Below are positions 1 to 37,710 of a stretch of DNA of 37,710 nucleotides, one piece after another. How positions within the stretch are numbered: position 1 is the stretch's first letter; every line of letters begins with the position of its first letter. The stretch lies in NCBI GenBank assembly GCA_944391625.1, contig CALXUG010000029.1, positions 1 to 37,710 on the forward strand, written 5' to 3'. The notes beneath the pieces are model-generated. The model ran no database searches and had not been told where the DNA came from. It saw only the letters and a list, made by a program, of their open reading frames with translations. A program made the position numbers and the translations under genes. Origin of the DNA: an uncultured Clostridia bacterium (GTDB lineage: Bacteria; Bacillota; Peptococcia; Peptococcales; Peptococcaceae).

Positions 1-94
1 TGCCATTCACTATTCCTGTATGTTCTGCATATTTATTCGACGATTACCACGGCAACACTTATCTTGAAAAGGGACTTGTTTTTTCGATTCTACA

Positions 95-135
95 ATAAAT
101 GTTGAGGTAGCGATTATCTCGACATTTATTTTTTT
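95..135 (+). terminator. intrinsic terminator
   Basis: The arm ATAAATGTTGAG pairs with CTCGACATTTAT (12 bp, one T:G wobble) around an 11-nt loop and is followed directly by a run of T. This is a classic rho-independent shape. It probably ends a transcript entering from the left of the window. Confidence 0.7.
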
Positions 136-221
136 AGAGAAAAAATAAAAAAGAGAGCAAAAATGAAGGAAATCCATTAGAATAAAGTTGACTGGACCAT
201 TTCGAAAGGATGTGTTCATTT

Positions 222-311
222 ATGCTTACAAAAGAGTATGCAACAGAACTGTCAGGAAAAAAGATGCTGTTTTGCCTGGTTATCATTGAATCTATGGAAG
301 AAAACGAGTAA
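222..311 (+). CDS. possible small ORF, 29 aa, unknown
   Basis: An ATG lies about 8 bases after AAAGGATG, a fair ribosome binding site, and opens 29 codons ending in TAA. The predicted peptide begins MLTKEYATELSG and has a short hydrophobic stretch (LFCLVII) before an acidic tail. An in-frame ATG at 210 would add four residues. No family is recognised and the ORF may be chance; its only support is the plausible RBS and its place just upstream of the first real gene. Confidence 0.2.
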   Translation: MLTKEYATELSGKKMLFCLVIIESMEENE

Positions 312-364
312 ACTATAAAGGATAAGAATTGGATTTGATTTGGTGAGAAGAAAAGAGGGTTGCT

Positions 365-1630
365 GTGTTTTATTATTATAAAGATGAACAGGGATATGTA
401 TGTTCCCGCCATCCTTTACAGAACGGGGCGGCGGTGCGTGAGCAGGAGGCAGCGGAGGCTGCATGGCTGCGGTATATCAGCCATTGTGCCGGTGAGGGCA
501 AAATGCATTATTGCATCAACCATCCTGCCTATTTGTGTGAGGAGGCAGAGGGGCTGTGGTGTTTGGACCGCTGCCAGATGGAGCAGATGATCCAAGGGCT
601 GGAGCCGATCCCCCAGTGGTTGCAGGATTTGATAGCGACCGGTAAGGTGCAGGGCGTGGACAGTGGTTTATATCAGCAGGGAAAGGGGCAGGCTGTTTGG
701 ACTCACAGCAAGGAGAAAAAACGGGTGCATATTCTTGCTATGGGCGATGTGGGCAGTACGCTGCTGATGGGGCTGGCGCTGTTGGGCGGTGATTGTATCC
801 ACACCATTGGAATCTATGATTTTAACGAAAAACTTTGTCAGCGCTGGGAGCATGAAATCAATCAGATTGGGTATCCGTGGGCTTATGACCAGCTGCCGCA
901 GGTAGAGGTGATTGATCGGCAGCAGTTATTTCAGTGCGATGTGTTTGTGTTCTGCGCTTCTAAAGCCATTCCGCCTGTGGGGACAGAGGTGCAGGATGTG
1001 CGTATGGCCCAGCTAGAGGCCAATAGTCAGATTATCGGTGAATATGGGAAACTGGCCCGCGAGGCTGGTTTTGCGGGATTGTTTGCAGTGGTTTCCGATC
1101 CGGTGGATCCCCTTTGCCAGCGGGTGTGGTCTGCCAGCAACCGGGATGCGGCCGGTCGGTGGGACGGCCTGGGGCTGCGTCCGGAACAGGTGCAGGGATA
1201 TGGACTGGGCGTGATGAACAGCAGGGCTGCTTATTTTGCCAAACAGGATGAGCGGTTTGCGCGGTTTTTGCAGGAGGGCAGAGCCTACGGGCCCCATGGG
1301 CAGCAGCTGGTAATTGCCGATAGTGTGACCGATTATCATCATGATTTGTCGTTGGAGTTGACAGAGAAGACGATAAAAGCCAATTTGGAGGTGCGGGCTT
1401 TGGGCTATAAGCCTTATGTTGCGCCGGCGCTGTCTTCGGCGGCCATTTCTATTTTGCTGACTTTGCGGGGGGAATGGCATTACAGCTCTAATTTTTTAGG
1501 CGGAATCTATATGGGGGCAAAAAATCGCAGCACGGTGTATGGGCTGGAGCTGGAACATTTGCCGTTGCCGCCGCAGCTGCTGGAACGCTTGCAGACGGTG
1601 GTAACCACGTTGGAGGAACTTTGTCAGTGA
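365..1630 (+). CDS. lactate/malate dehydrogenase-family protein with extra N-terminal domain
   Basis: A 421-residue protein whose C-terminal ~300 residues resemble the NAD-dependent L-lactate/malate dehydrogenase fold. A glycine-rich nucleotide loop (MGDVGSTLL) lies near residue 126. It is followed by an acidic strand end (IYDFN), SDPVDPL matching the family TNPxDxL element, NSRAAYF at the position of the substrate arginine, and GPHGQQ where the catalytic histidine loop GEHGDS sits in classical enzymes. The first ~110 residues are an unrecognised Cys/His-containing segment not found in ordinary LDH. The start is GTG, with AAGAGGG just upstream. It stands first in a row with a flavodoxin-fold oxidoreductase and dihydrofolate reductase. 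It is probably an NAD(P)-dependent dehydrogenase; the true substrate is unknown and the LDH name is by fold only. Confidence 0.7.
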   Translation: MFYYYKDEQGYVCSRHPLQNGAAVREQEAAEAAWLRYISHCAGEGKMHYCINHPAYLCEEAEGLWCLDRCQMEQMIQGLEPIPQWLQDLIATGKVQGVDSGLYQQGKGQAVWTHSKEKKRVHILAMGDVGSTLLMGLALLGGDCIHTIGIYDFNEKLCQRWEHEINQIGYPWAYDQLPQVEVIDRQQLFQCDVFVFCASKAIPPVGTEVQDVRMAQLEANSQIIGEYGKLAREAGFAGLFAVVSDPVDPLCQRVWSASNRDAAGRWDGLGLRPEQVQGYGLGVMNSRAAYFAKQDERFARFLQEGRAYGPHGQQLVIADSVTDYHHDLSLELTEKTIKANLEVRALGYKPYVAPALSSAAISILLTLRGEWHYSSNFLGGIYMGAKNRSTVYGLELEHLPLPPQLLERLQTVVTTLEELCQ

Positions 1631-1678
1631 TGTGAAAGGCAAATATGGTTGATGGTTGGTGGTAAAGGAAGTGGTTAT

Positions 1679-2761
1679 ATGCAGGAATACAAAGCGGGAT
1701 TGCTTGTGATTGCGCCTGAGGATGAAGGGCAGCAGCAAAACCGGCGGTTGCAGACTATATTGCAGCAGGCGATTGCGCCCTATGAAACCGAGGTATGGCG
1801 AAAGGCGGAGGCGTTTACTGCAATCAAGCAGCGGCGTGTTTTGTTTGTGTTAAATTTGGGGGCAGACGGCGTCAATTTGGAGTATCAGAAGCTGCTGCGC
1901 AAGATACGGACAACGGCCGATTGTCTGGAAGGCTGCGTGGGGGCTGTGCTGATTGATGCCGACAGCGAGCTGTATACTAAGGCTGTCGGCAGGGAGCTGG
2001 TGTTTGCTGCCAACCAAAGCGGATGTGTGTTTCCCGGCAAGCCGCTGGTGGAGGGCACTGCTTCGCTGGATAATTTTTTGGTGCAGGCGCGCAATTTGCA
2101 GACCGACAGAATGGGTGCTTATCATCATGCTGTGGAGGCGCTGCTGGACCGATTGATGACATTTGAGCAGCGGCTGCATCGGCAGCCCCAGATTTTGGCG
2201 GTGCATGCCAGTAATCGGGCAACGTCTAATACATTGACGCTGTGGGGCAAGGTGAAGCAGCATCTGGAAGACAGTTGCCGGGTTCAGGAAATTTCTTTGC
2301 AGAATGGCACTGTGGTGGATTGTAATGGTTGTCCGTATCAAACCTGCCGTCATTTTGGCGAAACTTGCAGTTGTTTTTACGGCGGCGTGATTGTGGAGGA
2401 GGTGTATCCTGCCATTTTGGATTGTGATGCGCTGGTGATTTTGTGTCCCAATTATAATGATGCGGTGAGCGCCAATTTGTCGGCTTTTATCAATCGGCTG
2501 ACTGCGCTGTTCAGCCAGGTGCGGTTTTATGAAAAGGCGGTGTTCTGTCTGGTGGTTTCGGGATACAGCGGCGGTGATATTGTTGCCAAACAGATTTTGG
2601 GCGCATTGAATATGAATAAAACTTTTTTGCTGCCGTCTCGGTTTGCGTTGCTGGCCACTGCCAACGATCCTTTCAGTATTAATAAAATTGCTGATATTGA
2701 TCAGCGGGCGCAGGCCTTTGCGCAAAATATGCTACAGCAGCTGAGAAAGGAGCATGCCTGA
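1679..2761 (+). CDS. flavodoxin-fold NAD(P)H-dependent oxidoreductase-like protein
   Basis: About 360 residues in two parts. The C-terminal ~190 residues look like the NADPH-dependent FMN reductase / flavodoxin-like fold: ILAVHASNRATSNT is the phosphate-binding loop, followed by a cysteine cluster (GCPYQTC, then CSCF), DALVILCPNYNDAVSANL and FCLVVSGYSGGD. This cysteine pattern suggests an iron-sulfur or other metal site, as in iron-sulfur flavoproteins, but that is inference. The N-terminal ~170 residues are not recognised. ATG 1679 was chosen because AAAGGAAG precedes it by about 7 bases; earlier in-frame TTG/ATG codons at 1649/1652 lack an RBS. The stop overlaps the folA start (TGATG), so the two are translationally coupled. 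Confidence 0.65.
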   Translation: MQEYKAGLLVIAPEDEGQQQNRRLQTILQQAIAPYETEVWRKAEAFTAIKQRRVLFVLNLGADGVNLEYQKLLRKIRTTADCLEGCVGAVLIDADSELYTKAVGRELVFAANQSGCVFPGKPLVEGTASLDNFLVQARNLQTDRMGAYHHAVEALLDRLMTFEQRLHRQPQILAVHASNRATSNTLTLWGKVKQHLEDSCRVQEISLQNGTVVDCNGCPYQTCRHFGETCSCFYGGVIVEEVYPAILDCDALVILCPNYNDAVSANLSAFINRLTALFSQVRFYEKAVFCLVVSGYSGGDIVAKQILGALNMNKTFLLPSRFALLATANDPFSINKIADIDQRAQAFAQNMLQQLRKEHA

Positions 2762-3237
2762 TGCCCACCATACATTTGATTGCGGCTGTTGCCAGCAATG
2801 GTGTGATCGGCGCAGCGCAGGGGATGCCCTGGCATATCCCGGAGGATTTGGGGCATTTTAAGCAGCTGACTACGGGGCACACGGTGATTATGGGGCGGCG
2901 CACCTATGAAAGCATCGGTCATGGATTGCCTGACCGGCAAAATATTGTGCTGTCCCAAACCATGACGCACTGTGCCGATGCGCAGCTGGCGGTTTCGTTA
3001 GAGCAGGCGCTGGCGCTGGCAGATCGGCTGAAAATTTATATCATCGGCGGCGGGCAGATTTATGCGCAAGCGCTGCCGTTGGCGCAGCAGCTGGATCTTA
3101 CCTGGGTGGATCTGACGCCCCATGGCGATGTGTTCTTTCCGGAAGTAGACTGGTCTCAGTTTGAGGAAATCAGCAGAGAGCCTTGCCGGACTGCGGCCTG
3201 CCAGTTTGTAACCTATCGGAGAAAGTCGGCACTGTGA
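2761..3237 (+). CDS. folA: dihydrofolate reductase
   Basis: Reduces dihydrofolate to tetrahydrofolate with NADPH in the cytoplasm, feeding one-carbon and thymidylate synthesis. The 158-residue length is normal. Family marks are IAAVASNGVIG at the start, MPWHIPEDL with Trp24 and the active-site acid Asp29, the NADPH-binding GRRTYESIG and the IIGGGQIY motif near residue 95. Its ATG shares a base with the stop of the preceding oxidoreductase gene. In many bacteria folA sits beside thymidylate synthase; no thyA or thyX is seen in this window. Confidence 0.95.
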   Translation: MPTIHLIAAVASNGVIGAAQGMPWHIPEDLGHFKQLTTGHTVIMGRRTYESIGHGLPDRQNIVLSQTMTHCADAQLAVSLEQALALADRLKIYIIGGGQIYAQALPLAQQLDLTWVDLTPHGDVFFPEVDWSQFEEISREPCRTAACQFVTYRRKSAL

Positions 3238-3279
3238 GTGAGCATGAGAAACTTTGACAACAGCGGAGGTGTAAATGTT

Positions 3280-3465
3280 ATGAAAAATTTGGCAGGTTAC
3301 ATAGTTGCTTCCATATTTAATGTTATTGGTGGAATTTGCTTCTTTATCGCCGCAGTTTTTCAAAAGCAGATAGTTGCAAAATATGGATTTTTTGTTGCTG
3401 CAATATGTTTGTGTATTAGTGGAGCAGGGTTTTTGTATACTTACTTTAAACATAAGCAAAACTAA
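3280..3465 (+). CDS. small two-helix membrane protein, unknown
   Basis: A 61-residue protein starting MKNLAGYIV with two hydrophobic stretches (about residues 6-26 and 35-53) and a basic tail (YFKHKQN). It is therefore probably an integral membrane protein with both ends on the same side. ATG 3280 is preceded by GGAGG at a spacing of 10. The reading frame is also open upstream to 3238, but without an RBS. Its codons are more AT-rich than those of folA. No known family is recognised. It lies 42 bases after folA and before a terminator, so it may be the last gene of that transcript. Confidence 0.5.
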   Translation: MKNLAGYIVASIFNVIGGICFFIAAVFQKQIVAKYGFFVAAICLCISGAGFLYTYFKHKQN

Positions 3466-3548
3466 AATGAGAAAACAGGTACTATAGCACACTGCATGTG
3501 TCTTTTAGACTGTGTGCATGATTTGCGCAGAGTATGCGCTTTATTGTA

Positions 3549-3580
3549 AAGGTTCCACGCTGCATCAGGTGGAGCCTTTT
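3549..3580 (+). terminator. intrinsic terminator
   Basis: AAGGTTCCAC pairs with GTGGAGCCTT (one T:G wobble) around a 10-nt loop and runs into TTTT. It ends the folA-region transcript ahead of the asnS promoter. Confidence 0.65.
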
Positions 3581-3719
3581 ATTATGTCTTATGATGAAGC
3601 AATCGGCATTGACTCCTGCCGACAGTACTTGGGGAACATAAAAAGGAATAAGAGTTCATAATTAGCGGGTATTTTTTTAGAAATAAAACATCTTTTTATG
3701 TAAAAAGTAAGACAATGGT

Positions 3720-3749
3720 TTGACATGAAACATAAAAATAGCGTACAAT
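3720..3749 (+). promoter_or_regulatory. sigma-A promoter of asnS
   Basis: TTGACA at 3720-3725 is separated by 18 bases from TACAAT at 3744-3749. Transcription should begin near 3756, giving a leader of about 90 nt before asnS. Confidence 0.7.
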
Positions 3750-3782
3750 ATGAATAATATGTGAGATATAAGCTGATTATTT

Positions 3783-3802
3783 CAGCATGTTATGCTGTTT
3801 TT
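3783..3802 (+). promoter_or_regulatory. hairpin with T-run in the asnS leader
   Basis: CAGCAT-GTT-ATGCTG is followed by TTTTT inside the 5' leader, between the predicted transcription start and the asnS ATG. The shape is that of a small intrinsic terminator and could attenuate transcription. No T-box features (specifier stem, conserved T-box sequence) were found. The tight 3-nt loop leaves the role uncertain. Confidence 0.35.
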
Positions 3803-3844
3803 GCTACACATAATCCATCATATATACTGGAGGTTGTAAGAGGG

Positions 3845-5230
3845 ATGACAGAAATAAAACAGATTTTCCGTGAGTCGGAGCCATATTTGGAGCAGGAGTT
3901 GGAGGTTGTGGGCTGGGTCCGCAATATCCGCGCTTCCAAAAGCTTTGGTTTTATTGAATTGAATGACGGAAGCTTTTTTCAAAATCTGCAGGTTGTGTTT
4001 GAATCGGATTTGCCTAATTTTGAACAGGTGTGCCGTTTGGGCATCAGTACAGCGCTGCGGGTGAAAGGCATTCTGGTTGCTTCTCCCGGAGCAGGGCAGT
4101 CGGTTGAGTTAAAAGCAAAGGAAGTTGCCATAGAAGGCAGCTGCCCGTCGGATTATCCGCTGCAAAAAAAACGGCATAGCTTTGAGTATCTGCGCACCAT
4201 CGCCCATCTGCGGCCGCGGACCAATACCTTTTCGGCGGTATTTCGTCTACGCTCGGTGCTGGCTTACGCCATCCATCAATATTTTCAGGAGAAGGGCTTT
4301 GTGTATGTGCATACACCTATTATTACAGCCAGTGACTGCGAGGGTGCCGGTGAGATGTTTCAGCTGACCACCATGGATCTGGCCCATGTGCCGCACACTG
4401 CCGACGGCGCTGTGGACTACAGCCAGGATTTTTTCGGCAAGGCGGCCAATTTGACAGTGAGCGGGCAGCTCAATGCAGAAACCTTTGCTATGGCGTTTCG
4501 TAATGTGTATACCTTTGGACCTACCTTTCGGGCAGAAAATTCCAATACAGCCCGCCATGCCGCAGAGTTTTGGATGCTGGAGCCGGAGATTGCCTTTGCT
4601 GATTTGTCCGATGTGATGGCGCTGGCAGAGGATATGATGAAATATGTAATCCAAGCTGCTCTGGAACGACTGCCGGAGGAAATGGCCTTTTTCAATCAGT
4701 ATGTGGATAAAGGGCTGCTGGAGCGGTTGCAGCATATTTTGTCCTCTGACTTTGGCCGTGTTACTTATACGGAAGCCATTGCCATTTTGCAGCAGGCAGA
4801 TGTGGCGTTTGCCTATCCGGTTTCCTGGGGCATTGATTTGCAGACTGAGCATGAACGCTACCTGACTGAGCAGTATTTTAAAAAGCCTGTTTTTGTTACC
4901 GATTATCCCAAAGATATTAAGGCGTTTTATATGCGGTTGAATGATGACGGCAAGACCGTTGCGGCAATGGATCTGTTGGTGCCCGGTATTGGCGAGATCA
5001 TCGGCGGCAGCCAGAGGGAAGAACGGTTGGATCTGCTGGAGCAGCGGATGGAAGAATTGCAGTTAAACAAAGAAGATTACTGGTGGTATCTGGATCTGCG
5101 TCGGTATGGCGGCACACGGCATGCGGGGTTTGGTCTGGGCTTTGAACGATTATTGATGTATTTGAGCGGTATCAGCAATATTCGCGATGTGATTGCCTTT
5201 CCGCGGGTGGCGCGTAGTGCAGAGTTTTAA
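3845..5230 (+). CDS. asnS: asparaginyl-tRNA synthetase
   Basis: Charges tRNA-Asn with asparagine using ATP. The 461-residue length is normal for bacterial AsnRS. The N-terminal OB-fold anticodon-binding domain begins at [19 protein letters not shown]. The class II catalytic domain follows, with motif 2 ([11 protein letters not shown]) and motif 3 ([13 protein letters not shown]) near the C-terminus. The set FRAENS plus the ending IRDVIAFPR is typical of the Asn/Asp subgroup, and homology favours AsnRS over AspRS. The frame is open from 3761, but ATG 3845 (MTEIKQIF) fits family starts and has GGAGG at 3830-3834. It is transcribed from its own promoter. Confidence 0.95.
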
Positions 5231-5349
5231 GAGAATGTTAATCGGGTGTTAGCAGAGTTTTCATGAAAATAGATGTGAGAGTTATTCTGAATCATAGTAC
5301 ATGATAGGAGTAAATCATAGGATTGGATCGTTGAAATGGAGGGATTGTT

Positions 5350-5847
5350 ATGGCAAAGGAACCAAGCTTTGACATTGTATCAGAAGTGAATATGCAGGAA
5401 GTAAGCAATGCGGTGCAGCAAACGGTAAAGGAGATTACCCAGCGTTTTGATTTTAAGGGAACCAAAAGTGTTGTGGAAATTGAAAATGGCAATGCGGTAA
5501 AAATTGTTACGGAAGATGATACCAGAATGCGCAACATTGTAGATATTTTGCAGGGAAAGTTTATCAAACGGGGCGTATCCATTAAGAATCTGGAATATGG
5601 TAAGGTAGAGCCTGCCGCCGGCGGTATGGTGCGGCAGAATATCCGCATCAAACAAGGCATAGAGGCGGATGTGGCCAAAAAAATTACAAAAGATATCAAA
5701 GACATGAAGATAAAGGTACAGACTCAGTTACAAGATGACCAGATCCGTGTCAGCGGGAAAAAAATTGATGATCTGCAGGCAGTGATTGCCTGTTTGAAGG
5801 GCAAGGACTATGGAATAGAGCTGCAGTTCAGCAATTTCCGGTCCTAA
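5350..5847 (+). CDS. YajQ-family (UPF0234) nucleotide-binding protein
   Basis: A 165-residue cytosolic protein with the signature opening [18 protein letters not shown], then [10 protein letters not shown] and the ending [18 protein letters not shown] with a final LQFSNFR. The family has two ferredoxin-like domains. It has been reported to bind nucleotides, and in Xanthomonas cyclic-di-GMP; its role in Firmicutes is not settled. ATG 5350 is preceded by GGAGGG. It lies 22 bases upstream of the CcpN-like regulator and is probably cotranscribed with it. Confidence 0.9.
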
Positions 5848-5869
5848 AGAGCGATGGGGAGGCGAGACG

Positions 5870-6496
5870 ATGCAGCTGAACGGAAGACAGCAACGGATTG
5901 TAGAAATTGTGAAGGAATGCGGCCCGATTACAGGGGAACGGGTGGCCTCAAAATTACATCTTACGCGGGCTTCTTTGCGGCCTGATTTGGCGTTTTTGAC
6001 ACAAATCGGCCTGTTGGAAGCCAGACCGAGGGTGGGCTATTATTATAAAGGCGATCAGAATCCTTTTAGTGTTTATGAGAAGATGAAAGAGCTGAAGGTT
6101 GGCGATTATCAGTCTGCTCCGGTTATGGTGGATGAAGCCACATCAGTATACGATGCCATTGTCAGTATGTTTGTGAATGATGTGGGGACTATTTTTGTGG
6201 TGAACGATGCGCAGGAATTAGAGGGCATCAGCTCCCGCAAGGATATGCTGAAAATTGCCATTGGTAAGGCGGATATCAATCAACTGCCCATTGGTGTGAT
6301 TATGACTCGTATGCCCAACATTGTGGTGGCTTATGAGGAAGAAAGCCTGTGGGAAGTAGCCAAACGGATGATAGAGCATCAGATTGATGGTATGCCGGTT
6401 GTGCAGAAAGAAAAGAACGGTCGGCTGAAAGTAGTGGGCCGTGTAACAAAAACCAATATTACAAAAGCGTTCGTTCATCTGGGTACAGATGAATAG
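5870..6496 (+). CDS. ccpN: CcpN-like HTH and CBS-domain transcriptional regulator
   Basis: A 208-residue regulator. Residues 1-60 form a winged helix-turn-helix (GERVASKLHLTRASLRPDL, ending GLLEARPRVGYYY). Two CBS domains follow, about 75-135 (APVMVDEATSVYDAI) and 145-205 (MPNIVVAYEEESLWEVA). This architecture matches CcpN of Bacillus subtilis, a repressor of gluconeogenic genes whose CBS pair senses adenine nucleotides. In many Firmicutes it is followed by ppsR/yqfL, the regulator of pyruvate phosphate dikinase; here it is followed by a terminator and the repeat block instead. The gene symbol is given by architecture and homology; the targets are unknown. Confidence 0.85.
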   Translation: MQLNGRQQRIVEIVKECGPITGERVASKLHLTRASLRPDLAFLTQIGLLEARPRVGYYYKGDQNPFSVYEKMKELKVGDYQSAPVMVDEATSVYDAIVSMFVNDVGTIFVVNDAQELEGISSRKDMLKIAIGKADINQLPIGVIMTRMPNIVVAYEEESLWEVAKRMIEHQIDGMPVVQKEKNGRLKVVGRVTKTNITKAFVHLGTDE

Positions 6497-6517
6497 AATC
6501 GGGAAATGGACTTTGCG

Positions 6518-6558
6518 TGGACTCTTTTATAGAAGTTTTCTATGAGAGTCCATTTTTT
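6518..6558 (+). terminator. intrinsic terminator after the CcpN-like gene
   Basis: TGGACTCT and ATAGAA on the left arm pair with TTCTAT and AGAGTCCA on the right arm around a short loop, followed by six T. This is a strong rho-independent terminator. Confidence 0.8.
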
Positions 6559-6569
6559 GTGCGTTTTTT

Positions 6570-6919
6570 GGCAAAGGATAGGACAGCCTTATATGCGCAA
6601 GTCAGGGAGATGTTTTGTTGCCATTGTCGACATTGAAGCGGACGGTTTGACCAGCTGTTTCAACCGTGGCGGACGTAGTCCGACTAAGGGGAACAGCGGT
6701 AAAACTGTTCGATGAAGGAGGACAGGCAACAAACAGTTTCCCGATGGTGGAGTATCGTAAATAAAATTGTTTAGTGTGAAAGATTACATGGTCGGCTTGT
6801 CCTATCTTTGCCCATCCCTCAGTGGTGCTGGACATCAACTTGATTATTTTCCTCGCCATGGACTGCGTCCAGCTCGGATAAAACAATCTGCGTTGCTGAC
6901 CATCCCAATTCGGAATTTT
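6570..6919. repeat. structured tandem repeat, unit 1
   Basis: First of two direct units whose starts lie exactly 350 bases apart. Blocks shared with unit 2 are GGCAAAGGATAGG at the left edge, GGGAGATGTTTTGTTGCC, CATTGTCGACATTGAAG, GAAGGAGG followed by CAGGCAACAAACA, and TGGACTGCGTCCAGCTC. Inside unit 1 the left edge is matched by an inverted copy at 6793-6811. GTTTTGTTGCC near 6612 is inverted at 6724-6734, so stems are nested. A degenerate parS-like site (12 of 16 bases) sits at 6768-6783. No protein is convincingly encoded. It could be a mobile non-autonomous element, a structured RNA or a chromosome-organising site. Confidence 0.75.
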
Positions 6920-7315
6920 GGCAAAGGATAGGCCAGCCTTATGCGCACAAGTCAGGGAGATGTTTTGTTGCCATTGTCGACATTGAAGCGGACAAATGCG
7001 CAGTCTGTCTTGCTGAACTGGACGCAGTCCAAAGTGAAGCAGACTGACAAGCGGATGTCTGCTGAAGGAGGGCAGGCAACAAACATCTCCCGATGATGTA
7101 GCATTACAAAAAATTGTTTCACGTGAAACACTCTTATTAACCAAATTTAATAAACAGCAGAAGTTGGATACCATATCATCTGTCGGACAATATCTGTTGC
7201 AGCGTCCACACGCTACTCTGGACAGTAGCTGCACGTATTTTTGTCGCTTTGGACTGCGTCCAGCTCCATAAAATACGTTTGCCACAGTCCATCCAGAGGT
7301 GGACTTTCTGCAAAG
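6920..7315. repeat. structured tandem repeat, unit 2
   Basis: Second unit, opening with the same GGCAAAGGATAGG and running to about 7315, where homology with the end of unit 1 (CATCC, then CAAAG) fades. The inverted pair GGGAGATGTTTTGTTGCC (6955-6972) and GGCAACAAACATCTCCC (7075-7091) is nearly perfect, more so than in unit 1. TGGACGCAGTCC (7019-7030) is the inverse of TGGACTGCGTCCA (7250-7262). The last hairpin is held by ACGTATTTT (7233-7241) and AAAATACGT (7270-7278). The unit carries a perfect parS-like palindrome at 7115-7130. Confidence 0.75.
7115..7130. promoter_or_regulatory. parS-like ParB/Spo0J binding site
   Basis: TGTTTCACGTGAAACA is a perfect 16-bp palindrome that matches the bacterial chromosomal parS consensus; the known Bacillus form TGTTCCACGTGAAACA differs by one base. 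ParB (Spo0J) would load here and spread to recruit SMC for origin segregation. Chromosomal parS sites usually cluster near the origin, so this locus may be origin-proximal. No parA or parB is in the window. Confidence 0.8.
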
Positions 7316-7589
7316 AGATTGCTCTCCCGGTGGTTTTGGAGAAGTGATGGTTGTATGTAGGATAGCGCTATCGTTTTGCTACAGGAAATTGATACGATTT
7401 TGGGCGTTGTCGGCTGATAGTAGGGGAAAGAACAGAAACAAACAGAAATATGCTGAAACATGAGAAAAAATTGTAGAAGAAAGAAGGAGAATCCTTTTTT
7501 ATTACGAATATACATTACAACAGGACTTTTTGATTGCTGTTGGTTGCAGATGATTGTTGATGCACAAAAGCAGAAAGAGAGGGCTGGCT
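7316..7589. other. spacer upstream of dgt, nothing clear
   Basis: After the second repeat unit the DNA holds no convincing gene. It ends in an AT-rich leader before the dgt ribosome binding site (AAAGAGAGGG at 7574-7583). No strong promoter pair was assigned. Confidence 0.4.
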
Positions 7590-8633
7590 ATGGTATTGCG
7601 GGAAGAAATTGAAGCCTGGGAGCAAAAACAGCTGTCTAGGTGGGCTACCTTATCGACACAAAGTTTGGGCAGGGTGCGTCCGGAAAAGCCGGATGAACTC
7701 CGAACCTGTTTTATGCGGGATCGGGACCGGATCATTCATTCCAAAGCGTTCCGCCGTTTAAATCAAAAGACGCAGGTGTATATTACGCCGTCGGGAGATC
7801 ATTATCGCACTAGGCTGACGCACACCTTAGAGGTGAATCAGATCGCCAAAACCATTGGGAAGGCGTTGTGGCTCAATGAGGATTTGATTGAAGCCATTGC
7901 TCTGGCCCATGATGTGGGGCATACACCCTTTGCCCATACCGGCGAGGAGGTTTTGAACGAGCTGATGCCCGGCGGATTTCGGCATAACCGCAACAGTGTG
8001 CGGGTGCTGGAGCGGATTGAACGGCATAATGGTGAACGGGGACTGAATCTTTCGCAGGAAGTATTGGATGGTGTGCTGCATCACAGCGGCTATGCCACGG
8101 CGCAGAAATGCGCTGCTACATTGGAGGGGCAGATCATTCGGTTCAGCGACAAGATTGCCTATGTACAGCATGATATTGATGACAGCATCCGCGCCAATGT
8201 GCTGCGGGAGGAATTGCTGCCGGCGGAATATACTGCGGTGCTGGGGCATAGTCATGGAGAGCGGATCACAACGCTGGTTGCGGATCTGGTGCAGCATGCA
8301 AGGCAGCTGATGGAGCAAGCGGACAGCAGGGAGCAGGTGGTGCTGGGATTTACACCGGAGGTGGATTGGGCTTTGCGCGGGTTGCGTTCGTTTATGTTTG
8401 ATACCGTTTACAAGGGCGGCATTTGCGCCATGGAACGGGAGCGGGCTGCGTTGGTGGTGCGATATTTGTTTGAACATTATTGCAGCCATCCTGAACAGAT
8501 GCCCGATGTGTATCAGCAGATTGCCGCAGAGGAAGGTGTGCGGCAGGGTGTTTGCGATTATATTTCCGGTATGTCCGATGCATTTTGCATTGCATCTTTC
8601 AAAGAAATTACCATTCCGCGCTCTTTTATCTGA
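7590..8633 (+). CDS. dgt: deoxyguanosinetriphosphate triphosphohydrolase-like protein
   Basis: An HD-superfamily phosphohydrolase of 347 residues. Family members cut dNTPs to the nucleoside and triphosphate. Visible marks are FMRDRDRIIHSKAFRRLNQKTQV near residue 41, RTRLTHTLEV with metal ligand His78, and LAHDVGHTPFAHTGE with the HD pair at 107-108. A later Asp lies in SDKIAYVQHDIDD. ATG 7590 is chosen because AAAGAGAGGG precedes it; in-frame starts at 7554 and 7560 lack an RBS. The neighbourhood dgt-dnaG-rpoD is common in Clostridia, where Dgt may tune dNTP pools near the primase and sigma genes. Confidence 0.9.
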   Translation: MVLREEIEAWEQKQLSRWATLSTQSLGRVRPEKPDELRTCFMRDRDRIIHSKAFRRLNQKTQVYITPSGDHYRTRLTHTLEVNQIAKTIGKALWLNEDLIEAIALAHDVGHTPFAHTGEEVLNELMPGGFRHNRNSVRVLERIERHNGERGLNLSQEVLDGVLHHSGYATAQKCAATLEGQIIRFSDKIAYVQHDIDDSIRANVLREELLPAEYTAVLGHSHGERITTLVADLVQHARQLMEQADSREQVVLGFTPEVDWALRGLRSFMFDTVYKGGICAMERERAALVVRYLFEHYCSHPEQMPDVYQQIAAEEGVRQGVCDYISGMSDAFCIASFKEITIPRSFI

Positions 8634-8780
8634 ATGCAGGCGCAAGGAATGCAGGATAATGCAGATTTTTAGACGATTTGATAAAAAATGAAAAATAAAA
8701 AAATTATTTTTGAAAATAAAGAGGAAATTTAAAATTTTTAGCGAATTCTTAGCAAGATAAATGAAAAAATGGGTGATGAT

Positions 8781-10592
8781 ATGTCTACTGGATATATACC
8801 GCAGGAGATTTTGGATGAAATTGTTGCCCGGTGCGATATTGTTTCAGTTATTAATGAATATGTGCCGTTAAAACGAAGAGGGAGTAATTATCAGGGTTTG
8901 TGTCCTTTTCACAATGAAAAAACTCCTTCTTTTTCTGTTTCTCCGGGAAAGCAGATTTTTCATTGTTTTGGTTGTGGAAAAGGCGGCAATGTGTTTCGGT
9001 TTGTCATGGAAATAGAGGGCATTTCCTTTCTGGAAGCTGTGGAAAAGCTGGCCAAAAGAGCCGGTGTGCAGCTGCCGGAAAAGGAATTGACGGCAGGGCA
9101 GCGAAAACAGATGGAGCAGCGAAAACGGTACTTGCAGATCAATGAATTGGTGACGAGGTATTATCACACAGTGCTGATGGAGCATGCCATGGGGCAGCCA
9201 TATCGGGAGTATCTCCGACAGCGGCAGATAACCCGGGAAACCGCCGAAAAGTTTCGGCTTGGCGCTACGCCGAACGGGTGGGATAGTTTGTATCAATTTT
9301 TAAAGACCAAAAAAATCAGTCCGCAGGAAATGCTGGATCTGGGGCTGGTCAGCGTCAGTCAAAAAACAGGACGGTATGTGGACCGGTTTCGGCAGCGATT
9401 GATATTTCCTATTGGTGATGAAAAAGGAAATATTATCGCCTTTGGCGGACGCATTATTGATAAGGAATCTAGTCCGCAGAAGTATCTGAACTCGCCGGAC
9501 ACGCCGTTGTTTCATAAAAGCCGCAATCTGTACGGGCTGCATTTGGCGCGCAATAAGATTCGTAATGCCGATCAGGCCATTATTGTGGAAGGGTACATGG
9601 ACGTGATCAGCTGCCATCAATATGGCATTGATAATGCGGTGGCGCCGTTGGGTACGGCGTTTACGCCGGAGCAGGGCAAGCTGCTGATGCGCAACACCTA
9701 TCAGGTAGGCATCTCTTTTGACGGGGACAGCGCCGGTGTGAAAGCGACCATGCGTTGTTTGGATATTTTGTCTGATCTGGGCTGTACAGCCCGTGTGATA
9801 CAGATTCCCGACAGAGCCGATCCTGATGAATATTTGAAAAAATATGGAAAGGAAGCTTTTGAACAGTTAATTTCCGACAGTCAGGAGCTGATTATGTATA
9901 AAATTGCCAGATATATGGAAACAACTAATACAGATAGTATTGCGGGAAAGATGCAGGTTGTGACTCAGCTTTTGCCGGATCTTCGCAAAATGCAGAGCGC
10001 CGTGGCGCGGGAGAGTGCTATTCGGGAAATCAGTCAGCAACTGCAGGTTAGTGAAAAGGCTGTTTGGGCAGAGTTGCAAACTGCATCGTCCGCTTCCGGG
10101 CAAAGGCAGCGGATGCCGGAGCCAGAATCCGCTGAGCAGGAAAAAGAATTTCCGGCAGGGAATATAGAAAGTAAAGTCGAAAAGAATGTTCTGCGTATTT
10201 TATTTGACCGCCCGGATCTGTTGAGCGTGGCAGAAGCCTATGGGGGCGCTGCCATGTTTGGATCAACTGCAGCTGCGCTGTATTGCGATTTTGCAGACAG
10301 TATCAAACGCTGTGGGAAAGTGGACAGTTCCGGGATTTCTCAGGATAAAAGTCAGCTGTTGGCTGACATTGTAATGGAGGAGACGTATATCACCGATCAG
10401 GAGAAAGCATTAAAAGATGCGCTCTGGCAAATGAAACAGGAGCAACTGGATCAGGAATATCAAAAAATGGTTCAAAAATTAACAGAAGCTGAAAAAATGG
10501 GGGCCGCAGAGGATATGCAAGAGGCGTTGCAGGAATTGGATACAATCCGACGGGTAAAAAAAGAGTATGAAGCATCAAGAAAGGGGGAATAG
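8781..10592 (+). CDS. dnaG: DNA primase
   Basis: Makes RNA primers for the replication fork and works with the replicative helicase. The CHC2 zinc finger is complete (Cys41, His44, Cys62, Cys65 in CPFH and HCFGC). The catalytic core contains EGYMDVIS and SFDGDSAG of the Toprim fold. The poorly conserved C-terminal ~170 residues should be the helicase-binding region. About 603 residues is normal. ATG 8781 (MSTGYIPQEI) fits family starts and has GGGTGAT just upstream; ATG 8769 in the same frame would add four residues and cannot be excluded. The rpoD start lies 3 bases after its stop, so the two form an operon. Confidence 0.95.
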   Translation: MSTGYIPQEILDEIVARCDIVSVINEYVPLKRRGSNYQGLCPFHNEKTPSFSVSPGKQIFHCFGCGKGGNVFRFVMEIEGISFLEAVEKLAKRAGVQLPEKELTAGQRKQMEQRKRYLQINELVTRYYHTVLMEHAMGQPYREYLRQRQITRETAEKFRLGATPNGWDSLYQFLKTKKISPQEMLDLGLVSVSQKTGRYVDRFRQRLIFPIGDEKGNIIAFGGRIIDKESSPQKYLNSPDTPLFHKSRNLYGLHLARNKIRNADQAIIVEGYMDVISCHQYGIDNAVAPLGTAFTPEQGKLLMRNTYQVGISFDGDSAGVKATMRCLDILSDLGCTARVIQIPDRADPDEYLKKYGKEAFEQLISDSQELIMYKIARYMETTNTDSIAGKMQVVTQLLPDLRKMQSAVARESAIREISQQLQVSEKAVWAELQTASSASGQRQRMPEPESAEQEKEFPAGNIESKVEKNVLRILFDRPDLLSVAEAYGGAAMFGSTAAALYCDFADSIKRCGKVDSSGISQDKSQLLADIVMEETYITDQEKALKDALWQMKQEQLDQEYQKMVQKLTEAEKMGAAEDMQEALQELDTIRRVKKEYEASRKGE

Positions 10593-10595
10593 CAA

Positions 10596-11771
10596 ATGGC
10601 AGGAAGAGATATCAGAAAAGAAAAGGAAAAAGTAAGACAGTTACTGGCTAAGGGCAAAGAAAAAGGAACGCTGTCTTATGAAGAAATTATGGATAGTTTA
10701 AGCAGTACAGAGCTTTCTCCTGAACAAATTGATGATGTTTATGAGCAGATCAGCGCGATGGGAATCAAGCTTGTACATGCTGCGTCCGAAAAGGATAAGT
10801 CTGATTTGGACGAAGAAGAAATGGAAATTGTGCTGCTGGAAACAGATGATGGTTCGCTGGATGCTGTTCTGAATGATGAGTTAGCGCCGGAGGATATCGA
10901 AGAAGAAGTTATAGACCTGGATCTGAGCGTGCCGGAGGGCGTGGGTATTGATGACCCTGTCCGTATGTATTTGAAAGAAATCGGACGGGTTCCTCTGTTA
11001 AGCGCCGAGGAAGAAGTCCGTTTGGCCAAACGGATGGAACAGGGTGATGAGGAGGCAAAGAAACAGTTGGCGGAAGCCAATCTGCGTCTGGTTGTCAGCA
11101 TTGCCAAACGGTATGTAGGGCGCGGCATGCTCTTTTTGGATTTGATTCAGGAAGGAAATCTGGGTTTGATCAAAGCGGTAGAAAAATTTGATTACGGCAA
11201 GGGTTTTAAATTCAGTACCTATGCGACCTGGTGGATTCGGCAGGCCATTACCAGAGCTATTGCCGATCAGGCAAGAACCATTCGGATTCCTGTGCATATG
11301 GTGGAAACCATTAATAAATTGATTCGTGTTTCCCGTCAATTGCTGCAGGAGTTGGGCCGTGATCCAACACCGGAAGAAATTGCAGCGGCCATGGAAATTC
11401 CGGTAGAGCGTGTGCGTGAGATCCAGAAAGTGGCACAGGAACCGGTTTCTTTGGAAACACCCATTGGGGAAGAAGAAGACAGCCACCTGGGAGATTTCAT
11501 CGAAGATGAAGATGCACCGGCGCCGGCTGAAGCGGCATCTTATATTTTGCTGAAAGAGCAGCTGGAAAGCGTGCTGGATACATTGACTGCCCGTGAGGAA
11601 AAGGTATTGCGTTTGCGGTTTGGGTTGGATGACGGGCGTTCCAGAACATTGGAAGAAGTGGGACAGGAATTTGGTGTTACCAGAGAACGAATTCGGCAGA
11701 TTGAAGCAAAAGCGCTGCGCAAATTGCGTCATCCGAGCAGAAGCCGTAAGTTAAAAGATTATTTAGATTAA
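10596..11771 (+). CDS. rpoD: primary sigma factor RpoD/SigA
   Basis: The 391-residue housekeeping sigma factor that directs RNA polymerase to -35/-10 promoters. Region 1.1 is about residues 5-60. Region 1.2 begins [12 protein letters not shown], and region 2 holds [22 protein letters not shown] and [10 protein letters not shown] for -10 melting. Region 3 contains [10 protein letters not shown]. Region 4 ends with the DNA-binding helix [23 protein letters not shown]. Like B. subtilis SigA, it lacks the large non-conserved region of Proteobacterial sigma-70. The RBS is a run of G in AAAGGGGGAATAG. Its stop lies within a 21-bp tandem A-rich repeat that leads into the tRNA promoter. Confidence 0.97.
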
Positions 11772-11806
11772 AAATAAATTAAAAATGATTAAAAATAAAT
11801 TAAAAA
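11766..11806 (+). repeat. 21-bp tandem A/T-rich repeat, possible UP element
   Basis: A 20-base block beginning GATTAAAAATAAATT occurs twice, with copies starting at 11766 and 11787, so the period is 21. It overlaps the rpoD stop and ends 4 bases before the -35 box of the tRNA promoter. Phased A-tracts at this place resemble an UP element that would strengthen that promoter. Confidence 0.5.
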
Positions 11807-11810
11807 AGGC

Positions 11811-11839
11811 TTGACTTTATCAGTATATTAACATATAAT
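11811..11839 (+). promoter_or_regulatory. promoter of the first tRNA cluster
   Basis: TTGACT (11811-11816) and TATAAT (11834-11839) are separated by 17 bases. Start of transcription is expected near 11846, about 34 bases before the first tRNA. Confidence 0.8.
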
Positions 11840-11879
11840 ACAAAAGGCTCCTGCGTTAAGGATGAACAACAGGGTGCGT

Positions 11880-11952
11880 GGGCCTATAGCTCAGCGGTTA
11901 GAGCATCCGACTCATAACCGGACGGTCCTTGGTTCAAACCCAAGTGGGCCCA
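11880..11952 (+). tRNA. tRNA with anticodon CAU (Met or Ile2)
   Basis: Cloverleaf: acceptor GGGCCTA/TGGGCCC with one G:T wobble, D arm GCTC/GAGC, anticodon loop CTCATAA, T arm CTTGG/CCAAG with TTCAAAC loop. The D arm lacks initiator features and the first acceptor pair is G:C, so it is not the initiator. A CAU anticodon leaves elongator Met or lysidine-modified Ile2; Ile2 is a fair guess. CCA is not encoded. Confidence 0.85.
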
Positions 11953-11978
11953 CTTATTATATGATTGGTATACTGTAT

Positions 11979-12052
11979 GGCATGTTGGAGAAGGGGCTTA
12001 ACTCACCAGCCTTTCACGCTGGCACTCACGGGTTCGAATCCCGTACATGTCA
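11979..12052 (+). tRNA. tRNA-Glu (UUC)
   Basis: Acceptor GGCATGT/ACATGTC with one wobble, anticodon stem CCAGC/GCTGG around loop CTTTCAC (anticodon TTC), T arm ACGGG/CCCGT with TTCGAAT loop. CCA is not encoded. It lies 26 bases after the CAU tRNA. Confidence 0.9.
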
Positions 12053-12057
12053 TTCCC

Positions 12058-12130
12058 GGGCGTTTAGCTCAGCTGGGAGAGCGTCTGCCTTACAAGCAGA
12101 ATGTCGGCGGTTCGATCCCGTCAACGCCCA
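12058..12130 (+). tRNA. tRNA-Val (UAC)
   Basis: Acceptor GGGCGTT/AACGCCC, D arm GCTC/GAGC, anticodon stem TCTGC/GCAGA around loop CTTACAA (anticodon TAC), T arm GGCGG/CCGTC with TTCGATC loop. CCA is not encoded. It lies only 5 bases after tRNA-Glu, so the tRNAs are one transcript. Confidence 0.93.
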
Positions 12131-12138
12131 TTGTCTAT

Positions 12139-12182
12139 GGTGTCGCAACGGATGCATGTCCGGTTGTCGATGCCATTTTTTT
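12139..12182 (+). terminator. terminator of the first tRNA cluster
   Basis: GGTGTCGCAACGGA pairs, with small bulges, with TCCGGTTGTCGATGCC, followed by seven T. It separates the tRNAs from the tsaE operon. Confidence 0.6.
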
Positions 12183-12267
12183 GTATAAAATTTTCCAAAC
12201 AGGGAAACCTAACAATGAATTGAAGTGCATCAATTGATTTTATTTTTCTGAGGGGAATGAGAGGTAT

Positions 12268-12744
12268 ATGATTAAAATTATTACAAAAACGCCGCAGGAA
12301 TTGGAGTATTTGGGCAAACGGTTGGCCCAGTTTTTACAGCCCGGGGATTTTTTGGCGTTAGACGGCGATCTGGGGGCTGGCAAAACATTGTTGACGCAGG
12401 GTATTGCCCAGGGGCTGGAAGTGAAGGAAGATATCAATAGCCCTACGTTTACCATTATCCATGAGTATCAGTCAGGACGGCTTCCATTGTATCATATGGA
12501 TGTTTACCGTCTGAAACAGCCGGAAGAACTGTATGATTTGGGATATGAAGAATATTTTTATGGACAGGGTGTTACGGTAGTGGAATGGGCGCAGATAGTT
12601 GCGTCGCTGCTGCCTGATGAATATTTGGGCATGGAGATTGCCGTTGTGCCGGAAGGACGGGAATTGCGGTTTGCGCCTTTTGGCAGTCGTTATGAACATA
12701 TGATAGAGGAGCTGACAGGTTGTGATTATTCTAAGTATCGATAG
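12268..12744 (+). CDS. tsaE: tRNA t6A synthesis ATPase TsaE
   Basis: ATPase partner of TsaB-TsaD in making N6-threonylcarbamoyladenosine at position 37 of ANN-decoding tRNAs. The 158 residues hold the Walker A loop GDLGAGKT (33-40), a switch-like SPTFTIIHEY and LYHMDVYRL, and VVEWAQ near the end. AGAGG precedes the ATG. Its last 23 bases overlap the GTG start of tsaB, a tight coupling usual for this operon. Confidence 0.95.
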   Translation: MIKIITKTPQELEYLGKRLAQFLQPGDFLALDGDLGAGKTLLTQGIAQGLEVKEDINSPTFTIIHEYQSGRLPLYHMDVYRLKQPEELYDLGYEEYFYGQGVTVVEWAQIVASLLPDEYLGMEIAVVPEGRELRFAPFGSRYEHMIEELTGCDYSKYR

Positions 12745-13429
12745 TTCTACGCCGGTGGCGGGCGTTGCTGTTGCTGATGGAGAACAATTGCTTGGTGAGA
12801 TTTTTTTGAACACCAAAAATACCCATTTGGAAAAATTGCTGCCGCTGATTCAGCAGCTACTGCAGGATTTGGAATTATCTGTGGAGGATTTGGATGCGGT
12901 GGCAGTAACTCAGGGACCGGGCTCTTTTACAGGATTGCGAATTGGAATGGCAACAGCCAAAGGTCTGGCGCAGGGGGCCGACAAGAAATTGATTGCAGTG
13001 CCGACGCTGGATTGTTTGGCTCGTAATCTGCTGCATTATCCCGGTGTGATCTGTCCTATCTTAAATGCGCAGAAAAAACAAGTGTATACTGCCCTTTATC
13101 GCGGCGGTCACCAGTTGGAGCGGCTCAGTGATTATCAGGCCATTGGGGTGGAACAATTGGCGCAACAGTTATTGCAGCTTGAGGAGGACGTTTGGTTTTT
13201 GGGGGATGGCGTGGCTGTTTTTGCCGATGTGCTGGCGGAGAAATTGGGCAGTCAATGCCATTTTGCAGAAGGCAATGTAAGATTATCCCGGGCCGGTTCA
13301 CTGGCCATGTTGGCGGCAGAGCGGGCAACATGCGGACAGTTTGATGATTTGTTTCAAACAGAGCTGATCTATATTAGAAAACCGGAGGCGGAAGTGCAAT
13401 GGGAAGCCAGACATCAGGGACAGCAATAG
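12722..13429 (+). CDS. tsaB: tRNA t6A synthesis protein TsaB
   Basis: ASKHA-fold pseudo-enzyme that dimerises with TsaD and scaffolds the t6A complex. The 235 residues begin IILSIDSSTPVAGVAV, and the conserved GPGSFTGLRIGMATAKGLA appears near residue 67. The start is GTG inside the tsaE coding end, with GAGGAG about 10 bases upstream. The stop lies within the start of rimI, another overlap. Confidence 0.93.
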   Translation: MIILSIDSSTPVAGVAVADGEQLLGEIFLNTKNTHLEKLLPLIQQLLQDLELSVEDLDAVAVTQGPGSFTGLRIGMATAKGLAQGADKKLIAVPTLDCLARNLLHYPGVICPILNAQKKQVYTALYRGGHQLERLSDYQAIGVEQLAQQLLQLEEDVWFLGDGVAVFADVLAEKLGSQCHFAEGNVRLSRAGSLAMLAAERATCGQFDDLFQTELIYIRKPEAEVQWEARHQGQQ

Positions 13430-13932
13430 AGCTGCAGCAAAATTTGCAATCTTCTGACATGGCCAAACGGGTTTTTGTTTGTCCGATGGAGCTGAAACAT
13501 ATTCCCCGGGTTTGCCTTCTGGAACAGCTTTGTTTTTCCAGTCCCTGGACGGAGCGGATGTTTACCGAGGAACTGGAAAAGAATCCCCTTTGTCGGTATC
13601 TGGTGCTGCTGGATCGGGAAAATCCCACTGAGGTGGTTGCCTATGCTGGTTACTGGAAAATTTTTGATGAAGGGCATATTACCAATGTGGCTGTCCATCC
13701 GCAATGGCAGCGGCAAAAGGCCGGCACCTATCTGATGGAGCAGATGATGTGCTTTGCCAAAGCGGAAGGGGTGCGCTCCATGACTCTGGAGGTGCGTCAG
13801 TCCAACCAAATCGCCCGCAGGCTTTATGAAAAGTTGGGATTTCGGGCCGAGGGAATCCGGAAAAAATATTATGAAGATAATCAAGAGGATGCTGTCATTA
13901 TGTGGTATCGTGAGGAAGGAGCGCAGGCATAG
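13399..13932 (+). CDS. rimI: ribosomal-protein-S18-alanine N-acetyltransferase RimI
   Basis: A GNAT-fold acetyltransferase of 177 residues expected to acetylate the N-terminal alanine of S18 or other proteins with acetyl-CoA. Marks are [35 protein letters not shown] (the acetyl-CoA loop, slightly divergent from RxxGxG), and [18 protein letters not shown]. It carries about 30 more N-terminal residues than typical RimI; an internal Met at residue 21 would be closer to normal but has no RBS, whereas GGAGG precedes ATG 13399. Its place between tsaB and tsaD is the usual one. Confidence 0.88.
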
Positions 13933-13937
13933 GAACG

Positions 13938-14966
13938 ATGGAAGATACAATCATATTAGCAATTGAGTCCAGTTGTGATGAAACAGCTGTGGCTGTCATA
14001 AAAAACGGGCATGAAATTTTGTCCAATGTGGTTTCTACACAAATCGCCATTCATCGCCGTTATGGCGGTGTTGTGCCGGAGATAGCTTCTCGTAAGCATT
14101 TGGAATTGATCAATGTGGTGATCGCAGAAGCGCTGGAGCAGGCAGAGCTGTCTTTAAAGGACATTACCCATATTGCAGTGACCTATGGTCCGGGGCTGGT
14201 GGGCGCGCTGCTGGTAGGGGTAGCCACAGCCAAGGCGCTGGCATTTTCTTCCGGTAAACCGTTGATTGGCGTACATCACATTGAAGGTCATATTTGCGCC
14301 AATTTTCTGGTAAAACAGGATTTGCAGTTTCCTTTGGTTTGTCTGGTGGTATCCGGTGGACATACCAATATCATTAAAATTACCGATCATGGGCAATATC
14401 TGTTGCTGGGCCAAACCAGAGATGATGCGGCCGGCGAAGCCTACGATAAGATTGCCCGCGCCATTGGATTGCCTTATCCCGGCGGTCCGCAGATTGAAAA
14501 ACTGGCCAAGGAAGGAAATCCTGCCGCCATTGAGCTGCCCAGAGCCTGGATGGGCGAGGACAGCTTTGATTTCAGTTTTAGCGGGCTAAAATCGGCGGTG
14601 CTGAATTATTTGAATCAGGCAAAGATGAAAGGGGAATCCATTGTTGCGGCTGATGTGGCGGCCAGCTTTCAGCAGGCGGTGCTGGATGTGCTGGTGCAGA
14701 AAACCATCCATGCAGCCGAGCAAAGCGGTGTGGATACCATTTTGCTGGCCGGTGGCGTAGCGGCCAACGGAACATTGCGGGAACAGCTGCAGCAGGCTGC
14801 CGCGGCCAAAGGTATGCAGGTTTATTATCCGCCGGTGCAGTTTTGCACCGACAATGCAGCCATGATTGGCGCGGCGGCGCATTATAAAGCCGTTCGGCAG
14901 GAATATGCGCCTTTGTCGTTAGATGTAAATCCTAACTTATCTTTTGAAACCTTATTATCCAGATAA
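13938..14966 (+). CDS. tsaD: tRNA N6-adenosine threonylcarbamoyltransferase TsaD
   Basis: Catalytic subunit that transfers the threonylcarbamoyl group to A37 of tRNA. The 342-residue length is normal. It starts [14 protein letters not shown] and has the metal ligands His114 and His118 in HHIEGH, plus [18 protein letters not shown] and a late [12 protein letters not shown] with DNAAMIG. It lies 5 bases after rimI and is last in the operon. The partner TsaC/YwlC is not in this window. Confidence 0.96.
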
Positions 14967-14997
14967 TTACCCAGGTAAATATAAAAATCTTCATTAG

Positions 14998-15030
14998 AAA
15001 CTCTCTTTCTTTTTGGGAAAGGGAGTTTTT
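14998..15030 (+). terminator. terminator of the tsa operon
   Basis: AAACTCTCTTTC pairs with GAAAGGGAGTTT (one wobble) around a short loop, followed by T. Confidence 0.8.
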
Positions 15031-15046
15031 CTTTTGGGAAAGGATG

Positions 15047-15055
15047 TGCTATAAT
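15047..15055 (+). promoter_or_regulatory. extended -10 promoter
   Basis: TGCTATAAT has a perfect TATAAT plus the TG extension. The matching -35 is weak. It lies about 80 bases ahead of the ABM-domain gene. Confidence 0.5.
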
Positions 15056-15137
15056 AAAAACCGTAAATTTTGTGAAAAGCAATCTGTGATGTTGCCGTTT
15101 ATGAATAAATAAAAAATGAACACAAGGGGTGTTTTAG

Positions 15138-15425
15138 ATGATTATATTACATGTAACCTATACTGCTAAACCCGGCCAGAAGGAAAACTATCTAAAGGCT
15201 GTTGCGGCGGCGGGCATTGATGCTGCCTCCAGAGCAGAAGCGGGAAATATTCGATATGATTACTTTTATGCAGCACAGCAGGAGGATACCATTTTACTGG
15301 TGGAAGTATGGGAAACTGCGGCGGCGCTGGAAGCCCATAAAGCAACTGCCCATTTTCAGCAGTTGGCCTCTATTAAGGATCAATATATAGAACAGACTGC
15401 TGTAGAGCGGTTTGCCTGGGAATAA
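15138..15425 (+). CDS. antibiotic biosynthesis monooxygenase (ABM) domain protein
   Basis: A 95-residue single-domain protein of the dimeric alpha/beta-barrel ABM family, which includes YgiN-type quinol monooxygenases. Visible features are IILHVTYTAKPGQKENYLKA, a GNIRYDYFYA strand, LLVEVWETAAALEAHKATAHF and a short end helix. Members act on quinols or are of unknown role; no cofactor is needed. AAGGGG lies upstream. It is 15 bases before the PHP phosphatase gene and probably shares its transcript. The exact substrate cannot be told. Confidence 0.8.
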   Translation: MIILHVTYTAKPGQKENYLKAVAAAGIDAASRAEAGNIRYDYFYAAQQEDTILLVEVWETAAALEAHKATAHFQQLASIKDQYIEQTAVERFAWE

Positions 15426-15440
15426 AGGGGGCGCCGTATT

Positions 15441-16250
15441 ATGTTAGCAGCAGATTGCCATGTCCATTCGGTGTTTTCCAGTGATTCGGATACACCGGTG
15501 GAAGCCATGATCGAAGCGGCGATTAGGCAGGGGCGTACTTATTTTTATCTGACAGACCATCATGATGTGGATTATCCGGTGGGAGAAGATGAGCGGGACT
15601 TTATATTAGATATGGATGGATATCTGGCAGCTTTGGCTCGGTTGCGGGAAACATACCGGAATCAAATTCAGATCCGCACCGGTATAGAACTGGGGCTGAT
15701 GGCGCAGAGCGCTGACAAGATCAATGCCTTTGCCGCCCGATATTCGGTGGATTTCATCATTGGTTCTTCTCATCTTGTGCAGGGGCAGGACCCCTATTAT
15801 GCCCAATATTATGAGGGTAAGACAGAGCATCAGGCTTATGAGGAATATTTTTTGTCCATTTTAGAAAATGTGAAAGTATTTGATTGCTTTCAGGTATATG
15901 GTCATTTGGACTATGTCATCCGGTATGGTCCTAGCAAAGATTTACACTATGATCCATTGGATTATTACGATATTTTTAAAGAATTGCTGACCGTATTGAT
16001 TGAAAAGGGCAAAGGAATCGAAATCAACACCGGCAGTTTGTATAAGGGCTTTTCCTATCCCCATCCCCATGAAACAATTTTAAAACTCTACCGCCAGCTG
16101 CATGGAGAGATTATTACGGTGGGCAGTGATGCTCATGTGCCCCAGTACCTGGGATATGGCTTTGAACGGGCAGAGGCATTGCTGCGATCCTGCGGATTTA
16201 ACTATTATACGCTGTTTGAAAATGGGAAGCCCTGTCAGATCGCCCTTTAA
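15441..16250 (+). CDS. PHP-family histidinol-phosphatase-like protein
   Basis: A 269-residue metal-dependent phosphoesterase of the PHP superfamily, closest in form to the HisJ/HisK histidinol-phosphatases. Metal ligands are seen in DCHVHSVFSSDS at the N-terminus, LTDHHDVDY, GIELGL, GSSHLV, YGHLDYVIRYG and GSDAHVP near residue 228. No other his genes are in the window, so a role in histidine synthesis rests on family alone. The stop is followed at once by the AGGAGG used by the next gene. Confidence 0.8.
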   Translation: MLAADCHVHSVFSSDSDTPVEAMIEAAIRQGRTYFYLTDHHDVDYPVGEDERDFILDMDGYLAALARLRETYRNQIQIRTGIELGLMAQSADKINAFAARYSVDFIIGSSHLVQGQDPYYAQYYEGKTEHQAYEEYFLSILENVKVFDCFQVYGHLDYVIRYGPSKDLHYDPLDYYDIFKELLTVLIEKGKGIEINTGSLYKGFSYPHPHETILKLYRQLHGEIITVGSDAHVPQYLGYGFERAEALLRSCGFNYYTLFENGKPCQIAL

Positions 16251-16262
16251 GGAGGAATTTTC

Positions 16263-16865
16263 TTGGAACAAATAACAGAACGGCAACGTTGGCTGCAAGC
16301 TGTTTGCAATCTGGAGCAAGGTGCAAGATTGAATCAGCTGCTCAGCATTATGAGCGGTGGTCAAATTGCTTATGTACAGTGGAGCTTTCCGCTTTTGCAG
16401 GAAGGATATCAACTGCCGGAGGATTCGGCAGAGTATTTGCAGCAGCAGTTGTCTTTGTCTGACTTACAGATGCCCTGGCCGCAATGGGGTAACCTGTGGC
16501 ATGCTGCCGGCATCACGCAGGAACGGACCGGCGGAACCGGTGTCATAGTGGTATTGGCCTATGCCCGACAGGAAGAGTTTGATCAGGCGCAATTGCAGCA
16601 AGCCCTGAGCTGGCTGCAGCAAATGCAGCAGCAGCCTTTTCCGGTGCGGTTATTGCTGTTGGCTTTTTCCCGCGCTAATGATTCGGATGGCACCGATCCG
16701 GAGCTGCAGGCGTGGCAATGGGAAGAATTGCTGGAAACAGGCATTCAGATGGCCATTGGTCAGGCAGCCATGCTGGAGGAGGTACTGGTATTGCCTCTGG
16801 TGGTATATCCGGAATGGCTGAACCGTTTGACAGAACTGGAAACACAAGCACATAGAAACGAATAG
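16263..16865 (+). CDS. hypothetical protein, 200 aa, unknown
   Basis: No family is recognised. The start is TTG, supported by AGGAGG at 16250-16255 and spacing 7. The protein is soluble-looking and very rich in Gln, Leu and Trp (runs such as LQQALSWLQQMQQQ), with no signal peptide. A hydrophobic strand VIVVLAY and a second one RLLLLAF suggest an alpha/beta fold. It follows the PHP gene by 12 bases and ends at a strong terminator, so it belongs to the ABM-PHP transcript. Confidence 0.7.
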   Translation: MEQITERQRWLQAVCNLEQGARLNQLLSIMSGGQIAYVQWSFPLLQEGYQLPEDSAEYLQQQLSLSDLQMPWPQWGNLWHAAGITQERTGGTGVIVVLAYARQEEFDQAQLQQALSWLQQMQQQPFPVRLLLLAFSRANDSDGTDPELQAWQWEELLETGIQMAIGQAAMLEEVLVLPLVVYPEWLNRLTELETQAHRNE

Positions 16866-16875
16866 ACGTAAGAAG

Positions 16876-16917
16876 AAAGTCAGCCTGTTTTTGATTAACA
16901 AAGACGGCTGACTTTTT
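16876..16917 (+). terminator. intrinsic terminator
   Basis: AAAGTCAGCC and GGCTGACTTT pair perfectly (10 bp) around a 20-nt loop and end in T. Confidence 0.85.
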
Positions 16918-16978
16918 ACATAAAAATGTTGAATTACCTAAAAAACCTTGCAATACAGGCATATTCGCAAGAGTTTAG

Positions 16979-17113
16979 ATTGAATTTACTATTGCTTTAA
17001 GTAAACGTGTAGAGAAGGAGGTTGATACAGGCAATGCCGATTTTTTCGATAGAGTAAAGCAGATTTCTTATTTTATCATTCAGAGAACGGAGGTTAATTA
17101 TGCCATACTTTGA
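16979..17113 (+). pseudogene. possible 3' remnant of a gene ahead of the hydrolase
   Basis: A frame with no usable start codon stays open for 44 codons and stops 14 bases inside the hydrolase gene. It reads like protein: SKRVEKEVDTGNADFF, then RVKQISYFIIQRTEV. The overlap with the next start and its GGAGG suggests the tail of a once-coupled upstream gene that arrived truncated. It could also be chance. Confidence 0.25.
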
Positions 17114-17870
17114 AAACTTAGGTGCAAAGCTATATTTTGAGGAGCAGGGAAAAGGGAAAGCATTACTCTTTTTACATGGTGCTTCGTGGGATATGCGTCA
17201 ATGGAAAAATGAAGTTGATTATTTTTCTTCTGAATACCGGGTGATAACCTTAGACGCGCGTGGTCATGGTAAATCTTCTTTACCGAAAGGGAATGTATCT
17301 CCTGATATTTTTTGGAAAGATGCGAAAGCGCTACTTGATTACTTAAAGATCGCAACTGTAATTGTATGTGGGTTATCCATGGGAGGACATACTGCAATGC
17401 AATTAGCTATAAATGCTCCTACGCGGGTAGAACGTCTTATTTTAATAGGCGCACCTTGCACAAACAGCTTTAATCTGTATGAACGAATTTGTGTGCCGGT
17501 CAATCGAATTTGTCTAAAGCTTATGCCTATGAGTTGGATTGCGTGGAGTATGGGGATTGCGTTAGGAAGTAATCCTACCACCAAAGAATACATAAAAGAA
17601 GTTGTCAGATCAATAAATCATGATGAATTTAATCGAGTATGGAAAGCTGTTACCAGTATGGAAAGCCGCTCTGAATTGTCAAAAATAAAATGTCCTACAT
17701 TAATTTTAATTGGCGACCATGATATTTTGACGAAACGACAGCAGCCATTTATTCATCAGTCAATTAAACATTCAAAATTAGTTGTTATTACTGGAGCTAA
17801 TCATGGCACAAACCTAGATAATCCTCTGCAAGTCCGGCAAGAAATAAGCGGATTTATACAAGAACTATGA
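17100..17870 (+). CDS. alpha/beta hydrolase
   Basis: A 256-residue alpha/beta-hydrolase-fold enzyme. LFLHGASWDMRQW forms the oxyanion region, DARGHGKS follows, the nucleophile Ser is in GLSMGG near residue 93, the acid is in GDHDILT and the base His in GANHGTN. The substrate is unknown; peroxidase-, esterase- and lactonase-type members look alike. GGAGG precedes ATG 17100. The codons are clearly more AT-rich than in the flanking genes (many AAA, ATT, TTA), and a truncated frame lies just upstream, so horizontal transfer is likely. Confidence 0.85.
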   Translation: MPYFENLGAKLYFEEQGKGKALLFLHGASWDMRQWKNEVDYFSSEYRVITLDARGHGKSSLPKGNVSPDIFWKDAKALLDYLKIATVIVCGLSMGGHTAMQLAINAPTRVERLILIGAPCTNSFNLYERICVPVNRICLKLMPMSWIAWSMGIALGSNPTTKEYIKEVVRSINHDEFNRVWKAVTSMESRSELSKIKCPTLILIGDHDILTKRQQPFIHQSIKHSKLVVITGANHGTNLDNPLQVRQEISGFIQEL

Positions 17871-18062
17871 AAAAATTGAAGAAGGGATAGTATCCCCTGT
17901 TTGCCACAACAAAACCCGGCTGAAAATTCGGAAGGATACAGAACTAAAAAATTTTCTATTTATTTTTCTTTTTCTGATAGATTTGGAACATTTGCTGCGA
18001 AATAATAAGTGTAAGAACAAAATGACATTGGCCGATGGACAGAACAAAGAAGGGATAAAACG

Positions 18063-18608
18063 ATGAAGATAACGGAAAAAAATTTTATTACGCAGCTGCA
18101 GCGGGGCAATGAAAAAGCGTTGGAATATGTGATCGATACTTACAGCGGTTTGATTGTTTCGGTGGTGCGCAAGCAATTGTATCATTTGCCTGAATTGCAG
18201 CAGGAATGTATCAATGATGTATTATTGGCGCTCTGGCAGCACATCGACAGCTATGATACCCAACGAAGCACTTTTGTAAATTGGCTGGCAGGCATCTGCC
18301 GCTATAAAGCCATTGATTGCCGCCGTATGTGGCTGAAGCATATGCAGGAGCAGCCTTTGGAGGCGGCGGAGCAGTTGCCTGATGAACGGGCAACTCTTTT
18401 GGAGCAGGAGATTTTTGACGAAGTGGAAGAGTTGTTGTCTTGTCTGAAAGAATCGGATCGGCAATTATTTCGTCAGTTATTTGTGGAAGATATGACCGTT
18501 GAACAAGTGGCGCAAAATATGAATATCAGCAGAGATGTTTTGTACAATCGAGTCAGTCGCGGACGAAAACAGCTGCGGCAGAAATATTGCGTATCCGGAA
18601 AGGAGTAA
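18063..18608 (+). CDS. ECF-type RNA polymerase sigma factor
   Basis: A 181-residue sigma-70-family factor with only regions 2 and 4. Region 2 runs about residues 10-80 (YSGLIVSVVRKQL, ECINDVLLALWQHIDSYD, STFVNWLAGICRYKAID). Region 4 is near 125-175 (DRQLFRQLFVEDMTVEQVA, then NISRDVLYNRVSRGRKQLR). It directs RNA polymerase to a special promoter set. The next gene, 5 bases on, encodes a DUF4179-type membrane protein, the usual regulator of such sigma factors. No autoregulated promoter was recognised. Confidence 0.88.
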   Translation: MKITEKNFITQLQRGNEKALEYVIDTYSGLIVSVVRKQLYHLPELQQECINDVLLALWQHIDSYDTQRSTFVNWLAGICRYKAIDCRRMWLKHMQEQPLEAAEQLPDERATLLEQEIFDEVEELLSCLKESDRQLFRQLFVEDMTVEQVAQNMNISRDVLYNRVSRGRKQLRQKYCVSGKE

Positions 18609-18613
18609 CGATT

Positions 18614-19675
18614 ATGCCAAACAAAATTTATGATTTGTTAAATGATGTACAGACCGATGTACAAGCGTATGAACCGGTGTCGGTTAGTGATTTGGATAAA
18701 AAAAGAATGAAGCAGGCCATGAAACAGCGGATCGGAAAACGGCGGAGCTATAAAAAAATGGCGGGTGTTGCCTGCGCCGCAGCATTGGTGGCTGTGTTGG
18801 CCATACCCGGCGCGGGCAGCGAAATTGTGTATGCCGCCGGTGAGGGCGTGGCCTGGCATATCAGCAATTTTATGGGGTTAGACCGCAATCTGCAGGATTA
18901 TGCAACGGTAATCGGCACCTCGCAGACAGACCAGGGCTATACCATTCGGCTCAATGAAGTGGTGTTGGATCAGGGCAGTTTGGTGGTATCCACCAGTTTG
19001 TACAAAGAAGGTGTCACAGAAGCAGACAGGGAAACGCTGCAAATGGTGGTTCCTACCGGAATGGTATATGTGAACGGCCGCCCCGTTTTGGGCGGAGCCA
19101 GCGGCGGAGCCGGCATTGAGGATGATTTGTCGGTGAGTTCGGTTATCCGGTATGATCTGGATGGGATAGATACCAGTGGAGAATTGGATATTAAGCTGGT
19201 TTTCCGCAGCATTGGTCCCCATACCGATGCGCCCAAAGGTAAGTGGCAGTTCCATTTTGTGGCCGATGGCAGCGCTCTGGCAGCAGACACCGTTATCATC
19301 CCCATTGACCAGTCCTTCACCTTGGACAATGGCGTGGATGTCACACTGACTCAGTATACCGGAAATGCTTTGGGGCAGCGGGTATACTTTACCTTGCAGG
19401 GCGGCACAGCCAATGATCGTTCTGACTATATGCTGCGGCTGCAGGGTGTGGATGATCAGGGGCAGGAAATCATTTTTGAAACCAGCCGGATTCTGGGAAA
19501 AGAGGGGACCGGTTATATGATTTGCGAAATCCTGGGAGCGCCTATTACAGAAGCTACCCAATGGCTGGAGCTGACACCCTACGCAGCGGCAATGCCAAAA
19601 GAAAGCGGACGGATGAACGGCGATTATCAGCAAATGGGAGAACCGTTCCATATTGATTTGGTGCAGCAAAAATAA
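18614..19675 (+). CDS. DUF4179-type membrane protein, probable anti-sigma factor
   Basis: About 353 residues. The N-terminal ~45 residues are cytoplasmic and basic. A single hydrophobic segment follows (VACAAALVAVLAIPGAG, about 47-65). A long extracytoplasmic region of beta-rich sequence makes up the rest (GYTIRLNEVVLDQGSLVVS). This layout and the coupled sigma gene match DUF4179 proteins, which are probably anti-sigma factors. ATG 18614 is used because GGAG lies 8 bases upstream; an earlier in-frame ATG at 18587 would overlap the sigma gene. The signal that releases the sigma factor is unknown. Confidence 0.75.
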   Translation: MPNKIYDLLNDVQTDVQAYEPVSVSDLDKKRMKQAMKQRIGKRRSYKKMAGVACAAALVAVLAIPGAGSEIVYAAGEGVAWHISNFMGLDRNLQDYATVIGTSQTDQGYTIRLNEVVLDQGSLVVSTSLYKEGVTEADRETLQMVVPTGMVYVNGRPVLGGASGGAGIEDDLSVSSVIRYDLDGIDTSGELDIKLVFRSIGPHTDAPKGKWQFHFVADGSALAADTVIIPIDQSFTLDNGVDVTLTQYTGNALGQRVYFTLQGGTANDRSDYMLRLQGVDDQGQEIIFETSRILGKEGTGYMICEILGAPITEATQWLELTPYAAAMPKESGRMNGDYQQMGEPFHIDLVQQK

Positions 19676-19691
19676 AATAGTTTTGTAATCA

Positions 19692-19742
19692 GAAAAATCT
19701 TCTGTTGTATGGGAGCCGTTCCAGACGATAGAAGATTTTTTA
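19692..19742 (+). terminator. intrinsic terminator
   Basis: AAAATCTTCT pairs perfectly with AGAAGATTTT, followed by more T. It closes the sigma/anti-sigma transcript. Confidence 0.8.
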
Positions 19743-19773
19743 TTGTGGTTTCAATCAAATGTGAAATCAATTC

Positions 19774-19799
19774 TTTGATACAGCATAAATTGTATCAAA
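19774..19799. promoter_or_regulatory. inverted repeat, candidate operator of the hydrogenase operon
   Basis: TTTGATACA and TGTATCAAA form a perfect 9-bp inverted repeat with an 8-base spacer. It lies about 170 bases ahead of the hydrogenase operon and has no T-run, so it looks like a protein-binding site and not a terminator. The regulator is unknown. Confidence 0.45.
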
Positions 19800-19897
19800 T
19801 TGAAATGAATCGGTAGCAAAATTGTAAGTGATAAACATTTTTTTCTGTCATAATAATAATATTGGTAAGTGTTATAGATAAAGTGACAGACTTTTTA

Positions 19898-19926
19898 TTT
19901 ACAAATAATTTTTTTTCCGGTACACT
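19898..19926 (+). promoter_or_regulatory. possible promoter of the hydrogenase operon
   Basis: TTTACA (19898-19903) and TACACT (19921-19926) are separated by 17 bases. The boxes match the consensus only partly, but the position, 45 bases before the ATG, is suitable. Confidence 0.35.
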
Positions 19927-19970
19927 TTATATAGCTGTATCATTTTTATTTAGGGGGTAGATGAAACATT

Positions 19971-21806
19971 ATGAGCAGAATGAAATTACAAATGCCAAAA
20001 AAGTCGCAGCAAGCGGCAGATGCACTGTATAAAGTGCTGGAAGGCCGTCTGGCTGCCAATCCTGCCGGGCTCTGTCCGGTGGATAGCTGTTTATCTTTTG
20101 TGCGTTTATGTCATAGTCAAAGTTGTGGGAAATGCGTACCTTGCCGCATTGGCCTGGGACAGCTGGCCCAACTGTTAGAATCGGTATTGGACGGCGATGC
20201 CACCATGAACACCTTATCGCTGATTGAACGAACTGCAGAAAGTATTTATCTGACCGCCGATTGCGCCATCGGTTATGAAGCAGCGCGAATGGTGCAAAAA
20301 AGTGCGGCGGATTTCCGTGATGATTTTGAAGCCCACATCAAAGAAGGCCGCTGTCTGGGCAATGTGGAGCAATCCATTCCCTGCATGTCCTACTGTCCGT
20401 CTCAGGTGGATATTCCGGGCTATATTGCGCTGGTAGCTGACGGCCGCTATGATGATGCCGTGCAGCTGATTCGGAAGGATAATCCGTTTCCGACAGCCTG
20501 CGCCTTTGTGTGCGAGCATCCCTGTGAAACCAACTGCCGCCGTACCATGGTGGATGATGCCATCAATATTCGCGCTTTGAAGCGATACGCAGTGGATCAT
20601 GGCGGTCAACAGCCGGCACCGGCGGCTGCACCGGCTACCGGTAAACAGGTGGCTGTTATCGGCGGCGGTCCCAGCGGTATGACAGCGGCCTATTATTTGC
20701 AGCTGATGGGACATCAGGTTACAGTATATGAACGGCTGCAATATCTGGGCGGTATGCTGCGCTACGGCATTCCCAGTTATCGTTTGCCACGGCAGCGGCT
20801 GGATGAAGATTTGCAGCACATTCTGGATACCGGTGTAGAAGTACGTTATGGTGTGAATGTGGGAACGGATATCACATTGGATACGTTGATGGAGCAATAT
20901 GATGCCGTTTATTTATCCATTGGCGCCCATACCGATAAAAAGCTGAACATTGCCGGAGAAGATGCTGTTGGTGTGATGTCAGCAGTAGAAATGTTGCGTT
21001 TGATCGGTGAAAACAATCCGCCTGATTTTGCCGGCAAACGGGTGGTGATTGTAGGCGGCGGCAATGTAGCTATGGATGCTGCCCGTTCTTCTGTTCGTTT
21101 GGGTGCGGAAAAGGTGACCATCGCTTATCGCCGAAGAAAGAAAGATATGACTGCGCTGGCGGAAGAAGTGGAAGGCGCAATTGCGGAAGGCTGCGAGGTA
21201 TTGGAATTGTATGCGCCGGATAGCGTAACAGTTGACGAAAACAATAACTGTACAGCTATGCGTCTGCGTCCGCAGATAGTGGGCGCCATTGACCGATCTG
21301 GTCGTCCATCTCCGGTAGATGCGCCGGAAGGAGCAGTAGAGGTGCCTTGCGATATTGTGGTAATTGCCATCGGTCAGAATATTCAGTGGGAATACTTTGC
21401 AGAACAGGGCATCCCTGTTCATCGCGGTGTGATTACAGCCGGTCATGACGGTGTTATCAGCAGTATGGAGGGGTTATTTGCAGGCGGGGATTGTGTCAGC
21501 GGTCCGGCTACGGTGATTCGTTCCATTGCTGCCGGAAAAGTAGCGGCGGCCAATATTGATGGTTACCTGGGCTATCACCACCAGCTGGATTTTGGTGTCA
21601 CTGTTCCGGAACCGCATTTTATTGACCGGACGCCTTGCGGCCGCTGCAATACCAAGGAACGGGAAGCCAGCGAACGTAAGCAGGATTTTGCCATGATTGA
21701 GTACGGCCTGTCTGATGCAGAAGCCAAGCAAGAGGCGCTGCGCTGTCTGCGTTGTGATAAATTCGGACTGGGATCCTTAAAAGGGGGTAGGGTTGACCAA
21801 TGGTAA
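19971..21806 (+). CDS. GltD-like NAD(P)-binding flavoprotein with NuoF-type iron-sulfur domain, hydrogenase partner
   Basis: A 611-residue fusion. Residues 30-110 resemble the C-terminal 4Fe-4S domain of NuoF/HydB (SCGKCVPCRIG with Cys52, 55, 58 and a fourth near 98), but the FMN/NADH domain of NuoF is absent. From ~130 it is like the small subunit of glutamate synthase: cysteines in CMSYCPSQVDIPGY and CEHPCETNC, FAD loop VIGGGPSGMTAAYY, NAD(P) loop VIVGGGNVAMDAARSS, and GLFAGGDCVSGP. More cysteines lie at the C-terminus (CGRC, CLRC). It probably passes electrons between NAD(P)H and the hydrogenase encoded next, whose ATG overlaps its end. Similar proteins are called SfrB or NADPH oxidoreductase subunits. 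No glutamate synthase large subunit is present. Confidence 0.85.
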   Translation: MSRMKLQMPKKSQQAADALYKVLEGRLAANPAGLCPVDSCLSFVRLCHSQSCGKCVPCRIGLGQLAQLLESVLDGDATMNTLSLIERTAESIYLTADCAIGYEAARMVQKSAADFRDDFEAHIKEGRCLGNVEQSIPCMSYCPSQVDIPGYIALVADGRYDDAVQLIRKDNPFPTACAFVCEHPCETNCRRTMVDDAINIRALKRYAVDHGGQQPAPAAAPATGKQVAVIGGGPSGMTAAYYLQLMGHQVTVYERLQYLGGMLRYGIPSYRLPRQRLDEDLQHILDTGVEVRYGVNVGTDITLDTLMEQYDAVYLSIGAHTDKKLNIAGEDAVGVMSAVEMLRLIGENNPPDFAGKRVVIVGGGNVAMDAARSSVRLGAEKVTIAYRRRKKDMTALAEEVEGAIAEGCEVLELYAPDSVTVDENNNCTAMRLRPQIVGAIDRSGRPSPVDAPEGAVEVPCDIVVIAIGQNIQWEYFAEQGIPVHRGVITAGHDGVISSMEGLFAGGDCVSGPATVIRSIAAGKVAAANIDGYLGYHHQLDFGVTVPEPHFIDRTPCGRCNTKEREASERKQDFAMIEYGLSDAEAKQEALRCLRCDKFGLGSLKGGRVDQW

Positions 21807-23521
21807 ACATGATAATTGATGGAAAACAACTGACTGTAAAGGAAGATTTGACGATTCTGCAGGCGGCTCGGCAGGCCGGTATCGTCATTCCGACGTTATG
21901 CTATCTGGAAGGATTAAATGAGATTGGTGCCTGCCGTCTGTGCGTGGTGGAAGTAGAGGGCATGAATCGTCTGGTGTCTTCTTGTAATACCAAAGTGCAG
22001 GAAGGTATGGTGGTTGCTACCAACACAGCCAAAGTGCGGGCTGCCAGAAAATTGAATACAGAGCTGATTTTATCGCAGCATGATTGCCAGTGCGCCAACT
22101 GTTCCAGAAGCGGCAATTGTGTACTGCAGAAAATTGCCAATGATTTGGGGATTTTGGATATCTCCTATCCGAAAAATGTGAAGCAGTTAAAATGGAATGA
22201 AGAATTTCCATTGATTCGGGATGAGCGCCGCTGCATCAAATGTATGCGTTGTGTGCAGGTCTGCAATAAAGTACAGGGTGTTGGCGTTTGGGATATGGTC
22301 AATACCGGTGGTCGGACTACGGTAGCGGTGTCCAGAAACCGCAAAATTGAAGCAGCGGATTGTGTTCTGTGCGGTCAGTGTATTACCCATTGTCCGGTGG
22401 GCGCACTGCGGGCCAGAGATGACAGTGACACCGTGTTTGCTGCGCTGGCCGATCCGGAAAAAATTACAATTGTGCAGGTGGCTCCTGCTGTGCGTTCTGC
22501 CTGGGGAGAGGCATTGGGGCTTTCCGATGAATTTGCCACAGAAAAACGTATGGCTGCCGCTTTGCGTCGATTAGGTTTTGATTATGTGTTTGATACCAAT
22601 TTCAGTGCCGATTTGACCATCATGGAGGAAGGTTCCGAGCTGGTCGCCATGTTGGGTGAAAAGGAAAAACATCAGTTTCCGCTGTTTACCTCCTGCTGTC
22701 CGGGCTGGGTGCGGTTTATAAAGACCCAGTATCCTGATATGGTAGAACAGTTATCCACAGCCAAATCGCCGCAGCAGATGTTCGGCGCTGTGGCTAAAAG
22801 CTATTATGCTCAGCTGCTGGGCGTAGATGCAGAAAAGATTTACTGTGTATCTGTGATGCCCTGTGTGGCCAAAAAGTATGAATGCGGCGTAGAAGCGGTG
22901 AATGATGCCGGTGCCGGCAAGGATGTGGACGCATCGCTGACAACCAGAGAAGTTACCAGAATGATGAAGGTAGCCAATATAGATTTTGCCCAATTACCGG
23001 AGGAAGATTTTGATCAGCCATTGGGTACCAGTACAGGCGCTGCTGTTATTTTTGGCGCTACCGGCGGTGTGATGGAAGCGGCGCTCCGTTCTGCCTATTA
23101 TCTGGTGACCGGCGAAAATCCGCCGGCTGAAGCATTTACCGCGGTACGCGGCGGCGCAGACTGGCGAGAAGCTGATTTTGACATCAAGGGCATTCCGGTA
23201 AAAACAGCAGTTGCCAGTGGACTGGTCAATGCCCGCAAGCTGATTGAAGCAGTCCGCAGCGGCGAAGCACAGTATGATTTTGTGGAAATTATGGCCTGCC
23301 CCGGCGGTTGTGCCGGCGGCGGCGGTCAGCCCATTCACGAAGGCTGCGAATATTATGGCAGCCGTGGTCAAAAATTATATGCGTTGGATGCAGCCAATCC
23401 ATTGCGTTTTTCTCATGAAAATCCGTCTGTGCTGGCCTTGTACCAGACTTATCTGGAAAATCCATTGTCCGAGAAAGCACATCATTTGCTGCATACCGAC
23501 CAGAAACAGTGGAAGTTGTAG
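21800..23521 (+). CDS. [FeFe] hydrogenase, catalytic subunit
   Basis: Reversibly reduces protons to H2. At 573 residues it has the modular form of clostridial CpI. The N-terminal 2Fe-2S domain has Cys34, 45, 48 and 62. A His-ligated 4Fe-4S follows (His94, Cys98, 101, 107), then two 4Fe-4S clusters (Cys145-155 and Cys188-198). The H-cluster domain has TSCCPGW (297-303), MPCVAKKYE and a final ACPGGCAGGGGQP. All three H-cluster motifs are intact. It is coupled by overlap to the GltD-like gene, an arrangement like HydDB group A2 hydrogenases, whose physiological role is poorly known. The maturases HydE, HydF and HydG are not in the window. No signal peptide, so cytoplasmic. Confidence 0.96.
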   Translation: MVNMIIDGKQLTVKEDLTILQAARQAGIVIPTLCYLEGLNEIGACRLCVVEVEGMNRLVSSCNTKVQEGMVVATNTAKVRAARKLNTELILSQHDCQCANCSRSGNCVLQKIANDLGILDISYPKNVKQLKWNEEFPLIRDERRCIKCMRCVQVCNKVQGVGVWDMVNTGGRTTVAVSRNRKIEAADCVLCGQCITHCPVGALRARDDSDTVFAALADPEKITIVQVAPAVRSAWGEALGLSDEFATEKRMAAALRRLGFDYVFDTNFSADLTIMEEGSELVAMLGEKEKHQFPLFTSCCPGWVRFIKTQYPDMVEQLSTAKSPQQMFGAVAKSYYAQLLGVDAEKIYCVSVMPCVAKKYECGVEAVNDAGAGKDVDASLTTREVTRMMKVANIDFAQLPEEDFDQPLGTSTGAAVIFGATGGVMEAALRSAYYLVTGENPPAEAFTAVRGGADWREADFDIKGIPVKTAVASGLVNARKLIEAVRSGEAQYDFVEIMACPGGCAGGGGQPIHEGCEYYGSRGQKLYALDAANPLRFSHENPSVLALYQTYLENPLSEKAHHLLHTDQKQWKL

Positions 23522-23578
23522 AATTTTTATCCTTTGTCAACCATAGGAGTGCTGGCCACTTTGAAGGAGGGATTCCTG

Positions 23579-23824
23579 ATGAAGACAGAACTGTTAAAAC
23601 AATTGCTGGAACAATTAGATGGGTCCTGTTATTCGCTGGGCGGATATCGGGAAGGCGTGTACTGTATGCAAAAGAAAGGCGCCAATTGGGAAGTGTTTTA
23701 TGGACAGAACAGTTTGCATCTTGGCAGCCGAACTTTTAGCCGGCAGGAAGATGCCAATAAATATTTTTATAAAATGATTATGGAAAAAATGAATCAGCCT
23801 ATCATTCATCGTGGAAAATTATAA
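23579..23824 (+). CDS. small hypothetical protein, 81 aa
   Basis: No family is recognised. ATG 23579 is preceded by AAGGAGGG, a strong RBS. The sequence is soluble, with aromatic strands (YSLGGYREGVYCMQKKGANWEVFYG) followed by a helix (EDANKYFYKMIMEKM). It looks like a small alpha+beta domain. It lies 57 bases after the hydrogenase and before a terminator, so it may be the last gene of the hydrogenase transcript, but a link in function is not shown. Confidence 0.6.
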   Translation: MKTELLKQLLEQLDGSCYSLGGYREGVYCMQKKGANWEVFYGQNSLHLGSRTFSRQEDANKYFYKMIMEKMNQPIIHRGKL

Positions 23825-23866
23825 AAATTTTATGGAAATTTGTAATAGTATCCAGAAAAAATGAAG

Positions 23867-23907
23867 AAAAAAAGAGGAAGCGGAGCAATCTGCTTTCTCT
23901 TTTTTTT
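23867..23907 (+). terminator. intrinsic terminator
   Basis: AAAAAGAGGAAGC pairs with GCTTTCTCTTTTT (one wobble), followed by more T. It separates the hydrogenase region from the pseudopilus operon. Confidence 0.75.
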
Positions 23908-23938
23908 GTAAGTGCAGATTTCTGTCGAAACAATTTGC

Positions 23939-23968
23939 TTGATAAACAAGAATGGGGGATGGTATGGT
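23939..23968 (+). promoter_or_regulatory. possible promoter of the pseudopilus operon
   Basis: TTGATA (23939-23944) and TATGGT (23963-23968) are 18 bases apart, about 37 bases before the chosen start of the ATPase gene. The -10 is imperfect. Confidence 0.4.
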
Positions 23969-24004
23969 AATATATGTAAAGTTTTGACACAGGAGGAGAT
24001 GGGT

Positions 24005-25141
24005 GTGGTGCAATCGGTGCAACGGATAACTGGTTTGGAAGATGAGCGGGGTGTCTGGAGCCATCAGATTTATGAAATCGATGCTGCGGAACAGGCAGGC
24101 AGCGCTGCCGGGGAAATTAATCAAATTTTACGCCAGGCGTTAGAGCTGAAAGCCAGCGACATTCACCTGGAGCCGCAGAGAGACGGATTATTGGTGCGGT
24201 TTCGGTGTGACGGCGCATTACAAAAACAAACGCTGCTTTCCCCAGGATTGCAGCAGCAGATTTTAAACCGGATTAAGGTGATGGCAGAAATGGATACTAC
24301 AGAAAAACGGTTGCCGCAGGATGGTCATCTGGCTTTGCGCTGGCAGAAAAAACAGTTTGATTTGCGGGTTTCCAGTTTGCCATTATTTTTGGGTGAAAAA
24401 ATGGTGCTGCGTATTCTTGGTCAGCAGGAGAACTTAATGACGTTGGAGCAGTTAGGATTTTCGCCGGATAATCTGCAAAAGGTACAGCAATTGTTGCAGA
24501 TACCCAGTGGGATTGTCCTGATTTGCGGGCCCACCGGGAGCGGTAAAACGACAACCTTGTACAGCATGCTGGAGGTTTTGCGGGAATCAGGAAGAAATAT
24601 TGTGACGTTGGAGGATCCTGTAGAATACGAAATGGCGGGGATTAATCAGGTACAGATTAATGAAAAAACCGGTTTGACTTTTGTTCGCGGGCTGCGCAGT
24701 ATTTTGCGGCAGGACCCGGATATTATCATGGTAGGAGAGATACGGGATCTGGAGTCTGCTGAAATTGCTGTTAGGCTGGCCTATACTGGACATCTGGTAT
24801 TGGCATCGTTGCATACCAACGATGCGCTGGGCGCTGTGAATCGGCTGGTTGAAATGGGCATTGCTTCCCACTTGCTGGCTAGCTGTTTAAACGGCGTTAT
24901 CGCGCAGCGATTGGTTCGTCGGTGGCATCAGCAAAAACTGCAAGGTCGCATTGCCATTCAGGAGGTTATGATCTGCACAGCCCATATGCGGCGTTTGCTC
25001 AGTCATTATGAAACATTTTTGCAGCAGCAGGATGTGCTGAAACAGCAATTTGCATCTCTGACGCAGGACGGAAGGCAGAAAGCGGCAGAAGGAAGGACAA
25101 CGCTGGAGGAGGTACAGGCGGTTTTGGGGCCGGAGCTATGA
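24005..25141 (+). CDS. comGA: ComGA/PilB-type traffic ATPase
   Basis: Assembly ATPase that powers extrusion of pseudopilins from the inner face of the membrane. About 378 residues, the size of Bacillus ComGA and much shorter than PilB/GspE (~550), because the N-terminal MshEN-like domain is absent. Visible are KASDIHLEPQ, Walker A GPTGSGKTTT, the Asp box RQDPDIIMVGEIRD and the His box HLVLASLHTND. The four-cysteine zinc motif of many GspE proteins is not present. GTG 24005 has AGGAGG 8 bases upstream; ATG 23999 is too close to it, and the frame is open to 23912. Its stop overlaps the next start (ATGA). Confidence 0.88.
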   Translation: MVQSVQRITGLEDERGVWSHQIYEIDAAEQAGSAAGEINQILRQALELKASDIHLEPQRDGLLVRFRCDGALQKQTLLSPGLQQQILNRIKVMAEMDTTEKRLPQDGHLALRWQKKQFDLRVSSLPLFLGEKMVLRILGQQENLMTLEQLGFSPDNLQKVQQLLQIPSGIVLICGPTGSGKTTTLYSMLEVLRESGRNIVTLEDPVEYEMAGINQVQINEKTGLTFVRGLRSILRQDPDIIMVGEIRDLESAEIAVRLAYTGHLVLASLHTNDALGAVNRLVEMGIASHLLASCLNGVIAQRLVRRWHQQKLQGRIAIQEVMICTAHMRRLLSHYETFLQQQDVLKQQFASLTQDGRQKAAEGRTTLEEVQAVLGPEL

Positions 25142-26211
25142 AAACAGTATTTTGGCAAAAAAAATCTCTTTCTTCGCAGAGATTATATTTTATCTGCCAG
25201 CAGCTGTCTTTTGCATTAGCAGGTGGGATGTCACTGCCGATGGCGTTGTCTTTTGTGGGCAGTGAAATGCGGTATGGCAATGGAAAACAGTTTTTGTTGC
25301 AGCTGGCGGAGCAGGTACAGCAGGGGCAATCTTTTGTGCAGGCCTTGCAGCAATCCGATAGCAGATATTCGCCGGTGCTGCTGGAATTTGCTATGGTTGG
25401 AGAATTGAATGGAAGCATGGAAACGGCGATGAAGCAGGCGGCTGAATATTTTCAGCGGCAGGATAAAATAAAACAGCTTTTGTTTTCCGCACTGACCTAT
25501 CCTATGGTTATTTTGTTGCTGATGCTGTTGGCGCTTGGCGCCATGTTGCTATTGGTGGTGCCTGCTGTGGTGCAGACCTATCATAATTTTCAGGCGCCGC
25601 TTCCAACAGCAACCAAGCTGGTTTTGGTTTGCAGCGCCTGGTTTCAACAGTATTGGATGGCTGTTTTAATGGTATCGTTGTTAAGTATATTTGGAGCATT
25701 TTTACTGTTTTATCAGATGGGGCGGCATCGTTCCGGCAGAGCGGGATTGCGGAAAGCTTTGCAAAAAGTTCCTGTGGCAGGCAGTTTTTATCAGCAATAC
25801 TGGTTTGTGCAGTTTATCCAGGCGTTAGGACTGTTGTTATCTGGCGGTATGCTGTTGGTAGATTGTTTATATGCCATTCAGAATATTCATAAACGGAGTT
25901 TGTTTGTGGACGATTTGCAGCAATTGGCCGATGAGGTTGCCGCAGGCGTGCCCTTTTGGCAGGCCATGGAGCGGTGCAGTTTGTTTCCCGCTGCAGCACG
26001 GCAGGTGCTGGCTGTCAGTGAGCAAACAGGACGGTTGGCCTTGGCTGTTGCGCAGCTGAGTCAGTATTATGAGCAGCAGCTGCAGCAGCGGTTACAAGTG
26101 GCGGGAAAATTGCTGGAACCCTGTTTTATTGTTTTGCTGGGCGGTATGGTGCTGGTTTTGGCTGGCAGCTTATTTTTACCGCTGATACAATCCTATCAAT
26201 ATTTGCTTTGA
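25138..26211 (+). CDS. comGB: ComGB/PilC-type inner-membrane platform protein
   Basis: Polytopic platform protein of the type II secretion / type IV pilus family that docks the ATPase and feeds pilins into the growing fibre. The 357 residues contain two T2SSF domains: one at ~20-140 (FALAGGMSLPMALSFV, EFAMVGELNGSMETAM) and one at ~225-345 (QALGLLLSGGMLLVDCL, LAVSEQTGRLALAVAQL). Hydrophobic segments lie near 120-145, 165-195 and 330-350. The ATG overlaps the comGA stop by four bases. Length agrees with the ComGB class. Confidence 0.88.
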   Translation: MKTVFWQKKSLSSQRLYFICQQLSFALAGGMSLPMALSFVGSEMRYGNGKQFLLQLAEQVQQGQSFVQALQQSDSRYSPVLLEFAMVGELNGSMETAMKQAAEYFQRQDKIKQLLFSALTYPMVILLLMLLALGAMLLLVVPAVVQTYHNFQAPLPTATKLVLVCSAWFQQYWMAVLMVSLLSIFGAFLLFYQMGRHRSGRAGLRKALQKVPVAGSFYQQYWFVQFIQALGLLLSGGMLLVDCLYAIQNIHKRSLFVDDLQQLADEVAAGVPFWQAMERCSLFPAAARQVLAVSEQTGRLALAVAQLSQYYEQQLQQRLQVAGKLLEPCFIVLLGGMVLVLAGSLFLPLIQSYQYLL

Positions 26212-26221
26212 GGTTGCGTGT

Positions 26222-26662
26222 ATGAAGAACAAACAAGGATTTACCTGTGTAGAGCTTCTGGTGGTTTTGTTGATTTTATCGCTGCTGTTCTGTATCTTGC
26301 TGCCATCATTTGGGCAGAGCTGGCAGCAAATTTCTATGGATGCGGCCATTCTGCAATTACATCGTGATCTGCGCTGGGCCCAGCAGTTAGCCGCAAGGGA
26401 ACAGAAAACAGTATCTGTGACATTTTTTCAGGACAGGCAGCCCTACCGATATGTGGTGCGGGTTTCGGGGCAATCGAAGAATCAGCGCCGCAGAGAGCTG
26501 CCTGATTCTTTGCGGCGGATAGAAGCGCAGACCATTTTGATTCGTGCAGATAAACGCTTTCAAAAAAACGGACATATTTTACTGGCTAAGGGAACGGAGG
26601 AACGTTATGTCTACTACTACCAGACCGGACGAAGCCGCATTACCAGGCAAAAAGCAACATGA
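26222..26662 (+). CDS. pseudopilin, GspH/ComGD-like
   Basis: 146 residues with a class III prepilin leader: short basic KNKQG, then FTCVELLVVLLILSLLF, with Glu at +5 after the G|F cleavage site expected for prepilin peptidase. The rest is a hydrophilic domain with basic patches (NQRRRELPDSLRR). It is likely a minor pilin that joins the pseudopilus tip. The start lies 10 bases after comGB, and its 3' end overlaps the next pilin gene. Assignment to a precise ComG letter is not possible. Confidence 0.8.
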   Translation: MKNKQGFTCVELLVVLLILSLLFCILLPSFGQSWQQISMDAAILQLHRDLRWAQQLAAREQKTVSVTFFQDRQPYRYVVRVSGQSKNQRRRELPDSLRRIEAQTILIRADKRFQKNGHILLAKGTEERYVYYYQTGRSRITRQKAT

Positions 26663-26957
26663 AAAAGGGTTTACCCTGCCGGAACTGCTGGTGAGCCTTT
26701 GCATTTTGATGATATTGCTGCAAGGTGTGTGGCAATGGGGGTTGTTATTTCAGCGTACCAACGAACGGATTCAGCAGAATCAGCAGGCGGTGTTGATTGC
26801 CCAGTGTTATTTTGCAAATCTGCCGCAGGAGTTGCCTGCCGGATGGTCGGTAACTGTAGAGCGGAAAGAAAAAGAAACAAAACTGGAGCAGCAACTTGTA
26901 GTGGTTTCTTATCAGGAGCAGCAATGGCCGTTTTATTATATTGGTGAAAGGCGGTAG
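26607..26957 (+). CDS. pseudopilin, type IV prepilin-like
   Basis: 116 residues. An N-terminal leader of about 20 hydrophilic residues ends KKQHEKG, then FTLPELLVSLCILMILL with Glu at +5. The remainder is a small domain (QRTNERIQQNQQAV, ending WPFYYIGERR). ATG 26607 is used because GGAGG lies about 7 bases upstream; the gene therefore overlaps the previous pilin by 56 bases in another frame. It is a probable minor pilin. Confidence 0.75.
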   Translation: MSTTTRPDEAALPGKKQHEKGFTLPELLVSLCILMILLQGVWQWGLLFQRTNERIQQNQQAVLIAQCYFANLPQELPAGWSVTVERKEKETKLEQQLVVVSYQEQQWPFYYIGERR

Positions 26958-26960
26958 TTT

Positions 26961-27506
26961 GTGGAAGAAATAACTTGTAAACAGCAGAAACAGGCGGGCT
27001 TTACCTTGCCTGAGCTGTTGGTGGTTCTTTTTTTATTGTCGTTGCTGTCTGCCTTTCTAATGCAGTGCCTATTTACCCTGACAGAGCAGCAGAAGCAGCG
27101 CATTGCCTTTTTAGAACTGGAAGATAATCTGAACCTGGCTATGGATTGGTTAAAAGAAGATATTGAAAAAAGCTGCGCGGTGTTGGCCTGTTCACAGGAG
27201 CAGCTGGTATTGCAGCAACAAAGGACAGGCATCCAATATACGTTGGGGATTGATCAGCAGGAAACGGAACATTTATATCCATTAGAAGGAAAAATACTGT
27301 ATCGAAAAGAAAATATTCAATGGAATCGTCAGCCGATGGCGAATTTTATTGAGACGTTTACCATATCCTATTTAGATAAATACGGGCAGCTGACAGAAGA
27401 ACCAACAGCGGTCTGTGCAGTTGGAATCCATTTGACAGGTTGCTGGCAAAATGGAAGGGTCGAGAAACAACAGATTGTCCGTTTGATGAAGAAGGGGTAT
27501 TTATAG
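26961..27506 (+). CDS. pseudopilin, GspJ/ComGF-like
   Basis: 181 residues. Short leader ending KQQKQAG, then FTLPELLVVLFLLSLLSAFL with Glu at +5. The C-terminal domain is larger (LEDNLNLAMDWLKEDIEKS, GKILYRKENIQWNRQ, VGIHLTGCWQNGR), as in the GspJ/PilW and ComGF classes. The start is GTG, 3 bases after the previous stop, with AAAGGCGG upstream. It probably works with the other minor pilins here. Confidence 0.75.
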   Translation: MEEITCKQQKQAGFTLPELLVVLFLLSLLSAFLMQCLFTLTEQQKQRIAFLELEDNLNLAMDWLKEDIEKSCAVLACSQEQLVLQQQRTGIQYTLGIDQQETEHLYPLEGKILYRKENIQWNRQPMANFIETFTISYLDKYGQLTEEPTAVCAVGIHLTGCWQNGRVEKQQIVRLMKKGYL

Positions 27507-27519
27507 GGAGGGCTGTGTT

Positions 27520-28911
27520 ATGCAGAAAAAAGAGCTGAAAGAAATTTTAAATGCGGCATTGTCTGCCGGCGCTGATTTTGCAGAGATTTTTATTGAACAA
27601 AAAGAAAGTACCGTAATTAGCTGTGAAGACAGCAAAATTGAAAAAATCAACACGGGTATTGATTATGGCATGGGGATTCGTGTCATTGCCGGTGAAAGTA
27701 CCTCTTATGTACACAGTAACGATGTTTCGCTGAATAATGGCATACAGATGGCCAAACTGGCGGGAACGGTTGCGCAGGAGTATCGAAGCAAAGCAACAGT
27801 ACAGGAATTTCAGATGCCCGGTGCCTCGCAACAGCCAACGGTTGTGCAGCGGCCGGAACAGGTGGCGTTTGATGATAAAATCGCTCTGCTGAAAGTAGCC
27901 GATGCAGAGGCGCGGGCGTTGAACGAAGCCATTCAGCAGGTATCCGTCAGTTACAGCGATGTGACCCAAAAGGTTTTGATTGCCAACAGTGAAGGCACTT
28001 GTGTGGAGGATGAACGGGTTCGGGTGCGGTTTGCCTGCAATAGCATCGCCAGAAAGGCCGATCAGATTCAGACAGGATTTTCCTCTATGGGCGGCACCTG
28101 TGGATTTGAGCTGTTTGAAGAAAAATCTGCGGCGCAGTTGGGCAGAGAGTCGGCAAAACGGGCCATGACTTTGTTGGAGGCTGTACCGTGTCCTACCGGA
28201 AAAATGACAGTGATTATCGGCAGTGAAGCGGGAGGCACTATGGTGCATGAAGCCTGCGGCCATGGCCTGGAGGGTGATTTGGTGCAGAAGGGATTATCCG
28301 CTTATGCAGGCAAATTAGGGCAGCAGGTAGCTTCAGAAAAAATTACAGTGGTGGACGATGCCACCATTGCCGGAAAATACGGCAGCTATGCTTATGATGA
28401 CGAAGGAAATCCGGGAGAGAAAACGGTGTTGATCGAAAATGGCGTGTTGGTGCAGTATATGAACGACTTGCAGACTGCCAGACGCACCGGTGCAGTGTGT
28501 ACTGGAAACGGCCGGCGGGAATCCTATCGGGAAAAACCGCTGACTCGTATGAGCAACACCTATATTGCGCCGGGCAATGACAGCGTAGAAGATATGATTG
28601 CTTCTGTGGAGTACGGGCTTTATGTAAAACGAATGGGCGGCGGTCAGGTAAACAGTTTAAACGGAGATTATGTATTTGATGTTGCCGAAGGCTATCTGAT
28701 TGAACACGGACAAATTACCAAAGCTGTCCGGGGGGCTACATTAGCCGGGAACGGACCAGAAAGTCTGCGCAATGTAGAGATGGTTGGCAATGATTTGGGA
28801 TATGCCATAGGAACCTGCGGCAAAAACGGGCAAAGCGCTCCTGTTGCCGATGCGCAACCTACTTTGAAAATTCATGGACTGACTGTCGGCGGTACAGGGA
28901 GCAGCCAATGA
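27520..28911 (+). CDS. tldD: TldD metalloprotease
   Basis: Zinc-dependent peptidase subunit of the TldD/TldE pair, which trims unfolded peptides and in some bacteria matures peptide natural products (microcin B17) or degrades antitoxin CcdA. The 463 residues carry the HExxxH site in HEACGHGLEGD, plus GIRVIAGESTSYVH, GRRESYREKPLTRMSNTYI and the final VGGTGSS. It is preceded by GGGAGG and lies in the middle of the pseudopilin genes; its stop overlaps the start of the next pilin-like gene (ATGA). The substrate is unknown. Confidence 0.93.
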   Translation: MQKKELKEILNAALSAGADFAEIFIEQKESTVISCEDSKIEKINTGIDYGMGIRVIAGESTSYVHSNDVSLNNGIQMAKLAGTVAQEYRSKATVQEFQMPGASQQPTVVQRPEQVAFDDKIALLKVADAEARALNEAIQQVSVSYSDVTQKVLIANSEGTCVEDERVRVRFACNSIARKADQIQTGFSSMGGTCGFELFEEKSAAQLGRESAKRAMTLLEAVPCPTGKMTVIIGSEAGGTMVHEACGHGLEGDLVQKGLSAYAGKLGQQVASEKITVVDDATIAGKYGSYAYDDEGNPGEKTVLIENGVLVQYMNDLQTARRTGAVCTGNGRRESYREKPLTRMSNTYIAPGNDSVEDMIASVEYGLYVKRMGGGQVNSLNGDYVFDVAEGYLIEHGQITKAVRGATLAGNGPESLRNVEMVGNDLGYAIGTCGKNGQSAPVADAQPTLKIHGLTVGGTGSSQ

Positions 28912-29615
28912 AAAAACTCACAGAGCAAAAAGGCTATGTTCTGTTATGGGTTTTGTTTTTGTTGTCGGTGACCATGCTGTGGGGAAGTTTGTTGTTGTTA
29001 AATACATCGGATCAATATGAAGTCAGTAATGGGCGAGTTCAAGAAGAACAAAGTCAATTATTGGCACGCAGCGGCTGGAATTTGGCCTTGCAGCAGTTGG
29101 AAACAACGGGAAGCTTGGAACCAGTGGTATTGGAGACCCAACTGGGCAGCGCACAGGCCACGTTAAAACAAAATAACGCAGGCTTTTTACAGTTGGCTGT
29201 GGCAAGTGCTGTGGAGGAATGCAGCGTTTTGCTGGAAGGAGAGCTGCAGCTGGCCGCGTTTCCCTGGCCGGAGGTACAGCAATGGCCTATTATAGAAAAG
29301 GATAGGCCATGGGACGAACCGGGTTGCATGTTAAGCAGCGGCCAACAATACGTGTTGGAACACAGCAGTTTGCAGCCGGTGGCCATTACCACTTCTTACG
29401 GAGAGCCGGTTACTGTATCGGTGCAAGAACCAATAGAGTTGGGTTGTGTATATATTTATGGAGATTTGGAGCTGTCAGCGCCTTTAAAAGCAGAGGCTAT
29501 TTATATCAGCGGACAAATTTCCGGTATGGAATGGTTGGACTGTGCGCAAGTGGTGGAGGCGGTTTCTGCGCCGTTATGTTACAGGGTGCAGGTTATGGAT
29601 GTCGCGCAGTTGTAA
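28908..29615 (+). CDS. PilX/GspK/ComGG-like pilus assembly protein
   Basis: 235 residues. Starts MKKLTEQKGYVLLWVLFLLSVTM: a short basic leader, then a long hydrophobic helix without the usual Glu at +5, as in GspK- and PilX-type proteins. The following region (QLLARSGWNLALQQLE) is like the first helix of these minor pilins. A beta-rich end follows (VYIYGDLELSAPLKAEAIYISG), which resembles a small solenoid strand pattern. Function as tip pilin is inferred. It lies exactly between tldD and pmbA, overlapping the former by 4 bases. Confidence 0.6.
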   Translation: MKKLTEQKGYVLLWVLFLLSVTMLWGSLLLLNTSDQYEVSNGRVQEEQSQLLARSGWNLALQQLETTGSLEPVVLETQLGSAQATLKQNNAGFLQLAVASAVEECSVLLEGELQLAAFPWPEVQQWPIIEKDRPWDEPGCMLSSGQQYVLEHSSLQPVAITTSYGEPVTVSVQEPIELGCVYIYGDLELSAPLKAEAIYISGQISGMEWLDCAQVVEAVSAPLCYRVQVMDVAQL

Positions 29616-29633
29616 AGGAAAGGAGCCAATGGA

Positions 29634-30977
29634 ATGGGATTGGATTTTGAAAAGTTTGCAGGGACAGGATTGCAGAAAGCAAAAAAAATGGGTGCAGAGC
29701 AGGCTGAATTATTTGTGGTGAAAAGTCGTTCGCTGGAAGTGGAATTGAAAGATGGGCGGATTGATGAAATCAAACAGTCGGACAGTCATGGTGTCGGGCT
29801 GCGGGTAATAAAAGGGAATCGTCAGGGTTTTTCTTTTTCCACCGATTTTAGAGCCAGCGCTTTGGATAAAATGGTAGTGCAGGCTATGGAAAACAGCCGT
29901 TATCATGATGAAGACGAGGATTTATATTTTCCGGCCGGTGGTCAGGTCTATCCTCAATTGAATCTGTATGATCCTGCATTAAAGCAGCATTCTTTGGAAG
30001 ATAAAATGCAGCTGGCGCAGGAAACCGCAGAAACGGCAAAAAAATGGCATCAGCAGGTAAGTCGCATCGAACGGTCTGGATATGAAGAAGGCGAGGTTGC
30101 CATGTGGCTGGCCAACAGCAATGGCATTTTGCAGCATCAAGCAGGGACTTATTGCGGCCTTTTTTGCCTGGCGCTGGGAGAAAAAAACGGTGAACAACAA
30201 AGCGGCTATGGAATGGATTCCAGTGTTTCTCTGGCGGCGTTGTCACCAACAAAGGCAGGGAATATGGCCGGAAAACGGGCAGTACAATTGCTGGGTGCTG
30301 CACCGGTTAACAGCGGTGTGATGGATTTGGTACTGGAGCCGATGATTGCAGCGCAGATTTTGGGGATTATCAGCGCCTGCTTCTCCGGTGAAGCAGTTAG
30401 AAAGAATAAATCATTTTTGGCAGACAAAGTAGGGCAGCTGGTAGCAGGCACAGAAGTTACGTTGATTGATGATGGCTGTATGGCGCAGCATCTGGCCTCT
30501 GGTTCTTTTGATGGAGAAGGGACGGCTACTCAGCGGACTGTACTGGTTGAAAACGGTATGTTAAAGCAATATCTGTACGATTGTCTTTCTGCGAAAAAGG
30601 CAGGTACTGTTTCTACAGGAAATGGTGTGCGCGGCTCTTACAAGGGAACACCTCATGTAGGGACGACTAATTATTATCTGGCAGCAGGCCGTTACAGTCC
30701 AGAGCAATTAATTAGTTCTGTAGAGCAGGGCATTTATGTAACGGAGATTTTAGGCGCCCATACTGCCAATCCGGTTTCTGGAGATTTTTCTTTCGGTGCT
30801 TCTGGTATTTTGATTGAACATGGCGCCCTTTCCCGTCCGGTTCGGGGAGTTACTATTGCAGGAAACTTACAGCAGCTGCTGCAAAAAATCCACGGTGTTG
30901 GAAACGACCTTACCTTTTATGGAAGTCATGGCGCTCCCACTGTTCGGATTGGCCAAATTGCGGTCAGCGGCATATAA
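29634..30977 (+). CDS. pmbA: TldE/PmbA-family protein
   Basis: 447 residues, the non-catalytic partner class of TldD: the same fold but without the HExxxH motif. Visible are ELFVVKSRSLEVELKDGRIDEI at the start, GIISACFSGEAVRKNKSFLADKVG, GVRGSYKGTPHVGTTNYYL and a late VRGVTIAGN. TldD and TldE form a heterodimeric peptidase. AAAGGAG lies 7 bases before the ATG. It ends the operon. Confidence 0.9.
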   Translation: MGLDFEKFAGTGLQKAKKMGAEQAELFVVKSRSLEVELKDGRIDEIKQSDSHGVGLRVIKGNRQGFSFSTDFRASALDKMVVQAMENSRYHDEDEDLYFPAGGQVYPQLNLYDPALKQHSLEDKMQLAQETAETAKKWHQQVSRIERSGYEEGEVAMWLANSNGILQHQAGTYCGLFCLALGEKNGEQQSGYGMDSSVSLAALSPTKAGNMAGKRAVQLLGAAPVNSGVMDLVLEPMIAAQILGIISACFSGEAVRKNKSFLADKVGQLVAGTEVTLIDDGCMAQHLASGSFDGEGTATQRTVLVENGMLKQYLYDCLSAKKAGTVSTGNGVRGSYKGTPHVGTTNYYLAAGRYSPEQLISSVEQGIYVTEILGAHTANPVSGDFSFGASGILIEHGALSRPVRGVTIAGNLQQLLQKIHGVGNDLTFYGSHGAPTVRIGQIAVSGI

Positions 30978-31003
30978 AGTCTGAATAAATTCTTGGTTAT
31001 CTC

Positions 31004-31033
31004 TTGTCGGCAGCAGGAATTTTATGGTATGAT
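31004..31033 (+). promoter_or_regulatory. promoter of the aroQ operon
   Basis: TTGTCG (31004-31009) and TATGAT (31028-31033) are 18 bases apart, just before the aroQ RBS. With a start near 31040 the leader would be very short. Confidence 0.45.
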
Positions 31034-31053
31034 AAATTACGAGGTGAAGATAT

Positions 31054-31494
31054 GTGCGTGTTTTAGTGCTGAATGGTCCCAATCTGAATTTGTTGGGAAC
31101 CAGAAAACCAGAAATATACGGAACCACAACGTTGGCTGATATAGAAAAACAAATGCGGCAGAGGGCAGAGGCATTGCACTGTCAGTTGGATTTTCTGCAA
31201 ACAAATCACGAAGGCGTGTTGGTGGAAGAAATTCAAAAAGCAAAAGGAAATTATCAGTATCTGATTATCAATGCTGCTGCTTATACCCATACCAGTGTGG
31301 CGATCCGTGATGCCATTGAAGCGGTGGAAATTCCTACGATAGAAATTCATTTGAGCAATATTCATGCCAGAGAGGAATTTCGTCATAATTCTCTGTTGGC
31401 GCCGGTTTGCGTTGGACAAATCTGCGGATTTGGAGCAATGAGTTATCTTTTAGCATTGCAGTATGCGGCAGAAATGGGAGATAAAAAAGAATGA
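31054..31494 (+). CDS. aroQ: type II 3-dehydroquinate dehydratase
   Basis: Third step of the shikimate pathway, 3-dehydroquinate to 3-dehydroshikimate. The 146-residue length is normal. It begins with the hallmark VLVLNGPNLNLLGTRKPEIYG, where Tyr is catalytic, then has INAAAYTHTSVAIRDAI and EIHLSNIHAREEFRHNS with the active-site His. The start is GTG with GAGGTGA upstream. It is the first gene of aroQ-pepP-efp, and its stop overlaps the next start (ATGA). Other aro genes are not in the window. Confidence 0.96.
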   Translation: MRVLVLNGPNLNLLGTRKPEIYGTTTLADIEKQMRQRAEALHCQLDFLQTNHEGVLVEEIQKAKGNYQYLIINAAAYTHTSVAIRDAIEAVEIPTIEIHLSNIHAREEFRHNSLLAPVCVGQICGFGAMSYLLALQYAAEMGDKKE

Positions 31495-32564
31495 AACAGA
31501 AACGAATCGAAAAACTTCAACAGAAAATGAAAGCGTTGGACTTAGATGGTTTTTTAGTGACATCAAAGGAAAACAGACAATATTTAACAGGATTTACCGG
31601 CACGTTTGGCTGGGTTTTGGTTACCCAGCATAGCGTTTACCTGATGACGGATTTCCGTTATATGGAGCAGGCGAGACAACAAGCCGTCGGCTGTAAACTG
31701 GTACAGTTTAAACAATTTGCGCCGACCGTAACACTGCGGATGTTGATGGAAGAATTGGAAGTGGTCACACTAGGCATTGAAAGCGACCGCTGCACAGTAG
31801 ATGAATTTGAATTGCTGGCCAATCAGGTGCGGCGGAAAGCCATCACACCGCTGAAAGGTTTTGTGGAAGAAATTCGTCGAATAAAAGATGAAGATGAAAT
31901 TGCCTTGATCGCCAAAGCAGAAGCAATCGGTGATGAAGCCTTTGCCCATGTATTGAACTTAATCCAGCCGGGAATGACCGAGTTGGAAATCGCTATGGAG
32001 TTGGAATTTCAGATGCGCCGCAGCGGTGCATCCGGTGTTAGCTTTGATACCATTGTAGCGTCAGGAAAGCGGTCTTCTATGCCTCACGGAGTAGCTTCTC
32101 AGAAAAAGGTAGAAGCGGGTGACTTTATTACTATGGATTTTGGCTGTGTTTATCAGGGATATTGTTCCGATATGACAAGAACAATTGCATTGGGAAGCGT
32201 TGACGAAAAGCAAGAAACAGTTTATAATCTAGTAAGAAAAGCACAGGAAGATGCACTGCAGGCAATAAAGGCAGGCGTAACTGGTCAAGAAATCCATGCA
32301 GTGGCACAAAATGTGTTTCAGGATGCGGGGTATGGTCCATTTTTTGGGCATGGTCTCGGTCACTGTGTAGGACTGGAGATTCATGAAGAACCAAGATTCT
32401 CTCCAAAGATAGAGGAAATTATTCAGGAAAATATGGTAATCACTGTAGAACCTGGTTTATATCTTCCCAATTGGGGCGGTGTAAGAATAGAAGATTTGGT
32501 TGTAGTCAGGAAAGATGGCTGTATGAATTTGACCCATTCACCAAAAGACTTAATTATTTTATAG
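31491..32564 (+). CDS. pepP: Xaa-Pro aminopeptidase, M24 family
   Basis: Removes an N-terminal residue before proline. 357 residues. The N-terminal creatinase-like domain holds [17 protein letters not shown]. The C-terminal pita-bread domain has metal ligands in [18 protein letters not shown] (two Asp), [16 protein letters not shown] (His and Glu) and [18 protein letters not shown] (Glu). It is close to the B. subtilis YqhT and PepQ classes, so the letter P or Q is not certain. Coupled to aroQ, and 11 bases before efp. Confidence 0.9.
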
Positions 32565-32575
32565 GAGGACGTTGT

Positions 32576-33133
32576 ATGATTGATACAAGCGATTTTAAAA
32601 CAGGTTTAACAATTGAATTAGATGGTGATCCATGTAAAATTGTGGATTTCCAGCACGTAAAACCTGGTAAAGGTGCTGCATTTGTAAGAACAAAAATTAA
32701 AAACCTGAAGACAGGTGCTTCTATTGAACGCACATTCCGTCCAGGTGAAAAACTGCAGGATGCTATCATGGAACGGCAGCAGATGCAGTATCTGTATTTC
32801 GACGGTGAAAACTATGTGTTTATGGATAACAATACCTATGAACAGGTTACACTGAGCGAAGCGCAGCTGGGCGGCAGTGAAAAGTTCCTGAAAGAAAATA
32901 TGGATTGTCTGATTACCAGTTTCAAAGGTGAAGTTATGGAAGTGGAACTGCCTAACACCGTAGAACTGAAAGTAATTGAAACAGAACCAGGGATTAAAGG
33001 AAGTACAGCTTCCGGCGGTACTAAACCTGCAACTCTGGAAACTGGTGCTGTTGTGAACGTACCTTTCTTTGTAAATGTGGATGATGTTCTGCGTGTTGAC
33101 ACCAGAACTGGCGCTTACATTGAAAGAGCGTAA
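32576..33133 (+). CDS. efp: translation elongation factor P
   Basis: Relieves ribosome stalling at polyproline stretches. The 185-residue length is exact for the family, with three beta domains: KOW-like ([21 protein letters not shown]), OB ([20 protein letters not shown]) and C-terminal ([29 protein letters not shown]). Lys32 lies at the loop tip (KPGKGAAF), matching the lysine that carries 5-aminopentanol in B. subtilis; the modification here is unknown. No poxA-like gene is in the window. ATG 32576 has AGGAGG upstream; the frame is open earlier but without support. Confidence 0.97.
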
Positions 33134-33180
33134 CAAATAAATTATTACACAGGTTTATTTTTGAAAGGAGTTTTTCGCGC

Positions 33181-33708
33181 ATGGATATCTATGGAAAAAT
33201 GGCTTATCTGAAAGGCTTGCTGGATGGTATGGAACTGGCAGATAGCAAAGAGAAAAAACTATTTGCGGAAATCATTGATGTTCTGGACGAGCTGGTAGAA
33301 GCAGTGGACGATCTTTACGAAGAACAGGATGAACTGCAGGAATATGTGGAATCCATCGACACTGATCTGGAAGATGCAGAAGAACTTCTGGAAATCATTG
33401 ATGATGATTTAGGGCTTGTTGAAGAAGTGCTGGGAATTGACGATGAAGATTTCTGCCAGTGTGATTGTGATGATGATTGCGACTGCGACGGGTGTGACTA
33501 TGATGAAGAAGATGCTGATATCATCGAAGTAGAATGCCCGGAATGCGGAGAAGTTGTTTGTTTCTACAACGAACTGCTGGACGATGAAGACGTTGATACA
33601 GTAGAAATTCTTTGTCCAAAATGTGATGCTGTTGTTTATACGTTTGAAAGAGATTTGAGAGAAGATCTGGATGACGATATCGCATTTGATGATGACGATG
33701 ATGAATAA
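33181..33708 (+). CDS. acidic zinc-ribbon protein, CD1247 N-terminal-domain family
   Basis: 175 residues. The N-terminal ~40 residues (MDIYGKMAYLKGLLDGM) match the CD1247 N-terminal domain common downstream of efp in Clostridia. A long acidic helical or coiled-coil region follows (33-95). A Cys/Asp-rich stretch comes next (CQCDCDDDCDCDGCDYD). A zinc ribbon then has CPECG and CPKC, before a very acidic tail. The function is unknown; a nucleic-acid or protein contact role for the ribbon is guesswork. GAAAGGAG precedes the start. Confidence 0.75.
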   Translation: MDIYGKMAYLKGLLDGMELADSKEKKLFAEIIDVLDELVEAVDDLYEEQDELQEYVESIDTDLEDAEELLEIIDDDLGLVEEVLGIDDEDFCQCDCDDDCDCDGCDYDEEDADIIEVECPECGEVVCFYNELLDDEDVDTVEILCPKCDAVVYTFERDLREDLDDDIAFDDDDDE

Positions 33709-33723
33709 TAGGTTCTAAAGAAA

Positions 33724-33758
33724 GAAGCCGCCGCTGGATATTGTGGCGGTTTTTTTCT
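33724..33758 (+). terminator. intrinsic terminator
   Basis: CCGCC (33728-33732) and GGCGG (33745-33749) form the core stem, followed by seven T. It ends the aroQ-efp transcript. Confidence 0.8.
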
Positions 33759-33805
33759 TATGTTAAAATGTAAATCATATTTTTAAATAAAGGCGGCAGA
33801 AAATC

Positions 33806-34591
33806 ATGGAATTGCAGCAAATGAAAACAAAAGAGATTGAACAGTTATTACAACAAACCACATCAGATGATATGCCCGCATTGTTAGAGCTCTTATTATT
33901 GGATCAGCGTCGTTCTGTGCAAACAATGGCGCAGCGTTATCAGAGAAAGCTGGAACGGCAGATGCAGGAGGAGCAGCGTCTGGCTGCTATGTGGCAATAT
34001 GAACAACAGACTAAGCAACAGGGATATCAATGGATTGCAGGCACGGATGAAGTAGGACGCGGTCCGTTAGCCGGTCCTGTTGTTGCAGCAGCGGTGATTT
34101 TGTCGGAAGATGCAGAACTGCCGGGAATCAAAGATTCCAAAAAATTGACTCAGCAGCAAAGGGAAGAGCTGGATGTATTGATCCGACAGCAGGCGGTGTC
34201 CTGGGCTATTGCTGAAGTGGATGAAAAAAATATTGATGCTTTGAATATTTTAGAGGCTAGTCGTCTGGCTATGAAACGTGCTGTGGATGATTTATCGGTA
34301 GCAGCTGATTTTATATTGGTGGACGGTTTGCCCAATCCCCGCATTCAGCTTCCATCGTTGGCCATCGTAAAAGGCGACAATAAAAGTATTTCCATTGCGG
34401 CAGCCTCCATTATTGCGAAAGTTTACCGTGATAAATTGATGGATGACTATGGGCAGCAATATCCCGGATATGGGTTTGCAGAACATAAGGGATATCCCAC
34501 AGAAGCCCATTTAAAGGCGATTGAAAAACTTGGCCCCTGTCCCATTCACCGCATGTCATTCCGTCCACTGAGTGAATGGATGGATAAGTAG
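33806..34591 (+). CDS. rnhB: ribonuclease HII
   Basis: Cuts RNA in RNA/DNA hybrids and at single embedded ribonucleotides. 261 residues, with an N-terminal extension of ~70 residues, as in Bacillus RnhB. The catalytic core begins GTDEVGRGPLAGPV with Asp81 and Glu82. It continues with IKDSKKLTQQQRE, ILVDGLP carrying the third acid, and ASIIAKVYRDKLM carrying the last Asp. In Firmicutes rnhB is often near lepB and rbgA, and lepB is nearby here. Confidence 0.95.
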   Translation: MELQQMKTKEIEQLLQQTTSDDMPALLELLLLDQRRSVQTMAQRYQRKLERQMQEEQRLAAMWQYEQQTKQQGYQWIAGTDEVGRGPLAGPVVAAAVILSEDAELPGIKDSKKLTQQQREELDVLIRQQAVSWAIAEVDEKNIDALNILEASRLAMKRAVDDLSVAADFILVDGLPNPRIQLPSLAIVKGDNKSISIAAASIIAKVYRDKLMDDYGQQYPGYGFAEHKGYPTEAHLKAIEKLGPCPIHRMSFRPLSEWMDK

Positions 34592-34634
34592 ATGGAAACG
34601 GCATAAAAATAAATAAAAAATTTGAAAAAAATAC

Positions 34635-34663
34635 TTGCCAAAATCTATTTTCTTTGATATACT
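34635..34663 (+). promoter_or_regulatory. promoter of the second tRNA cluster
   Basis: TTGCCA (34635-34640) and TATACT (34658-34663) are separated by 17 bases. Transcription would start near 34670, about 32 bases before tRNA-Thr. Confidence 0.8.
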
Positions 34664-34701
34664 ATCAAACGTGCTCAGGAGACAAGTGCTTCAGAGTACA
34701 A

Positions 34702-34774
34702 GCCGGTGTAGCTCAATTGGCAGAGCAGCTGATTTGTAATCAGCAGGTCGCGGGTTCGAGTCCCATCACCGGCT
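34702..34774 (+). tRNA. tRNA-Thr (UGU)
   Basis: Acceptor GCCGGTG/CACCGGC, anticodon stem CTGAT/ATCAG around loop TTTGTAA (anticodon TGT), T loop TTCGAGT. The T stem has one mismatch and one wobble. CCA is not encoded. Confidence 0.93.
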
Positions 34775-34781
34775 CTTATAT

Positions 34782-34857
34782 GGGGGTATAGCTCAGCTGG
34801 GAGAGCACCTGCCTTGCAAGCAGGGGGTCAACGGTTCGATTCCGTTTATCTCCACCA
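34782..34857 (+). tRNA. tRNA-Ala (UGC)
   Basis: Acceptor GGGGGTA/TATCTCC with two G:T wobbles, anticodon stem CCTGC/GCAGG around loop CTTGCAA (anticodon TGC), T loop TTCGATT. The 3' CCA is encoded (34855-34857). Confidence 0.93.
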
Positions 34858-34860
34858 TAT

Positions 34861-34935
34861 GCGGAAGTGGCTCAGTGGTAGAGCATCGCCTTGCCAAGGC
34901 GAGGGTCGCGAGTTCGAATCTCGTCTTCCGCTCCA
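34861..34935 (+). tRNA. tRNA-Gly (GCC)
   Basis: Acceptor GCGGAAG/CTTCCGC, anticodon stem TCGCC/GGCGA around loop TTGCCAA (anticodon GCC), T arm GCGAG/CTCGT with TTCGAAT loop. The 3' CCA is encoded. It lies 3 bases after tRNA-Ala. Confidence 0.94.
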
Positions 34936-34938
34936 GTA

Positions 34939-34969
34939 AAAAGCAGATTCTAACGAATCTGCTTTTTTA
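34939..34969 (+). terminator. terminator of the second tRNA cluster
   Basis: AAAAGCAGATTC and GAATCTGCTTTT pair perfectly around TAAC and run into T. Confidence 0.9.
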
Positions 34970-35088
34970 TTTTGTGTAACAGAGTTACAGTCTGGTTGGA
35001 ATTTCTGCGGTTCTGCATGTAAATGGGATTATTGGCTTTGTGGGTGTAGGTATTAGCATAGATTCAGCTGATAAAAGAATTATTTTAT

Positions 35089-35117
35089 TTGACCATTTCT
35101 GTATTTTACGATATAGT
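35089..35117 (+). promoter_or_regulatory. promoter of lepB
   Basis: TTGACC (35089-35094) and TATAGT (35112-35117) are separated by 17 bases, about 43 bases before the lepB start. Confidence 0.75.
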
Positions 35118-35160
35118 ATAAAAATAATAAATTTTTAAGCAGGGGAAGGACAGAAAGCAC

Positions 35161-35736
35161 ATGGCAGAAGAATATGAAATGTTAGAAGAACGCATCCCCA
35201 GTCGGCGCAGTAAAGCAAAAAAAGAAAAAGAAAAATCGCCGATTAGGGAGATGGCAGAAGTGGTTGTAATCGCATTGGTTCTGGCATTCCTGATAAAAAC
35301 CTTTGTTGTCGGAAATTTTTGGATTCCATCAGAATCTATGTTGCCGACCATTGAGGTAAATGACAAGGTTATCGTAACCAATTTCAGTTACTGGTTTGAA
35401 GAACCGCAGCGGGGAGATGTTATAGTATTCAAATATCCGTTGGACACTAAGAAGGATTATATCAAACGGTGTATTGGTTTGCCGGGCGAAACCGTTGAAT
35501 TTAAAGACAGTAAATTGTATATCAATGGCAGTTTGATCGCAGAACCATATTTGCCAGATGGTTTGGAATTTGAGGATTATGGGCCGGTTACTGTGCCGGA
35601 CGGGCAGTATTTTATGTGCGGAGATAATCGCAACAATAGTTCTGACAGCCGGGCTTGGGGCTTTTTAGATGAAAAACTGATTATTGGTAAGGCACAGGTT
35701 ATTTATTGGCCGTTTGCCCGTTGGGGAACCTTATAA
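35161..35736 (+). CDS. lepB: signal peptidase I
   Basis: Membrane serine protease that removes signal peptides from exported proteins. 191 residues. A basic cytoplasmic tail (1-30) is followed by one membrane helix (~33-52, VVVIALVLAFLIKTFVV). The extracytoplasmic catalytic domain has Ser59 in IPSESMLPT and the general base Lys102 in YIKRCIGLPGE. GDNRNNSSDSRAWG (box E) follows near residue 158. The single-helix form is typical of Gram-positives. GGGGAAGGA lies upstream. The gene often found next, rbgA/ylqF, is not seen; an IS110-type element lies there. Confidence 0.95.
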   Translation: MAEEYEMLEERIPSRRSKAKKEKEKSPIREMAEVVVIALVLAFLIKTFVVGNFWIPSESMLPTIEVNDKVIVTNFSYWFEEPQRGDVIVFKYPLDTKKDYIKRCIGLPGETVEFKDSKLYINGSLIAEPYLPDGLEFEDYGPVTVPDGQYFMCGDNRNNSSDSRAWGFLDEKLIIGKAQVIYWPFARWGTL

Positions 35737-35788
35737 TGAAAGGCAGTCAATAACAAGTTAGACAAGTGAATAAATAATATGTGAAAGT

Positions 35789-35826
35789 ATGCCGTTGATC
35801 ATAGATATGATTGACGGCATTTTTTA
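35789..35826 (+). terminator. terminator after lepB
   Basis: ATGCCGT and ACGGCAT, with inner ATCAT and ATGAT, form a hairpin followed by T. Confidence 0.8.
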
Positions 35827-36031
35827 TAGTGCGTCCGGTTATGTTAAAATACAGACCACTTATGTCAATCGGATAGACGAATATAAAAAATTCTGATATA
35901 CTAAAATGGAAAGTCCAGCTAATAAATGTCAATAGCGAAATAAAAAAATAAATTCTGTTAAAAAAGGGCGCAGTTATCCCTTGGCGAAAATATCGTTTTT
36001 TCAAAAGATATGCAACTGGATTTACAGTATT
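35827..36031. other. non-coding flank between lepB and the transposase
   Basis: AT-rich, with no gene. A weak + strand promoter-like pair is present: TAGACG (35874-35879), 17 bases, TATACT (35897-35902). It may have served a gene now separated by the insertion. On the - strand two TTGACA boxes occur (35863-35868 and 35927-35932). The right-end boundary of the IS element must lie in this region but cannot be placed. Confidence 0.4.
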
Positions 36032-37348
36032 TTATGCAGCTATGTGGCATTTAGCAGCATTGTATTGTTGGATATGCTCCCGTGGAGTCATGATTTCAAA
36101 AGGTTTGTTATCTCTTAGGATTGCAAATATGATGTTGCATACCTTGTGTGAAACAGCGCCCATTGCAACAAGCTTTGGTTTTGATTCACATTTTTTGAGA
36201 TAGTAATCACGAAGTACCGGATTTTTTGCTTCTCCTGTGCGAGATATACTGATGCTTTGTAAAGTAAGGGTATGAATAACCCGTCTGGCTATAACAGACC
36301 CTCTTTTCGACATTTGAATTTTGGTGCCTTCAAATTTACCGGATTGTTTTACAGCCGGATCCAGCCCAAAGTAAGCAAAAAGCTGTTTTGGTTTTGAAAA
36401 AGCAGAAAAATCACCAATCTCTCCCATAAGAGATACGGCAGATAAAAAGCCAGCACCTTTAAATGTTTCGATTAAGTGAATCTGTTTGACAAAATCAGTA
36501 TCTTCATTAGCATTTACGAGTTCATGCATTGCTTGCAGAATATTGTTGATTTCTTCATCATATTTGCGAATGAAACTGATATACAGGCGAATCCGCTTGA
36601 TGTTGCTGTCAATGATGTAACCAAATTCATTGGCTTCATTAGCAGCCTTTATAATGGCATTATACTTGTTCTGAGCATATGTAAGTCCAAAGCGGGCAGT
36701 TGACCTGATAGTGTCAATCATCTCTTGCTTGTCGGCTGCAATAAAGGCAGATGGAGACGTATAAGTTTCCAATAAGGTAAGAGATGTATGAGTGGTAACC
36801 TTGGAGAAAATGCCAAGATACTGTGGAAATGCCATACGCAGTTCCCCTTGAAGCTTGTTCACATAAGCACTGCGGTTATCCATTAAATCGTAGTATTCAC
36901 GAGAGAGATTGCGGCAGTTTAGAACAAGGTCAGAAGGCATAAGAGAAACCTTTAAATCAGGTTTCAAACCAACTAAAGCAGCTTTTTTAGAATCAAAACG
37001 GTCATTATGCACTTTTCGTATGTTGATATTTGTGCTATTCTTAGTGATGATAGGATTTATAACCGAGCAGTTAAAACCCTTATCACGAAGATAGCAGAAG
37101 AGTGGGTAATGATAAACTCCCGTGGATTCGAGGAAAATGCGACTTTCCAAAGAATACAACTCTTCTGCTTCTTTTATTTTAGAAACAGCGGTTGAAAGGG
37201 AATCCATGCTATTGTGTAGGATTTTATAAGGCTTTCCTACAAACTGTTGGTTTGGAAGTGCAATAGACATCCATGAGAAGTCAGCGCTGACATCAATGCC
37301 AACAGAGATGAATAATTCATCAAGATTAAAAATAATTTTGTTTGACAT
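36032..37348 (-). CDS. IS110-family transposase (DEDD recombinase)
   Basis: About 438 residues. The N-terminal DEDD RuvC-like domain shows Asp in VGIDVSADFSW, Glu in LESTGVYHYP and Asp in HNDRFDSKKAAL. The C-terminal transposase_20-like domain begins IETFKGAGFLSAVSLMGEIG and includes FAYFGLDPAVKQSG and SKRGSVIARRV with the likely catalytic Ser region. These enzymes move DNA without classic inverted repeats, guided by a structured bridge RNA. The start at 37348 (MSNKIIFNL) has AAAGGAGC upstream on the minus strand; the frame stays open to 37399. It is the only clear minus-strand gene here. It is intact, so the element may be active. Confidence 0.92.
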   Translation of the reverse strand: MSNKIIFNLDELFISVGIDVSADFSWMSIALPNQQFVGKPYKILHNSMDSLSTAVSKIKEAEELYSLESRIFLESTGVYHYPLFCYLRDKGFNCSVINPIITKNSTNINIRKVHNDRFDSKKAALVGLKPDLKVSLMPSDLVLNCRNLSREYYDLMDNRSAYVNKLQGELRMAFPQYLGIFSKVTTHTSLTLLETYTSPSAFIAADKQEMIDTIRSTARFGLTYAQNKYNAIIKAANEANEFGYIIDSNIKRIRLYISFIRKYDEEINNILQAMHELVNANEDTDFVKQIHLIETFKGAGFLSAVSLMGEIGDFSAFSKPKQLFAYFGLDPAVKQSGKFEGTKIQMSKRGSVIARRVIHTLTLQSISISRTGEAKNPVLRDYYLKKCESKPKLVAMGAVSHKVCNIIFAILRDNKPFEIMTPREHIQQYNAAKCHIAA

Positions 37349-37710
37349 GAGCGGAAGCTCCTTTCTGATAGGAATCCATTTCCAGTCTGACAGGTACACA
37401 ACCTAGCGTGTTATTCGGGTATGGCCTTCCGGCTCCCAACCAGCTAAAACATAAAACCCTGCCGAATGGACTAATTGACTTTCTTGTAGGTATGGGCTGA
37501 TTAAAACAGCATCCCAAGGAGTGATACATTATTTGTCCTATCCTAAAGGATGATACCTTATGTTTTATCCGGTGTCTATCAGGAACCGTCAGACATGATG
37601 ATTAGTATGGATAACATCTGATGAAGGAAGAACACATTCTTTTGTTATCTGTATAGAAACTAATTAATCAAGTAGTCATTCTTGACTACATCATTATTAT
37701 ACTAGGAGTG
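37349..37710 (-). ncRNA. IS110 non-coding leader, candidate bridge RNA region
   Basis: About 360 bases upstream of the transposase hold no ORF worth calling and reach the window edge. In IS110-group elements this left-end leader encodes the bridge RNA. Short hairpins are visible on the minus strand, and a perfect TATAAT lies at 37696-37701 (minus), near the edge. The RNA borders and the element end cannot be fixed from sequence alone. Confidence 0.35.

Follow-up and report, generated by a model that had tools for sequence, protein, structure and literature searches.

A probable reduced pil operon interleaved with the peptidase genes tldD and pmbA in an uncultured member of the Peptococcaceae

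In the genome of an uncultured gut member of the Peptococcaceae, the genes of a type IV pilus-like apparatus are followed by tldD and pmbA, which encode the two halves of a peptidase, and a further pilin gene lies exactly between these two halves. The results of the current study confirm this observation and indicate that the arrangement is an inherited chromosomal neighbourhood to which one gene move has been added, whereas the functional reading of it is weak. The explanation that we favour as a whole, with a probability of about 0.7, is that of a reduced pil operon in its old place, one move of a pilX gene and a co-transcribed general peptidase. According to this explanation, the operon would have kept its ancestral position in the clostridial chromosome, ahead of tldD-pmbA and aroQ-pepQ-efp; the gene of a PilX-type minor pilin would have come to lie between tldD and pmbA in the ancestor of the family; and pilM, pilN and pilO would later have been lost from the operon in the genus, with the major pilin now encoded elsewhere. 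The stretch of DNA analysed, here called the window, comprises 37,710 nucleotides of contig 29 of an assembly of 2.97 Mb, which is 96% complete.

Layout of the operon and its transcription signals

Open reading frames and profile searches confirmed all eight genes (8/8) between positions 24005 and 30977 on the forward strand; the set, place and strand are as the first-pass annotation had given them, and domain and profile searches agree. The operon begins with a pilus assembly ATPase of the PilB/GspE/ComGA type with a short N-terminus (24005..25141; T2SSE PF00437, 1.1e-113, and phylogenetic tree) and a platform protein of the PilC/GspF/ComGB type (25138..26211; T2SSF PF00482, 1.3e-38). Three minor pilins follow, all with the N-methylation motif in the domain search, namely pilin 1 of the GspH/FimT/ComGD type (26222..26662; ComGD 66.3 bits, cut-off 70), pilin 2 of the GspI/ComGE type (26607..26957; ComGE 23 bits, a weak match) and pilin 3, assigned to the GspJ/ComGF type by position (26961..27506), the latter two each with a GFTLPE motif. 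The tail consists of tldD, the catalytic half of the peptidase (27520..28911), a fourth pilin of the PilX/GspK type, to which the model and structure comparison assign a beta-solenoid insert (28908..29615), and pmbA (tldE), the non-catalytic half (29634..30977). A typical major pilin (ComGC/PilA) was absent in the profile search of the operon pilins. On the same strand the neighbourhood continues with aroQ, encoding dehydroquinase II (31054..31494; domain search), a pepQ-like gene for an Xaa-Pro peptidase (31491..32564; profile search) and efp, encoding elongation factor P (32573..33133; gene calls and relatives' loci). The tight packing with ATGA overlaps described earlier holds for tldD/pilX, where the pilX start lies in the tldD stop (ATGA), and the ATPase and platform frames share a 4-nt overlap of the same length; the description needs the correction that pilins 1 and 2 overlap as well, by about 56 nt. 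The remaining gaps within the operon are short, at 3-18 nt (13 nt between pilin 3 and tldD, 18 nt between pilX and pmbA).

A strong hairpin resembling an intrinsic terminator, with a 19-bp stem and a T-run (23866..23907, forward strand), precedes the operon and sits between it and the upstream hydrogenase genes and a 96-aa ORF. The 111-nt region around it (23815-23925) folds at -33.6 kcal/mol (z -6.95), and 0 of 200 shuffles were equally stable. The probable operon promoter follows on the forward strand (23920..23971; -35 TTGATA at 23939, 18 nt, -10 TATGGT ending at 23968), and its blocks are among the invariant columns of the best-conserved stretch when four genomes of the genus are aligned. 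Just 5' of the -35 element lies TGTCGAA (23923-23929), conserved in the genus alignment as TGTCG(A/G)AA, which resembles a Spo0A box and is a predicted site; a gene for Spo0A is present in this genome, and 11 of the 13 genomes from the family have one. Because the conserved -10 ends at 23968, 3' of the longer ORF start at 23912, and because the ribosome site also fits, 24005 is most probably the ATPase start to be preferred. A hairpin scan from the ATPase gene to pmbA found no convincing internal terminator; the terminator-like matches inside the operon all lie in coding sequence, at the level expected from shuffles. Folding of the pmbA-aroQ gap is no better than that of shuffles (z 0.90). A probable separate promoter of aroQ-pepQ-efp (31004..31033, forward strand; TTGTCG-18-TATGAT with an extended -10) has a similar element in three relatives, and the hairpin scan placed a terminator-like hairpin, the probable end of the run, 3' of a CD1247-like gene (33730..33750, forward strand). 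An Rfam search returned tRNAs only. With a strong terminator before the operon and no convincing one within it, the single transcript expected by the first-pass annotation is probable on these signals. The best reading is that one transcript would run from near 23975 through the ATPase, the platform, the four minor pilins, TldD and PmbA, and that aroQ-pepQ-efp would have its own promoter with possible read-through.

Conservation and origin of the gene order

Among named relatives, the nearest are MAGs of uncultured Peptococcaceae, most of them from animal gut, and their TldD proteins are 79-83% identical to that of the window in the closest four loci. The order pilin3-tldD-pilX-pmbA occurs in every sufficiently long locus of the window's genus (G001, G003, G005 and G006); in G002 and G007, tldD-pilX lies on one contig and the pilX end with pmbA on another. 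The same placement of pilX is seen in two further genera of the family, g5 (G011) and g3 (G009), and in every readable locus of g1, g3 and g5 the pilX gene separates tldD from pmbA. In most relatives' loci, the tldD and pilX frames either overlap or are almost contiguous. As the order recurs in relatives, it is neither chance nor an assembly artefact, and the interleaving, being shared by three genera, is not confined to this genome. The PilX protein itself diverges fast: its identity is about 35-43% between members of the genus and about 20% when they are compared with the other genera, against 65-84% for TldD.

We read the wider gene order, with profiles built for this analysis, in 80 loci selected because their TldD resembles that of the window; all are thus near relatives of a single TldD, and they are not independent. 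The order commonly seen in Clostridia runs ATPase-platform-major pilin-pilD-three pilins-pilX-pilM-pilN-pilO-(aroC-aroK-aroB)-tldD-pmbA-aroQ-pepQ-efp. In 37 of the 58 loci with at least 5 kb of sequence upstream of tldD, pilus genes of two or more kinds lay there on the same strand, and aroQ/pepQ lay downstream in 45 of all 80. The neighbourhood is present in Peptococcia, heliobacteria, Desulfotomaculum relatives, Thermincola and MAGs named Negativicutes. Because tldD-pmbA sits between the pil operon and aroQ-pepQ-efp across Clostridia, the adjacency of pilus and peptidase genes looks like an old chromosomal neighbourhood that was inherited. We found no description of this type IV pilus/shikimate/tldD-pmbA/pepQ/efp neighbourhood in the literature searched.

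The window operon resembles the clostridial pil operons of the Peptococcia sister families and Desulfotomaculum relatives in having an ATPase, a platform, pilins of the GspH/I/J type and a PilX-type pilin in one run, followed by tldD-pmbA-aroQ-pepQ-efp. It differs from them by lacking pilM, pilN, pilO, pilD and a major-pilin gene, as do the operons of the whole genus and of G011, and by having pilX behind tldD and not before pilM. Relatives from the sister families f3 and f4 carry pilD, pilM and pilN in the operon, all three of which are absent in the window, and have pilX upstream of pilMNO. In G009, pilM/N-like genes precede tldD and pilX stands behind it. Probably, pilX shifted once in the window's family, from before pilM to behind tldD.

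Nature of the pilus and its fourth pilin

The protein encoded between the two peptidase halves is, by its predicted structure, a PilX-type minor pilin with a pilin fold and a beta-solenoid insert. It has 235 residues and a prepilin-like N-terminus, KGYVLLWVLFLL, in which the glycine is present and Glu5 is not, as in GspK-type pilins. The window protein had no Pfam match; that of a relative in which the gene lies upstream of pilM (L024) gave weak PilX_N and weak bactofilin matches. An AlphaFold model from 8 sequences (mean pLDDT 85, pTM 0.67) predicts a long N-terminal helix, four strands (73-118), a solenoid-like part (about 139-216) and a last strand (224-234). In structure comparison the Streptococcus sanguinis PilA minor pilin came top (Z 10.1, rmsd 2.1 over 89); Thermus ComZ reached Z 9.7 over 175 residues, but with an rmsd of 15.4, TT_C0855 reached Z 8.6, EpsI/GspI about 8, and bactofilin 6.2 for the insert (residues 132-223). 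A Foldseek search with the model gave nothing below E 0.001, ComZ ranking first at a non-significant E of 0.02. In ComZ of Thermus thermophilus (6QVI), which is competence-associated and has been proposed as a DNA receptor at the pilus tip, a solenoid lies between the penultimate and last strands (PMC6561018). The modelled PilX has its solenoid in the same place in a pilin fold; the likeness is one of topology, and the solenoid counts about 80-90 residues in PilX vs 380 in ComZ.

The first-pass annotation had called the operon ComG-like, a name that suits the reduced gene set without pilMNO and is otherwise imprecise. Taken literally, it would make this a Bacilli-type ComG operon into which tldD had been inserted, and the short ATPase and platform, the ComGD-like pilin at 66 bits, the missing pilMNO and the competence genes elsewhere in the genome (ComEA and ComEC are encoded) would all agree with that. 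However, the ATPase scores 278.9 bits against the NCBIfam ComGA model, below the cut-off of 300, and since the pil ATPases of relatives score alike (272-279), the model fails to set it apart. The curated cut-offs were missed for ComGA, ComGB, ComGC and ComGD. ComGC, which belongs to the comGA-comGG operons of Bacilli, is missing from this one, and was not the best-scoring profile for any of the three upstream pilins; a major-pilin-like gene of 137 aa lies on contig 16 (GspG 44 bits; ComGC 38 bits, cut-off 75). G009 and G010 of the same family keep pilM/N-like genes beside the same genes, and a survey of Gram-positive pili from 2011 found com operons in Bacilli only (PMC3244431). A Bacilli-type origin is therefore quite improbable in our judgement. 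In a tree of ATPases in which the Bacilli ComGA proteins were not included, the ATPase of the window groups with G011 (0.995) and with other clostridial pilus ATPases (0.987). The operon holds PilB/PilC-type proteins together with minor pilins and PilX, as clostridial pil operons do, and the most fitting name for it is a reduced pil operon, one that has come to resemble ComG in its gene set by convergence. The only PilM_2 match in the genome was rejected as a true PilM, as it lies in a Pdu/Eut-type cluster and is EutJ-like. One prepilin peptidase was detected in the genome, on contig 7, and on contig 65 there are a gene for a PilT-type ATPase and another, partial cluster of pilus genes. By homology and the model, this prepilin peptidase would cleave the pilins, the ATPase and platform would polymerise them, and the four minor pilins would form the tip, where PilX may display its beta-solenoid. 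As the genome has genes for ComEC and ComEA too, the pilus would most likely serve DNA uptake, judging by gene content.

The peptidase pair and its relation to the pilus

The peptidase itself looks ordinary. TldD has three PmbA_TldD domains (the third at 4.8e-75), HEACGH at residue 243 and CGKNGQ at residue 433; PmbA has three such domains and neither motif. The paired genes thus encode a partner with HExxxH and a C-terminal Cys motif and a partner without them, as expected from the heterodimeric TldD/TldE(PmbA) metallopeptidase of E. coli, in which the metal is held by HExxxH and a C-terminal Cys and unfolded peptides alone are admitted (PMC5810440). The statement that TldD/PmbA is a peptidase pair and no standard part of ComG or pil operons was upheld. 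The E. coli pair is known for its action on microcin B17 and CcdA41, whereas here the genes adjoin a pilus operon.

It had been suggested that the peptidase might serve in pilin turnover or act on a secreted peptide. In its strongest form, the former suggestion makes TldD/PmbA a dedicated quality-control peptidase of the pilus, which would degrade unfolded or unassembled pilins in the cytoplasm, above all PilX, with the tldD-pilX coupling matching their amounts. The interleaving and translational overlap conserved in three genera, and the restriction of the known enzyme to unfolded peptides (PMC5810440), are in agreement with this. So is the finding of pilD between tldD and pmbA in three Desulfallas/Desulfotruncus-type loci, where a pilus gene has entered this junction a second time and independently; of the genes found there, this is the one hint in favour of a link. 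Other genes separate the pair too, however: an nth-like gene in five loci and a transporter in one. Pilus operons also survive without the peptidase. In G010, the order is pilins-pilM/N-like-pilX-pepQ-efp, with both tldD and pmbA gone; in G013, which belongs to the same taxonomic order as the window, the pilus operon is joined straight to aroQ-pepQ-efp; and no match to TldD was found elsewhere in either genome. B. subtilis matches the pilus ATPase family and has no TldD match. Conversely, tldD-pmbA is present in G012 with no pilus genes nearby, and in G021 and G025 it is kept without a pilin cluster, its sole pilus-type neighbours being a pilT-type gene and pilD. In a set of 31 near-complete genomes from the class, 11 encode both TldD/PmbA and the pilus ATPase, 11 TldD/PmbA only, 7 the ATPase only and 2 neither, and TldD and the ATPase are not positively associated (odds ratio 0.29, Fisher p = 0.24, with G009, whose contig is broken at this point, scored as having no ATPase; p 0.42 if the ATPase is scored as present). 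Moreover, the folded parts of pilins would lie outside the membrane, and TldD/PmbA has no apparent export signal. We therefore consider such a quality-control role unlikely. An obligate link between peptidase and pilus is not supported, as loss patterns, co-occurrence and the other separating genes all speak against it, and the link is probably only positional. Full-text searches, which covered few subscription journals, turned up no report of a connection between TldD/PmbA and type IV pili.

The suggestion of a secreted peptide would have TldD/PmbA mature a RiPP-like product that is exported through the pseudopilus, and it draws on the removal of the microcin B17 leader peptide by TldD/E and the processing of other RiPPs by its relatives (PMC5810440, PMC10885120). 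Yet the gene, domain and profile searches recognised neither a gene resembling a precursor nor a peptide-modifying enzyme within 23912-34591, and what separates tldD from pmbA is the gene of a 235-residue protein modelled as a structured minor pilin. A hidden precursor inside the operon was rejected, as the intergenic gaps are too short. We regard this role as very improbable indeed. Co-transcription with the reduced pil operon of a general peptidase remains our preferred explanation: TldD/PmbA is most likely a housekeeping peptidase, which, judging from the loss patterns, would act on unfolded peptides in the cytoplasm and not be required by the pilus.

Outside the processing of RiPPs and CcdA, little is understood of what TldD/PmbA does in the cell generally. 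There is a small chance that the pair has turned pilus-associated in Clostridia, where it would clear or trim unfolded minor pilins and be coupled translationally to the solenoid-bearing tip pilin; if true, this would give a cellular role to a widespread and poorly understood pair. The likeness of the modelled PilX-type pilin to ComZ, the proposed Thermus DNA receptor, is a further point of interest. For the family itself, the gene orders record stages on the way from a full, pilMNO-bearing pil operon to a smaller set like that of ComG.

Pilus genes at the tldD/pmbA junction

In Desulfallas/Desulfotruncus-type genomes, the prepilin peptidase gene pilD lies between tldD and pmbA (loci L057:8372-9124, L062:9404-10159 and L066:4328-5146), and this tldD-pilD-pmbA order represents a pilus gene interleaved at the junction independently. 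Two other loci, L086 and L094, carry type IV pilus gene clusters on both sides of tldD, with pilins-pilMNO before it and ATPase/platform genes or pilins after it. In L124 (G010:C4, same family) and L125 (G013:C126, same order), the pilus operon directly adjoins pepQ-efp or aroQ-pepQ-efp; tldD and pmbA were not found anywhere in these two genomes, and pilX in L124 follows pilM/N-like genes.

Other pilus genes in the window's genome

A second, partial type IV pilus-like cluster (G000:C65:1-5409) encodes a GspF-type protein, a PilT-family ATPase (419.6 bits against a cut-off of 319), a class B sortase and several proteins that look like pilins but show no clear motif. An orphan GspG/ComGC-like major pilin gene (G000:C16, L104:5970-6383) is flanked by a gene for a small cysteine-rich protein and by a GntR/ABC transporter set.

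Upstream region and probable promoter of the pilus operon

A 96-aa ORF (23534-23824), for which a search for a family match found none, is flanked by a hydrogenase gene and a terminator. In the probable pilus operon promoter (23920-23971), TGTCGAA stands immediately 5' of the -35 element and resembles a Spo0A box. This motif is kept in four genomes of the genus, and the window's genome contains a Spo0A gene. The pilus operon may be under Spo0A control.

What the first reader, a model, noticed from the sequence alone, without database searches (positions are those of the whole stretch)
35827..37710. IS110 element with candidate bridge RNA and split junction promoter
The transposase is intact and has a long leader, as in IS110-group elements whose left end encodes a bridge RNA. 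A perfect TATAAT (minus, 37696-37701) near the left side and TTGACA boxes (minus, 35863-35868 and 35927-35932) on the right side could combine to a full promoter once the element circularises, as described for this family.
Basis: inference. Interest (0 to 1): 0.5.

Follow-up and report, generated by a model that had tools for sequence, protein, structure and literature searches.

The report
RNA-guided jumping gene targeting ribosome-binding sites
This is an intact mobile DNA element whose guide RNA carries a copy of the sequence that ribosomes use to find genes, so the element appears to insert itself at gene-start signals while leaving that signal readable; the element type is known, but this guide-RNA programming of it seems not to have been described.

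Summary
Window 35912-37705 (minus) is an intact IS110-group element, 1,794 bp with both CT cores. Joining its ends gives TTGACA-N17-TATAAT: spacer 17 in 67 of 67 copies with both ends, exact boxes in 62. Only the TTGACA at 35927-35932 belongs to the element; 35863-35868 is host flank, and the element starts 85 bp right of the stated coordinate. The leader carries a bridge RNA: both target guides covary with real insertion sites (0 of 20,000 and 0 of 5,000 permutations reach the match), and the right donor guide changes with the element end. The left target guide resembles the anti-SD tail of 16S rRNA, and insertion re-forms the SD on the gene side. 59 of 70 sites begin AGGAGG, AGGGGG, AGGAGA or AGGAGT. 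Families at about 32-53% identity behave alike; some relatives carry other guides and targets. IS900 was reported to target translation starts in 1997, so the target is not new; its bridge-RNA basis and spread in Bacillota appear new. Transcription, circles and transposition were not tested.

The parts
35912..37705 (-). Whole IS110-group element, both CT cores included (1,794 bp; 1,792 bp with one core)
   Evidence: Copies or ends on C2, C71, C61, C16; coordinates; length
37704..37705 (-). CT core at the left end (LE)
   Evidence: Flanks diverge to the left of C-CT-AG across 70 unique sites; empty sites of a relative carry one CT
35912..35913 (-). CT core at the right end (RE)
37696..37701 (-). 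TATAAT, -10 half of the junction promoter (in LE)
   Evidence: Sequence; spacer 17 in 67 of 67 circle junctions
35927..35932 (-). TTGACA, -35 half of the junction promoter (in RE)
   Evidence: Same; the other TTGACA at 35863-35868 lies in host flank
37381..37690 (-). Predicted bridge RNA, from shortly after TATAAT to about the outer helix; the true 3' end is unknown
   Evidence: Guides and covariation; transcription not tested
37517..37527 (-). Left target guide, GUAUCACUCCU, same sense as ATCAC(C)TC-CT of the target
   Evidence: Over 69 guide-site pairs of the family, positions -7 to -1 match own sites: 377 against permuted mean 285.3, 0 of 20,000 permutations as high
37479..37486 (-). Right target guide, CAAGAAAG, pairs with CTTTC to the right of the core
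   Evidence: Over 70 pairs, +1 to +3: 149 against permuted mean 83.0, 0 of 5,000
37440..37449 (-). Left donor guide, UUUUAGCUGG, same as the RE end TTAGCTGGACT
   Evidence: Match, not covariation, within the close family (several leaders read GGCTGG against a constant AGCTGG end); across families AGCTGG and AGCACGT ends go with matching guides
37402..37407 (-). Right donor guide, GCUAGG, pairs with LE start CTAG
   Evidence: Covaries: CTAG with GCTAG 38, CTTG with GCAAG 8, CTAA with GCTAG 1, not found 1, of 48 distinct leaders
36032..37348 (-). Transposase from the likely ATG (438 codons); an upstream in-frame GTG at 37399 gives 455
   Evidence: PF01548, PF02371; NF033542; IS621 and ISCro4 in PDB; AAAGGAG before the ATG in most printed relatives
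37358..37364 (-). AAAGGAG, Shine-Dalgarno of the transposase gene
   Evidence: Sequence; kept in most printed relatives
35874..35902 (+). Host-flank promoter-like TAGACG-N17-TATACT just upstream of RE, reading into the element
   Evidence: Consensus scan only; 14 such sites found against 6.3 expected

Best explanation
An intact IS110-group element moves as a circle by an RNA-guided DEDD recombinase. Joining RE to LE builds a TTGACA-N17-TATAAT promoter that transcribes the leader as a bridge RNA. One RNA loop recognises the joined element ends (AGCTGGA-CT-AG); the other recognises the target. The target loop is programmed with an anti-Shine-Dalgarno-like sequence, (A)UCAC(C)UCCU, plus about 3 bases to the right of the core, so insertion occurs inside Shine-Dalgarno sequences, as AG|GAGG in the gene's sense, with the transposase pointing away from the gene. 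Because the core AG is kept at both junctions, AGGAGG-N7-ATG is re-formed on the gene side, so the landing should spare the gene's translation start although it separates the gene from its promoter. Shown here by sequence: ends, core, empty site, junction promoter, guides and their covariation, SD target. Inferred: transcription, circle formation, strand exchange, harmlessness to the gene.
For: Ends and core: five own-genome contigs; the A2-strain site L026 is uninterrupted in strain 3-1 (427/442, no gaps) and isolate C77 (421/436, no gaps), carrying a single CT. Junction promoter: 67 of 67 with spacer 17. SD target: 70 unique left flanks show CCTC before the core (1.0-1.6 bits) and CAT at -14 to -12 (0.53-0.96 bits). 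The gene side begins AGGAGG in 46 of 70, with ATG at +10 to +17 in 53 of 70, against 74 of 184 for AGGAGG elsewhere in the same flanks and 218 of 1,320 random positions; Fisher p 5.8e-7, or 9.3e-7 for the AGGAGG junctions alone, 37 of 46. Independent annotation: the gene's annotated start lies 13 bases from the core in P. acidaminophilum L166 and in Thermoanaerobacterium L167/L168, which share one site. Ten hit genes, chosen by me from 30 listed, all matched Pfam families, e.g. MutS, AIR synthase, PFOR. Guides: with matching to own sites gone at -8, -9 and from +4 on, which argues against mere composition. RNA: all five pairs of the upper target-loop helix changed on both sides, in up to 15 sequences; covariation score 0.239 against slid controls of at most 0.066. 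Distant families (G136/G170 52-53%; G089, G341, G142 at 32-35%) sit at SDs too, with guides matching their own ends: CTTG/GCAAG, CTCG/ACGAG. L129 and L131, one copy each with ends placed by homology, sit at non-SD sites and carry matching non-SD guides.
Against: A single-sequence fold of the leader is no more stable than shuffles (z -1.03, 34 of 200 as good). Rfam gives nothing above gathering score. In one search two of five measures are not beyond shuffles (pairs changed on both sides 17 of 500; further pair types 491 of 500), and the lower helix of the target loop hardly varies, so it says little. The donor-loop closing helices are not resolved. Eleven of 70 gene sides do not begin AGGAGG, AGGGGG, AGGAGA or AGGAGT; three (L056, L070, L072) are not SD-like at all. 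Eighteen of 70 have no start codon with an ORF of 60 or more codons at the right place, though several of these have ATG at +13 with a shorter ORF. One of 48 leaders (CTAA end) mismatches its right donor guide, and the left donor guide shows no covariation within the close family. L014, L049 and L078 guides fit better, or only partly, in a register shifted by one base. In the window's own genome the C2 site (CACCTC) matches its guide (CACTC) poorly, and the window copy's left flank is unresolved. In the f93 group (35-38%) only 1 of 5 has an SD-type left flank. Permutations do not remove relatedness between guide classes. SD enrichment may partly reflect selection against other landings.
Confidence: 0.93

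Rival explanations
1. The element has a loose preference for purine-rich intergenic DNA, and the gene-start pattern only reflects survival: landings inside genes are lost.
For: AGGAGG elsewhere in the same flanks already precedes ATG in 74 of 184 cases, so selection may raise 0.40 to 0.76.
Against: Left flanks carry 1.0-1.6 bits at each of four bases beside the core. Variable bases -7 to -5 and +1 to +3 follow each element's own guide. Relatives with other guides sit at non-SD sites that match them.
Confidence: 0.04
2. The leader is only a 5' untranslated region or attenuator of the transposase mRNA and not a guide RNA.
For: It lies upstream of the transposase and contains several helices; the fold is not unusually stable.
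Against: Short segments match target and ends; three of the four guides covary with them in the close family, and the donor guides do so across families too. Deleting the corresponding region abolished circle formation of the IS110-type ISEc21 (PMC11187229, passage).
Confidence: 0.02
3. It is an IS1111-group element, with its guide RNA downstream of the transposase.
For: Same recombinase family.
Against: Long left and short right end, guides in the leader; the longest inverted match between the window element's first and last 60 nt is 6 bp (7-9 bp in 21 of 67 copies, in differing AT-rich words in those printed).
Confidence: 0.01

Closest known systems
IS621 and its bridge RNA (IS110 group; PMC11208160, sections 5 and 7 read, passages elsewhere)
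   Same: DEDD recombinase with PF01548/PF02371, bridge RNA in the left end, core dinucleotide (CT in IS621, recalled), LTG/RTG/LDG/RDG logic, junction sigma-70 promoter
   Different: That paper names REP elements as IS110 targets (for IS621 itself recalled); here the target is the Shine-Dalgarno sequence. The recombinase is longer (438-455 against 328 aa in the PDB chain), the leader longer, and the target loop sits about 180 nt into it
IS900 (IS110 family, Mycobacterium avium; only the title of Doran 1997 seen, in the reference list of PMC8141618)
   Same: Reported to target translation initiation signals. Recalled, not seen: target CATG-N4-6-CNCCTT, the same orientation
   Different: That title names no guide RNA; different phylum. 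Its transposase and guides were not examined here
ISEc21/ISEc11 seekRNA (PMC11187229, section 13 and passages)
   Same: RNA-guided target choice, natural reprogramming among relatives, circle-junction promoter
   Different: Other targets; no Shine-Dalgarno target in the section and passages read

Membership tests
IS110 group of the IS110 family | DEDD N-terminal and Transposase_20 C-terminal domains | tested here: met
   PF01548 1.8e-20, PF02371 9.1e-18; NF033542 above cut-off; IS621 chain E 6.4e-11 with the E-TG and MSK-G motifs aligned. Catalytic residues were not tested one by one
IS110 group of the IS110 family | Left end longer than right end, guide RNA upstream of the transposase | tested here: met
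   Core to ATG 357 nt, stop to core 120 nt (from coordinates); guides in the leader
IS110 group of the IS110 family | Short core shared by target and both ends, no long target duplication | tested here: met
   Two empty sites of the L026 relative carry one CT, no gap; no clean empty site was found for the window genome's own copies
IS110 group of the IS110 family | Promoter re-formed across the circle junction | tested here: met
   By sequence, 67 of 67 with spacer 17; activity not tested
IS110 group of the IS110 family | Bridge RNA with target and donor loops pairing to target and donor | tested here: met
   donor-loop helices unresolved
IS110 group of the IS110 family | Circular intermediate and RNA-dependent recombination | not testable with these tools
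   Needs bench work
IS1111 group | Sub-terminal inverted repeats of 7-17 bp and guide RNA in a long right end | tested here: not met
   Longest inverted match in the window element 6 bp, right end 120 nt
Shine-Dalgarno-targeting elements such as IS900 | Insertion at ribosome-binding site and start codon | tested here: met
   membership of the IS900 lineage itself was not tested

The most novel reading that the evidence does not exclude
A large, old branch of Bacillota IS110 elements lives by a guide RNA that imitates the anti-Shine-Dalgarno tail of 16S rRNA. It uses a sequence present before a great many genes as its landing pad, re-forms the SD so that even genes such as mutS, purine-synthesis, trpB-like or tyrS-like genes can be hit, varies its flanking guide bases from lineage to lineage, and loses or gains the SD programme by guide change. 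The same guide, being complementary to mRNA Shine-Dalgarno sequences including the transposase's own AAGGAG, may also act in RNA form as a brake on translation.
Probability: 0.3. Interest if true: 0.75.

Novelty: new variant of a known kind. Interest (0 to 1): 0.56.

Why it matters
Bridge-RNA recombinases are being developed as genome tools, and how their natural targets are chosen is still being catalogued. Here is a natural programme aimed at a sequence that recurs before very many genes, with a plausible reason why it is tolerated: the SD is rebuilt. It suggests an RNA explanation for an old observation (IS900 at translation starts), and offers a natural series of recombinases with matched guides and targets, including relatives that sit at non-SD sites with matching guides.

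Tried and rejected
Considered and rejected: the 35863 TTGACA as -35 box (host flank); the 35827 left end; IS1111 membership. An outward promoter from LE to the downstream gene was considered: only TAGTCA-N16-TATTAT (9 of 12) was found, no better than other hits of the scan, so not claimed. Avoidance of the 16S rRNA 3' end was considered: 6 of 40 distinct guide pairs match its left side 7 of 7, one of them also the right side 3 of 3, and no left flank held is a 16S end; numbers too small to claim selection. An empty site for the C2 copy was sought in 7 congeners and the own genome: the best is a diverged paralogue on C39, 74% with gaps, so it does not fix the base. The stretches after lepB held for six congeners match none of the three known left-flank genes, so they do not resolve which left flank is the window's. 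A phage search with one joined flank gave no match. The tree shows SD members in two main separated groups, but the 'other' label mixes non-SD with undetermined, and L012 and L034 were labelled by guide only, so counts of gains and losses from it are not used. G174 (31%) has different, GC-rich ends and was not resolved. Structure prediction was not run, as the family was already clear.

Rows dropped: the genome-contig scan found 110 relatives and kept the best 80. Of 85 copies (80 plus 5 own), 74 gave an LE and 78 an RE. Guides were read in 75: four copies hold too little leader (L048, L054, L077, L089) and three had no anchor (L013, L057, L086); C71, C61 and C16 were assigned the window's guides because only contig ends are held, making the 78. 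The RNA alignment used 38 distinct rows; eight leaders without the anchor were left out and repeats of one leader merged.

Full report
What is there. The window is one whole contig (C29) of a 2.97-Mb genome in 74 contigs. Its right end is an IS110-group element. A second full copy lies on C2, two more left ends start C71 and C61, and a further right end starts C16. Since C71 and C61 both share the window's last 77 bases, the assembly broke at this repeat; the ends fit three copies in all (inference), and the left flank of the window's own copy is unknown. Comparison puts the cores at 35912-35913 and 37704-37705.

Ends in relatives. One scan of genome contigs found 110 relatives and kept 80 loci at 64-92% protein identity; 36 of the 80 record titles name Lachnospiraceae, others Clostridium, Tissierella and further Bacillota genera. 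None of 45 other genomes of the host's class has a match at 1e-60, which fits arrival by horizontal transfer (inference). With the own copies, 85 copies gave 74 left ends, 78 right ends and 67 of both; 63 of the 67 are 1,776-1,816 bp long. The circle junction is TTGACA-N17-TATAAT in 62 of 67, with single-base variants in the other five, spacer always 17. The end patterns used to find the ends fix the -10 side but not the distance from TTGACA to the end. An uninterrupted version of one site (L026) exists in two other genomes and carries one CT with no gap.

Target. Seventy unique left flanks read CCTC next to the core and CAT 12-14 bases away; in the gene's sense that is AG|GAGG-N7-ATG. The gene side begins AGGAGG in 46 of 70, AGGGGG 6, AGGAGA 4, AGGAGT 3 and otherwise in 11; ATG lies at +10 to +17 in 53 of 70. 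A start codon heading at least 60 codons is found in 52 of 70, against 75 of 184 for AGGAGG elsewhere in the same flanks, 153 of 665 for AGGAG and 97 of 1,320 random places (Fisher). Deposited annotation agrees in P. acidaminophilum L166 (amylase-family gene) and in two Thermoanaerobacterium plasmids sharing one site, start 13 bases from the core in each. Ten hit genes that I picked from 30 listed all matched Pfam families, including MutS, AIR synthase and pyruvate:ferredoxin oxidoreductase. Three sites are not SD-like at all (L056, L070, L072).

Guides. In the leader, a 5' loop segment (GUAUCACUCCU in the window) equals the left target, and a 3' segment (CAAGAAAG) is complementary to the right target, as in the IS621 scheme (PMC11208160 section 7). 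For 69 guide-site pairs in 22 guide classes, matches at -7 to -1 are 377 against a permuted mean of 285.3 (sd 17.8, maximum 344 in 20,000); at the variable bases -7 to -5 they are 133 against 66.3 (maximum 116). For 70 pairs in 29 classes, matches at +1 to +3 are 149 against 83.0 (maximum 127 in 5,000). Own and foreign guides match about equally at -8, -9 and from +4 on, so the signal has the length expected of a guide. On the donor side, ends CTAG go with GCTAG (38) and CTTG with GCAAG (8); one CTAA end keeps GCTAG, and one leader was not read, of 48. The left donor guide matches GCTGG of the constant AGCTGG end but does not covary within the close family; across families it does, AGCACGT ends going with AGCACGT guides.

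RNA structure. On 38 aligned leaders the target loop is closed below by GGAUAGGAC/GUCCAUUC, which hardly varies, and above by a hairpin whose five pairs at columns 92-96/103-107 all show changes on both sides (GCUG/CAGC against GUCAG/CUGAC). Across four helices 98.7% of cells pair, the covariation score is 0.239, slid controls reach at most 0.066 and 0 of 500 shuffles reach it; two other measures are not beyond shuffles (17 of 500 and 491 of 500). The donor-loop helices are not resolved. The single-sequence energy is ordinary (z -1.03), and Rfam offers two hits, both below gathering score and outside the element.

Further relatives. A phylum search found matches at 1e-40 in 30 of 398 genomes, the own one included. 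Families with several copies gave independent ends. G136/G170 (52-53%) and G089, G341 and G142 (33-35%, 32-33%) sit at SDs. Gene-side ATG is seen in G089 4 of 4, G341 4 of 4 (three of these thioredoxin-, trpB- and tyrS-like by my reading of the translation, not searched) and G142 1 of 2, and in G136/G170 4 of 5 plus one TTG, read by eye from the printed flanks. Their leaders show guides fitting their own ends (CTTG/GCAAG, CTCG/ACGAG) and SD-type left target guides, and their junctions again give spacer 17 by eye, with TTGACT (one copy TTGATT) and TATAAT or TACAAT. A strict left-end pattern (pyrimidine triplet-CCT-NG-TA) is present upstream of 10 of 29 loci from that search, against 4 hits in 697,336 nt of host flanks; in the f93 group it is present in 1 of 5. 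L129 and L131, in the tree beside SD members, sit at AAGATC-CT and AGTCGCC-TT sites and carry matching guides AGATCCU and AGTCGCCUU (one copy each, ends placed by homology), so the programme appears to change with the guide. G174 (31%) has other ends. Eight IMG/VR contigs carry the element too, seven of them at CCTC sites; several repeat sites of the chromosomal loci.

How it most likely works. Excised circles transcribe the guide RNA from the re-formed promoter. The target loop finds AGGAGG-type sites by the same complementarity that the 16S rRNA tail uses. Recombination at CT leaves AG on both sides, so the gene keeps AGGAGG-N7-ATG. The gene loses its promoter, unless transcription reads through the element from the host side, where a promoter-like sequence lies just before RE in the window (35874-35902). 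Whether such genes are still expressed is inference.

Known and new. The element type, guide RNA and junction promoter are known (PMC11208160, PMC11187229). IS900 was reported to target translation initiation signals (Doran 1997, title only, in PMC8141618). A search for IS110, bridge RNA and Shine-Dalgarno together gave 0 papers. Searches also gave 0; others gave lists (78 showed 15 of 106, 48 showed 20 of 30) in which no shown title or abstract start makes the link; I opened four of the listed papers, in sections or passages only (PMC11208160, PMC11187229, PMC8141618, PMC7823733). The library is open-licence only. 'Shine' does not occur in the main text of PMC11208160. I therefore rate it a new variant of a known kind.

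Noticed in passing
window 37710; G000 contigs C71, C61, C16: Four contigs break in this element with 77-base overlaps, so the window's right end is an assembly break, not a biological end.
   Followed up: yes
L129 and L131, left flanks and leaders: Apparently reprogrammed relatives: non-SD left targets with matching guides, close in the tree to SD-targeting elements.
   Followed up: partly
L155-L158 (G174): A 31% relative whose ends abut GC-rich palindromes of the type GCCATGGACGGC, different in each copy; possibly a hairpin-targeting or hairpin-carrying IS110 lineage.
   Followed up: no
L072: An element copy of 2,446 bp with about 640 extra bases inside the stretch that matches the transposase, at a non-SD left flank.
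   Followed up: no
L139-L146; L022 and L032: Copies in IMG/VR contigs, several the same sites as chromosomal loci; L022 and L032 sit at the SD of what look like related genes. Phage origin not checked beyond one phage search without a match.
   Followed up: partly
window 37358-37364 and 37517-37527: The left target guide (CUCCUU) is complementary to the transposase's own Shine-Dalgarno AAGGAG in the same transcript; possible self-repression.
   Followed up: no
window 37672-37689: Perfect inverted repeat GTAGTCATTCTTGACTAC at the start of the predicted RNA; by eye its stem is kept in many relatives while the loop varies.
   Followed up: no
L046 and L059: Two different genomes carry the element at the SD of what look like homologous genes with near-identical flanks.
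   Followed up: no
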